From the NCBI RefSeq assembly GCF_003612555.1, contig NZ_RAZF01000026.1, positions 1 through 42,527 on the forward strand: a DNA stretch of 42,527 bases, given 5' to 3'. Within the stretch, counting starts at the first letter, position 1. Every line of letters starts with the position of its first letter. This stretch comes from Acutalibacter sp. 1XD8-33. Its GTDB lineage: Bacteria; Bacillota; Clostridia; Oscillospirales; Acutalibacteraceae. The position numbers were made by a program, and so were the translations under genes. This document shows, piece by piece, positions 1 through 42,527 of the stretch. A model generated the notes under the pieces. That model was not told the origin of the DNA and searched no databases. It worked only from the letters and a program-made list of their open reading frames with translations.

Positions 1-1
1 A

Positions 2-445
2 AAGAAAAACAGCGAAAAGCCCGTTCGCATTCACCATCATATCATCATGAACGGCGGACTTGATCGGGACGCGGTGGAAGAGTTGTGGCGCAAGCGAAAG
101 CGCAAGGGGCAGAAAAAGGGCGACCGAATCGGCTATTGCAACGCCGACCGTCTGCAAGCAAGCGACGACGGCATTGCCGCCCTTTGCAATTACCTTGTCA
201 AACAGGCTGGCGGGAAAAAGCGGTGGACATCTTCACACAATTTGGAGCGGCCCACAAGCCGAACGAACGACGGCAAGTACAATCGGCGGCAGATTGAGAA
301 ATGGGCGCGGGAGCGTCCGGGCCGGGAGTTTTGGGAAAAGAAATACCCCGGCTGGACCCTGACAGACAGCGATTACGGGGTTCAGTACGAATATAACGAT
401 TACACAGGCTGGTCAATCTATCTGAAATTGCGAAAGAAAGAATAG
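2..445 (+). CDS. HUH-type rolling-circle replication initiator (5' truncated)
   Basis: The reading frame is open from the window edge, so the N-terminus is missing; 147 codons are visible. Visible residues 9-16 read RIHHHIIM, which contains a metal-binding HUH-type motif. A candidate catalytic tyrosine follows in LCNYLVKQ (visible residue 64), with a lysine three residues on, as in Y-x-x-K motifs of HUH endonucleases. NADRLQ and the basic SSHNLERP stretch are typical of Rep proteins that nick an origin strand and start rolling-circle replication. The family call rests on motif order, not on a database match. It heads a dense + strand early operon. An ATG at 47 is in frame but lies downstream of the HUH motif, so it is not the true start. 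Confidence 0.72.
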   Translation, partial: KKNSEKPVRIHHHIIMNGGLDRDAVEELWRKRKRKGQKKGDRIGYCNADRLQASDDGIAALCNYLVKQAGGKKRWTSSHNLERPTSRTNDGKYNRRQIEKWARERPGREFWEKKYPGWTLTDSDYGVQYEYNDYTGWSIYLKLRKKE

Positions 446-460
446 AAAGGGGTGGTTATC

Positions 461-832
461 ATGGGAAAGCCTTACAGGGAATGCCCCCATTGCGGGGCGC
501 ATTTGGACGCGGGCGAACGGTGCGATTGCGGGGAACCTGAACAACAGGAACAGACCGCGGCGGAAGATCAACCGCGAATGCGGCTGATTGCCGTTTGTCG
601 GGAAGTGGACAAGGACACGGGCAGAATCGCCGTTTACCCGCTCGACAAGGAAATTGACGGAATGACGGTAACGGCCTTGAAGATTCGGGCGACGATGAAC
701 CCGGAATTGCGGTATTTCACCCTTGTTTCTACCCGATGGGAACGGTTCGGGGCCGCGATCACGTCCATTTTGAAACGCCGGACGGTCACAGCCGCAGACG
801 TGGACAGAATCGGCGGAATTGTAGAGTTGTGA
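461..832 (+). CDS. Zinc-ribbon phage protein of unknown function
   Basis: A 123-residue protein. The ATG at 461 is preferred over an in-frame GTG at 452 because the AAAGGGGTGG ribosome binding site sits just upstream of it. The N-terminus carries a CPHCG...CDCG zinc-ribbon-like pattern within the first 25 residues. After an acidic, Gln-rich linker there is a beta-rich domain with no motif I recognise. It lies between the Rep gene and the radical SAM gene in the same operon. A DNA- or protein-binding adaptor role is possible, but nothing in the sequence demonstrates it. Confidence 0.75.
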   Translation: MGKPYRECPHCGAHLDAGERCDCGEPEQQEQTAAEDQPRMRLIAVCREVDKDTGRIAVYPLDKEIDGMTVTALKIRATMNPELRYFTLVSTRWERFGAAITSILKRRTVTAADVDRIGGIVEL

Positions 833-844
833 GGGGGTGAAAAC

Positions 845-1783
845 GTGCGCGTCGGATTGCATGACGCAGAACAGGAATATTTGAAGCACAAGACTTTCCC
901 GAACTATGCCTTGATGAAGATTTCAGCATATCACAAGGCCCGCGGCGATTCAGTCGAATGGTGGTCCCCTGTTCTGACAAATACCTTTGACTTGATCTAT
1001 TCAAGCAAAGTCTTTGACTTCACGCCGGAAAACCTGTACTTGCCGCCGTCTGCAATCCGCGGCGGGACAGGCTACCCGGATATTCCGATCAATCAGACCT
1101 TGCCGCCGGAAATAGACACGGCCTTTCCTGATTATAGCATATACCCCGAATGCGATTACGCTATTGGGTACATAACCCGCGGTTGCCCGAACCGTTGCCC
1201 GTGGTGCGTCGTTCCGGCGAAAGAGGGCGGCATAAAGCCTTACAGGACATGGGAACAGCTTGTGCGCCCTGACACGAACAAGCTTGTTCTAATGGACAAC
1301 AATATTCTTGCTTGTGAATATGGGATTGCACAGCTTGAAAGCCTGATCGGGTCCGGCTATGCGATAGACCTAAATCAAGGCATGGACGCGCGGCTGGTAG
1401 ATGAACGCATAGCGGGCATTCTTGCCCGGTTGAAGTGGATTCGCTTTATTCGGTTTTCGTGCGATCAGATACCGCAGATTGAAGCAATAGAGCGGGCCGC
1501 GGAACTGCTGGCACAGCATGGGAAGAAGCCGTATAACCTGTTTGTTTATCTGCTTGTGACAAAGGACATCGAAAACGCCGCATACCGCGTCGAGCGGCTA
1601 AAGCGGTTAAAGGGTATCAACCTTTACGCACAGGCGGAGCGGAACGACCGAAAAGGCATTGTTCCGAACGCATTACAAAAAGAGTTCTCCCAGCGGTTTG
1701 TATATGGGCGGTGCTACCTGAAAGAAAGCTGGGCCGAATACCTGACCCGGCATAAAGAAAAGAGGTTGCAACAATGCCTATAA
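845..1783 (+). CDS. Radical SAM superfamily protein
   Basis: A 312-residue protein from a GTG start behind a GAGGGGGTG ribosome binding site. Residues 114-121 read CPNRCPWC, the Cx3Cx2C motif that ligates the 4Fe-4S cluster used to cleave S-adenosylmethionine. LVLMDNNIL, the DLNQGMDARL stretch and later beta-alpha repeats fit the partial TIM barrel of the family. The 113 residues before the cluster resemble the nucleotide-binding-like N-terminal region seen in some radical SAM enzymes, but the substrate cannot be read from the sequence. The gene overlaps the next one by 10 bases, so the two are probably translationally coupled. A nucleotide or tRNA modification role is only a guess. Confidence 0.85.
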   Translation: MRVGLHDAEQEYLKHKTFPNYALMKISAYHKARGDSVEWWSPVLTNTFDLIYSSKVFDFTPENLYLPPSAIRGGTGYPDIPINQTLPPEIDTAFPDYSIYPECDYAIGYITRGCPNRCPWCVVPAKEGGIKPYRTWEQLVRPDTNKLVLMDNNILACEYGIAQLESLIGSGYAIDLNQGMDARLVDERIAGILARLKWIRFIRFSCDQIPQIEAIERAAELLAQHGKKPYNLFVYLLVTKDIENAAYRVERLKRLKGINLYAQAERNDRKGIVPNALQKEFSQRFVYGRCYLKESWAEYLTRHKEKRLQQCL

Positions 1784-2559
1784 TTTGTGTTCCGCGCAGA
1801 GAGTACAAAGGGCCTGAATACTGGAAACGCCGAAAGGAGATTGCGGCAATGACGAATAAGAAACGCTTCAAGGAAATTTTCACGTCGCAGATTGACCGCC
1901 CCAGCGCGGCTGATCTGATAGCATGGCTTGAAAGCACAGACTTTTTCACAGCCCCGGCAAGCACAAAATATCACGGCGCATTCCCCGGCGGGCTTGTCGG
2001 TCACAGCCTGAACGTATATTACGAACTGATTACACGGCAGAACGTCGGAACCCCGGAAAGCCGGGCCGTTTGCGCCCTACTGCATGACATTTGCAAGGCG
2101 AACTATTACGAACCGCAGGACGGCGGCGGGTATCGGGTGAAAGACCGCTTCCCGTTCGGACACGGTGAAAAGTCGGTTTTCCTGATTTCGCGGTTTATGC
2201 GGCTGACCGATGAAGAAGCCCTTGCAATCCGCTGGCACATGGGAGCGTATGACGACGCGGTCCGCGGCGGAAGCCGGACACTTTCGGCGGCAATGGCGGT
2301 TTCCCCTCTTGTCTATGAACTTCACGCGGCGGACATGGGGGCGACACAGCAGGAACAGCGACAGGAAGCGGGGGCAGAAAGCGGCGGGGGCTTGATATGC
2401 GCCGTATGCGGAAAGCCCGTCGAGCGGGTCGAGCCGTGCGGGTACGAACGCTGGCACGGACAAGTTACTTGCGACGAATGTTGCGAAGAATGCTTTCGAT
2501 CAGAGCCGTTCCCGTGCCGCGATCACGACGAACGAATGAAAGAGAAATCGGAGGGATAG
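1774..2559 (+). CDS. HD-domain hydrolase with C-terminal zinc-binding tail
   Basis: The protein has 261 residues from ATG 1774 (AAAGAGG ribosome binding site, overlapping the upstream stop). An ATG at 1849 with its own AAAGGAG site would give 236 residues and is also plausible. HD-family metal ligands are visible: GHS (His77), the HD pair in LLHDICK (104-105), a GHGEKS motif, WHMG, and a late Asp in HAADMG. HD enzymes are metal-dependent phosphohydrolases, often acting on nucleotides. The last ~60 residues hold clustered cysteines (CAVCG, CDECCEEC) that suggest an added zinc-binding module. It may work on the same pathway as the radical SAM gene it overlaps, but the substrate is unknown. Confidence 0.82.
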   Translation: MPIICVPRREYKGPEYWKRRKEIAAMTNKKRFKEIFTSQIDRPSAADLIAWLESTDFFTAPASTKYHGAFPGGLVGHSLNVYYELITRQNVGTPESRAVCALLHDICKANYYEPQDGGGYRVKDRFPFGHGEKSVFLISRFMRLTDEEALAIRWHMGAYDDAVRGGSRTLSAAMAVSPLVYELHAADMGATQQEQRQEAGAESGGGLICAVCGKPVERVEPCGYERWHGQVTCDECCEECFRSEPFPCRDHDERMKEKSEG

Positions 2560-2562
2560 CAA

Positions 2563-3162
2563 ATGCAGATCGACAAGCGGCGTGCGGCCTTGCAGTATCA
2601 AAACAAGGTCAACAACGCGCAGGGGCATTTTTTCGAGGGGGCCATAAAAGCCGCGTGCGCCCTGTATTCGGAGCGGGAGCGGGCCGACGTGGACAAGACC
2701 CCCGAACCGTTCCGCGTCATGGAGAAAGGCCGCGACGGGATTTTCAAGGGGCGGTTCACAGCCCGCGCCCAGCCGGACTTTCAAGGAACCCTTGCGGGCG
2801 GGCAGTCAATCGTCTTTGAAGCGAAGTACACAACGACCGACCGCATGAAACGGGACGTTCTGACAAAGGAACAGCAGGACGCGCTGGAACGTCACGCCGC
2901 CCGCGGTGCGCTTGCCGCGGTATGCGCCGGAATCGGCGACAAGTTCTTTTTCGTGCCGTGGCAAATATGGCGGGACATGAAACAGCTTTACGGGCGAAAG
3001 TACGTGACAGCGGCAGACCTTGAGCCGTGGCGGGTGCGGTTCAATGGCGCGGTTCTCTTTCTTGACTATATCCACGAAAGGAGCGGGAACAATGCAAAAG
3101 CAGAAACAGCACAAGCGGAAATTAACGGTTTGTGTCACGCCGCAAACGGCGTTCAACCTTGA
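2563..3162 (+). CDS. recU: RecU-type Holliday junction resolvase
   Basis: A 199-residue protein. RecU resolves four-way DNA junctions in Firmicutes and their phages by paired symmetric cuts. Visible family marks are GHFFEGAIKAAC near the N-terminus (Glu25) and the PD-(D/E)xK catalytic core, with PDF at 71-73 and EAK at 86-88. A later segment, GDKFFFVPW, matches the beta strand typical of RecU. The tail from about residue 172 looks non-conserved and overlaps the next gene by 71 bases, so translation may be extended by an ancestral stop loss. It probably processes recombination or replication intermediates before packaging. Confidence 0.85.
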   Translation: MQIDKRRAALQYQNKVNNAQGHFFEGAIKAACALYSERERADVDKTPEPFRVMEKGRDGIFKGRFTARAQPDFQGTLAGGQSIVFEAKYTTTDRMKRDVLTKEQQDALERHAARGALAAVCAGIGDKFFFVPWQIWRDMKQLYGRKYVTAADLEPWRVRFNGAVLFLDYIHERSGNNAKAETAQAEINGLCHAANGVQP

Positions 3163-3262
3163 ACGGCTTATGCAGATCAGCGGGCAGAAAACGCCGGGCC
3201 GGGTGGTTGACAAGCTGGTTCGGGAGAAAATGCTGGCGTTAAGGGGCCGCGGGGAGGAATAA
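3092..3262 (+). CDS. Small basic protein, RHH-like
   Basis: A 56-residue protein starting at an ATG preceded by AAAGGAG. It overlaps the 3' end of recU by 71 bases in another frame. The sequence is very basic at the N-terminus (MQKQKQHKRK), followed by a short beta-like stretch (LTVCVT) and two predicted helices (FNLERLMQIS, GRVVDKLVREKM). This arrangement resembles ribbon-helix-helix DNA-binding or antitoxin-like proteins. No partner toxin is adjacent. The good ribosome binding site and tight spacing to the next gene (3 bases) support it being real. Confidence 0.65.
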   Translation: MQKQKQHKRKLTVCVTPQTAFNLERLMQISGQKTPGRVVDKLVREKMLALRGRGEE

Positions 3263-3265
3263 GCC

Positions 3266-3952
3266 GTGTTTGACCTGAACCGCCTTTATAACTCTGATTG
3301 CATGGAAGCAATGAAAGAAATACCCGACAAATTCTTTCAGCTTGCTATATGTGACCCGCCTTATGGTATCGGGCATGACGGACAGCGCAAGCGGGTACAT
3401 AACAACGTGAAGCACAACCGCAAGTTTCACGCCCGCAAGGGCTGGGACAGAGAAACGCCGCCGCCTGAATACTTCCGCGAACTGGAACGGGTTTCGGAAA
3501 ATCAAATAATTTTCGGCGGGAATTACTTTGTCCCCATGCTGAACCGCGGGACAAAGGGCTGGGTGGTTTGGGACAAGGGCCAGCACGGGTTATCAATGAG
3601 CGATTGCGAACTTGCCTATTCGTCCTTTGACTGTCCGACACGGGTTGTTGTTATCAATCGGGCTGAACTGCAACGGGACGGGGACACCATACACCCGACA
3701 CAAAAGCCCGTCCGCCTGTATGAATGGATATTGCGAAACTATGCCCGCCCCGGCGACAGAATCCTTGACACACACGCAGGGAGCGCGTCAAGCCTGATTG
3801 CGTGCTGGCGGCAGGGGTTCGAGTTCGTCGGCTTTGAGATTGACCGCGACTATTACAAGAAAGCGTCGGAGCGGTTAGCGGCTGAAATGGCGCAAATTCG
3901 CCTTTGGGACTATGACGCACAAACAAAGATCGAAACGGAGGAATCAACATGA
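3266..3952 (+). CDS. DNA N4-cytosine/N6-adenine methyltransferase
   Basis: A 228-residue protein from a GTG behind GGAGGAA. The catalytic motif DPPYG is at residues 30-34, ahead of the SAM-binding region. Motif I-like LDTHAGSASS and the TQKP motif lie in the C-terminal half, which is the beta-type motif order of amino-methyltransferases. These enzymes transfer a methyl group to adenine N6 or cytosine N4 in double-stranded DNA. No cognate restriction enzyme is nearby, so it is an orphan phage methylase that could protect phage DNA from host restriction. It overlaps the next gene by ATGA. Confidence 0.9.
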   Translation: MFDLNRLYNSDCMEAMKEIPDKFFQLAICDPPYGIGHDGQRKRVHNNVKHNRKFHARKGWDRETPPPEYFRELERVSENQIIFGGNYFVPMLNRGTKGWVVWDKGQHGLSMSDCELAYSSFDCPTRVVVINRAELQRDGDTIHPTQKPVRLYEWILRNYARPGDRILDTHAGSASSLIACWRQGFEFVGFEIDRDYYKKASERLAAEMAQIRLWDYDAQTKIETEEST

Positions 3953-4245
3953 GAGCGGGAGCAATTCTAATTGTCGTCTATTGGGCGATATTCACGGTGA
4001 AAAGGCACTTCACGCCGCGCCTGACAGCGGCTATAAAGGCGAACACGTATGACCTGAACAGGAATGACCCGGAAGCAAAGCGGGCCGCACAGCGCAAGCG
4101 TGGGCCGCTTACGGCGGCAAAATGGGCCTTGCGTGCAACGGGGTGGTTTGAAAATATCGTGATTGCCCTTGTTATGGCATGGCTTGTGTTCATCGTCGGC
4201 GCGGTGCTGACTGGAACCGTCGTCGTATTTGGGAAACCGCTGTAA
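3949..4245 (+). CDS. Small membrane protein
   Basis: A 98-residue protein with start ATG overlapping the methyltransferase stop and a GGAGG site. One hydrophobic stretch is at the extreme N-terminus (AILIVVYWAIF). A second long one is near the C-terminus (IVIALVMAWLVFIVGAVL and onward), and a basic segment lies between. Two membrane segments are likely, with the basic loop inside the cell by the positive-inside rule. No conserved motif was recognised. It sits in the early operon, so a structural role is unlikely. Confidence 0.65.
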   Translation: MRAGAILIVVYWAIFTVKRHFTPRLTAAIKANTYDLNRNDPEAKRAAQRKRGPLTAAKWALRATGWFENIVIALVMAWLVFIVGAVLTGTVVVFGKPL

Positions 4246-4259
4246 AGGAGGTGGCGGCG

Positions 4260-4472
4260 GTGAAATATCAGGAATGCGCGAAATGCGGAAAGAAGATTGC
4301 AGAGGGTGAAACCGTCTGCCCGTGTTGTCTGAAAGAAACCGCGTCGGACGCGGCCCGTGAATTGTGGGATATTGCAAAGATTTTAGAAATCACAGCAGGA
4401 ACCGACGCAAACATTCGGGAAGCGGCACAGGGTATCACAAGCATTGCTGAAAAGCTGGAAAGGGGGAAATAA
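4260..4472 (+). CDS. Small zinc-ribbon protein
   Basis: A 70-residue protein from a GTG start behind the strong AAAGGAGGTGG site. Residues 6-26 form a classic double CxxC zinc ribbon (CAKCG then CPCC), followed by a helical C-terminal segment. Phage zinc ribbons of this size are usually DNA- or protein-binding accessories. The specific role is unknown. A longer in-frame version from an ATG at 4179 exists, but it lies inside the preceding gene and lacks a good ribosome site. Confidence 0.65.
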   Translation: MKYQECAKCGKKIAEGETVCPCCLKETASDAARELWDIAKILEITAGTDANIREAAQGITSIAEKLERGK

Positions 4473-4474
4473 TC

Positions 4475-4714
4475 ATGGAGTTTATCAGATTCATTCTTTC
4501 GGGATTCTGGACGTGGGCCGGTTTCCTGATTCTGCTTGTAGCGGTGGGAAACGCCGCCGCGGAGATCGTCAAGGGCATTTGCCCGCGCCGGAAAATCGAC
4601 GCATACCGAATCGGGGAACGCTGGCACGTCCAGATCGAGGGCGCACGCCGCGGCGACGTTGCCGAAATGCTGAAAGCGGCGGGAGCGGCAGACGACACGG
4701 GGGTGGGCGTATGA
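4475..4714 (+). CDS. Small single-pass membrane protein
   Basis: A 79-residue protein. Residues 2-28 form a hydrophobic helix (FIRFILSGFWTWAGFLILLV). A charged cytoplasmic-type domain containing RWHVQIEGARRGDVAEM follows. It starts two bases after the zinc-ribbon gene with a GGGGGAAA site and ends in an ATGA overlap with the Dam gene. No family is recognised. Position suggests an early membrane-associated function such as exclusion or anchoring, but this is speculation. Confidence 0.6.
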   Translation: MEFIRFILSGFWTWAGFLILLVAVGNAAAEIVKGICPRRKIDAYRIGERWHVQIEGARRGDVAEMLKAAGAADDTGVGV

Positions 4715-5167
4715 ATGCCGCGCTTTTCAGCAGTAAGAAGATGGACTATTGCACGCCGCAAGCCTTTTTCGACGCGCTGAACCGGGAATTTCATTTCACC
4801 CTTGACGCGGCGGCAACGGCAAAAAGCGCGAAATGCCCCACATACTACACGCCCGAAACCGACGGGCTGAAAAGCCCGTGGAAAGTTGCGGGGGGGTGCT
4901 GTATTCTGCAACCCTCCATACGGGCGCGAAGTTGGCAAGTGGGTTCGCAAAGCCTATGAGGAAGCGCAGGGCGGCGCGACCGTCGTTTTGCTGATTCCGG
5001 CCCGGACGGACACAACATACTTTCACGACTACATATACGGGAAAGCTGAAATCAGGTTCATTCGCGGGCGGTTGCGCTTCACCGATGAAGAGGGCAACGC
5101 ATACGCCCCCGCCCCGTTCCCGTCAATGGTGGTTGTCTACAATGGAGAAAAGGAGGTTCAGACGTGA
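4711..5167 (+). pseudogene. Phage-type DNA N6-adenine methyltransferase (Dam), frameshifted at a G7 tract
   Basis: Two reading frames together spell one phage Dam protein. Frame 1 (from ATG 4711) gives the N-terminal part with DYCTPQAFFDALN and TLDAAATAKSAKCP, running to WKVAGG. The next frame carries the catalytic CNPPYG motif and the C-terminal half with LLIPARTDTTYFHDYIYG. They join at a run of seven G at 4890-4896. Removing one G would restore an intact enzyme of about 151 residues. As written, frame 1 continues into unrelated residues and stops at 4959. It could be a true pseudogene, a phase-variable gene switched off by slippage, or a base-calling error. Dam would methylate adenine in phage DNA. 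Confidence 0.8.
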
Positions 5168-5577
5168 AAGCCTACACGGTATATCAGCCCTACGCATACG
5201 CGACCGTTGCGGGGCTGAAACATTACGAAACCCGCCCGCGGCGGACAAGCATTCGGGGCCGCGTCGCGGTTCATGCCGGGAAAGCAGAATTGAAGCGTGC
5301 AACAATGGGGATTTCAGATAATGACTTTTGGGGCCTTATGCAAGCTGTCGGCAAGAAAACGGTATTGCCGCTGGGTGCAGTTGTCGGTACGGTTGAAATT
5401 GTCGATTGCGTCCCCGTGGAAGAGATCATGCACAAGCTGACCGAGCGGGAGCGGGTGCTGGGCGACTATTCGCCGGGGCGGTTCGCATGGGTGCTTCAAA
5501 ACCCCGTTATGTTCGACAAGCCTATTCCGGCCCGCGGCAAGCAAGGCTGGTGGAATTGGGAGGGGGACGCGGAATGA
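5164..5577 (+). CDS. ASCH-domain protein
   Basis: A 137-residue protein from a GTG start with an AAGGAGG site. It begins YTVYQPYAYATVAGLKHYETRP, which matches the ASCH/PUA-like beta-barrel pattern of a short N-terminal strand, a basic helix and an E-x-R motif. The closing FAWVLQNP segment is also typical. ASCH domains bind RNA or modified nucleotides, and some are ribonucleases or cytidine-derivative amidohydrolases. Which applies here cannot be decided. The gene is overlapped on both sides, so it is co-translated with its neighbours. Confidence 0.78.
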   Translation: MKAYTVYQPYAYATVAGLKHYETRPRRTSIRGRVAVHAGKAELKRATMGISDNDFWGLMQAVGKKTVLPLGAVVGTVEIVDCVPVEEIMHKLTERERVLGDYSPGRFAWVLQNPVMFDKPIPARGKQGWWNWEGDAE

Positions 5578-6182
5578 AACTGAAAAAGGTTGTCGCCCTA
5601 TGCAATAAAGCAAAGGGGTTCCGCCTGTTTGACAAGCTGGACAGCACGGGGGAAATCACGCAATGGCTGGGCGACGGATACGCGATATACCCTTTGATCG
5701 GGCTTCCCATACTGGACGAAGAAACCCTTTGCGCCGTGTTCGACATATCGGAGAAACAGCGGGAAAACATCGTTGTTCGGCGATCTGAAATGCCGGAAGC
5801 GGTCAACGTGGACGACACAGACCCGGCGGAGCGGGTTTTGCGCGACGACGACTTTTCGATCATCTACGGCGGCGCGGAACTGCAACCGCTAAAGACCCGA
5901 AACGGAATCACGTTCATTCAGAGGAAATACCTTGCCCCGTTGGAGGACGTGCTGGACATGGTACAACTATACGAGCGGGTCACGCCGGACGGTCAAAGCT
6001 ATATTGCGGCAAAAGCGGGCCTTTTGCTTGCGGCGGTTATCTTCCCTTACAAAGTCGTGAATGAAAAGTTCGTAACGCGCCTTGAAGAAATGGCGCGGGA
6101 ATGCCGCAAGGTGCTTGACGCGCCGCCGCCCGTCCGCCCATTGGAGCGGGACGACACGCAAGGGAACCTATTTGAAGCATAA
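5574..6182 (+). CDS. Conserved-looking phage protein of unknown function
   Basis: A 202-residue protein whose ATG overlaps the ASCH stop. A mixed alpha/beta N-terminal half (LCNKAKGFRLFDKLD, YAIYPLIGLPILDEETLCAVF) is followed by a helical C-terminal half. The tail ends in GNLFEA, which resembles the short hydrophobic peptides some proteins use to dock onto the replication sliding clamp (QxxLF-like). That resemblance is suggestive only. No enzyme motif is visible. Confidence 0.65.
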   Translation: MKLKKVVALCNKAKGFRLFDKLDSTGEITQWLGDGYAIYPLIGLPILDEETLCAVFDISEKQRENIVVRRSEMPEAVNVDDTDPAERVLRDDDFSIIYGGAELQPLKTRNGITFIQRKYLAPLEDVLDMVQLYERVTPDGQSYIAAKAGLLLAAVIFPYKVVNEKFVTRLEEMARECRKVLDAPPPVRPLERDDTQGNLFEA

Positions 6183-6200
6183 CAAGGACGGTGAAAATAA

Positions 6201-6680
6201 ATGACTTATCAACCGAAAGTTGTTCGTTGCCGCTTGAAAATGGGCGGCAAGAGCATTGAAGAAATCCGGGCGCGATATACCGGGCAGGGCATGACATACC
6301 GGGATTTTGAGGACATACAACGGGCGAATGAACAGTTCGACGGGCTGGTGGTTCTGCTTTCCCTTTGGGATTGGGACAACTACGAAAGCTATCATTTGCA
6401 TAATTGGGAGCCGACGGACGACGAACGCATGATGAAAGCAATCTACTATTCCGAACAGGTTCACCCGTACACCATTTACAAGAACGATTTTGAAAGGTTC
6501 CGGCTGGACTGGAAAGCGGGCAACTATGAGCCGCCCGGCGTGCTGAACTTTGACCCGGCGGACGTGGAGGAAATCGAAGTCATTTGCGAAGAGGTAAAGC
6601 GGCAGGAAGCCCCGCCGCCCTCTTCCCCGCCGCGGCACAGCAGGGGAAAGAAAAAGAGGAAAGGCAGGAAAAAGAAATGA
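6201..6680 (+). CDS. Acidic protein with a basic Lys/Arg tail, unknown function
   Basis: A 159-residue protein. The body is rich in Trp, Tyr and acidic residues (WDWDNYESYHLHNW). After a Pro/Ser linker, the last 15 residues are almost entirely Lys and Arg (GKKKRKGRKKK), a likely nucleic-acid-binding tail. The upstream ribosome site is weak (AAGGACGG). The stop overlaps the next ATG. No family was recognised. Confidence 0.62.
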   Translation: MTYQPKVVRCRLKMGGKSIEEIRARYTGQGMTYRDFEDIQRANEQFDGLVVLLSLWDWDNYESYHLHNWEPTDDERMMKAIYYSEQVHPYTIYKNDFERFRLDWKAGNYEPPGVLNFDPADVEEIEVICEEVKRQEAPPPSSPPRHSRGKKKRKGRKKK

Positions 6681-6898
6681 TTCAAGCGCAGTTTAACGCG
6701 TTTTGCCCCTTTGAGATCGGCGACAAACTCAAAGACACAACGGGGACGGTTCACACGATCACGGACATTGCTTGCGTTCACTACGTCCGCACGGGAAAGG
6801 TTGAATTTCGCTTTGAACTGGACCGTTCCGGGCAGTATGCCCCGATTGAGATTCAGGACGCGCCGCCGGAAGTGCGGGTGCATTTGATTCAGCGATAG
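6677..6898 (+). CDS. Small beta-rich protein of unknown function
   Basis: A 73-residue protein with an ATG overlapping the upstream stop codon (ATGA). FEIGDKLKDTTGTVHTITDI followed by alternating strands suggests a small SH3- or Tudor-like barrel, as seen in many short phage accessory proteins. This fold guess comes from the strand pattern only. A GC-rich inverted repeat (CCCGCC-GCCC-GGCGGG, about 6901-6916) follows the stop, without a T run. Confidence 0.6.
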   Translation: MIQAQFNAFCPFEIGDKLKDTTGTVHTITDIACVHYVRTGKVEFRFELDRSGQYAPIEIQDAPPEVRVHLIQR

Positions 6899-6942
6899 AC
6901 CCGCCGCCCGGCGGGGCAAAATCAGAACAGGAGGTTTGCACG

Positions 6943-7713
6943 GTGAAAATCATTTCAATTATCAACCTGAAAGGCGGCGTTGCAAAGACGCTGACCGCTG
7001 ACAACATGGCGCACGTTCTGGCAGTCTACCACAAAAAGCGGGTTCTGCTTATCGACAATGACAAGCAGGGCAACACGTCAAAAATGTTCGGGGTTCATTC
7101 CTACGACGACAAGAGCATTTCGGACGTACTGACCGCGCGGCGGCTGGACATTCACGAAGCCATAAAGAAAACGCGGTTCGAGGGAATCGACGTATTGCCC
7201 GCTAATATGACGCTGATTCGCGCGAACCTTGAAGTCATGATGGACAGTACCCGCCCGCAACAAACGCGCTTGCGGGCCGCGCTGGACCCCATAGCGGGCG
7301 AATATGACTATTGCTTGATAGACAACGCCCCCGACATCAACATTTCGACCATCAACGCCCTTGTCGCGTCAGACGACGTGATTATTCCGATCAAAATTGA
7401 CAAATACGCCTTTGACGGTTTGGCGGAACTAAAAGAGCAGATCGAGGACACGCGGGACGACCTGAACCCGCGCTTGCGGCTGGCGGGTTGCCTGATTACC
7501 TGTTTCCAGCGGACAGACGCGGACAAGCAGGGGGAAGAGTGGTTGCAAAGCCAGCCCGAATACCCGGTTTTCGACACGCACATTCGATATTCGGAGAAAG
7601 TGACGGAAAGCACCTTTGCAGAATCCCCCATTGCAGAATATAGCCGTCGGAGCGGGGCCGCAATGGACTATATAGCGTTTGTGCGGGAGTATTTAGAGCG
7701 CGGGAAGAAATAG
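6943..7713 (+). CDS. parA: ParA-family partition ATPase
   Basis: A 256-residue protein from a GTG with a GGAGG site. The deviant Walker A motif KGGVAKT is at residues 10-16. LLIDNDKQGNTS supplies the A'-type motif, and DYCLIDNAPD is Walker B-like. It lacks an N-terminal DNA-binding extension, so it is a type Ib or Soj-like ParA that uses ATP to move ParB-bound DNA on the nucleoid. It is followed by a ParB gene with a perfect palindrome in between. Partition genes imply an extrachromosomal prophage state, as known for phage-plasmids. Confidence 0.9.
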   Translation: MKIISIINLKGGVAKTLTADNMAHVLAVYHKKRVLLIDNDKQGNTSKMFGVHSYDDKSISDVLTARRLDIHEAIKKTRFEGIDVLPANMTLIRANLEVMMDSTRPQQTRLRAALDPIAGEYDYCLIDNAPDINISTINALVASDDVIIPIKIDKYAFDGLAELKEQIEDTRDDLNPRLRLAGCLITCFQRTDADKQGEEWLQSQPEYPVFDTHIRYSEKVTESTFAESPIAEYSRRSGAAMDYIAFVREYLERGKK

Positions 7714-7715
7714 CT

Positions 7716-7730
7716 TGTCCGATTCGGACA
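7716..7730. promoter_or_regulatory. Candidate parS / ParB operator palindrome
   Basis: TGTCCGATTCGGACA is a perfect 7-bp inverted repeat around a single central T, just after the parA stop and upstream of the parB ribosome site (AAAGGGG). Its position fits a centromere-like ParB site or an autoregulatory operator. Close copies occur at 39456-39470 and 29550-29564 (14 of 15 positions each), with weaker ones elsewhere. Binding by this ParB is an inference. Confidence 0.6.
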
Positions 7731-7746
7731 GAAAGGGGCGTACATC

Positions 7747-8949
7747 ATGGCAAAATTTAACCTGAATCAGATTTTGAGTGAAGCGTCAAAGGCGGCGGCA
7801 AGCGGCGGGGAGCCTATCCCCCGCCCCGCTGAAAGCCGGATTGAAAGAATCAGCGTCTTTGACCTTGTGCCGTCGGAAGAAAACTTCTATTCAATGCGGG
7901 AGATCGACGAACTGAAAGCGGCAATCGAAATCGCCGGAAAAGTTCTGCAAAACCTTGTCGTCGTGCCGATGGACGGCGGGAAATATAAGGTCATAGCGGG
8001 ACACAGGCGGCGGCTTGCGTCGATTGCCCTTGTAGAAGAGGGAAAGCCGCAATTCGAGTTTGTACCGTGCGACATTGAGCCGAACGAGGAAGCGGCGGAA
8101 GATCAGGAAGTGCGCGACGGCCTTATGCTGATTGTCACAAATTCACAGCGGGAGAAAACCGCATGGGACAAGATCGAAGAAGTGCGGTTCTTGCGGGAAG
8201 TGCTGGAGAAAGCACGCACAAAGCCCCGTTTCGTCGCCGTCCTGCAAAACATCGTTGCAACGGCGTTCGGCGGTGCAGAGGTTCAAGCAGACGGGACGCG
8301 GGACTTTATCGCAAAAGTGCTTCATACCAGCACAACACAGATCGGGAGGTATGACGCGATTATTCGGAACCTTTGCCCCGCATTCAAAGCGGAGTTGCAA
8401 GAGGACCGCATAAACATTTCGACGGCCTATGAACTTTCCGGCCTGAATCCGGCAGATCAGCAAGCGGCGTTTGAAGATTACAGGGCAAGCGGAGAAATCT
8501 CGATCAGAACCGCACGAGAGCGGAAGCAGGACACGCCGCCCGCGGTGGAAGTCAAGGAATCGCCCGCGCCCCCGATTGAATATCAGAAAGAGCCGCCAGC
8601 GTCCCCCGTAAGTGCGCCACAGCCCGCCGCACAGACCACGGAAACAAAGCGGCGGGAAGAAATGCCGCCAACAGTGGAAACGCCCGCAGAGGGCCGCACA
8701 GAGCCGCAGGAACAGCCGGAAACCGTCGAGCGGGATAAATCGCACGCCCCCTCTTCCCCGCCGCCTATAAGCGCGGAGCGGGCAGACAATCAAGGAATGA
8801 GCGTTGACCGCGCCGCCCTGCAATTAAAGAATCTGCTGGAATACTGCATGGGGAAAGGGGAATCTTTCGACCATTCGCGGGACTGGACGGCAGACGTTCA
8901 CGCCCTTTATATAGCCCTTGAAGCTATGGAGGGCCGTGCCGATGAATAG
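7747..8949 (+). CDS. parB: ParB/Spo0J-family partition protein
   Basis: A 400-residue protein. The ParB N-terminal nuclease-like domain spans roughly residues 33-100, with the signature AGHRRRLAS (Box II, CTP-binding in the family). A central helical region with an HTH-like segment (TSTTQIGRYDAIIRNLCPAFK) would contact parS. Residues about 255-350 form a long Pro/Glu-rich disordered linker, followed by a short helical C-terminal domain, probably for dimerisation. This linker makes it longer than typical ParB proteins (about 280-300). It pairs with ParA directly upstream and overlaps the next gene by 8 bases. Confidence 0.88.
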   Translation: MAKFNLNQILSEASKAAASGGEPIPRPAESRIERISVFDLVPSEENFYSMREIDELKAAIEIAGKVLQNLVVVPMDGGKYKVIAGHRRRLASIALVEEGKPQFEFVPCDIEPNEEAAEDQEVRDGLMLIVTNSQREKTAWDKIEEVRFLREVLEKARTKPRFVAVLQNIVATAFGGAEVQADGTRDFIAKVLHTSTTQIGRYDAIIRNLCPAFKAELQEDRINISTAYELSGLNPADQQAAFEDYRASGEISIRTARERKQDTPPAVEVKESPAPPIEYQKEPPASPVSAPQPAAQTTETKRREEMPPTVETPAEGRTEPQEQPETVERDKSHAPSSPPPISAERADNQGMSVDRAALQLKNLLEYCMGKGESFDHSRDWTADVHALYIALEAMEGRADE

Positions 8950-9298
8950 CGAAAGGGAAATTCAAGGATATTTTGCCCGAATGACGCTGACGGACGATGA
9001 AGCACAGGCATTATATAACCTTGCGCGGGCATGGGCGGAAAGGGTTGCTTGCACCATAGAGGAAATCGCGGAAGAAATCGCATATATAATGCAGAAATCG
9101 GCGGAAACGCTGGTTGACCTTGCGGGGAAAATCCTTGAAGAGTTGGAAAAGGCGATTTCAGACATAGAAACGGAACCCCGCGCACGCCGCCGCAAAGCGG
9201 AGCGGGACAGGGCGCGACGCATTGAACAGAGATACCGGGCGGAAATCAGGCGGTGCGAACGGGAAAGGCCCTATCGCCGGATATACAAGCCGCCCTAA
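8942..9298 (+). CDS. Helical, highly charged small protein
   Basis: A 118-residue protein with ATG 8942, preceded by GGAGG and overlapping the parB end. It is nearly all helix, with an acidic middle (IEEIAEEIAYIMQ) and an Arg-rich C-terminal half (RARRRKAERDRARR) that looks like a coiled coil or nucleic-acid-binding arm. No family is recognised. Coupling to parB suggests an accessory role in the same operon, without further evidence. Confidence 0.62.
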   Translation: MNSEREIQGYFARMTLTDDEAQALYNLARAWAERVACTIEEIAEEIAYIMQKSAETLVDLAGKILEELEKAISDIETEPRARRRKAERDRARRIEQRYRAEIRRCERERPYRRIYKPP

Positions 9299-9325
9299 AA
9301 GCAGACACAGGAGGAAAAACAGACG

Positions 9326-9799
9326 ATGAAGCGGGAAAAGGTTATTTCGGTTTTGCGGTTTTACCGTGACATTGAAAAATCAATCAAACTGAACGAGCGG
9401 GTTATAAAGAACCTTGAAGATCAGTATTACACGACGCTGGGCGCGGTAAATATGGACGGAATGCCCCACGGAAGCGGCGGGGGTGAAAGCCCCGTCGAGC
9501 GGGCCGCGCTGAACATTCCCCGTTCGGTCACAAACACGATTGAAAGCTTGAATCGTGAAAACAGCAGACTTGAAAAGATCGGGGCGGAAATCCTTTCGGA
9601 ATTAAACCGACTGACATACCATGAAAGGGCGGTTGTTTTGGGGTTCTACATAGACGGCCTACAATGGGAACAGATTTCGGCACGGGTCAATTATAGCCCC
9701 CGTCAATGCCGGAATATTCGGAACAACGCTTTGAATCAGCTTGCAAGGCTTTTTTCACAGAACAAGGCGGTTTCGCGATTCAATTTCCCGCAAAAATAA
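9326..9799 (+). CDS. ArpU/sigma-like phage late transcription regulator
   Basis: A 157-residue protein with an AGGAGG site. The C-terminal third has a sigma region 4-like helix-turn-helix (YHERAVVLGFYIDGLQWEQI then YSPRQCRNIRNNAL). The N-terminal part is a coiled coil, as in ArpU/RinA-type activators of Gram-positive phages. Such proteins switch on packaging and morphogenesis genes. Its position as the last early gene, immediately before a promoter and the terminase genes, supports that role. Confidence 0.75.
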   Translation: MKREKVISVLRFYRDIEKSIKLNERVIKNLEDQYYTTLGAVNMDGMPHGSGGGESPVERAALNIPRSVTNTIESLNRENSRLEKIGAEILSELNRLTYHERAVVLGFYIDGLQWEQISARVNYSPRQCRNIRNNALNQLARLFSQNKAVSRFNFPQK

Positions 9800-9805
9800 G
9801 ATTGC

Positions 9806-9834
9806 CACCCATTGCCTGATTTATCTGCTATAAT
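9806..9834 (+). promoter_or_regulatory. Extended -10 promoter before the late region
   Basis: TGCTATAAT at 9826-9834 is a perfect extended -10 element (TGN-TATAAT). No good -35 lies at the usual distance, which fits extended -10 promoters or an activator-dependent promoter. It follows the ArpU-like gene and points into the terminase operon. Confidence 0.55.
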
Positions 9835-9842
9835 TGGTATCG

Positions 9843-9935
9843 TGAAAAGTGAACACAACGAAACGGGCGGCGGAATCCTCCACGCCGCCCGCATGATGAA
9901 AAACGGACCATGTTTTGAACACGGCCCGTTTTTTA
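9843..9935 (+). ncRNA. Candidate short structured transcript or attenuated leader
   Basis: Downstream of the extended -10 element lie two hairpins. The first has a perfect 8-bp stem (GGGCGGCG / CGCCGCCC, 9865-9890). The second, imperfect one (about 9899-9928) ends in TTTTTT and looks like an intrinsic terminator. Together they would make a transcript of roughly 95 bases that ends before the terminase genes. It could be a small RNA, an antitermination-controlled leader, or simply the early-operon terminator. Confidence 0.4.
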
Positions 9936-9997
9936 TGCGCTTCCGCCGGGGTACGCAGGGCGGAAAATGAAAAACAAACGAAAGGGGGCGCGGGCGC

Positions 9998-10936
9998 ATG
10001 GCACGCGAAAGAAGCCCGGCGCGGGACGAAGCCCGCCGGGTGTGGCTGGAATCCGGCGGGACCATGACCGCCCGACAGGTTGCGGAGAGCGTCGGCACGA
10101 CCCCCGCACAGGTTCGCAAGTGGAAGAGCGCAGACGGGTGGCAAGCCGCGCTTGAAGCGCAGAAACCGCCCCGGAAACGCGGCGGACAACCGGGCAACAA
10201 GAACGCCGCGGGAGCGGGTGCGCCCGCAGGGAACAGGAATGCAGAAACACACGGCGCATATACCACGGTTCGCCTTGACGATCTCCAGCCGGAACAGCGG
10301 GCATATATTGAGAGCCTAACGCTGGACACAGAAACAAATATGCTGGAAGAGTTGCGACAGCTTTTAGCAAAGGAAATCGACCTGCAAAACAAGATTGCCA
10401 CGCTTGAAGCGGCGGAGCCTGACAGCCTGTATATAGACCGCGTGGTGGAAATGAGAACGCCGAAAGGTCAAGAGCGGTTGAAGCAACAGCGGGAAAAGCT
10501 GGAAGCCCTGCAACGGGAAGAAGATTCCTTGCTTTGGGATATGGACGGCGGAGAGGGAGGAAAGCCGCCGACGCGCCAGCAGGAAAAGAAGCTGGAACGT
10601 CTGCAACGGGAGATTGCGGCCTTGCAGGACACCACAGGCGACAGGGCGCGGGAACTGGAAGAGAGCGCATATAACGTCACTATGCAGACGGTTATAAAAG
10701 CCAGCACGTTTGAACGAACGATGAAGCTTGAAGCAGAGTTGAACAAGATACACGGGCGCGTTATCAAACTGCTTGATTCAATCAAGGGATATGAACTGGA
10801 ATGCCGCCGGGTGCGGCTTGAAGAACGCAAGTACAATCTTGCAAAGCAAAAATTATCCGGCGCATTCGAGATAAACCCGGAAACAGGCGAGATCGACGAC
10901 GAAAGCGACGATCTTTCGGGCGATTTAGACGTGTGA
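9998..10936 (+). CDS. PBSX/YqaS-type terminase small subunit-like protein
   Basis: A 312-residue protein. The N-terminus (ARERSPARDEARRVWLESGG, then TARQVAESVGTTPAQVRKWK) is the DNA-binding HTH of PBSX-type small terminases. It is followed by the low-complexity GGQPGNKNAAG...HGAY linker common in YqaS-like proteins, then a long coiled coil (about residues 110-300). Small terminases recognise the packaging site on phage DNA. A second, Nu1-type candidate follows before the large subunit, so one of the two may have another packaging or regulatory role. Confidence 0.75.
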   Translation: MARERSPARDEARRVWLESGGTMTARQVAESVGTTPAQVRKWKSADGWQAALEAQKPPRKRGGQPGNKNAAGAGAPAGNRNAETHGAYTTVRLDDLQPEQRAYIESLTLDTETNMLEELRQLLAKEIDLQNKIATLEAAEPDSLYIDRVVEMRTPKGQERLKQQREKLEALQREEDSLLWDMDGGEGGKPPTRQQEKKLERLQREIAALQDTTGDRARELEESAYNVTMQTVIKASTFERTMKLEAELNKIHGRVIKLLDSIKGYELECRRVRLEERKYNLAKQKLSGAFEINPETGEIDDESDDLSGDLDV

Positions 10937-11107
10937 CTGCGGCCCGGCGATAGGTTCTTTCGGCGGCTGACAAAGCTTGCGGGTTCGGCGACCCCAGCGC
11001 AGGGGCAGGGACAAAAAATTTTTGAACGCTTCCGCGGTTCGGCGGGCGTTTTTAGGGGGAGGGGGGTCAAAAAAGAGGTTCGCGCAGATCGGGAGGGGTG
11101 AAAAAAC
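10937..11107. other. Non-coding gap inside the packaging module, possible cos/pac region
   Basis: This is the largest gap inside the otherwise gap-free packaging genes. It contains GC-rich stretches, an AAAAAATTTTTGA element and a run of purines. In lambda-like phages the packaging site lies next to the Nu1 gene, so this is a reasonable place for it. No specific motif confirms it. The end of the gap supplies the GGGAGGGG ribosome site for the next gene. Confidence 0.25.
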
Positions 11108-11602
11108 TTGAAACTTTACGACGTGAAAGCGGTTGCCCGATTTATGGACGTGTCCGAACGGCGGGTGCGGCAGTTGCGCGACGAAAAAGTGATTGCAGAG
11201 GTTCGCCCCGGCCTGTACGACCTGATCGACACAAACCGCCGCTATATAAACTACCTACGAAAGCGGAACCCGGAAAGCGAAGAAGCGATAGACTACAACA
11301 CCGAGCGGGCAAAACTGGTTCGGGCGAAGCGGAAAAACGAAGAATACGAATTGCAGTTGAAAGAAAACCGACTTCATGCGTCGGAGGACATAGAAGCCGT
11401 CATGAAAGATATGTTGGTGAACTTCAAAGCGCGGCTTATGGCTATCCCCGCGAAGCTGGCCCCGGTTCTTTGCAGGAAAACGGACAGGGCGGAAATATTC
11501 AAACTGCTAAAAGAGCATATCGACGAAGCATTGCAGGAACTTTCAGACTTCAACGCCGCATTTGGAGAGGGGGCAAAGGACGATGAAGCAAGCGACGGTT
11601 GA
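11108..11602 (+). CDS. Nu1-type terminase small subunit
   Basis: A 164-residue protein from a TTG start behind GGGAGGGG. The N-terminal winged-helix segment (YDVKAVARFMDVSERRVRQL) and the following basic helix (RAKLVRAKRKNEEYELQLKE) match lambda Nu1/DNA packaging proteins. Nu1 binds the packaging site and recruits the large subunit. It overlaps the large terminase gene by 20 bases, as expected for partners. Confidence 0.8.
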   Translation: MKLYDVKAVARFMDVSERRVRQLRDEKVIAEVRPGLYDLIDTNRRYINYLRKRNPESEEAIDYNTERAKLVRAKRKNEEYELQLKENRLHASEDIEAVMKDMLVNFKARLMAIPAKLAPVLCRKTDRAEIFKLLKEHIDEALQELSDFNAAFGEGAKDDEASDG

Positions 11603-13403
11603 TTTGTTTTGCCGGATTTTCGCGGTTCTTGCCCCGCCGCCGGACATGACAATTTCGGAATGGGCGGACGAATACCGCCGTCTTTCGTCTGAATCGTCGG
11701 CAGAGCCGGGCCGCTGGCGCACGTCAAAGGCCCCGTATCAGAAAGAAATCATGGACGCGATATGCGACGTAAGCATTCAAAAAGTTGTCGTCATGAGCGC
11801 GGCGCAGATCGGAAAGACGGACGGGTTCATTCTAAACCCGATAGGCTATTTCATGCACTACGACCCGTCGCCGATCATGGTATTGCAACCCACTATACAG
11901 ATGGGCGAATCATTCAGCAAAGACCGTCTTTCCCCCATGTTGCGCGACACCCCCGTTTTGCGGGACAAGGTAAACGACAAGGCAAGAAACAGCGGAAACA
12001 CGATCTTGCAAAAGATTTTCCCCGGCGGTCATGTAACGATCGTCGGGGCAAATTCCCCGTCGTCCCTTGCTTCCCGTCCAATTCGGATATTGCTTGCCGA
12101 CGAAATCGACAGATACCCGGCGACGGCGGGCAATGAGGGCGACCCCCTTTTGCTTGCGGGGAAGCGGCTTACAACATTCTGGAACAAAAAAGAAGTTGAC
12201 GTGTCAACGCCGACGATCAAGGGGCTTTCCAGAATTGAAGTTGAGTACGAACACAGCACGCAAGAGGAATGGAACGTGCCTTGCCCGGCGTGCGGTGCGC
12301 TGACCCCTCTTGAATGGGCGAACATCGTATTCGACGCGAACAACCTTGAAGAAATTTCGTGCGCGTGTCCAGAATGCGGCGTTGTGTCAAGTGAAACAGA
12401 GTGGAAAGAGCATTTCGGCGGCGGAAAGTTCGTCGCACGGTTCCCCGAACGGAAAGTGCGGGGCTTTCACCTGAACGCCCTTGCTTCAATGTTTGTCGAG
12501 TGGCGGGAGATCGTACAGAAATTCATTACCGCAAACGACGAAAAGAAGAAAGGGAATATTGAACTTCTCAAAGTCTGGACTAATACCGAAATGGGGCAGA
12601 CATGGGAAGAAGAGGGCGAACAGATCGAAACCGACGATCTTTACAAGCGGCGGGAAAAATATAATTGCGAAGTGCCGGAAGAAGTGCTGGTGCTGACCGC
12701 GGGCGTTGACGTGCAGGACGACCGTTTCGAGGTTGAAGTTGTCGGCTGGGGCGTTGACAAGGAAAGCTGGGGCATTCGGTATCAAGCGATATACGGCGAC
12801 TTGAAATTAAAGCCTGTTTGGAATGAACTTGACGCTTTTCTTTCACAGACGTTCACGACGGCGGACGGGCGGCGGCTGAAAATAATTTGTACTTGCGTGG
12901 ATTCCGGCGGTCACTTTACGAATCAGGTTTACCGTTTCTGCAAAGAGCGGACGGCCCGCCGTGTCTTTGCTATCAAAGGCAAAGGCGGCGCAGACGTGCC
13001 GTATTTCAATAGGCCGTCAACCGCAAACAGTGTAAAAACGCCCCTGTTCACAATTGGAGTTGACACGGGCAAGGCGATTTTATATCAGCGGCTGGCGGTG
13101 CAGGAAGAGGGGCCGAACTACTGCCATTTTCCAAAAGACAAAGACCGGGGATATACGCAAGAATATTTTCGGGGGCTGACCGCTGAAAAAATGGTTATGA
13201 CCTACAAAAAAGGTAAAGCACAATACGTCTGGACCCTGAAAGACGGCGGGTACAAGCGAAATGAACCGCTGGACATTCGGAATTATGCGACCGTCGCGCT
13301 TGAAATTGCGAACCCGGTTTTGAAAAAGCCTGACCCGTCCGCGCCAGCGGCAACGCCGAAAAAGCGCGGCAGACGGTCAAGAACGAACGGAGGTATTCTA
13401 TAA
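11583..13403 (+). CDS. Terminase large subunit, GpA family
   Basis: A 606-residue protein, typical length for lambda gpA-like terminases. The N-terminal ATPase has a Walker A-like segment SAAQIGKT (about 72-79) and a Walker B LLADEID. A zinc-binding insertion (CPAC...CACPEC) follows. The C-terminal nuclease domain shows acidic strands AGVDVQDD and CVDSGGH. The enzyme cuts concatemeric DNA and powers packaging through the portal. ATG 11583 was chosen over a TTG at 11562. A proline-rich basic tail ends the protein. Confidence 0.93.
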   Translation: MKQATVDLFCRIFAVLAPPPDMTISEWADEYRRLSSESSAEPGRWRTSKAPYQKEIMDAICDVSIQKVVVMSAAQIGKTDGFILNPIGYFMHYDPSPIMVLQPTIQMGESFSKDRLSPMLRDTPVLRDKVNDKARNSGNTILQKIFPGGHVTIVGANSPSSLASRPIRILLADEIDRYPATAGNEGDPLLLAGKRLTTFWNKKEVDVSTPTIKGLSRIEVEYEHSTQEEWNVPCPACGALTPLEWANIVFDANNLEEISCACPECGVVSSETEWKEHFGGGKFVARFPERKVRGFHLNALASMFVEWREIVQKFITANDEKKKGNIELLKVWTNTEMGQTWEEEGEQIETDDLYKRREKYNCEVPEEVLVLTAGVDVQDDRFEVEVVGWGVDKESWGIRYQAIYGDLKLKPVWNELDAFLSQTFTTADGRRLKIICTCVDSGGHFTNQVYRFCKERTARRVFAIKGKGGADVPYFNRPSTANSVKTPLFTIGVDTGKAILYQRLAVQEEGPNYCHFPKDKDRGYTQEYFRGLTAEKMVMTYKKGKAQYVWTLKDGGYKRNEPLDIRNYATVALEIANPVLKKPDPSAPAATPKKRGRRSRTNGGIL

Positions 13404-13646
13404 ATGGCACAGGGAAAAACACGGCTTGAAATCGCGCGAAAACACCTTGACGCATGGTTAAACGCCGAATTGGAGGTTACGACCCACCAAAGTTACACGA
13501 TAGGTTCGCGGAGCCTGACAAAAGCGAATCTTTCGGAGATCAGGAAAGAAATTGAATACTGGACGAACGAAGTTGCCCGGCTGGAGAACATCGAAAAGCG
13601 CGGCGGCAGGAACCGCATATACAGGGCAGTTCCGCGGGACCTATAA
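13404..13646 (+). CDS. gpW/DUF6148-like head completion protein
   Basis: An 80-residue protein immediately after the terminase with a GGAGG site. It has helix (LEIARKHLDAWLNAE), QSYTIGSRSLTKANL and helix (IRKEIEYWTNEVARLE), which is the layout of gpW-type/DUF6148 small head-tail joining proteins that sit between terminase and portal genes. In lambda, gpW stabilises filled heads. The name is by pattern and position. Confidence 0.72.
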   Translation: MAQGKTRLEIARKHLDAWLNAELEVTTHQSYTIGSRSLTKANLSEIRKEIEYWTNEVARLENIEKRGGRNRIYRAVPRDL

Positions 13647-13665
13647 GAAAGGACGGTGAAACGCC

Positions 13666-15225
13666 TTGAACATCTTTGACAGAGCGGTTGCCGCCGTATT
13701 TCCGCAAACGGCGGTGAAACGTGCCGCGGCCCGCCGGAAGCTGGAAATTCTGGACAGCGGGTATAGCAATTACGGCGCGTCGCATACCAAAAAAGGCATG
13801 ATCGGCTGGACATACGGCGGCGGTTCAGCAAAAGAGGACATTCAAGAAAACCTTTCGACCCTCCGCCAGCGTTGCCGCGATCTTTACATGGGGGTTCCCC
13901 TTGCAACGGGCGCGTTGAAAACGTGTAGAACAAACGTCGTCGGTTCCGGCCTGAAACTGAAAAGTCAAGTTGATTATGAGGTTTTGGGAATGACAGAGGA
14001 AGCCGCGCGGGAACTTGAAAGCAAGATCGAACGGGAATTTGCTTTGTGGGCTGATTCCCCGGCGTGCGATTTGGAGCGGCTGGACAATTTCTATGAATTA
14101 CAACAGCTTGCTTTCCTGAATTGGCTTATGAGCGGCGACGTTATAGCGACGCTTCCCATTACAACGCGGGTAAATATGCCCTATGACCTTAGAATCTGCC
14201 TGATTGAAGCGGACAGGTTAAGCAATCCAAACGGGACACTTGACCCGCACATTGTCGGCGGCGTTGAAACAAACGACGCGGGGGAAGTCGTCGCATACCA
14301 TATCAGCAAACACCATCCCTTGTCATACGATATGACCGAAAGGGGCTGGACGCGGGTTGAAGCATGGGGCGAAAAGACGGGGCGGCGGAACGTGATTCAC
14401 ATAATGAACCGGGAACGGATAGGACAGCGACGCGGCGTGCCGTTCCTTGCCCCGGTCATTGAAGCGTTAAAACAGTTAGGCCGCTATACAGAGGCGGAAC
14501 TTGTCGCCGCCGTGGTTTCTGGCCTGTTTGCTATCTTCATCGAAAAGGAATCAGCGTCCAGCGACGGCGGTTTCGGCGAAGTCGTTTCGTCGGAAGATCA
14601 GGTGGACGCGGGGGACGAAAATTCGATTGAACTTGCCCCCGGCCTGATTATGGACTTGAACGAGGGCGAAAAGGCCCACGACGTAAACCCCGGCAGACCG
14701 AACACAGCCTTTGACGGGTTCGTGGTTGCCATTTGCCGACAGATCGGCGCGGCCCTTGAAATCCCTTACGAACTGCTGGTAAAGAATTTCAACGCGTCGT
14801 ATAGCGCGTCGCGGGGTGCGCTTTTGGAAGCATGGAAAATGTTCAAAATGTATCGGACATGGCTTGCGAATGACTTTTGCCAGCCGATTTATGAAGAATG
14901 GTTCGCGGAAGCCGTCGCAAAGGGAAGAATCCCCGCGCCCGGCTTTTTTAGTGACCCGATCAGGCGAAAGGCTTTCACAGGTGCGGAATGGAACGGCCCC
15001 GCGCAGGGGCTTTTGAATCCTGTTCAGGAAGTCACAGCGGCAGAAAAGCGGGTGCAAAACGGCTTTTCTACCCGTGGACGTGAAGCAATGGAAATGAACG
15101 GGTCCGATTATGACCGCAACATTGCACAGTTAAAGCGCGAAGAAAGAGCATTAAGGGAGGTAAAACAAGATGGCGCAGGAACAGAAAAACCCGAAATCCC
15201 CGGCACAGGGCAAGGGGGGCAATAA
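13666..15225 (+). CDS. Portal protein, lambda gpB family
   Basis: A 519-residue protein from a TTG start. Family marks include the early TLRQRCRDLYMGVPLATGAL segment, NVVGSGLKLK, IEADRLSNP, and the conserved YELLVKNFNASYSASRGALL core helix region. The dodecameric portal forms the DNA channel at one capsid vertex. Its 3' end overlaps the protease gene by 56 bases, as in other lambda-type head modules. Confidence 0.93.
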   Translation: MNIFDRAVAAVFPQTAVKRAAARRKLEILDSGYSNYGASHTKKGMIGWTYGGGSAKEDIQENLSTLRQRCRDLYMGVPLATGALKTCRTNVVGSGLKLKSQVDYEVLGMTEEAARELESKIEREFALWADSPACDLERLDNFYELQQLAFLNWLMSGDVIATLPITTRVNMPYDLRICLIEADRLSNPNGTLDPHIVGGVETNDAGEVVAYHISKHHPLSYDMTERGWTRVEAWGEKTGRRNVIHIMNRERIGQRRGVPFLAPVIEALKQLGRYTEAELVAAVVSGLFAIFIEKESASSDGGFGEVVSSEDQVDAGDENSIELAPGLIMDLNEGEKAHDVNPGRPNTAFDGFVVAICRQIGAALEIPYELLVKNFNASYSASRGALLEAWKMFKMYRTWLANDFCQPIYEEWFAEAVAKGRIPAPGFFSDPIRRKAFTGAEWNGPAQGLLNPVQEVTAAEKRVQNGFSTRGREAMEMNGSDYDRNIAQLKREERALREVKQDGAGTEKPEIPGTGQGGQ

Positions 15226-16330
15226 GCGATTTTGGGATTTCCGGGCCGCGGCGGATGAAAACGCCGCCCCGGAATTGATTTTATACGGCGACATTGCTTC
15301 CGAAACATGGTGGGGCGACGAAGTAACGCCCCTGCAATTCACGGAGGAATTGAACGCGCTGGGGAACGTCCCTGAAATCGTCGTGCGAATCAACAGCGGC
15401 GGCGGGGACGTGTTCGCCGCAAATGCCATTTATACCCGGCTGAAAGACAATGCGGCGAAAATCACGGTCAAGATCGACGGCTGGGCCGCGTCCGCGGCGA
15501 CAATCGTTGCAATGGCGGGCGACGTGATCGAGATTCCGGGAAACGGCGTGTTCATGGTGCATGACCCGGCAATCGGCCTTTTAGGTTACTTCAACGAAGC
15601 TGACCTTGCGAAAGCGTCGGAAGAATTGAAAGTGATAAAACAAAGCATTATAAACGGTTATGCCCTGAAAACGGGCAAGGCCGCGGAAGAAATCGCCGCG
15701 ATTATGGCGGCGGAAACATGGTTTGACGGGAAACAGGCGGTTGACGCGGGCTTTTGTGATCGGCTTATGTTTGAGGAAGCCGACACGACCGTTGAAAACG
15801 CCGCAAAGGTCATTGTAAACAGCGTATCAATGAACCTTGAACAATTCCCGAATATGCCCGTTTCGTTGTTAAACCGCCTTGCGACCCACACGCCGGGCGG
15901 TTTTTCAAATACAAAATCTAAAACAGAACCGAAAAGGAGCGATCAGAACATGGACGGAATCAAGGACATAAAGACGGTTGCCGACCTGAAAGCGGCATTC
16001 CCTGAACTGACAAAGCAGATCGAGGAAGCGGCAACCGCGGCGGAGCGCACACGGATTCAGGACATTGAAGAAGTGGCGCTTCCCGGCTTTGAAGCTATTG
16101 TGAACGAAGCAAAGTTCACGAAGCCGACCGCGGCGGGCGACGTTGCGAAAAAGATTATCGCTGAACAGCGCAAGCAGGGCGGCAAGTACATTCAGGACCG
16201 CGCCGACGACGCGAAGAACAGCAACGCGGGCGACGTGGGAGCGGGCGCAGGAATTGAGGGAGCGGCGGACAAGGACGACGACAAAGAGGTTGACGCGGTT
16301 CTTGACAAGCTTTTCCCCGCGGCGAAATAA
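15170..16330 (+). CDS. Capsid maturation protease (ClpP/S49-like) fused to scaffold
   Basis: A 386-residue protein. The N-terminal ClpP-fold protease has the nucleophile in GWAASAATIVAMAGD (Ser108) and His131 in FMVHDPAIG, with INSGGGDV before them. The C-terminal part from about residue 260 is Lys/Glu/Ala-rich and helical, like a scaffolding domain. In lambda the C protein cleaves capsid proteins and its 3' part is also made separately as Nu3 scaffold. The same design is seen here. Confidence 0.9.
   Translation: MAQEQKNPKSPAQGKGGNKRFWDFRAAADENAAPELILYGDIASETWWGDEVTPLQFTEELNALGNVPEIVVRINSGGGDVFAANAIYTRLKDNAAKITVKIDGWAASAATIVAMAGDVIEIPGNGVFMVHDPAIGLLGYFNEADLAKASEELKVIKQSIINGYALKTGKAAEEIAAIMAAETWFDGKQAVDAGFCDRLMFEEADTTVENAAKVIVNSVSMNLEQFPNMPVSLLNRLATHTPGGFSNTKSKTEPKRSDQNMDGIKDIKTVADLKAAFPELTKQIEEAATAAERTRIQDIEEVALPGFEAIVNEAKFTKPTAAGDVAKKIIAEQRKQGGKYIQDRADDAKNSNAGDVGAGAGIEGAADKDDDKEVDAVLDKLFPAAK
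15950..16330 (+). CDS. Nested scaffold protein (Nu3-like internal start)
   Basis: An in-frame ATG inside the protease gene (codon 261) is preceded by a strong AAAAGGAG site ten bases upstream. Translation from it would make a 126-residue scaffold starting MDGIKDIKTVADL, with a helical, charged C-terminus. This mirrors the lambda C/Nu3 arrangement. The start is inferred from the ribosome site and domain border. Confidence 0.6.
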   Translation: MDGIKDIKTVADLKAAFPELTKQIEEAATAAERTRIQDIEEVALPGFEAIVNEAKFTKPTAAGDVAKKIIAEQRKQGGKYIQDRADDAKNSNAGDVGAGAGIEGAADKDDDKEVDAVLDKLFPAAK

Positions 16331-16343
16331 GGAGGAAAACACC

Positions 16344-16667
16344 ATGTATGAAATCCAAAAGGACCAAACAAGCCCCGTGAATTTCTTTGCGGGCGACTTT
16401 CCCGTTGTAACGGAAGCCGGGGACGTGAAGAGCGGCGCAACCGTCCGCAAATATGCCCCCGTTATTAAGACCGCAGACGGAATCAGCGAAGCCACGGCAG
16501 ACGGGCTGGCTGATTTGTACGGTATTGCGGCAGACGACAGCACCGACGGCGGCGTTGTGTGTTGTCTGACAGGCGAATTTTTCGCCGACGCGTTGCCGTT
16601 GCAAGACGGCGTAACCGTCGAAGCCCTGAAACCCGCTTTCCGCAAGCTGGGAATCTTTTTGAAGTGA
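16344..16667 (+). CDS. Head decoration protein D
   Basis: A 107-residue protein with a GGAGG site, length and position typical of lambda gpD. It is small and beta-rich, with VRKYAPVIKTADGI and a final FRKLGIFLK strand. gpD trimers cap the expanded capsid and resist internal DNA pressure. The longer frame starting at 16143 lies inside the scaffold region and is not a better start. Confidence 0.85.
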   Translation: MYEIQKDQTSPVNFFAGDFPVVTEAGDVKSGATVRKYAPVIKTADGISEATADGLADLYGIAADDSTDGGVVCCLTGEFFADALPLQDGVTVEALKPAFRKLGIFLK

Positions 16668-16682
16668 TAGGAGGAAAAGAAA

Positions 16683-17741
16683 ATGGCTATCGAAACAAGC
16701 ATTTATACTCCCCGCACAATGGGGAAAATTGTGGAGCGTATGCCCCCCGTGCATACGTTTTTCCGCGACACCTTTTTCAAGAACCGCCAGACGTTCGTGA
16801 CAAAGAGCGTTGACGTGGATTTCAGGAAAGGAAACCGCGCCCTTGCCCCGTTCGTTCACCCGAAAATCGGCGGCAGGACGGTTCCGAACAATGGGTATCA
16901 GACAAAGAGCTATACCCCGCCCATGCTTGCCCCGAACAAGGTTACGACCGTTGACGATCTGCTGGAGAGGGCCGCGGGCGAAAACCCGTATAGCGGCAGA
17001 ACCCCCGCGGAACGGGCCGTTGAAAAGCTGGCGCGTGATTTCCGCGAACTGGACGAAATGAACGTACGCCGGGAAGAGTGGATGGCGGCGACCGCCCTTT
17101 TCACGGGGCAGATTCCCATTATCGGCGAGGGGCTGAACGAAGTGATCGACTTTGATTTCAGCAATACCGAAACCGTCGTGACCGACGCGCTGAAATGGTC
17201 CGCCGACACGTCCGACCCGCTGGCCGACATTGAGCGGTGGCACGAAACCGTGCAGAAAAACGGTTTCATTAACTGCAACGTCTGCATTATGGCGAAAGAC
17301 GTTGCAAACGCGTTCGTCAAACACCCGAAAGTCAAGGACGTTTTGGACGTGCGGGCGTATGATCTGGCAGTTATCAAGCCCCGCCAGCTTCCGAACGGCG
17401 TAACCTACATCGGGACCATTCACAAGCTGGGGCTGGATATTTACCAGTATAACGAATGGTTCCTTGACGACTGGACAGACCCCGCCGCGCCGCAGGACAA
17501 ACCGCTGGTTCCCGACGGTGCGCTGGCCTTGCTTTCCACTGAAGCGGACTATTCCATTTACTACGGCGCAATTACCATGATTCCCGAAGAGGGCAAGGGC
17601 TTTGCGACTGTGGAGGGCGACAGAGTGCCGCAGACATGGGTGGAGCGTCGGCCTGACCGCCGTTTCCTGCAACTGAACAGCCGCCCGCTGACCGTGCCGC
17701 ATGAGGTCAATAGCTGGTTCGTTGCAAAGGGCCTTGTATGA
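16683..17741 (+). CDS. Major capsid protein, lambda gpE family
   Basis: A 352-residue protein with a GGAGG site. HK97-fold gpE marks are the N-terminal MPPVHTFFRDTFFKN, the VDVDFRKGNRALAPFV strand, and the late YYGAITMIPEEG and PQTWVERRPDRRF segments. It forms the capsid lattice together with decoration protein D encoded just upstream. A 515-codon open frame on the opposite strand is a codon-bias shadow. Confidence 0.93.
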   Translation: MAIETSIYTPRTMGKIVERMPPVHTFFRDTFFKNRQTFVTKSVDVDFRKGNRALAPFVHPKIGGRTVPNNGYQTKSYTPPMLAPNKVTTVDDLLERAAGENPYSGRTPAERAVEKLARDFRELDEMNVRREEWMAATALFTGQIPIIGEGLNEVIDFDFSNTETVVTDALKWSADTSDPLADIERWHETVQKNGFINCNVCIMAKDVANAFVKHPKVKDVLDVRAYDLAVIKPRQLPNGVTYIGTIHKLGLDIYQYNEWFLDDWTDPAAPQDKPLVPDGALALLSTEADYSIYYGAITMIPEEGKGFATVEGDRVPQTWVERRPDRRFLQLNSRPLTVPHEVNSWFVAKGLV

Positions 17742-18076
17742 ACTTCAAAGCGCAAGTCGAGCGGGATTTGACGGCGGTATTCCACAACAGCACCGAACAC
17801 GCCGACGTGATCGAATTTTGGATTTCAGGGACCCGCTATAAAGGCCCTGTCATTATTGACGATGGCGGCGCACAGGACAGGAAAAAGCCGTCTACGGACC
17901 ATGTAGACGGCTTGGTTCTTGTCGATCTTGTCATGTACGTTCCCCTTTCCCTGCTGAAACGAACCCCGAAAAAAGGTGAACCCGTGGAGATCGGCGACGA
18001 CCTTTACACGATTACAAAGGTTCACCCGGAAGCTGGGGAAATTGTGCTTTACTTGGAGGGGTTGACGGAAGAATGA
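17738..18076 (+). CDS. Head-tail connector protein
   Basis: A 112-residue protein overlapping the capsid stop (ATGA). It is beta-rich (EFWISGTRYKGPVIID, GEPVEIGDDLYTITKV), in the position of lambda FII/gp10-like connectors. A perfect 10-bp inverted repeat (17886-17912) lies in the coding sequence. The exact family is not certain. Confidence 0.7.
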   Translation: MNFKAQVERDLTAVFHNSTEHADVIEFWISGTRYKGPVIIDDGGAQDRKKPSTDHVDGLVLVDLVMYVPLSLLKRTPKKGEPVEIGDDLYTITKVHPEAGEIVLYLEGLTEE

Positions 18077-18633
18077 TTGAGATTACAAACGAACAGATCG
18101 AGCGGGTCAATTTGCTTTTGGGCGATTTGCACGGTGCGCCGAACCGGGTTCTTTTCAATGTGATAAACCGTGCGCTGGGTACGGTGCGATCGCAATCGGG
18201 AAAAGAAATCCGGCAGACGTACAACATCAAGCAAGGGGACATTACCGCGAATCAAAACATGAAGATGAAGCGGGCGACCGCGGGCGACTTGGTGGGTTCA
18301 ATCGAGTTTGCCGGGACGGTCATTCCGCTAAAACGATTCAAGGTTTCCCCGTCGGCCCCGGCGCAAAAGACGGTTTCCGTTTCGGTGCTGAAAGCAGAGG
18401 GCGGAAAGCGGCTGGAACACGCTTTCGTCGCTAATTTGGGAAAGTACGGTGTGGGCGTATTTGAACGAATGACGCGGCGGCGCGATTCCTCCGAACAGCT
18501 TTTCGGGCCGTCAACCGCGCACATGATGGCAAACGAAAACGTGCTTGACAAGGTGGAGGAAGCGGCACAAGACACCATCGACAAGCGCGTTGAGCATGAA
18601 ATAACCCGCATTCTGAACGGGTACGGGAGGTAG
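18073..18633 (+). CDS. Minor tail protein Z-like (tail completion)
   Basis: A 186-residue protein overlapping its neighbour by ATGA. The NRVLFNVINRALGTVRSQSG segment and the final TIDKRVEHEITRIL helix match the lambda gpZ/HK97 gp10-like pattern. Such proteins help finish the tail tip facing the head and position DNA. Order in the operon (after connector, before sheath) agrees. Confidence 0.75.
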   Translation: MIEITNEQIERVNLLLGDLHGAPNRVLFNVINRALGTVRSQSGKEIRQTYNIKQGDITANQNMKMKRATAGDLVGSIEFAGTVIPLKRFKVSPSAPAQKTVSVSVLKAEGGKRLEHAFVANLGKYGVGVFERMTRRRDSSEQLFGPSTAHMMANENVLDKVEEAAQDTIDKRVEHEITRILNGYGR

Positions 18634-18634
18634 T

Positions 18635-19123
18635 ATGACACCTTTGGATTTACTGGACGCAATGAAAGCGTTCATCGAAAAGGAAACAAAAGACCTGATT
18701 TTGCCCGTTCGGGTAGACAGGAAGAGCGGAGAACACAAGGAACGCCCGCCGGAAGTCTATACAATGCGGTTGCCTGACAAGGGCGCGGAAACAAAGCGGA
18801 TTCCCTATGTTCTTTTGCAGTACATCAAGAGCAACGACACGCAGGAGCCGGGGGAACACCCCGAAAGCCTTTGCATGGTGCGAATCGTTGCCGCGACGTA
18901 TTCAGAGGACGCGGAAGAGGGCGCACGGTGCGTTCTAAATCTGCTGACCCGAATTAAAATTGCTTTCATGCGCGACGGTATGATTGCAGATCGGTATATT
19001 TTGCGCCCGCCCCTTGAAACGATTGTTTACCCGGACAGCACGCGCCCGTATTACTTGGGCGAAATGATGACTAATTGGAGTATGCCAATTATAGAAAGCG
19101 AGGTTCAAAGGATATGGCAATAG
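18635..19123 (+). CDS. Tail terminator/completion-like protein
   Basis: A 162-residue alpha/beta protein (LDAMKAFIEKETKDL, IPYVLLQYIKSNDT, VRIVAATYSED) in the place where contractile phages carry the tail terminator. The last residues (MTNWSMPIIESEVQRIWQ) form the strand and tail expected of a ring-forming protein. Assigned by position and secondary structure only. Confidence 0.6.
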   Translation: MTPLDLLDAMKAFIEKETKDLILPVRVDRKSGEHKERPPEVYTMRLPDKGAETKRIPYVLLQYIKSNDTQEPGEHPESLCMVRIVAATYSEDAEEGARCVLNLLTRIKIAFMRDGMIADRYILRPPLETIVYPDSTRPYYLGEMMTNWSMPIIESEVQRIWQ

Positions 19124-19800
19124 AGTTTAAGCCCAGCATGAAGAAAGACGAATTGCTGGAAATCGCCGTTTTGAACGGAATTGCCGCCGACGACAGCATG
19201 ACAAGAGCGCAGATCATGGACGCGCTGAAAGCGGCGGGAGCGGCACAAACCGCAGAACAGCCCGAAAGCGGCCCGCAGAGTGGCGCAGAGGACGGCGGAA
19301 CGTCCGGGCAGGGTAACGACACCCCCGGCGGAGAAAACGCCGTACAGAGCGGCACAGAGGGCCAGCAGGACGCGCCCGGCGGCGGAGCGGGAGAGAACGA
19401 AAACGGCGGCGACGGGGCGGGCGACGGAGAGGCCCCCACAGACGGCCCGCAGAGCGGCACAGAGGACAGCGACGGAGCCGGGGAGGATAACAACACCACC
19501 CAGCCGGAAAAGCCCTTAGAGGGCAAGCAGGAAGCCCCGCAGGGGTATAACCTGTTTGTTTACGCTGGGCCGTCGCTTCCCCGCGGACGGCTGAAAGAAA
19601 ATACCGTGTTCCGCGGGACGTTCGAGGACGTGAAAAATTACCTTTCCGACGCGCTGGAAGATTACCCGCAGATCGAAAAACTGATTGTTCCGGCGGACAA
19701 GCTGGCGGCATTTTCCGTCAAGGTGAAAACCCCCGGAAATATCGCCCACAAGCATTACGGCGACATTGTTTCGGCAATGCGCGGAAATAAGGAGGTTTAA
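19114..19800 (+). CDS. Low-complexity virion protein with LEM/HeH-like start
   Basis: A 228-residue protein from ATG 19114 (a TTG at 19075 is in frame but deep inside the previous gene). Residues 5-45 resemble a HeH/LEM helix-extension-helix (MKKDELLEIAVLNGIAADD). About 100 residues of Gly/Glu/Gln/Thr-rich imperfect repeats (GPQSGAEDGG-type) follow, then a folded C-terminal domain. The linker is highly acidic and probably disordered. It sits between terminator-like and sheath genes and could be a tail or connector accessory. Confidence 0.62.
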   Translation: MAIEFKPSMKKDELLEIAVLNGIAADDSMTRAQIMDALKAAGAAQTAEQPESGPQSGAEDGGTSGQGNDTPGGENAVQSGTEGQQDAPGGGAGENENGGDGAGDGEAPTDGPQSGTEDSDGAGEDNNTTQPEKPLEGKQEAPQGYNLFVYAGPSLPRGRLKENTVFRGTFEDVKNYLSDALEDYPQIEKLIVPADKLAAFSVKVKTPGNIAHKHYGDIVSAMRGNKEV

Positions 19801-19802
19801 TC

Positions 19803-21260
19803 ATGCCTAACTATTATCACGGTGTATCGACAAGACAGGTTGACACGTCGCTTTCGACCCCTGTTACGGCTGATTGCGGCGTTGCTTTTGTGGTGGGAGC
19901 GGCCCCGGTTCATACCGTCGGCGGCCCCGTCAATGAGCCTGTCATGGTTCAGAATTACGCGGAAGCGGTTTCCGCTTTGGGGTATAGCGACGATTGGGAG
20001 AAATACCCGCTTTGCGAAATGATCTATTCGCAATTCAAGCTTTATAGCGTTTCCCCCGTCGTGTTCGTCAATATCCTTGACCCCGCAAAGCACAAAAAGG
20101 CGGTAGAGGAAAAGAACTATCCGATCAGCGACAGCAAGGTTCTTTTGCCCCTTGAAGCCCTGAAAGAAACCGTGCGCGTAAAGAACAACGGCGCGGCAGA
20201 GGGGCAAAGCCGGTATTACGCCGCTGGGACAGATTACGACCTGTTCTATGAGGGCGAAAGCCTGATTCTTGAAGTGCTGGAGGACGGAGCGATTCCCGCA
20301 AGCACGGGCGAACTGACAATTTCGTTTGACGCGGTGGACCCCGCCGCGATTACGGAAAATGAAATCATCGGCGGCTTTGACACGAACACGAAAAAGAGTT
20401 CGGGCCTTGAACTGTACGATTCCATTTTCCCGAAATATGGGATTGTCGCCGATTTGGTGCTTTGCCCCGGCTGGTCCCATAAATCCACGGTTGCGGCGGT
20501 CATGGTTGCAAAGGCCGCGTCGATCAACGGCGTGTTCGAGGGAAAAGCCCTGATTGACGTTGACACGGCGGAAGCGACCCATTATGCAGACGTTCCCGCG
20601 TGGAAGAAAGCACAGAACATCAACAACAAAGGGCAGATTCTTTGCTGGCCTATGGTGAAGCTGGGCGACAGGTTTTTTCATCTTTCCGTACAGATGGCGG
20701 GCCGCATGGGGCAGACCGATTCGGACAACGGCGGTTGTCCGGCGGAAAGCCCGTCGAATAAGCTTTTGCAGATCGACAGCGCGGTTCTTGCAGACGGAAC
20801 GGAAATTCTGCTTGACTTGCAGAACGCAAACTACCTGAACAGCAACGGCATTGTTACCGCGTTGAACTTCATCGGCGGCTATGTGCTTTGGGGCAACGAA
20901 ACCGCCTGTTATCCGGCTGACACCGACGTGAAGAACTATTTCACGTGCGTTTCCCGTATGTTCGGCTGGGTTGCAAATTCCCTGATTCTGACCTATTGGA
21001 GCAAGGTTGACAAGAAAATGACCCGTCGGCTGATCGACAGCATTGTTGATTCGGTCAATATTTGGCTGAACGGCCTTGTCAATGAAGAGAAGCTGCTGGG
21101 TGGGCGCGTCGAGTTCAGAGAGGACGAAAACAGCACGGTTGCGCTTATGGCGGGCAAGGCCGTTTTCCATATCTTCATGACCCCGCCCAGCCCTATGAAA
21201 GAATGCGAATTTGTGCTTGAATACGACGTGGACTATGTTTCCGCGGCGTTGACGGCGTAA
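19803..21260 (+). CDS. Contractile tail sheath protein
   Basis: A 485-residue protein. The start YYHGVSTRQVDTSLSTPV and the late ADTDVKNYFTCVSRMFGWVA and IVDSVNIWLNGLV segments are typical of P2 FI-like sheath proteins. The sheath surrounds the tube and contracts to drive it through the cell envelope, which defines this as a myovirus-type tail. A long opposite-strand open frame here is a shadow. Confidence 0.93.
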   Translation: MPNYYHGVSTRQVDTSLSTPVTADCGVAFVVGAAPVHTVGGPVNEPVMVQNYAEAVSALGYSDDWEKYPLCEMIYSQFKLYSVSPVVFVNILDPAKHKKAVEEKNYPISDSKVLLPLEALKETVRVKNNGAAEGQSRYYAAGTDYDLFYEGESLILEVLEDGAIPASTGELTISFDAVDPAAITENEIIGGFDTNTKKSSGLELYDSIFPKYGIVADLVLCPGWSHKSTVAAVMVAKAASINGVFEGKALIDVDTAEATHYADVPAWKKAQNINNKGQILCWPMVKLGDRFFHLSVQMAGRMGQTDSDNGGCPAESPSNKLLQIDSAVLADGTEILLDLQNANYLNSNGIVTALNFIGGYVLWGNETACYPADTDVKNYFTCVSRMFGWVANSLILTYWSKVDKKMTRRLIDSIVDSVNIWLNGLVNEEKLLGGRVEFREDENSTVALMAGKAVFHIFMTPPSPMKECEFVLEYDVDYVSAALTA

Positions 21261-21273
21261 GGAGGAAGCAACA

Positions 21274-21789
21274 ATGAGAGCAGATATAGGCATTAACAGT
21301 TTTGCCGTATATGAGGACGCAACCGAATTTTACGGCATGGCGGAAGTGACGCTTCCCGAAGTTTCGCAGATTGCGGAAGAGGTCAAGGGCGCGGGCATTT
21401 CCGGCGCATTCAACGGCGCGTTCACAGGTCAAATTGAATCCATGACGCTGACGCTGAATTTCCGCACAGTGACCCCGTATGCAATCAAGCTGAACGAACC
21501 GCGTAACCACCAGCTTGATCTCCGCGCGTCCCAGCAGTATTGGGACAATGTAGCGGGAAAACACGTGCAACAGGCAGTAAAACACGTCCTGATGGTAACG
21601 CCGACGAAGTTTGCCCCCGGCAAGCTTGCCCCCGCCGCGTCCGCGGAAGCGTCCGGGGAGTATGCGGCAACCTATTTCGCCACGTACATCAACGGGGAAA
21701 AGGTCATGGAAATCGACATTCTGAATTTCATTTACTTTATCAACGGCGTTGACTACTTGGCGGAAGTACGAAAGGCGTTGGGCAAGTAA
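21274..21789 (+). CDS. Tail tube protein (P2 FII-like)
   Basis: A 171-residue protein with a GGAGG site. The N-terminal EFYGMAEVTLPEVSQIAEEV and the AFTGQIESMTLTLNFR strand are typical of the P2 FII major tail tube family, at the expected length. It forms the inner tube that carries DNA. A strong hairpin overlaps its stop codon. Confidence 0.92.
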   Translation: MRADIGINSFAVYEDATEFYGMAEVTLPEVSQIAEEVKGAGISGAFNGAFTGQIESMTLTLNFRTVTPYAIKLNEPRNHQLDLRASQQYWDNVAGKHVQQAVKHVLMVTPTKFAPGKLAPAASAEASGEYAATYFATYINGEKVMEIDILNFIYFINGVDYLAEVRKALGK

Positions 21790-21818
21790 GCCCGGCAGGG
21801 ATTTTCCCGCCGGGCTTT
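21789..21818 (+). terminator. Hairpin after the tail tube gene, attenuating terminator
   Basis: AGCCCGGC / GCCGGGCT pair perfectly, with an inner GGGA/TCCC extension. A short T-containing tail (TTCC) follows. The weak T run suggests partial termination, which would lower expression of the chaperone and later genes relative to sheath and tube. Confidence 0.6.
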
Positions 21819-21874
21819 CCTATGCCCTTTTTATGTATCTGAAAATATGAAATTTTGAATCGGAGGAAAAGACG

Positions 21875-22285
21875 ATGAGCGACAAGGTAACAAATATAGC
21901 CGAAATCGGCGCAGAGCAGGCCACAGGAGCGGCGGAAGCCGCCACCCCTACATCTACCACGGAAGCGGCGGGAAAGGCCACAGGGGGTGACGTGGGCGTT
22001 TATACGCACAAGTTCAAGCGTCCCTTTGAGTACAGCGGCGCGACCTACACCGAATTGACGTTCAATTTCGAGCGGTTGACCGGGCGGGACATGGTGGCCA
22101 TTGAAACCGAAATGCAGATGAACAACGAATACGCCCTTTCGCCCGAAATCTCCCGCAACTTCCAGAGCAAGCTGGCGGCGCGGGCCGCGGGTATCGGAAG
22201 CGACGTGCTGGACGCTATGCCGTTGCCCGAATTTAACCGCATTACCAATGCGGCGCGGGATTTTTTACTGTCTACGGGCTATTAA
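21875..22285 (+). CDS. Tail assembly chaperone E
   Basis: A 136-residue protein with a GGAGG site. After an Ala/Thr-rich leader, the segment HKFKRPFEYSGATYTELTF and FERLTGRDMVAIETEM matches P2 gpE-family chaperones. Near its end lies T TTT TTA, a classic -1 slippery heptamer. This makes it the upstream half of the conserved E/E' pair that helps wrap the tape measure during tube assembly. Confidence 0.88.
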   Translation: MSDKVTNIAEIGAEQATGAAEAATPTSTTEAAGKATGGDVGVYTHKFKRPFEYSGATYTELTFNFERLTGRDMVAIETEMQMNNEYALSPEISRNFQSKLAARAAGIGSDVLDAMPLPEFNRITNAARDFLLSTGY

Positions 22286-22464
22286 AAAGCCCGGCCCGCT
22301 GGTGGCGGCGGGAATGTTACCGCCTTGCACGGGCGACGAACACGCCGATTCCGTTTTGGTTAGATATGACCCCGGCGGAAATTATGACGTGGATTCGTGA
22401 CATAAACGCCGCCGCCGCGGAGGACAGAGAACGCGCAAGGAAAGAACAGGCGCAAAGGGGGTAG
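22261..22464 (+). CDS. E' extension made by -1 ribosomal frameshift
   Basis: The slippery sequence T TTT TTA (22261-22267) is correctly phased with the E codons TTT TTA. The -1 frame stays open to a TAG at 22462-22464 and encodes a Trp-rich segment ending in IPFWLDMTPAEIMTWIRDIN and a charged helix, as expected of E'. It has no own start with a good ribosome site. The E+E' fusion would be about 196 residues. The efficiency of shifting is not known. Confidence 0.8.
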   Translation, partial: FFTVYGLLKSPARWWRRECYRLARATNTPIPFWLDMTPAEIMTWIRDINAAAAEDRERARKEQAQRG

Positions 22465-22469
22465 GAACC

Positions 22470-22498
22470 TTGACAACCTACACGCATAAGCCTATAAT
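22470..22498 (+). promoter_or_regulatory. Consensus sigma-70/sigma-A promoter of a moron gene
   Basis: TTGACA at 22470-22475, a 17-bp spacer and TATAAT at 22493-22498 are a perfect consensus. It starts six bases after the E' stop, so it is independent of the late operon and should be active in a lysogen. Confidence 0.9.
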
Positions 22499-22573
22499 AG
22501 AGTTAAGAATATGTTAAAGATAAGAATATATCGCACCTTTAGCATATCAAAACTTCAAGGAGGTTTGTTGCGT

Positions 22574-23179
22574 ATGGGGCTTTTCTCAAAACTGTTTTCC
22601 CAAAAACAGCCAGATTCACGCCAAACGCAGGAACAAAGAGCGATTCCGCCTAAAATGACACATTGGGCAGGCTTAAACGAAGAGGACGCATTTGAAGATC
22701 AGTACGGGGCGAAAATCGACCGTCTGCAAGAAAAAATCGATGACGCAACGTGGGTGGAAAGTGACAACCCCGCCGATCAGATCAAGGCGTATGAAAAAGC
22801 CCTTGAACTATGCGATCAACTGGAAGATTTTTGCGCTGAATGCGGCCCGTATGGAAGTACCTATTTTCTGAATCATTGCGCAGGCATAAAGCCGCGCATT
22901 GAAGCGGCATACAGGACCTACATGGAACGTGACTATCCACAGCAAAAAGCGGAATGGGACAAGGAACAGGCAAAGAAAAAGGCGTTTGCGGCAAAGAAGC
23001 GTAAGATTCTTAAATTCGCAAGTGAACATGACGGCGTAATGCGAAAAGAAATCTACGCCTTATTTGCTGAGGAAGAGCAAGCAGAGGTTCTAAAGGCCCT
23101 AAACGCGCTTATTCAGGACGGCAAAATGACAAAGCAGATGGACGGAAAACGTCTGTTATTCTATGGCGCAAAAAAATAA
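22574..23179 (+). CDS. Moron cargo protein with C-terminal winged-helix-like segment
   Basis: A 201-residue protein between E' and tape measure, with its own consensus promoter and terminator. ATG 22574 (AAGGAGG site 13 bases upstream) is preferred over an ATG at 22511. The N-terminus is basic and hydrophobic (MGLFSKLFSQK), possibly membrane-touching. The middle holds LEDFCAECGPYGSTYFLNHC helices like a TPR-type repeat. The C-terminus (about 150-200) looks like a winged helix (MRKEIYALFAEEEQAEVLKA). No family is recognised. Placement is that of a lysogenic conversion or exclusion gene. Confidence 0.8.
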   Translation: MGLFSKLFSQKQPDSRQTQEQRAIPPKMTHWAGLNEEDAFEDQYGAKIDRLQEKIDDATWVESDNPADQIKAYEKALELCDQLEDFCAECGPYGSTYFLNHCAGIKPRIEAAYRTYMERDYPQQKAEWDKEQAKKKAFAAKKRKILKFASEHDGVMRKEIYALFAEEEQAEVLKALNALIQDGKMTKQMDGKRLLFYGAKK

Positions 23180-23197
23180 AACGGCCTAATCGTATGG

Positions 23198-23232
23198 GGC
23201 AACCAGCCGGGATTCCGGGTGGTTGCCTTTTT
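23198..23232 (+). terminator. Intrinsic terminator of the moron
   Basis: GGCAACCA / TGGTTGCC form an 8-bp stem with an inner CCGG/CCGG pairing, followed by TTTTT. It lies 18 bases after the moron stop and closes the promoter-gene-terminator cassette before the tape measure gene. Confidence 0.9.
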
Positions 23233-23257
23233 CATGCCATAAAAAGGGGGTGAAAAT

Positions 23258-26200
23258 TTGGCGGGAAGAAAAGAATTTGAATTGCTTTTCAAACTGCAAG
23301 CTACGCTGGGAAGCGGGTTTAATTCTAGTTTTAACAGCGCAATGAACGCTTCAAGGCAGTTACAAGGAAATCTTTCCAAAATCAACACACTTTCCGGGAA
23401 GATCGAGGGATTCCAAAAGCAGAGCGCGGCCCTGCAAGCGAACAAGGACAAGCTGGCGCAACTGACAGAGGAACACGACCGTTTGCAACGCGAAATGAGC
23501 CAAACGGAACAACCGTCGGAAGCCTTGCGGCAGAAGATGGAGCGGAACGCCCGCCAGATTGAACAGACAACCGCCCGAATCGAGGAACAGGAAGCCCGGC
23601 TGGGACAGCTTGGAAGCGAACTAAGCGAAGCAGGAATAAATACCGACCGTTTAAGTCAAGAAAATGACAAGCTTGCTAAAAGCTACGAACGCATAAAAAA
23701 GAATCAGGAACACCTTGCGAACATAGCACAGGCACAGCAAAAGAACAATGAAGCCATAGCACAAACAAAATCGCGGTTGAACGGGACGCTTGGAGCATTT
23801 GCCGCCGTCGGTGCGGCGATTTACGCTGGGCCTGTTAAAAGTTCAATGGCGTTTGAAAAGCAGATGTCAAACGTCGGGACTTTGCTTGACGGTGACGTTG
23901 CGGGCAGAATCGCAGAGTTAAAGAAAAGTGTTATCAGTATTTCCAATATAACCGGGGCGGGAACCGATAACTTGACAGACGGTTTATATCAAGTTATATC
24001 CGCCTTTGGAGATACAGCAGAAAGCGCAAAACTGCTTGAAATTGCTTCAAAGGCCGCAACAGCAGGCGGAGCAACAACGACAGATTCAATTAACCTACTT
24101 TCCGCAGTAACAAAAGGCTATGGCGATATATCCGCAGAAGCACAGCAAAAAGCTGCCGATTTAGCATTTCAGACGGTTAAGTTGGGGCAAACGTCATTCC
24201 CGGAACTTGCGTCGTCGGTTGGCAAGGTTATTCCTCTTGCGGCTACATTAAGCCTAAAACAGGAAGATTTATTCGGGGCAATGGCAACGCTTACGGGCGT
24301 AACTGGAAGCACGGCAGAGGTCACAACACAGCTAAAGGCGACCATGCAGGGCTTTTTGTCGCCCTCCAAAGATATGACAGCGTCGCTGGAGAAGCTGGGA
24401 TATGCGAACGGCAAGGCCCTTTTGGAAAGTAAGGGATTGCAAGGCGCACTTGACGCTTTAAGGCAAAGCGTGGGCGGTGATGAACTTGCGTTTGCAAAGC
24501 TGTTCAGTTCTGTTGAAGCCCAAACAGCGGTGCTGGCCCTTGCCGGAGAACAAGCCGACAACTTCAAAAGCAAAACGGCGGAAATGTATAGCGCGTCGGG
24601 GGCGGCGGCAACAGCATTCGCAACCGCGACGGACAATGCAGAATCCAAAATGCAAAAAGCCAAAAATGCGATAGCTAATTTGGGAATTGTGCTGGGCGAC
24701 ACATTTTTACCCTATGTGACGACCGCGGCGGAAAAACTGTCCGGGCTGGTCACGAAGTTTTCGGAATGGGCGCAGGAAAACCCGGAATTGTTGTCAACTA
24801 TCGTTAAAGTTGCCGCCGCCCTTGCGGGCCTGAAAGTCGGCGCGCTTGCCGGGAAGCTTGGATTCTTGGAGATCAAAGGCGGCGTTCTTGCGGTTCAAGG
24901 CGCATTCACGAAGTTAAAAGCATTTGCCGGAACGGGCGGAGGTATAAAAAGCCTGTTTTCGGGGTTAGGAGGTATCGGAGGAAAGCTTTTGCCCATTGTC
25001 GGCATAATCGGCGGCGTTGCCCTTGCAATCAAACTGATTTCCGGCAACCTTGAAGAAGTGCGCGGCTGGATTCAACAGACATTCGGCGACGGTGCGCTGG
25101 CCGTCTTTGATAAAGTGTGGGGCGTGATTCAGAACGTCGGCGCGGCAATCAAGGGCGTTTTCAGCGGTGAAAATATGGGGAATGCCCGCAATTTCTTTCA
25201 AGAGCATTTCGGCGACGCGGGCGTTGCCGTGTTCGATTCAATCATCGGCGTTGTGGAACAGCTAAAAGCAATTTTGCCGGGCTTGTTAGACCAGTTCGGA
25301 CAGCTTGCAACTTCCCTGCTTCCCGTTATTGGGAGCCTGATTCAACAAATTGTACCTTTAATTGGGGAAATCATTGCAACGGTGCTTCCCGTACTGTTTG
25401 ACCTTATCGCACAGTTATTGCCCGTCATAGGGCAGATTGTGGAAGCGATCTTGCCCGTGCTGATTCAGCTTGTCGAAACCCTTGTACCCATCATCATGCA
25501 GATTATAGAAGCGGTGCTTCCCATTCTGCAACAGCTACTTGAAGCACTAATGCCGATTATCCAGCAGATCATAGACGGGATTTTGCCCGTTGCGATCGAC
25601 CTGATTATGATGGTGGTTTCGGCGGTTATGCCGCTGGTAGAAATGATTCTGCCATTACTGCAACAGTTACTTGAAGCCCTTATGCCTATTATTCAGATGG
25701 TGGCAGAGTTGTTCGGGAATCAGTTAGCGACAGCCGTTACAATGATTTCCGGCATTATAGACGGGCTGACACAGATTTTGAGCGGGCTAATTACCTTTAT
25801 CACGGGAGTTTTTACAGGCAACTGGAAGCAAGCGTGGGAGGGTGTGAAAAGCATTTTCAGCGGTATATGGGAATCAATCAAGAGCATTTGCACAGGCGTT
25901 GTAAACGGAATTATCAATGTGATAAATACCGTGATCGGCGGGCTGAACAGGCTTAAAATTCCCGATTGGGTCCCCGGAATCGGCGGAAAAGGTATCAATA
26001 TTCCCTTGATTCCCGCGCTGGCGAAAGGTTCAAGATTTACCCCCGACACATTCATTGCGGGTGAAGCCGGGGCAGAACTTATCACAAACGCCCGCGGGCG
26101 GACCGTGTTTACAGCGGCGCAGACCGGGCGAATCTTTGACAACATCAACGCGGCCCGCGAAGCGCAGGACGGAACGACGGTTGTTACTCTGCTTCCTCTA

Positions 26201-26446
26201 CTGCAAGCCGCGCTTTCGGCGGCACGCGTCGGAGCGGGTGGCGTGTCGGCCCCGTCCGTGACAGCGGCAGAGCCGCGGGGCGCGGGTATCGTCATTCACA
26301 GTGCGCCCGTTTTCCACGTTGGAAGCGACGCACAGGCGGAGGACATAGAAGCAATATTGAACGAGCGGGACGAAAGACTTTTGAACGAGTTTGACGACCG
26401 CATGAAGCAACAGGAAGAGGACGAAAGGCGGCGGAACTATGACTAA
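23258..26446 (+). CDS. Tail tape measure protein
   Basis: A 1062-residue protein from a TTG start behind AAGGGGGTG. Residues about 40-170 are coiled coil (LTEEHDRLQREMSQ and onward). About 205-420 is the conserved phage minor tail/TP901 domain (MAFEKQMSNVGTLLDG, GAGTDNLTDGLYQVISAFGD). Hydrophobic segments and a long array of Leu/Ile/Pro helical repeats occupy about 670-820. The C-terminal part includes KIPDWVPGIGGKGINIPLIP and FIAGEAGAELI. The protein sets tail length and is probably ejected first. Confidence 0.93.
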   Translation: MAGRKEFELLFKLQATLGSGFNSSFNSAMNASRQLQGNLSKINTLSGKIEGFQKQSAALQANKDKLAQLTEEHDRLQREMSQTEQPSEALRQKMERNARQIEQTTARIEEQEARLGQLGSELSEAGINTDRLSQENDKLAKSYERIKKNQEHLANIAQAQQKNNEAIAQTKSRLNGTLGAFAAVGAAIYAGPVKSSMAFEKQMSNVGTLLDGDVAGRIAELKKSVISISNITGAGTDNLTDGLYQVISAFGDTAESAKLLEIASKAATAGGATTTDSINLLSAVTKGYGDISAEAQQKAADLAFQTVKLGQTSFPELASSVGKVIPLAATLSLKQEDLFGAMATLTGVTGSTAEVTTQLKATMQGFLSPSKDMTASLEKLGYANGKALLESKGLQGALDALRQSVGGDELAFAKLFSSVEAQTAVLALAGEQADNFKSKTAEMYSASGAAATAFATATDNAESKMQKAKNAIANLGIVLGDTFLPYVTTAAEKLSGLVTKFSEWAQENPELLSTIVKVAAALAGLKVGALAGKLGFLEIKGGVLAVQGAFTKLKAFAGTGGGIKSLFSGLGGIGGKLLPIVGIIGGVALAIKLISGNLEEVRGWIQQTFGDGALAVFDKVWGVIQNVGAAIKGVFSGENMGNARNFFQEHFGDAGVAVFDSIIGVVEQLKAILPGLLDQFGQLATSLLPVIGSLIQQIVPLIGEIIATVLPVLFDLIAQLLPVIGQIVEAILPVLIQLVETLVPIIMQIIEAVLPILQQLLEALMPIIQQIIDGILPVAIDLIMMVVSAVMPLVEMILPLLQQLLEALMPIIQMVAELFGNQLATAVTMISGIIDGLTQILSGLITFITGVFTGNWKQAWEGVKSIFSGIWESIKSICTGVVNGIINVINTVIGGLNRLKIPDWVPGIGGKGINIPLIPALAKGSRFTPDTFIAGEAGAELITNARGRTVFTAAQTGRIFDNINAAREAQDGTTVVTLLPLLQAALSAARVGAGGVSAPSVTAAEPRGAGIVIHSAPVFHVGSDAQAEDIEAILNERDERLLNEFDDRMKQQEEDERRRNYD
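25300..25710 (+). repeat. Hydrophobic helical repeat array inside tape measure gene
   Basis: Successive units of about 11 residues of the form LLPVIGQIVEAILPVLIQL and LQQLLEALMPIIQQI repeat across this span. The longest near-identical DNA pair is 25521-25569 and 25652-25700, both encoding LQQLLEALMPIIQ. The amphipathic array probably sets part of the ruler length or interacts with membrane during DNA ejection. Confidence 0.75.
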
Positions 26447-26651
26447 ATACACCACCATTGCCGGGGATATGTGGGACGGAATCGCCTACAAGACGCTGGG
26501 CGACGAAGCCTATACCGACAAGCTGATAAAAGCGAACCCACAGTTTCGCCGCCTTGTCATTTTCCCCGCAGGAATCACGCTTGATATTCCAGAGCCGGAA
26601 GCGCGGATTCCGGCAGAGTTGCCGCCGTGGAAAAGGGGGCGGACGCTATGA
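26439..26651 (+). CDS. Tail protein X (LysM-like)
   Basis: A 70-residue protein overlapping the tape measure end by 8 bases. YTTIAGDMWDGIAYKTLGDE and LDIPEP are the standard start and end of P2 gpX, a LysM-related small baseplate hub component. It overlaps the next gene by ATGA. Confidence 0.9.
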   Translation: MTKYTTIAGDMWDGIAYKTLGDEAYTDKLIKANPQFRRLVIFPAGITLDIPEPEARIPAELPPWKRGRTL

Positions 26652-27955
26652 ACGCAAGACGGGCAGAGGTCCGCTTGACCTTTGAGGGCGTGGACATTTC
26701 GGCGGACATTAACAAACACTTGCTTTCGCTGACCTATACGGACAACGAAGAGGATAAAACAGACGATTTGCAATTATCCCTTGACGACCGGGAGGGCGTG
26801 TGGCTGGGCGATTGGCTGAACGCCGACGCACAGCCCGCCCCGGCCCCGGCAAAGAAAGATAGTGAAAGCGGCGGCTGGAAGATCGGCGACGAAGTAACCG
26901 TAAGCGGCAGGCCGCAATATAGCAGTTACGGAAACGGCAACCCCGGCGCGACGCTTTCAAACTATCAGGGGAAAATAACACACCTGAACTTGAAAAGCGG
27001 TATTCCATACCCCATCCACGTCGATCAAAAGGGGTGGTTCGCCGAAAGTCAAGTAACAAAGACTGCGGCAAAACAAGACACCATGACGCAGAGCGGCGGC
27101 GCAAAGGGCGCGGAGATTTCCGCGGTTATCATTCAAAAGAATTGGGAATCAGACGGGAAAGACCGGGTTCTTGATTGCGGCGTTTTTCAGGTTGATAGCG
27201 TGGACGGCAACGGCCCGCCCGCGAAAGTCACAATCAAGGCCGGGTCAATCCCCTATACTTCCACAATTCGGACACAGAAAAAGACAAAGGCATGGGAGAA
27301 AATCAAGCTTTCGGGCATTGCAAACGAAATAGCCGCCGCAAACGGCTTGAAATGCCTGTTTGAATCGGATTTTGACCCGCTTTACAACCGCCGGGAGCAA
27401 GTGACAGAATCGGACATTGTATTTTTGCAAAGGCTTTGCAAAGCCGCGGGAATTTCCTTAAAAGTTACCGCGAAAATGATTGTTCTTTTCGACGCGGCGG
27501 CGTATGAGCAAAAAGACGCGGTGCGGACGATCAAGCGCGGCGACGGCGACTATTCAAAATATACATTCGGGACCAGCTTTCACGACACGGCTTACAGCAG
27601 TTGCCGGGTCAAGTATACGGACCCTACTTCAAAAACGACCTATGAAGCAACCTACAAGGCCCCTGACGCAGAAAAGGACGGAAGCGGACAGGTGCTGGAG
27701 GTAAACGAAAAGGTTTCAAGCAATGCGGAAGCCCTGACCCTTGCAAAAAAGCGGTTGCGCGAAAAAAATTCACAAGAGTTCAAAGCAAGCTTTAATCTTG
27801 CGGGCGACGCGCGGCTGGTGGCGGGGGTAACTGTCAAAGTTGAGGGGTTTGGAGCGTTCGACGGAAAGTACATCATCGAAACCGCGTCGCACACGATTTC
27901 GTCGAGCGGCTATAAAACTAATATCACATTGCGGCGCGTCTTGGAGGGTTACTAA
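26648..27955 (+). CDS. Tail hub protein D (P2 gpD family) with inserted SH3-like module
   Basis: A 435-residue protein from ATG 26648. The N-terminal DISADINKHLLSLTYTDNE and the LQLSLDDREGVWLGDWL segment are the gpD/late control D hub signature. Residues about 76-138 are an insertion resembling an SH3-type module (GDEVTVSGRPQY through GWFAESQV). Similar modules occur at the end of the endolysin. The hub then resumes with the cap domain (ESDIVFLQRLCKAAGISL). It forms the baseplate spike platform. Confidence 0.9.
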   Translation: MNARRAEVRLTFEGVDISADINKHLLSLTYTDNEEDKTDDLQLSLDDREGVWLGDWLNADAQPAPAPAKKDSESGGWKIGDEVTVSGRPQYSSYGNGNPGATLSNYQGKITHLNLKSGIPYPIHVDQKGWFAESQVTKTAAKQDTMTQSGGAKGAEISAVIIQKNWESDGKDRVLDCGVFQVDSVDGNGPPAKVTIKAGSIPYTSTIRTQKKTKAWEKIKLSGIANEIAAANGLKCLFESDFDPLYNRREQVTESDIVFLQRLCKAAGISLKVTAKMIVLFDAAAYEQKDAVRTIKRGDGDYSKYTFGTSFHDTAYSSCRVKYTDPTSKTTYEATYKAPDAEKDGSGQVLEVNEKVSSNAEALTLAKKRLREKNSQEFKASFNLAGDARLVAGVTVKVEGFGAFDGKYIIETASHTISSSGYKTNITLRRVLEGY

Positions 27956-28287
27956 TGGGCGAACTAACCGCATTAAAGAATATTATTCGAGCGGGCTGGG
28001 TTTCGTCCGTGGATATTGCGGAACGGACCGCCCGCGTTACCTTTAAGGACAAGGGCGACACGTTCGTTTCCGGCCCGCTGAAAGTGCTTAAAAACCCGCC
28101 GTGGGTTCCCGAATATTACGCCCCGTATCGGACGGAGTACGAAAGCGGCGGGAGCGGCGACGCGGCCTTTCAAAGCCACAAGCACGACTTGATTATAAAG
28201 CCGTGGTTGCCGTCACCCGGCGATTTTGTGCTTTGTATCTACTTGCCAAACGGCGACGGCGACGGGTTCGTGATTGGGGGGATTTAA
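27955..28287 (+). CDS. Baseplate spike/assembly protein V
   Basis: A 110-residue protein. ALKNIIRAGWVSSVD and VTFKD start the OB-fold of gpV. The HKHD segment with closing LIIKPWLPSPGDFVLCIYLP is characteristic. gpV forms the membrane-piercing spike below the tube. It is short compared with P2 gpV (about 211), as is common in Firmicute phages. Confidence 0.82.
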   Translation: MGELTALKNIIRAGWVSSVDIAERTARVTFKDKGDTFVSGPLKVLKNPPWVPEYYAPYRTEYESGGSGDAAFQSHKHDLIIKPWLPSPGDFVLCIYLPNGDGDGFVIGGI

Positions 28288-28290
28288 GAA

Positions 28291-28692
28291 ATGGCCTTGA
28301 TCGGGTGCTGGGGCGACATTACCTTTGCCGTTTCCAGAAATGAAGTAAAGACGTTTACGGGCCTGAAATGGGACAGCGGCGCGAAGTATTCGACCCATGA
28401 CAGGCATTTGAAAGAGCCGCTTTTGGAGTACACAGGGCGGGAAGTGGAAAGCATGAGTTTTTCCATGTTCTTTTCCGTCTTTTTAGGCGTGAATCCCATT
28501 TCAGAGGTTGCAAAACTGCTTCAAGCAATGCGCCGGGGAGAAGTTCACCCGCTTATCATCGGGCCGAAAGCCTACGGCACAAACAAGTGGGTTATTACGA
28601 AAGTTTCGACTTCCCTTGACCGTTACGACAACCGCGGCAATCTGCTTGTTTCAAAAGTAAGCGTAACAATGAAATCATATTCCAGCAGATAA
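28291..28692 (+). CDS. Tail protein U (P2 gpU family)
   Basis: A 133-residue protein beginning MALIGCWGDITFAVSRNEV, with the mid segment YTGREVESMSFSMFFSVFLG and the ending VSKVSVTMKSYSSR, all typical of P2 gpU tail proteins. It lies between V and W rather than just before X and D, a rearranged order found in Firmicute myophages. Confidence 0.85.
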   Translation: MALIGCWGDITFAVSRNEVKTFTGLKWDSGAKYSTHDRHLKEPLLEYTGREVESMSFSMFFSVFLGVNPISEVAKLLQAMRRGEVHPLIIGPKAYGTNKWVITKVSTSLDRYDNRGNLLVSKVSVTMKSYSSR

Positions 28693-28704
28693 AGGGGTGA
28701 GAAA

Positions 28705-29025
28705 ATGGCGTACATTGTGAAAGCCTACGACTTAACGAAAATCAATCTTGCGCCCGCAACACGGGAAGAAGAGATTTTGCAGAATGTAGCGGTCATTATC
28801 TCGACCCCGAAATTTTCCGTTCCTCTTGACAGGGGGCTGGGCATGGCACAACGGTTTCTTGACAAGCCGATTCAGACGGCCCAGCCTATCCTGATTTCAG
28901 AGGTTTTAGAAGCGGTGGAACAATACGAACCACGGGCGCAGATCGGCGACGTGACTTTTGAATTAGGGGAACGGCCCGGCGCGTTGATTCCAGTTGTGGA
29001 GGTGAACATAATTGACGACGAATAA
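28705..29025 (+). CDS. Baseplate wedge protein W (gp25-like)
   Basis: A 106-residue protein with an AAGGGGTG site. The EEEILQNVAVIISTPKFSVP strand, the DRGLGM motif and the closing acidic strand match GPW/gp25 baseplate wedge proteins, which start sheath assembly. It overlaps J by 14 bases. Confidence 0.92.
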   Translation: MAYIVKAYDLTKINLAPATREEEILQNVAVIISTPKFSVPLDRGLGMAQRFLDKPIQTAQPILISEVLEAVEQYEPRAQIGDVTFELGERPGALIPVVEVNIIDDE

Positions 29026-30142
29026 CCGGGGCTATCCCGAAATTTCCTTTGTAGACACGGACACGGCGACACTTGAAAACGCCCTGATTCAGTCTTACGA
29101 AGCATTCACGGGGCGGACGCTATACCCGGCAGACCCCGCGCGTCTGTTTATCCTTTGGGTGGCGGACATTATCATTCAAGAGCGGGTCAACATTGATTTT
29201 TCGGCAAAACAAAACGTGCCGCGGTATGCAGAGGGGGAATATTTAGATTCCCTTGCAGAGATATTCAAAGACGCTTACCGTTTGGAGCCGGAAAAGGCGA
29301 AAACGACGTTGCGGTTCACGCTTTCCATTCCGCTGGAGGTTGCGACAATCATTCCGGCGGGGACACGCGCAACGGTTGACGGGGAAATCATGTTTCAAAC
29401 GCTGGAAACCCTGACAATCCTTGCGGGCGACACAAGCGGGGACGTTGCCGCGGAATGCCTGACCGCGGGGGAAATCGGAAACGGGTTCGTTCCGGGACAG
29501 ATCAATCAGCTTGTAGACATCTTCCCGTATTTTGGAACCGTGCAAAATGTGTCCGAATCGGACGGCGGAGCGGACAAGGAAAGCGACGCGGCCTTTTATG
29601 ACCGAATGCGGGAGAGCATGGAAACCTTTTCGACCGCAGGGCCGCTGGGGGCTTATGAGTATTTCGCAAAAACCGCGTCGGCCTTGATTGTGGACGTGAA
29701 AGCAACTTCCCCGGAACCGGGGGAAGTTGACGTGCGGGTTCTGCTTGCAGGGGGCGAATTGCCGGGAACGGAAATGCTGAAAACCGTTTCGGACATTCTG
29801 AACGCGGACAATGTGCGCCCCCTGACCGATCACGTTACCGTTGCGGCCCCTGAAACGGTTTCGTATGCTATCGACTTCACCTATTACACGCAAGAGGGCG
29901 GAGCGGTAAGCGCGGAAACGGTGGCGGCAAATATCGCCGCGGCGGTTCAGACGTTCCGCGAATGGCAGGGGGCAAGAATGGGGCGGGACGTGAACCCGTC
30001 CTATTTAACCGCCCTGCTTATGCAAGCGGGCGCAAAGCGCGTTGAAATCCGTTCCCCGGCCTTTGCCGTCGTTCCTGACAATGCGGTTGCGCTTTTGAGC
30101 GGGAGCGCGTCGGCGGTGAACGGGGGTGCAGAGAGTGAATGA
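29012..30142 (+). CDS. Baseplate protein J
   Basis: A 376-residue protein from a TTG with a GGAGGTG site. PEISFVDTDTATLENALIQS, RYAEGEYLDSLAEI and GGADKESDAAFYDRMRESM are the standard P2 gpJ/Mu gp47 signature. It forms the outer wedge linking the baseplate to the fibres. A near-match to the parS-like palindrome (29550-29564) lies in this gene. Confidence 0.93.
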   Translation: MTTNNRGYPEISFVDTDTATLENALIQSYEAFTGRTLYPADPARLFILWVADIIIQERVNIDFSAKQNVPRYAEGEYLDSLAEIFKDAYRLEPEKAKTTLRFTLSIPLEVATIIPAGTRATVDGEIMFQTLETLTILAGDTSGDVAAECLTAGEIGNGFVPGQINQLVDIFPYFGTVQNVSESDGGADKESDAAFYDRMRESMETFSTAGPLGAYEYFAKTASALIVDVKATSPEPGEVDVRVLLAGGELPGTEMLKTVSDILNADNVRPLTDHVTVAAPETVSYAIDFTYYTQEGGAVSAETVAANIAAAVQTFREWQGARMGRDVNPSYLTALLMQAGAKRVEIRSPAFAVVPDNAVALLSGSASAVNGGAESE

Positions 30143-30878
30143 CCTGTATTCAATCGACTTTACACGTTCGCTTCCGCCCGCCCTGAAAAACGACCCGAAT
30201 ATGCTTGCGCTTGCACAGACCATAGCGGAGCAATTACAGGTCACGGCACGGCAGATCAAGCAAAACATAATCTATGCCCGCATTGACGAACTGGACGAAC
30301 AGACCCTTGATATTTTGGCCTATGATCTCCACGTCGATTGGTACGACTATTCTTACCCGATAGAGGTAAAACGGCGGACTATTAAAGACAGCGTAAGGGT
30401 ACACAGGCGGCTGGGGACAAAGTACGCCGTTGAAACCGCGCTGGGAGCCGTATTCCCTGGCACAAAGGTTCAAGAGTGGTTCGAGTACGGCGGCGACCCG
30501 TTCCGCTTCAAAGTGATTATCGGTGCGGCGGAGGGCGTGACAGCCGAACAGCAAGCGGCAGTATTGGAGCGGGTGCGGTTCTATAAAAATTTGCGTTCCC
30601 ATTTGGAAACGATCAGTTACCAGATGGAGCAAGCGACGACAATTCACGTCGCCGGGTATCACGCAATCGGAACCCGCCTTGAAGTGTGGCCGTATTTGGC
30701 GGACAACTTCACAGAGGAAGCAACCGTGTTTGTCGGGGCCGTTGCGACGTTTGCGACGCGGCTTGAAATCAATCCGTCGCTTACAAACTTCATCACGTCC
30801 AGCGGGTCAATGCTTTTCGGCGGCTACACACAGCAGACGCGAAAGCTTCAAATTCAACCTTTGAGAAATGAGGGATAG
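30135..30878 (+). CDS. Tail protein I (baseplate-fibre link)
   Basis: A 247-residue protein from GTG 30135 (GTG 30126 is also in frame). LYSIDFTRSLPPALKNDPNM and IYARIDELDEQTLDILAYDL are typical of P2 gpI, with TKYAVETALGAVF also conserved. It bridges the wedge and the tail fibre. The C-terminal 50 residues extend beyond the P2 protein and form a likely fibre-attachment strand region. Confidence 0.9.
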   Translation: MNDLYSIDFTRSLPPALKNDPNMLALAQTIAEQLQVTARQIKQNIIYARIDELDEQTLDILAYDLHVDWYDYSYPIEVKRRTIKDSVRVHRRLGTKYAVETALGAVFPGTKVQEWFEYGGDPFRFKVIIGAAEGVTAEQQAAVLERVRFYKNLRSHLETISYQMEQATTIHVAGYHAIGTRLEVWPYLADNFTEEATVFVGAVATFATRLEINPSLTNFITSSGSMLFGGYTQQTRKLQIQPLRNEG

Positions 30879-30881
30879 ACA

Positions 30882-31766
30882 ATGCCAGAGGAAACGACAA
30901 AAAAATTCGGAACTATCGTAACCGACGTGGGGACCATGCGAACCCGCGAAGCGGTGTTGGAGGGTAAAAAAATCAACCTGACAACCCTTGCCGTCGGCGA
31001 CGGCGGCGGGGCCTATTACGTGCCGTCGGCAGATATGCAGGGCCTAAAAAATGAAACTTGGCGCGGGGACGTGTCCAGCGTGACCGTCAACCCTGATTCC
31101 CCGAACATGATTGACGTTATAGCGGTTATCCCCTCCGACGTGGGCGGGTTCACTATCCGCGAAATGGCGGTTCTGGACGACGGCGAATACACGATTGCCA
31201 TTTGCAACACGCCGGACACGGAAAAAGTCATAATTACCAGCGGCGCGGCGGGCGAAGTTGAAGTGACAATGCACATCGAGTTTTCAAACACGGGAATTAT
31301 TACGTTCATCGTTGACCCCTACGCCCTGACCGCGACGAAAAAGGACATTCAGGAACACAACGCCGCGCAGACGGCCCATGAAGCAAAGTTCGAGCAGAAA
31401 GCGGACGTTACCGACCTGAACGCCCATGTAAACAACAGCGATATTCACGTGAACCCCACCACAATGGGAAACTATGACACGGCTATTTCCGGCCTGATCG
31501 AGCATACAGAGGACGCAGACATTCACGTTTCGGCGGAAGAAAAGGCCGCATGGAGCGCGGCGGTTGAAACAGCGGCAAAGGCGGCAGAGGACGCGGCGCA
31601 AGCCCTGAATCTTGCCGCGGGCCTTGAAAGCCGCATTGCCCGTGTGGAAGATGGACTTTTCAATAACATTACCGGGAACCCGTTTCTTGTGTCTTTTGAT
31701 TCCCTTGACGGAATCATTCTGACTAAGGGTATTTGGAACGCGGAACGGCAGAGAATCGAATGTTGA
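30882..31766 (+). CDS. Tail fibre/collar protein H N-terminal type
   Basis: A 294-residue protein. KKFGTIVTDVGTMRTREAVL and NLTTLAVGDGGGAYYVP are the P2 gpH/DUF3751 tail-collar module that anchors fibres. The remainder has helical linker repeats with NNSDIHV and DADIHVSAEEKAAW motifs common in gut phage fibres. It ends early, without a receptor-binding tip. The adjoining DGR target probably provides the binding domain. Confidence 0.85.
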   Translation: MPEETTKKFGTIVTDVGTMRTREAVLEGKKINLTTLAVGDGGGAYYVPSADMQGLKNETWRGDVSSVTVNPDSPNMIDVIAVIPSDVGGFTIREMAVLDDGEYTIAICNTPDTEKVIITSGAAGEVEVTMHIEFSNTGIITFIVDPYALTATKKDIQEHNAAQTAHEAKFEQKADVTDLNAHVNNSDIHVNPTTMGNYDTAISGLIEHTEDADIHVSAEEKAAWSAAVETAAKAAEDAAQALNLAAGLESRIARVEDGLFNNITGNPFLVSFDSLDGIILTKGIWNAERQRIEC

Positions 31767-31990
31767 CGGAATATGCTTGCACACGCCGGGAACTGTCCTG
31801 CATAATTGGGAACCTGTTTACAGAAATTGAACCGCCTTGCGAACGGTGCGGGGCCGCTGACGTGCTGACGATCAGCGGGACAACCTACACCGGGGCGCGG
31901 GCGGTTCTTACTGTCACAGAACACGGGTTCACGTTTGACGGGAACCCGGCGGAGGTTGCGCGAATCAGGGAAAGGCGGTGTTTGAAATGA
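31760..31990 (+). CDS. Small Cys-containing protein upstream of avd
   Basis: A 76-residue protein whose ATG overlaps the fibre gene stop. It contains CERCG and alternating strands (ADVLTISGTTYTGARAVLTV). No family is recognised. It overlaps the avd start by four bases, so it is co-translated with the DGR. It could be a fibre chaperone or a small accessory, but neither is shown. Confidence 0.6.
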   Translation: MLTEYACTRRELSCIIGNLFTEIEPPCERCGAADVLTISGTTYTGARAVLTVTEHGFTFDGNPAEVARIRERRCLK

Positions 31991-32418
31991 ACCCGCCGCC
32001 GAAACAAGCTGAACAAAGCGAATTTACCATAATCACAAAGGCGAAAGACCTTGTAAAGCATACATTCCGAATGACGAATGACAGGCGTTTTCCGAAAAAG
32101 TATCGCTTTACTATTGTGAACCGATTACACGACCTGACGATTGATATTTTCCAGCATATACAGGAAGCAAACGAACTTGACCTTGCCGACCTGCAAGAGT
32201 TCCGGGAACGAAGATACGAACAGAAAAAGGCTTTGACAAAATGCAAGACAGTCCTTTTTCTGATTGAACTTTCCCTTGAACTGGAACTTATTTCAAACGA
32301 TCAATGCGCCGCATGGACAAAAGCCGTTTTGGACGTTAAGTACATGACGGCGAAGTGGCGCAAGCAAGATCAGCAGAGGGCGGCAACTATGCAGAGAGGG
32401 ACCCCGGCGCGGCGATAA
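31987..32418 (+). CDS. avd: DGR accessory protein Avd (four-helix bundle)
   Basis: A 143-residue protein. ATG 31987 has AAAGGCGG eight bases upstream; a GTG at 31978 would add three residues. The protein is fully helical and basic (AKDLVKHTFRMTNDRRFPKK, RLHDLTIDIFQHI, FRERRYEQKKALTKCKTVLF, KYMTAKWRKQDQQ), the layout of the four-helix bundle/Avd family. Avd forms a pentamer that binds the DGR reverse transcriptase and the template RNA and is needed for mutagenic cDNA synthesis. Its position immediately before TR and RT fits the Bordetella phage order. Confidence 0.88.
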   Translation: MNPPPKQAEQSEFTIITKAKDLVKHTFRMTNDRRFPKKYRFTIVNRLHDLTIDIFQHIQEANELDLADLQEFRERRYEQKKALTKCKTVLFLIELSLELELISNDQCAAWTKAVLDVKYMTAKWRKQDQQRAATMQRGTPARR

Positions 32419-32433
32419 AGCCCGCCGGGTTTT
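32403..32433 (+). terminator. Terminator-like hairpin between avd and TR
   Basis: CCCGGCG / CGCCGGG with inner GGC/GCC surround a GATAAA loop and are followed by TTTTCTTT. It overlaps the last avd codons and lies just 20 bases before the TR. It could separate avd mRNA from template RNA, or be the 5' structure of the template RNA. Confidence 0.55.
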
Positions 32434-32452
32434 CTTTGGGGTATGCCTTGTA

Positions 32453-32547
32453 GCGTCCAACTCGTACAACGTCCGCAACGTCAATTCCTCCGGCGCGATG
32501 AACTGGAACAACGCGTACAACGGCAACAGGGGCGTTCGCCCGCTTTG
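32453..32547 (+). repeat. DGR template repeat (TR)
   Basis: 95 bases matching 34571-34665 without gaps. All 15 differences are at A in this copy, which marks it as the template. It is rich in AAC codons when read in the target frame, the usual TR design. Its last 20 bases (GGGGCGTTCGCCCGCTTTG region) contain no A and are identical in both copies, serving as the initiation of mutagenic homing element. The match ends sharply on both sides. Confidence 0.95.
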
Positions 32548-32783
32548 GTGGATTTCCGCGATTGAGTAAGCCAAAAGCCGAAAACAGAGGCCCACTATCA
32601 AAGGAAGGTGTATCCCTCCGCCGCAGTGAGAGGGCGGCGGTAAATACAAGATTGGTGAAGCAAGGCCCACGGGAACCAGCTTCCGCCCCGCCGCGGGCGC
32701 GTGGCGGGGTCCGATGATAAAGCATTGACGGGGTGGGAAACGCCCTGCAAGGCGGATTCTATACACGGCAAGGAGTTTTTATA
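32548..32783 (+). ncRNA. Structured spacer RNA between TR and RT (Sp-like)
   Basis: No gene is found in this 236-base stretch. It contains two perfect 7-bp hairpins, CCGCCGC/GCGGCGG (32618-32640) and CCCCGCC/GGCGGGG (32686-32709). In the studied Bordetella phage DGR, the spacer downstream of the TR folds and primes cDNA synthesis, so an equivalent role is likely. The first 22 bases continue the TR reading frame to a stop (WWISAIE). Confidence 0.6.
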
Positions 32784-33908
32784 ATGACAGACGCAGATTT
32801 TACGCGGGTATATGATTTCGGAAACCTGTATGCGGGGTTCCTGAAAGCCCGCAGAGGTAAAAGGGGCAAAGCCAGCGTCGCAAAGTTTGAAGCGAATTTG
32901 CTGGAAGCAATTTGCCTACTTTCGGAAATGCTGAAAAACAGGACGTATAAACCGTCTGACTATTTCGTTTTTCGGGTGTACGAACCGAAAGAGCGCGTCG
33001 TTATGACAAACGCGTTCAAAGATAAAGTCGTTCAGCATTCCCTATGCGATAACATACTTGAACCAGCATTTTCCCGCGCCTTTATCCGGGACAACTACGC
33101 TTCACAGCGCGGGCGCGGGACGCATGACGGCCTATACAGGCTGGAAGAGTTCATGCGGTCCTATTATTTTTCACACAAGGCAAAGGCGGAGCGGGAGGGC
33201 CGGGAGGAGGGGTTGTCGCGGCCCGCCCCGCAAGCCGCCGATTACGCCGACGGCTGGGTTCTCAAATGCGACATATCGAAGTATTTCTATTCGATTCAGC
33301 ATGAACCGTTAAAACAGATGGTACGGCAGTACGTCAAAAGCCCCGGCGTTCTATGGCTTGTCGATATGATTATTGACAGTACGGAGAATCCGGGCGTTCC
33401 GATTGGAAATCAAACTTCACAATGGTTCGCGGTCATGTACCTTTCGGGGTTAGATCATTTCATCAAGGAAAAGCTGGGTATTCGCTATTATGGGCGGTAT
33501 ATGGACGACTTTTACTTGATACATGAGGACAAGACGTACTTGCAGTATTGCCGCCGCGAAATAGAACGGTATGTTGCCCGGCTGGGGCTGACCTTGAACA
33601 ACAAAACGAACATCTTTCCTTTGCGGAACGGTATTGACTTTTTAGGGTTTCATTCATACCTGACCGACAGCGGCAAAGTGATTCGGAAAGTAAGGAGGGC
33701 AAGCAAGAGCAATGAACAACGGAAGCTAAAGAAACAGCGGGCTTTGCTGGACCGCGGAAAAATCACCATGCGGGAGATTAAACAATCCTACGGAAGCTGG
33801 CGGAGCCACGCGGAAAAGGGGAATTGCTATCACCTTATCCGCGAAATGGACCAACTGTATAAAACCCTATTTGAAGAAAAACTTTCAGAAAAGGAGTGTG
33901 TCACATAA
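32784..33908 (+). CDS. DGR reverse transcriptase
   Basis: A 374-residue protein from ATG 32784 with AAGGAG. RT palm motifs are in order: LKCDISKYFYSI (motif A, Asp163), GVPIGNQTSQWFAV (motif B, 205-217) and YYGRYMDDFYLI (YMDD at 239-242). The GNxTSQ form of motif B is typical of DGR and group II-like RTs, and there is no maturase or endonuclease domain. It copies TR RNA into cDNA with errors at A and sends it to the VR. The stop overlaps the target ATG by one base, so enzyme and target are co-translated. Confidence 0.94.
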   Translation: MTDADFTRVYDFGNLYAGFLKARRGKRGKASVAKFEANLLEAICLLSEMLKNRTYKPSDYFVFRVYEPKERVVMTNAFKDKVVQHSLCDNILEPAFSRAFIRDNYASQRGRGTHDGLYRLEEFMRSYYFSHKAKAEREGREEGLSRPAPQAADYADGWVLKCDISKYFYSIQHEPLKQMVRQYVKSPGVLWLVDMIIDSTENPGVPIGNQTSQWFAVMYLSGLDHFIKEKLGIRYYGRYMDDFYLIHEDKTYLQYCRREIERYVARLGLTLNNKTNIFPLRNGIDFLGFHSYLTDSGKVIRKVRRASKSNEQRKLKKQRALLDRGKITMREIKQSYGSWRSHAEKGNCYHLIREMDQLYKTLFEEKLSEKECVT

Positions 33909-35626
33909 TGGCAAAAGCTTTAAGTTCTCTTGCCGTCGGTACATTGGTAAAGGACACGGGAACGCTTTACAATGGCAAGCCCATTGTCTGGAAGATTGCC
34001 GACAAGGGCCACGCGGGTTATCCTGCAAATTCCGTGACGCTGATTACAGAACGCATTATTTCGCTGAAATGCTTTGACGCTATCGAATCGGGCAACAGCG
34101 ACAGCAACCGCCGATCTTACGGCAATAACCGCTGGATTTACTCGAATATCCGGCGGTGGCTGAACAGTCAAGCGGCGGCGGGCAAATGGTACGCCGCACA
34201 GCACAGCGCAGACGCGCCCCCGTCAAACGCTAACGTATGGAGCAACTACAACGAATACGACGGGGAAGCGGGATTTCTTGCGGGGTTCTCGGCAAGCTTT
34301 GTCGCCGCCTTGCTTACTACAACGCATACCGTCGGCAAAGCGTCGGTGGACGGCGGCGGAACTGAAACTTGCACCGACAAAATCTTTTTTGCGTCGTCAA
34401 CGGAAGTCGGCTTGACGGGCGACGTTGTATGCGGGAGCAAGCTGGCCCTGTTCACGGACGACGCTTCCAGACGGGCGAAACCCACGGCGGAATGTGTGTC
34501 GAAAAGTGAGTACACAAACAGCAGTTTCAACACAAATTCGTTTTGGTACTACTGGCTTTGCGACGCTTACGCGTCCTTCTCGTACCTCGTCCGCAGCGTC
34601 CATTCCTCCGGCGCGTTGGACTGGCACTACGCGTGCGGCGGCGGCAGGGGCGTTCGCCCGCTTTGTAATTTGTTATCTTCAATCTTGGTATCTGATTCCC
34701 CGGATTCCGACGGCGCATATACAATCATTTGGAATCGCGCCCCCAGCACGCCGCCCAGCCTGACGGTTCCGACGACGGTTCGCGGCGGGCAAACCCTGAC
34801 CGTAACGTGGGGGACTTCCACGGACGCGGACGGCAATTTGTCCGGGTACATTTTGGAGCGGCAGAACAACGGCGGCGCGTGGAAACAGCTTTACAAAGGT
34901 ATCAATAAAACCTATACCGACACGATCACGCAGGGCTGGGAAAGCGTCGCATACAGGGTTAAAGCCTACGACAGCGCGGGCGCAGAATCAGCATACAGCA
35001 CCAGCCCGACCCGAACCGTCATAAACAACACGCCGCCCACAATCAGCGGGAACAACGGCGATCTTGGCACGAAAACCGGGGCGTTCAATCAGGCTTACAC
35101 AGTCACAGACCCGGACAGCGGGCAAACCCTGACCGTCACGGAAAAGATCGACAACACGGTGAAGCGGACCTATACCGCGACCAGCGGGCAGAACTATTCG
35201 TTCAGCGTCACGGCGGCGGAATGGGTGAAGCTTGCCAACGGGTCCCATACCCTGACAATCGCCGCCGCGGATAACGTCGGCGGAACAGCCACCCGAACCT
35301 TTACGTTCACAAAGAACGAAACCGAAATCGAAATGACGCTGGCAACCCCGCTTTCTTCCGACGACGCAGTTACAAAGGCAATCATGAGCGTTACGCGGCA
35401 GATTCCGACGGGGGCAACCTTTACCGTCGAAGTCTGCAACAATGCCTTTGACGCGTCGCCCACGTGGGAGGACGTGACACAGGCCGTCACAAGTGGAAAC
35501 AAGTTCTTTTTGAGCAATACCACAAAGACGGCGGCGAAATGGGGGTTCAATCTCCGAATCAAGGTCAAGAGAAACGGGGCAACGGGCGATTGCTACATTG
35601 TTTCGGCAGGGGGGAATTTTGAATGA
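33908..35626 (+). CDS. DGR target: tail-fibre receptor-binding protein
   Basis: A 572-residue protein. Residues about 1-285 resemble the DUF6273/C-type-lectin-like fold used as DGR target in gut phages (SLAVGTLVKD, SYGNNRWIYSNIRRWLNS, FWYYWLCDAY). The VR covers residues 222-253. The rest is modular: an Fn3-like domain (about 285-375, YILERQNNGGAWKQLYKG), an Ig-like domain (about 380-475, FTFTKN end), and a terminal beta domain. It probably binds host surface ligands. Internal placement of the VR is unusual, since most DGR targets carry it at the C-terminus. Confidence 0.9.
   Translation: MAKALSSLAVGTLVKDTGTLYNGKPIVWKIADKGHAGYPANSVTLITERIISLKCFDAIESGNSDSNRRSYGNNRWIYSNIRRWLNSQAAAGKWYAAQHSADAPPSNANVWSNYNEYDGEAGFLAGFSASFVAALLTTTHTVGKASVDGGGTETCTDKIFFASSTEVGLTGDVVCGSKLALFTDDASRRAKPTAECVSKSEYTNSSFNTNSFWYYWLCDAYASFSYLVRSVHSSGALDWHYACGGGRGVRPLCNLLSSILVSDSPDSDGAYTIIWNRAPSTPPSLTVPTTVRGGQTLTVTWGTSTDADGNLSGYILERQNNGGAWKQLYKGINKTYTDTITQGWESVAYRVKAYDSAGAESAYSTSPTRTVINNTPPTISGNNGDLGTKTGAFNQAYTVTDPDSGQTLTVTEKIDNTVKRTYTATSGQNYSFSVTAAEWVKLANGSHTLTIAAADNVGGTATRTFTFTKNETEIEMTLATPLSSDDAVTKAIMSVTRQIPTGATFTVEVCNNAFDASPTWEDVTQAVTSGNKFFLSNTTKTAAKWGFNLRIKVKRNGATGDCYIVSAGGNFE
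34571..34665 (+). repeat. DGR variable repeat (VR)
   Basis: Aligned to the TR, 15 of 22 template A positions differ and 0 of 73 other positions differ. Eleven codons are changed: residues 224, 227, 230, 232, 237, 238, 240, 241, 243, 244 and 246. Seven of these derive from single or double changes of AAC. The fixed 3' end with GGGCGTTCGCCC is the homing element. This is strong evidence of past rounds of mutagenic retrohoming. Confidence 0.95.
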
Positions 35627-36111
35627 GCGTACAACACAAGCAAGACAGTATTCGCAATATGCGGCTGGAGCGGATGGGGATTCAGCCCCCCGCCGACTGG
35701 AACGACGTTGCACAGGTTCGCGCGGTGAAAAAGCAAGAGATCGGAGCGGCCTGTTCCGCCGCGATCTATGCGGGGATTGAAGTTGACGGGTCACGGTATA
35801 GCCTGACCGAACACGACCAAACAGAATTGATGGCACAGGCGCAGACGGTCAAAGAGGGCGCGGCGGCGGTTCCCTATCACGCAGACGGGGAACTTTGCCG
35901 TATGTACCCGGCGGAAGAGTTTACCGCGCTTGCACAGGCGGCAACGGCCCACGTGTTCTACCATCGGACATACTGCAATCACATGAACGCGTGGATTGCG
36001 CGGGCCGATCTGGAAGAACTGCCCGCGATTGTCTACGGGGCGGAACTTCCGAAAGACCTTGCGGCAAGCATGGCGGCAATTATCGCCGCCGCGGGCGGGG
36101 GTGCGGCATGA
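35623..36111 (+). CDS. DUF4376-like fibre accessory protein
   Basis: A 162-residue protein overlapping the target stop (ATGA). The pattern (EIGAACSAAIYAGIEVDGSR, YSLTEHDQTELMAQAQ, HRTYCNHMNAWI) resembles the DUF4376 domain found after phage fibres. In such genes it may assist fibre folding or joining. Its coupling to the target gene supports that idea. Confidence 0.7.
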   Translation: MSVQHKQDSIRNMRLERMGIQPPADWNDVAQVRAVKKQEIGAACSAAIYAGIEVDGSRYSLTEHDQTELMAQAQTVKEGAAAVPYHADGELCRMYPAEEFTALAQAATAHVFYHRTYCNHMNAWIARADLEELPAIVYGAELPKDLAASMAAIIAAAGGGAA

Positions 36112-36584
36112 AACGCGTTTTGACGATTTGGGCCGCGCTGGGGGCCGTGTATGTTGCCCTTGAAATCCTCTTTCGGGGGCGGTCCCACCCTGCAATGCTG
36201 ATTGTCGGCGGGCTTTGCGGGGTCCTTGTTGGGGCAATCAATCAGCGGCCCGGTTTTTACCGCGCCCCGGTCATCGTGCAAGCAATGATCGGGGCGTTGA
36301 TCGTCCTTGCCGTCGAGTTTGTAAGCGGGTGCGTGCTGAACCTTTGGCTGGGGCTGGGCATTTGGGATTATAGCAATCTGCCCGGCAACGTGCTGGGGCA
36401 GATTTGCCCGGCGTTCGGCCTTTTGTGGTTCCTGATTATGCCCCTTGCGATTTGGGCGGAGGACACGGCGCGGTGGCTTATATGGGCCTATGAATGCGCC
36501 GTGTACGGTAAAACAGAGAAACCGCCCGACATTGCCCCGTATTCGCTGAAAAGCGTTTACAAAGATTTCATTTTCGGGAGGTAG
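36108..36584 (+). CDS. Four-helix membrane protein, ABC-transporter type IV-like
   Basis: A 158-residue protein overlapping the previous gene (ATGA). Four membrane helices are visible at about 2-22, 28-47, 54-80 and 94-115. The WDYSNLPGNVLGQICPAFGLLWF motif matches the putative ABC-transporter type IV membrane family common in Clostridia. No ATPase partner is present. It lies in front of the lysis genes, so a holin-like or envelope-modifying function can be considered. Confidence 0.75.
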   Translation: MKRVLTIWAALGAVYVALEILFRGRSHPAMLIVGGLCGVLVGAINQRPGFYRAPVIVQAMIGALIVLAVEFVSGCVLNLWLGLGIWDYSNLPGNVLGQICPAFGLLWFLIMPLAIWAEDTARWLIWAYECAVYGKTEKPPDIAPYSLKSVYKDFIFGR

Positions 36585-36589
36585 AGAAC

Positions 36590-37012
36590 GTGACACTTGC
36601 ACAGCTATTGACCAGCGGCGGCGGGGTTTTCCTTGTTCTTGTTACGCTGATTCAGATTGCCCCCATCAAAATTAACCCGTGGACGGCTATTGCACGGGCG
36701 ATAGGACGCGCAATCAATAAAGACGTACTTTCAAAGTTGGACGAAACGCGGAAAACACTTGATGAACACATCAAAACGGACGACGCGCGAAATGCGGATT
36801 TACACAGATCAAGAATCCTGCAATTCAACAATGAGTTATTGCGGGATATTCCGCACACAAGGGAAGATTTCATAGAAATTCTGGCGGAAATCGACTTTTA
36901 CGAAAAGTATTGCGATACCCACCCGGACTATGAAAACAACCGCGCGACACACGCCGTTGCACACATTAAGCGCGTGTACGATGAACGGTTGATAAAACAC
37001 GATTTTTTGTGA
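36590..37012 (+). CDS. Membrane-anchored helical protein
   Basis: A 140-residue protein from a GTG. One N-terminal membrane helix (GGGVFLVLVTLIQIAPIKI) is followed by a cytoplasmic coiled coil (LSKLDETRKTLDEHIKTDDA) and a helical domain with FNNELLRDIPHTREDFIEI. This type is often found beside endolysin genes in Firmicute phages. The role is unknown. Confidence 0.68.
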   Translation: MTLAQLLTSGGGVFLVLVTLIQIAPIKINPWTAIARAIGRAINKDVLSKLDETRKTLDEHIKTDDARNADLHRSRILQFNNELLRDIPHTREDFIEILAEIDFYEKYCDTHPDYENNRATHAVAHIKRVYDERLIKHDFL

Positions 37013-37025
37013 AGGGCGGTGCGGC

Positions 37026-37424
37026 ATGGGATATGTATTCGCCGTTGCCGCTGGACTGATCGGCGGCATTGCCGCCCTTGCGCTGATTGAGCGGCGGCAG
37101 TATAGGAAACGCCGACACGCGCGAAGCAGAGCCACACAGACCGTCAAAGAGGAAAAAGGAACCGCCCGAAAGATTGAGTTTTCAAAGCTTGTTCTTTCGG
37201 CGGTTCTTTTGACTTATTTTGCGGGATTCGGGCTGGGCTTTTGGGCGGTGCTGGTTGACCTTTCGCAATTAGGGGTTTTTCTTGCATACGTGGGAACCCC
37301 TACGGCAACGGTTATCGGTTTCTATTCGTGGAAAGCAAAGGCGGAAAACGTCGTGAAGATCAAAAAGGCGAACCCGTCCGAAACAGAGGGGTTGCCCGTT
37401 GACCTGAACAACATTCAGCCTTAA
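37026..37424 (+). CDS. Membrane protein of lysis region
   Basis: A 132-residue protein with three hydrophobic segments: an N-terminal helix (FAVAAGLIGGIAALALI), a second (LVLSAVLLTYFAGFGLGFWAV) and a third (LGVFLAYVGTPTATVIGF). A basic loop (RRQYRKRRHARSR) lies between the first two. Its position directly before the endolysin fits a holin or spanin-like partner, but a separate holin follows the endolysin. Confidence 0.7.
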   Translation: MGYVFAVAAGLIGGIAALALIERRQYRKRRHARSRATQTVKEEKGTARKIEFSKLVLSAVLLTYFAGFGLGFWAVLVDLSQLGVFLAYVGTPTATVIGFYSWKAKAENVVKIKKANPSETEGLPVDLNNIQP

Positions 37425-37439
37425 ATGGAGGTTTCACAA

Positions 37440-39002
37440 ATGGCATTGAGAGGAAAAACGGCGGAAGAACAGATTTATAATTTCCTGATCGGAAAGGGCA
37501 TGACCCCAGCAGGGGCCGCGGGCCTTATGGGGAATCTGTACGCCGAAAGCGGCTTGAAGCCGACGAACATTCAAAACAGCTATGAAAAGAAGCTGGGATT
37601 CACAGACGAAACGTACACGGCGGCGGTAGATTCCGGCGCATACGGAAATTTCGTGAACGATTCCGCCGGGTACGGCCTTGCACAATGGACCTATTGGAGC
37701 CGGAAAAAGGCCCTTTTGGAGTTCGTCAAAGCGCGGGGCGCGTCGGTGGGCGACCTTGAAACACAGCTTGAATTTTTGCTTCATGAACTGAACGCGGGTT
37801 ATGCGGCGGTTCTGTCCGTCCTGAAAACGACGGGTTCGGTTCGGGCCGCGTCCGACGCGGTTTTGTTGAAATTCGAGCGGCCCGCAGATCAAAGCACAGC
37901 GGCGCAGGAACGCCGCGCTGGGTACGGACAGACCTACTATAACAAGTACGCCGCGGGAGCGGAGAAAGGGCAAGGAACTATGACAGCAAAAGAGAAGCAG
38001 AACCGGGCGAACATTGTTGCAATCGCTGAAAGCTTTTTCGGGTGCAAAGAGAGCGACGGGAGCCACAAGAAGATAATCGACATTTACAATGCGGACAAGC
38101 CGCTGGCCCGCGGCTACCCCATGAAGTACACCGACGCGTGGTGCGCGTGCTTTGTGTCCGTTGTAAGCATTCGGGGCGGCGCATTGGCGGTCATGCCAAA
38201 GGAAGTCGGTTGCGGAAAAATGATTGAACTATACCAAAAGCTGGGACGCTGGCAGGAAAACGACGCATACGTTCCGGCCCCCGGCGACGTGGTTTTTTAC
38301 GACTGGAACGACGGCCCGAACTATGCGGCAACCGACAATACAGCCGCGCCCGATCACGTCGGAATCGTGGTATCTGTCACAGGGTCCACAATCAAAGTGA
38401 TTGAGGGCAACATGAGCAACGCGGTGGGGTATAGAAGCCTTGCCGTCAATGGGCGGTATATTCGCGGGTTCGGATTGCCTGATTTTTCGGCGGTTACGGT
38501 CAAAGCCCCCGCAGGAACCGCCACGCGGCCCACAGAGCCGCCCGCAACGTCTACGGGGTCAAATGATACGCAGGGCGCGGGAATGCCCGTTGTGGGCGAC
38601 GTGGTGCATTTTACGGGCGCGGCGCATTATGCAAGTGCAAACGCAAACAGCGGCCCCGCGTGTAAGCCGGGAACGGCAAAGGTCACACAGCTTGCGCTGG
38701 GGGCAAAACACCCGGTTCACCTTATCGCGCAAAGCGGCGGCGGGTCCACGGTTTACGGCTGGGTTGACCTTGCAGACATTCAGGGTGCAACGTCCGCAGG
38801 GACCGCCCCGGCCCCGAAAATGCGCGTCGGTGCGCGGGTGAAGTATTCCGGCCCCTTATACCGGGATAGCAACGGGAACGGGCAGGGAAAGGCCGTAAAC
38901 GGCACATACACAGTTAAATATCATTATCCGGGCCGCAAATGCGGCGTACACATTGACGGGCTGGGCTGGGTTCCTGAATCCGCCTGTTCCGTCGTCGGCT
39001 AA
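37440..39002 (+). CDS. Two-domain endolysin with SH3-like repeats
   Basis: A 520-residue protein. ATG 37440 with GGAGG is used, not ATG 37425, which precedes that site. Residues about 6-165 form a tail-lysozyme domain (GAAGLMGNLYAESGLKP, likely catalytic Glu36). Residues about 190-355 form a CHAP/NlpC-like amidase or peptidase with Cys235 in DAWCACFVS and His306 in DHVGIV. Two SH3-like wall-binding modules follow (about 380-445 and 455-520). Having both a glycosidase and a peptidase is suited to rapid lysis. Confidence 0.9.
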   Translation: MALRGKTAEEQIYNFLIGKGMTPAGAAGLMGNLYAESGLKPTNIQNSYEKKLGFTDETYTAAVDSGAYGNFVNDSAGYGLAQWTYWSRKKALLEFVKARGASVGDLETQLEFLLHELNAGYAAVLSVLKTTGSVRAASDAVLLKFERPADQSTAAQERRAGYGQTYYNKYAAGAEKGQGTMTAKEKQNRANIVAIAESFFGCKESDGSHKKIIDIYNADKPLARGYPMKYTDAWCACFVSVVSIRGGALAVMPKEVGCGKMIELYQKLGRWQENDAYVPAPGDVVFYDWNDGPNYAATDNTAAPDHVGIVVSVTGSTIKVIEGNMSNAVGYRSLAVNGRYIRGFGLPDFSAVTVKAPAGTATRPTEPPATSTGSNDTQGAGMPVVGDVVHFTGAAHYASANANSGPACKPGTAKVTQLALGAKHPVHLIAQSGGGSTVYGWVDLADIQGATSAGTAPAPKMRVGARVKYSGPLYRDSNGNGQGKAVNGTYTVKYHYPGRKCGVHIDGLGWVPESACSVVG

Positions 39003-39019
39003 AGAAAGGGGAAACAACA

Positions 39020-39454
39020 ATGAATATTATTCAATTTCTGTTCGCAAATTGGGACAGCGTGCTGGTTATCCTTGCGTTCCTTGCCCTAATCGTCGTACTT
39101 GTCAAGCGCGGCGAAACAAAGGTGCTGAACAAGGTTCTTTTTAGCCTTGTTACACAGGCAGAAAAGCAGTTCGGTGGCGGAACAGGAAAGTTGAAGCTTG
39201 CCGCCGTGTCCGACTGGATTTACCAGCGGATCCCCGCCATTCTAAAACTGCTTTTCAGCGAAAAGGACATTGAAAGCATGATCGAAACCGCGCTGGAGGA
39301 AGCGAAAAAGGCGTGGGGCAACAATGAGAACATAGCGGCGTATATTGAACCGACGACCGAAATTGTCGTTACTGCTTCCCCGCCGGAAGTGGAAGCAATC
39401 GCCACAGAATTGAAAGCAGAGCCGGGGACGATAGTTCCCATGAACGAAAAATAA
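39020..39454 (+). CDS. Holin, LL-H family
   Basis: A 144-residue protein with an AAAGGGGAAA site. One N-terminal membrane helix (WDSVLVILAFLALIVVLVK) is followed by an amphipathic helical domain (VLFSLVTQAEKQFGGGTGKL, AVSDWIYQRIPAILKLLFS), which is the LL-H/phage_holin_6 layout. It would open the membrane to release the endolysin. Confidence 0.85.
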   Translation: MNIIQFLFANWDSVLVILAFLALIVVLVKRGETKVLNKVLFSLVTQAEKQFGGGTGKLKLAAVSDWIYQRIPAILKLLFSEKDIESMIETALEEAKKAWGNNENIAAYIEPTTEIVVTASPPEVEAIATELKAEPGTIVPMNEK

Positions 39455-39455
39455 C

Positions 39456-39480
39456 CGTCCGATTCGGACAGGTTCGGACA
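39456..39480. promoter_or_regulatory. Second parS-like palindrome plus half-site
   Basis: CGTCCGATTCGGACA (39456-39470) matches the parB-upstream palindrome at 14 of 15 positions. An extra half-site GTTCGGACA follows at 39472-39480. It sits between the holin stop and the late terminator, outside any gene. Confidence 0.5.
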
Positions 39481-39487
39481 ACATGAA

Positions 39488-39522
39488 AGCCCGCCGGGAT
39501 TTTGCCCCGGCGGGCTTTTTTG
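39488..39522 (+). terminator. Late operon terminator
   Basis: An 11-bp perfect stem (AGCCCGCCGGG / CCCGGCGGGCT) is followed by TTTTTT. It closes the whole late operon after the holin. The stem is symmetrical, so with its upstream A run (GAAAG) it may also stop the minus-strand lipoprotein gene. Confidence 0.92.
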
Positions 39523-39538
39523 TGTTGGCTGGCGGTAT

Positions 39539-40237
39539 TTAGTCGGCCTGTTCGTATGTGTAAGAGCCGTCCACGCCGCGCGTGATAAATCCGGCGGTAT
39601 CAGTAACGCGCCCGTCGTCGTCGAGGGTTCCATAAACGGGAATCGTTACGTCGGAGCCGTCAAAGACAATCCCTGTTCCGTCGTCACACTTAATCGTGAA
39701 ATAGTTGTACCCGCTATCTTTTACGACGGTTTCGGCAAATTCGGCGAAATTTTCCGCCGTAAGTTCTGCAAGTTGGGACTTTAGGACGCTGACAAAAGCC
39801 CGTTGCCCGATCGCGTCGCCGGAACCGCTTTTCACATCGGAAGTTTTCACGTCACAGTCAAGCAAGAAGTTATACTGTTTGTATTCAGGATAAAGAACGT
39901 CTTTGCCGTCGCTGATTTCGGAAATCGTGCCGTCGTCGTTCATCATAACTTCAAGGGTATTTGTCCCCCAGCGAACCTTGTAAACGCCGTCGGTTTCGGA
40001 AACCGTGCTGATCTTCCCGTCAAGGCCGCAGGACACAAGGGCAATGAAAACGTCGTCGGCCTGTTCCGGCGTGATCTGCATATCTGCCCGAATTGTGTTC
40101 ATCGAATCCGGGTAGAAATCATATTGCGCGGAAAGTTCGCTTGATTTCGGCGTGTCGAGATCAACCAGCACGTCGCCGCACGCGGAGAGGGACAGCGCAA
40201 GCCCCGCCGCAAGGATAAGAGAAAGAACCCTTTTCAT
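39539..40237 (-). CDS. Secreted lipoprotein cargo
   Basis: A 232-residue protein on the minus strand with a GGAGG site. The N-terminus is a lipoprotein signal (MKRVLSLILAAGLALSLSAC, lipobox LSAC), so mature Cys20 would be lipidated. The mature part is acidic and repeats a beta-strand theme around TISEISDGKDVLYPEY. No domain was recognised. It faces away from the late operon and lies next to an XRE regulator, like lysogeny-expressed surface proteins used for superinfection exclusion. Confidence 0.82.
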   Translation of the reverse strand: MKRVLSLILAAGLALSLSACGDVLVDLDTPKSSELSAQYDFYPDSMNTIRADMQITPEQADDVFIALVSCGLDGKISTVSETDGVYKVRWGTNTLEVMMNDDGTISEISDGKDVLYPEYKQYNFLLDCDVKTSDVKSGSGDAIGQRAFVSVLKSQLAELTAENFAEFAETVVKDSGYNYFTIKCDDGTGIVFDGSDVTIPVYGTLDDDGRVTDTAGFITRGVDGSYTYEQAD

Positions 40238-40326
40238 TTTGGAATCCTCCATTCCGCCGCCCGAAAGGTTAGGCGGCTTGCTTATTTTTTCAAAGGTGGA
40301 ACCGTCTGTTTCAACGTCGTTCTGAC

Positions 40327-40388
40327 CTTTAACACAATTATACACTTGCCGCGTGTTAAAGTAAAGAATAAAGCGGAACTTTAACACA
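40327..40388. promoter_or_regulatory. Three evenly spaced operators with divergent promoters
   Basis: CTTTAACAC at 40327-40335, its complement GTGTTAAAG at 40353-40361, and CTTTAACAC at 40379-40387 repeat every 26 bases in alternating orientation. On the minus strand, TTTACT-N17-TATAAT lies across them and would drive the lipoprotein. The third site lies against the XRE ribosome site. Binding by the XRE protein is the likeliest reading. Confidence 0.72.
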
Positions 40389-40404
40389 CAGGAGGGAAGC
40401 CGCA

Positions 40405-40650
40405 TTGAAGATTTACGAATACAAAGGCCGAAAGAACCTTTGCGGGCGGCGGGTAAAAGAAGCCCGCGCCCGCAGGGACATAACGCAAGCCGAGCTTGCC
40501 GCCCGCTTGCAGATTGCAGGGGTAACAATGGAGCGGGACAGCGTAAGCCGAATTGAGATCGGGACCCGCTTTGTTACCGACTACGAATTGACTGTGCTTG
40601 CAAAGGTGCTGGGCGTGTCTATGGAACGGCTGACAGAACAGGAAGATTAA
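40405..40650 (+). CDS. XRE-family helix-turn-helix regulator
   Basis: An 81-residue protein from a TTG start behind GGAGGG. The HTH of the Cro/CI type is clear (VKEARARRDITQAELAARLQ, DSVSRIEIGTRFVTDYELTV). There is no C-terminal protease domain, so it is a compact Cro-like or small repressor. It presumably represses itself and the divergent lipoprotein gene through the CTTTAACAC sites. Confidence 0.88.
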   Translation: MKIYEYKGRKNLCGRRVKEARARRDITQAELAARLQIAGVTMERDSVSRIEIGTRFVTDYELTVLAKVLGVSMERLTEQED

Positions 40651-40683
40651 AAGCCCGCCGGGAATGGAACCCGGCGGGCTTTT
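40649..40683. terminator. Bidirectional terminator between XRE and minus-strand gene
   Basis: A 12-bp stem (AAGCCCGCCGGG / CCCGGCGGGCTT), flanked by A on the left and T on the right, begins at the XRE stop. It can stop transcription from both the XRE gene and the convergent gene at 40694. The stem is the same as in the late terminator at 39488. Confidence 0.88.
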
Positions 40684-40693
40684 GTGTTAAGTA

Positions 40694-41248
40694 TCAGCAG
40701 ACGAACACGCCCAGGGGGGAGCCGCCCGCAGAACGCCAGCCCCGGCGGTGAATATCGGAAAGGCGGACCCGTTCGGGCTTGCCGGGGCGTTCGTCCCAGC
40801 GAATCAAGGCGAAAACGCCGCCGCGGGTGAAGCGTCCGGCGGGTTCGTCGCAGAATCCGACGACCGTTCCGCCCTGAACGGGATAGCAAGCCCCGCACAC
40901 GCATTCGACGCGCTGACCCAGCATGACAATAACTGTGCCGTCGTCGGCGGGCTGGGAGATCGTCACGATTTTAGAGGGGGCCGCGTCCCCTGCAACGGGC
41001 GCGGGGGCGGCGGGTTCCTCTTTCTGCTGAACTTCATATTCAGCGCGGAAAACGGGGGCCATAGAATAACGATCAGGAATAACATATTCGCCGCGTTCGT
41101 CGCTGAAAAGCTTTGTACGGCGGGTTTCGCCGTCCCGCTCGAATGTAACGGTTTTTTCAGTGCGCTTCACAATTTTAATTGTGAATATGCAGTTATGGTC
41201 ACACGCGCTTGTGTCAAAGTATTCCTTACCGATTTCAAATTTTTTCAT
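40694..41248 (-). CDS. Mobile-element accessory protein of unknown function
   Basis: A 184-residue protein on the minus strand with a GGAGG site. The start (KKFEIGKEYFDTSACDHNC) followed by IFTIKIVKRTEKTVTF and YSMAPVFRAEY is a pattern I associate with accessory proteins of gut conjugative elements and plasmids. After an Ala/Pro linker, a second beta-rich domain has ECVCGACY. The role is unknown. Confidence 0.65.
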   Translation of the reverse strand: MKKFEIGKEYFDTSACDHNCIFTIKIVKRTEKTVTFERDGETRRTKLFSDERGEYVIPDRYSMAPVFRAEYEVQQKEEPAAPAPVAGDAAPSKIVTISQPADDGTVIVMLGQRVECVCGACYPVQGGTVVGFCDEPAGRFTRGGVFALIRWDERPGKPERVRLSDIHRRGWRSAGGSPLGVFVC

Positions 41249-41296
41249 TTTGATTACCTCCATATATGAAACGAAATGTTTTAGTTACTTTTTTAC

Positions 41297-41324
41297 CGTG
41301 TCGGCCCCCTTTTCGTGTCGGCCC
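41297..41324. repeat. Short direct repeat in leader of minus gene
   Basis: CGTGTCGGCCC occurs at 41297-41307 and 41314-41324, a 17-base period, in the 5' leader of the gene at 41248. It may be a regulatory or RNA element, or a duplication with no function. Confidence 0.35.
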
Positions 41325-41401
41325 GTAAGGTTGGCCCCCGCCATATTCTTAACGCCCCGGCAGGTGGGCGGCTTATGTTTCCCTCTTTCTGTCTTTTATT
41401 A

Positions 41402-41489
41402 TATACTAACGTTAGTATAATAGCAAGATGGAATTTTGCACAAATATACTAACGTTAGTATGTACAATATTTATACTTGCGTTAGTATA
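41402..41489. promoter_or_regulatory. Three palindromic RHH operators with divergent promoters
   Basis: TATACTAACGTTAGTATA is an exact 18-bp palindrome at 41402-41419. It recurs with one mismatch at 41445-41462 and with two central mismatches at 41472-41489. A + strand promoter TTGCGT-N17-TATAAT (41477-41505) overlaps the third copy. A - strand promoter TTGCTA-N17-TATAAT (41426-41398) contains the first copy in its spacer. Both flanking genes would thus be repressed together. Confidence 0.82.
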
Positions 41490-41531
41490 GAAAGCGTGGT
41501 ATAATGGAAAACAAAAACGGAGGTGGAGCAA

Positions 41532-41747
41532 ATGCCCGGAAAATACGAAACACCGCGCGGAAAAGCCGCAACAGACGCGAAGCGAAGATATTATGAAAAA
41601 ACCTATGATCGACTTTATCCGGCGGTCAAAAAAGGGAAAAAGGAACTTTACATTGCCGCGGCAAAGGCTACTGGAAAGTCGCTGAATGAATGGATAGAAA
41701 CAACGCTTGACGCGGCGGCGGGAATTGGGGGAAAAGATCATGAATGA
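41532..41747 (+). CDS. Arc-like ribbon-helix-helix regulator/antitoxin
   Basis: A 71-residue protein from ATG 41532 with GGAGGTGG. After a basic N-terminal arm (ETPRGKAATDAKRRYYEKTY) comes a short strand (YDRLYPAVKKG), then two helices (KKELYIAAAKATGKSLNEWI), the RHH fold of Arc-type repressors and antitoxins. It overlaps the next gene by eight bases and has an operator array directly upstream, as autoregulated antitoxins do. Confidence 0.82.
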   Translation: MPGKYETPRGKAATDAKRRYYEKTYDRLYPAVKKGKKELYIAAAKATGKSLNEWIETTLDAAAGIGGKDHE

Positions 41748-42015
41748 ATGCAAAGTGTTCTTTCACCCCGCTTTTGCGGAAGCAGTTAAGGACGTGGCAA
41801 AATTAGACGAAGAGCGGACGCGCCTTCAAACAGTCATGGAAAACAATACATTCGAGCGGGTACGAAGAATTATTGAAACACAACCATTGAGGACGCGAAC
41901 CGCGCTTTATTGGTCCATTTACAAAGCTACTTGCGCCGGGCAGGATTTTTCCCGTGTGGATTCGATGAAGGATATAGCGGATATATACACCCAGTTCAAC
42001 GGGCAAGGCGATTGA
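41740..42015 (+). CDS. Partner of the RHH protein, unknown (possible toxin)
   Basis: A 91-residue protein from ATG 41740 with GGGGGAAAA, overlapping the RHH gene by eight bases. It starts with a strand-like NECKVFFHPAF, followed by long helices (DVAKLDEERTRLQTVM, FERVRRIIETQPL). The size and coupling suit a toxin-antitoxin pair, but no catalytic motif of RelE, MazF or PIN toxins is evident. It may equally be a helper of a mobile element. Confidence 0.65.
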   Translation: MNECKVFFHPAFAEAVKDVAKLDEERTRLQTVMENNTFERVRRIIETQPLRTRTALYWSIYKATCAGQDFSRVDSMKDIADIYTQFNGQGD

Positions 42016-42022
42016 AACGTAA

Positions 42023-42054
42023 AAAGGCGGCGGGCATTACGCCCGCCGCCTTTG
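42023..42054 (+). terminator. Intrinsic terminator after the RHH operon
   Basis: AAAGGCGGCGGGC / GCCCGCCGCCTTT form a perfect 13-bp stem with a 5-base loop. The T run is short (TTTGCTT), but the A/T ends of the stem compensate. It separates the RHH pair from the transposase gene. Confidence 0.85.
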
Positions 42055-42075
42055 CTTATGGAGGAAATAAAGAAT

Positions 42076-42527
42076 ATGAACTATAAAGGGAATCAACATT
42101 TGAAGTGGGAAGATCGGCTTTCCATTGAACGTATGCTAAAAATAAAAACGCCGAAACCGAAAATTGCGGAAGCTTTAGGCGTTTGCCTGAAAACTGTATA
42201 CAATGAAATTGCGCGGGGAATGTGCGAACAGCTTACAAGCGAACTGGAACCCGTATTGCGGTATTGTGCGGACGTTGCAGAACGGAAGTATCAAGAGCAT
42301 TTGCGGGCAAAGGGACCGGACATAAAGCTGGGGAAAGACTTTGCCTTTGCGGAGTATATCGAAGAACAGATTATTGAAAAGAAGAGGTCCCCCGGCGCGG
42401 CTTTGGCGCAAATTGCGATTGACGGAATGGAGTTCGACACCCATATTTGCGAAACAACCCTTTATAACTGGATTTATCGGGGCGACATTTTCTTGAATGT
42501 TACGGCGGAACACCTTTTGTATAAAGG
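42076..42527 (+). CDS. IS30-family-like transposase, N-terminal part
   Basis: Open from an ATG behind GAGGAAATAA to the window edge; 150 codons are visible. The first 50 residues hold the IS30-type HTH (YKGNQHLKWEDRLSIERMLK then IAEALGVCLKTVYNEIARG). A second part (SPGAALAQIAID, TLYNWIYRGDIF) matches the linker ahead of the DDE catalytic domain. The catalytic residues are beyond the window. No inverted repeat is seen upstream, so whether it is a complete IS or a phage-borne recombinase cannot be decided. Confidence 0.78.
   Translation, partial: MNYKGNQHLKWEDRLSIERMLKIKTPKPKIAEALGVCLKTVYNEIARGMCEQLTSELEPVLRYCADVAERKYQEHLRAKGPDIKLGKDFAFAEYIEEQIIEKKRSPGAALAQIAIDGMEFDTHICETTLYNWIYRGDIFLNVTAEHLLYK

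What the first reader, a model, noticed from the sequence alone, without database searches (positions are those of the whole stretch)
31987..34665. Complete diversity-generating retroelement in the tail-fibre region
avd, TR, spacer, RT and VR occur in order. In the 95-nt TR/VR match, 15 of 22 template adenines differ and none of 73 other positions does. The RT has YMDD and GNxTSQ motifs. This is direct sequence evidence of adenine-specific mutagenesis aimed at a receptor-binding protein, so the phage can probably switch host or ligand.
Basis: partly seen in the sequence, partly recalled or inferred. Interest (0 to 1): 0.9.

Follow-up and report, generated by a model that had tools for sequence, protein, structure and literature searches.

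The report
Recently active phage gene-mutating retroelement
A phage genome in a bacterial assembly carries a complete, recently active machine that rewrites one patch of a probable surface-binding phage protein, and in sister phages the same template also rewrites a second protein encoded among DNA-replication genes; the machine is of a known kind, but the DNA mark that seems to label its targets looks new.

Summary
TR 32453-32547 and VR 34571-34665 differ at 15 of 22 template adenines and 0 of 73 other positions; Avd, RT and target are open and in order. It is a diversity-generating retroelement (DGR). Its lineage was recently active: relative L134 differs at 16 VR positions, all template adenines, but at 1 of 9,827 aligned positions outside VR, gaps not counted. 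The target has the architecture of a tentaclin, a family already published with such DGRs (PMC10743442). Host or ligand switching is untested.

Relatives fuse it to Lar, DUF3310 or NTP-pyrophosphohydrolase domains. Non-structural second targets are in print for other phages. (2) The hairpin BPP-1 needs after VR was not found; a linear TCTTGGTATCTG element with codon-level constraint follows most VRs, not TRs; I found no description of it. (3) The spacer RNA has a covarying fold.

The parts
31978..32418 (+). avd, accessory variability determinant (GTG 31978 or ATG 31987)
   Evidence: phrog_3206 'Avd protein of DGR' E 1.3e-30; Pfam and NCBIfam Avd models match below their cut-offs
32453..32547 (+). 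template repeat (TR), 22 adenines
   Evidence: identical in L003, L004, L005, L134, L135, L136
32547..32640 (+). spacer RNA part with five short conserved helices
   Evidence: alignment of 32 spacers, 97.3% of cells paired, 87 cells changed on both sides against 26.6 in shuffles; window coordinates
32784..33908 (+). DGR reverse transcriptase (374 aa; a GTG at 32733 would give 391 aa)
   Evidence: PF00078 E 2.3e-13, phrog_1423 E 9.7e-130, PDB match 8ub7
33908..35626 (+). target gene, tentaclin-like (DUF6273 then FN3/Ig-like domains, 572 aa); its ATG overlaps the RT stop
   Evidence: PF19789 at residues 41-255; FN3 tandems by Foldseek; phrog_10993
34571..34665 (+). variable repeat (VR)
34683..34694 (+). 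linear element TCTTGGTATCTG downstream of VR, candidate target mark
   Evidence: exact here; codon-level constraint; frequency in VR and TR flanks
30882..31766 (+). tail-collar fibre protein gene upstream of the cassette (context)
   Evidence: PF12571 E 7.9e-42
1..445 (+). 3' part of a Rep gene at the contig start; in G007 the second target gene lies about 0.8 kb upstream of the matching point (context)

Best explanation
It is a complete and, in its lineage, recently active phage DGR in a myovirus genome with P2-like baseplate genes. Shown: an avd-TR-spacer-RT cassette next to a tentaclin-like gene, with almost purely adenine-directed divergence between TR and VR and between sister VRs. From established DGR biology: the avd-TR-spacer transcript is copied by RT and Avd with errors at adenines, and the cDNA replaces VR. 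Inferred: this gives phages with different versions of one patch on the DUF6273 domain, probably displayed on the virion to bind host or gut surfaces. Also inferred (about 0.6): the target is marked by a linear DNA element just 3' of VR in place of the BPP-1 hairpin, and such a mark lets the same template serve a second gene about 35 kb away in sister phages. The confidence below is for the DGR core, not for these inferences.
For: TR/VR 15/22 A, 0/73 other. In 61 distinct TR/VR pairs of this layout 769 of 794 mismatches are on TR adenines. Window against L134: 16 VR differences, all at TR adenines; 1 in 9,827 aligned positions outside VR. 8 VRs: 22 variable columns, all template adenines. Second target, G057 against G056: 14 differences in 774 nt, all at TR adenines of VR2. 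Families. Spacer covariation. Element: exact in 43 and at least 10/12 in 55 of 66 VR flanks, at most 8/12 in 66 TR flanks. Codon permutation test: 6 of 220 tentaclin columns pass the family-wise threshold, 5 of them (257, 258, 260-262) just downstream of VR and one (252) in its last codons; 7 of 52 second-target columns pass, 4 (175, 178-180) downstream of VR2 and 3 inside it.
Against: No reads or expression data, so activity in this host now is untested. Pfam and NCBIfam Avd models score below cut-off. The tentaclin model has pLDDT 55-66 over residues 221-250 and lower still at 61-70; the listed fold-search rows name no C-type lectin. The element is not universal: 11 of 66 VR flanks reach only 8-9 of 12; the second targets of nd4, Lelie and Toutatis lack it in the stretches fetched. 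2 of 5 covariation measures do not clearly beat the shuffles.
Confidence: 0.92

Rival explanations
1. The cassette is a DGR but silent in this host; the VR difference is a trace of past diversification.
For: No activity data here. In PMC11792537 (passages) read-level variation at VR was seen in some but not all DGR phages sampled.
Against: RT, Avd and target are open; L134 differs at 16 VR adenine positions but at 1 of 9,827 aligned positions elsewhere, which needs very recent activity in this lineage.
Confidence: 0.15
2. The target is a head-decoration or other surface protein, not a tail receptor-binding protein, so diversification tunes adherence to gut or cell surfaces.
For: PHROG label 'Hoc-like head decoration'; FN3-like chain; Baykov et al. 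list binding to intestinal or immune cells among their hypotheses (PMC10743442).
Against: The gene lies downstream of baseplate J, tail protein I and the tail-collar fibre gene; weak sequence match of residues 367-494 to a PDB 'Tail fiber protein' (31he, E 0.00044).
Confidence: 0.35
3. The conserved bases after VR reflect codon preference, mRNA structure or shared ancestry, not a retrohoming mark.
For: They lie in coding sequence (I-L-V-S) of related domains; some targets lack them.
Against: Tentaclin columns 257 and 261 and second-target columns 175, 178, 179, 180 exceed the maximum of 300 within-sequence codon permutations; the favoured codons TCT and GTA are uncommon in tentaclins (0.10 and 0.19). 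A similar element is at 9 of 12 or better in 28 of 32 VR flanks of 19 loci of a second DGR group with another gene order (TR flanks there were printed, not scored, and no shuffled control was run). A VR-less DUF6273 gene on C10 uses other codons at this place, though a 10/12 match lies just 5' of it.
Confidence: 0.3
4. The second target of sister phages is a small Mtd-like receptor-binding protein, as Baykov et al. proposed.
For: DUF6273 domain with VR near the 3' end and the authors' structural comparison (PMC10743442).
Against: Neighbours are replication and DNA-modification genes where they could be named (around the nd12 and Lelie genes the annotation names no function apart from an IS30 transposase near nd12's), and relatives fuse it to Lar, DUF3310 or NTP-pyrophosphohydrolase domains.
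Confidence: 0.3

Closest known systems
Tentaclin DGRs of small gut myoviruses nd4 and nd12 (Baykov et al. 2023, PMC10743442; parts 1-4 of 6 read)
   Same: DUF6273 domain with VR in the 5' part, then Ig/FN3-like domains; tail-sheath phages; a second DUF6273-only target served by the same TR.
   Different: Another phage (nd12 RT 60% identical). In the parts read the second target's place among replication genes is not discussed, its role is guessed to be Mtd-like, and no element after VR is described (figures are not held). They already noted the DUF3310 motif in nd12's second target.
BPP-1 DGR (PMC3240598, abstract and passages)
   Same: RT, Avd, TR and adenine-specific retrohoming into a phage gene.
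   Different: BPP-1 needs a hairpin/cruciform after VR; here none was found and a linear element lies there. Target is tentaclin-like, not Mtd, and VR is internal.
[quoted passage not shown]
   Same: One template, one structural or tail target and one distal target near counter-defence genes.
   Different: Quimbyviridae infect Bacteroidetes and express the second target from the opposite strand; in the present clade it is on the tentaclin's strand, near replication genes and fused in relatives to Lar, DUF3310 or NTP-pyrophosphohydrolase domains. Whether any of the four prophage species belongs to the present clade was not checked.

Membership tests
Diversity-generating retroelement | near-repeat pair differing at template adenines | tested here: met
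   15/22 A, 0/73 other; 769 of 794 mismatches on A over 61 distinct pairs
Diversity-generating retroelement | DGR-type RT with YMDD and [IVL]GNxxSQ (motif recalled) | tested here: met
   translation
Diversity-generating retroelement | accessory Avd gene beside TR | tested here: met
   phrog_3206 E 1.3e-30; NCBIfam and Pfam models below cut-off
Diversity-generating retroelement | VR of relatives varies only at template adenines | tested here: met
   22 of 95 columns variable in 8 VRs, all template adenines
Diversity-generating retroelement | RT-dependent retrohoming | not testable with these tools
   needs an RT-inactive mutant and sequencing
BPP-1-type DGR target site | GC-rich inverted repeat (7-10 bp stem, 4-nt loop) after VR | tested here: not met
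   Perfect stems with loops of 3-8 nt, -5 to +60: 2 of 66 flanks reach 7 bp (one AT-rich sequence seen twice, 6-nt loop) against 1.1% of shuffles; 3 of 9 other DGRs looked at (L194, L196, L198) reach 8 bp. Window flank folds no better than shuffles (z 1.34)
Tentaclin | N-terminal DUF6273/C-lec domain carrying VR, then Ig-like domains | tested here: met
   DUF6273 at residues 41-255, VR at 222-253, FN3/Ig-like after it; the C-lec fold itself rests on PMC10743442, not on my fold searches
Tentaclin | consensus of seven residues in the C-terminal Ig domain | not tested
   the consensus is in a figure that is not held
Tail receptor-binding protein | present on the virion tail and binds a host receptor | not testable with these tools
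   only gene neighbourhood

The most novel reading that the evidence does not exclude
This DGR clade marks its targets with a sequence-specific linear DNA element rather than a hairpin. One template thereby addresses unlinked genes: a virion lectin-like protein (tentaclin) and an early, intracellular protein that diversifies binding to variable host or rival-phage molecules, perhaps defence proteins. The phage would run an antibody-like search both outside and inside the cell.
Probability: 0.4. Interest if true: 0.75.

Novelty: new variant of a known kind. Interest (0 to 1): 0.45.

Why it matters
The core is a well-documented kind. What would matter is (a) a simple, testable DNA mark that could explain how one template finds several genes without a hairpin, and (b) firmer grounds that phages hypermutate an intracellular early protein. 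The large DGR survey says its approach would not detect remote targets, with a median DGR contig of 9,584 bp (PMC8144416, passages); the median distance between the two genes here is about 24 kb, so this class is probably under-counted.

Tried and rejected
One search, a scan tolerant of one template base at a time, was not a usable control: it fired in 63 (A), 5 (C), 53 (G) and 29 (T) of 81 loci. My likely explanation is that it also read VR as the template, where A-to-G changes show as G mismatches. I replaced it by a symmetric scan and the base table. Foldseek of the second-target model gave one match below E 0.001, an IgA peptidase, so I claim no fold from it. Rfam found nothing in the window at gathering thresholds. 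No repeat or complement longer than 8 nt links the element region to the avd-RT stretch. C44 of the own genome holds a short remnant resembling the second target's N-terminus, without VR.

Misses and dropped rows: records G035, G040, G044, G045 and G051 gave no second VR in the stretches fetched. Genomes G060 and G069 matched only through the tentaclin. L300 and L301 showed no VR2, L306 is short and frame-broken, L309 matched no TR of its genome. In G055 the 96% identical second target lies on another contig than the matching DGR. A1 used 20 second-target proteins, A2 18 tentaclins, A3 32 spacers, all chosen by me from those found; 5 of the 66 TR/VR pairs are duplicates.

I first took the early-module second target as unreported; two searches showed the general idea in print, so I lowered its novelty. 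Literature searches. Statements that I found nothing in print rest on these and on the passages named.
Full report
Observation. Avd 31978-32418, TR 32453-32547, RT 32784-33908 and target 33908-35626 are open and on the + strand. TR and VR (34571-34665) match without gaps over 95 nt; all 15 mismatches are among the 22 template adenines, none among the other 73 positions; the hypergeometric chance is 1.5e-12. The window is the whole of contig C22 of its assembly. A DNA search of that assembly with the TR region finds only itself and this VR.

What it is. The RT is nearest to DGR-type RTs (phrog_1423; best PDB sequence match 8ub7). Avd is recognised by its PHROG, though NCBIfam and Pfam models score below cut-off. 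The target has DUF6273 at residues 41-255, VR at 222-253 and FN3/Ig-like domains after it. It lies downstream of baseplate J, tail protein I and a tail-collar fibre gene, in a genome with sheath, portal, capsid and terminase genes: a myovirus with P2-like baseplate genes. That architecture is the published tentaclin (PMC10743442, parts 1-4 of 6 read).

Is it active? IMG/VR and public genomes hold close relatives with an identical TR. Their VRs carry 11 (L003), 9 (L004), 8 (L005), 13 (L134), 12 (L135) and 15 (L136) changes from TR, all on adenines. L134 and the window differ at 16 VR positions, all template adenines (the gapped alignment sees 10 of 20), against 1 difference in 9,827 aligned positions outside VR, gaps not counted. 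Over 8 VRs, one of them a truncated extra copy in G007 (L224), the variable columns are exactly the 22 adenine columns. More widely, 66 TR/VR pairs of this layout, 61 distinct, hold 794 mismatches, 769 on template adenines and 25 on other bases. It does not show activity in this host today.

A second target. The window's contig starts inside the next gene, a Rep gene, about 0.8 kb downstream of where that gene ends. No such gene was found elsewhere in the assembly except a remnant without VR, so whether this phage has it is unknown. The G057 and G056 genes differ at 14 of 774 positions, all 14 at template adenines in VR2; the two comparisons with G055 give 9 and 13 such differences plus 16 outside VR2 each. 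Of 15 IMG/VR records tested, 10 have a VR2 matching their own TR with at most two non-adenine mismatches; 5 gave none. Of 21 second-target loci in named genomes 15 do so at first test, with up to three non-adenine mismatches, and 6 do not; of those 6, L307 and L310 do with another TR of their genome (11 of 11 and 8 of 8 mismatches on adenines). In 29 same-record pairs (some the same phage from two collections, four without VR2) both genes are on one strand, 7.4 to 36 kb apart, median 24 kb.

Is the second target intracellular? Neighbours that could be named are a C5 methylase, Rep and RecU in G007; Pol III alpha, SSB and DnaC in nd4; methyltransferase, replication protein and antiterminator Q in Toutatis; helicase and methylase, or DnaC loader and MT-A70, elsewhere. 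Around the nd12 and Lelie genes the annotation names no function apart from an IS30 transposase. L299 and L310 end in an NTP-pyrophosphohydrolase domain; L309 and nd12 begin with DUF3310 and L307 with a Lar restriction-alleviation domain (L307 and L309 are read from a GTG with no stop between the domains). I read this as an early, cytoplasmic protein, against the Mtd-like guess of PMC10743442. The general idea of a non-structural second target near counter-defence genes is already in print (PMC8008677 and PMC12629997, passages).

How the target may be recognised. BPP-1 homing needs a hairpin after VR that its authors propose is a conserved requirement (PMC3240598). Here 2 of 66 VR flanks have a stem of 7 bp or more, one AT-rich sequence seen twice, against 1.1% of shuffles; of 9 other DGRs looked at, L194, L196 and L198 have 8-bp stems and 6 do not reach 7. 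Instead TCTTGGTATCTG lies 9 to 19 nt after VR: exact in 43 of 66 flanks and at least 10 of 12 in 55, while no TR flank exceeds 8 of 12. It follows VR2 at 10 of 12 or better in 21 of 29 flanks, not all independent; for L292 the VR2 end used was too early and a longer flank was scanned. A similar element is at 9 of 12 or better in 28 of 32 VR flanks of 19 loci of a second DGR group with another gene order, without a scored control. In a codon-permutation test on thinned alignments, 6 of 220 tentaclin columns pass the family-wise threshold: 257, 258 and 260-262 just after VR, and 252 in its last codons. Of 52 second-target columns 7 pass: 175 and 178-180 after VR2, and 149, 167 and 170 inside it. 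nd12 has the element after both VRs (12 and 10 of 12); the second targets of nd4, Lelie and Toutatis lack it in the stretches fetched. I take it as a probable cis-acting target mark; this is inference.

Template RNA. The spacer after TR keeps five short helices: 97.3% of cells paired, 87 cells changed on both sides against 26.6 in shuffles, slid controls at most 56.7% paired. Two further measures are weak (pairs with a change on both sides 9 against 7.4; further pair types 21 against 20.0), and the structure was derived from the same alignment.

Verdict. A confirmed DGR, recently active in its lineage, of a published kind. The linear mark and the fused early second target are the parts worth a specialist's time. 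Host or ligand switching is plausible and untested.

Noticed in passing
L132 (G000 C17:3000-16000, minus strand); RT match C17:7607-8569, DUF6273 C17:9709-10179: A second DGR in the same bacterial assembly: RT 29% identical to the window's, 130-nt TR/VR pair with 15 of 35 adenines changed and no other mismatch, target an 843-aa protein.
   Followed up: partly
L224 (G007 C103:1-11931), ORF 2765-3682: A truncated extra copy of the tentaclin gene with its own VR (5 adenine changes from TR), lying between two recombinase-like ORFs.
   Followed up: partly
L208 and L136, 3' end of RT: In the D16-76 phage the RT frame ends before the target starts and the TR-VR spacing is 2 bp shorter, so the RT-target overlap seen in the window is lost.
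   Followed up: no
L133 (G000 C10:49000-57000), minus strand, 3687-4232: A partial DUF6273 gene that gave no hit to this TR and has different codons at the element position.
   Followed up: partly
L050-L078 and L161-L186 (19 loci looked at): A second DGR group with one or two VRs upstream of TR and RT; an ATCT-rich stretch follows most of its VRs and a GTGG..CCAC stretch follows many of its TRs.
   Followed up: partly
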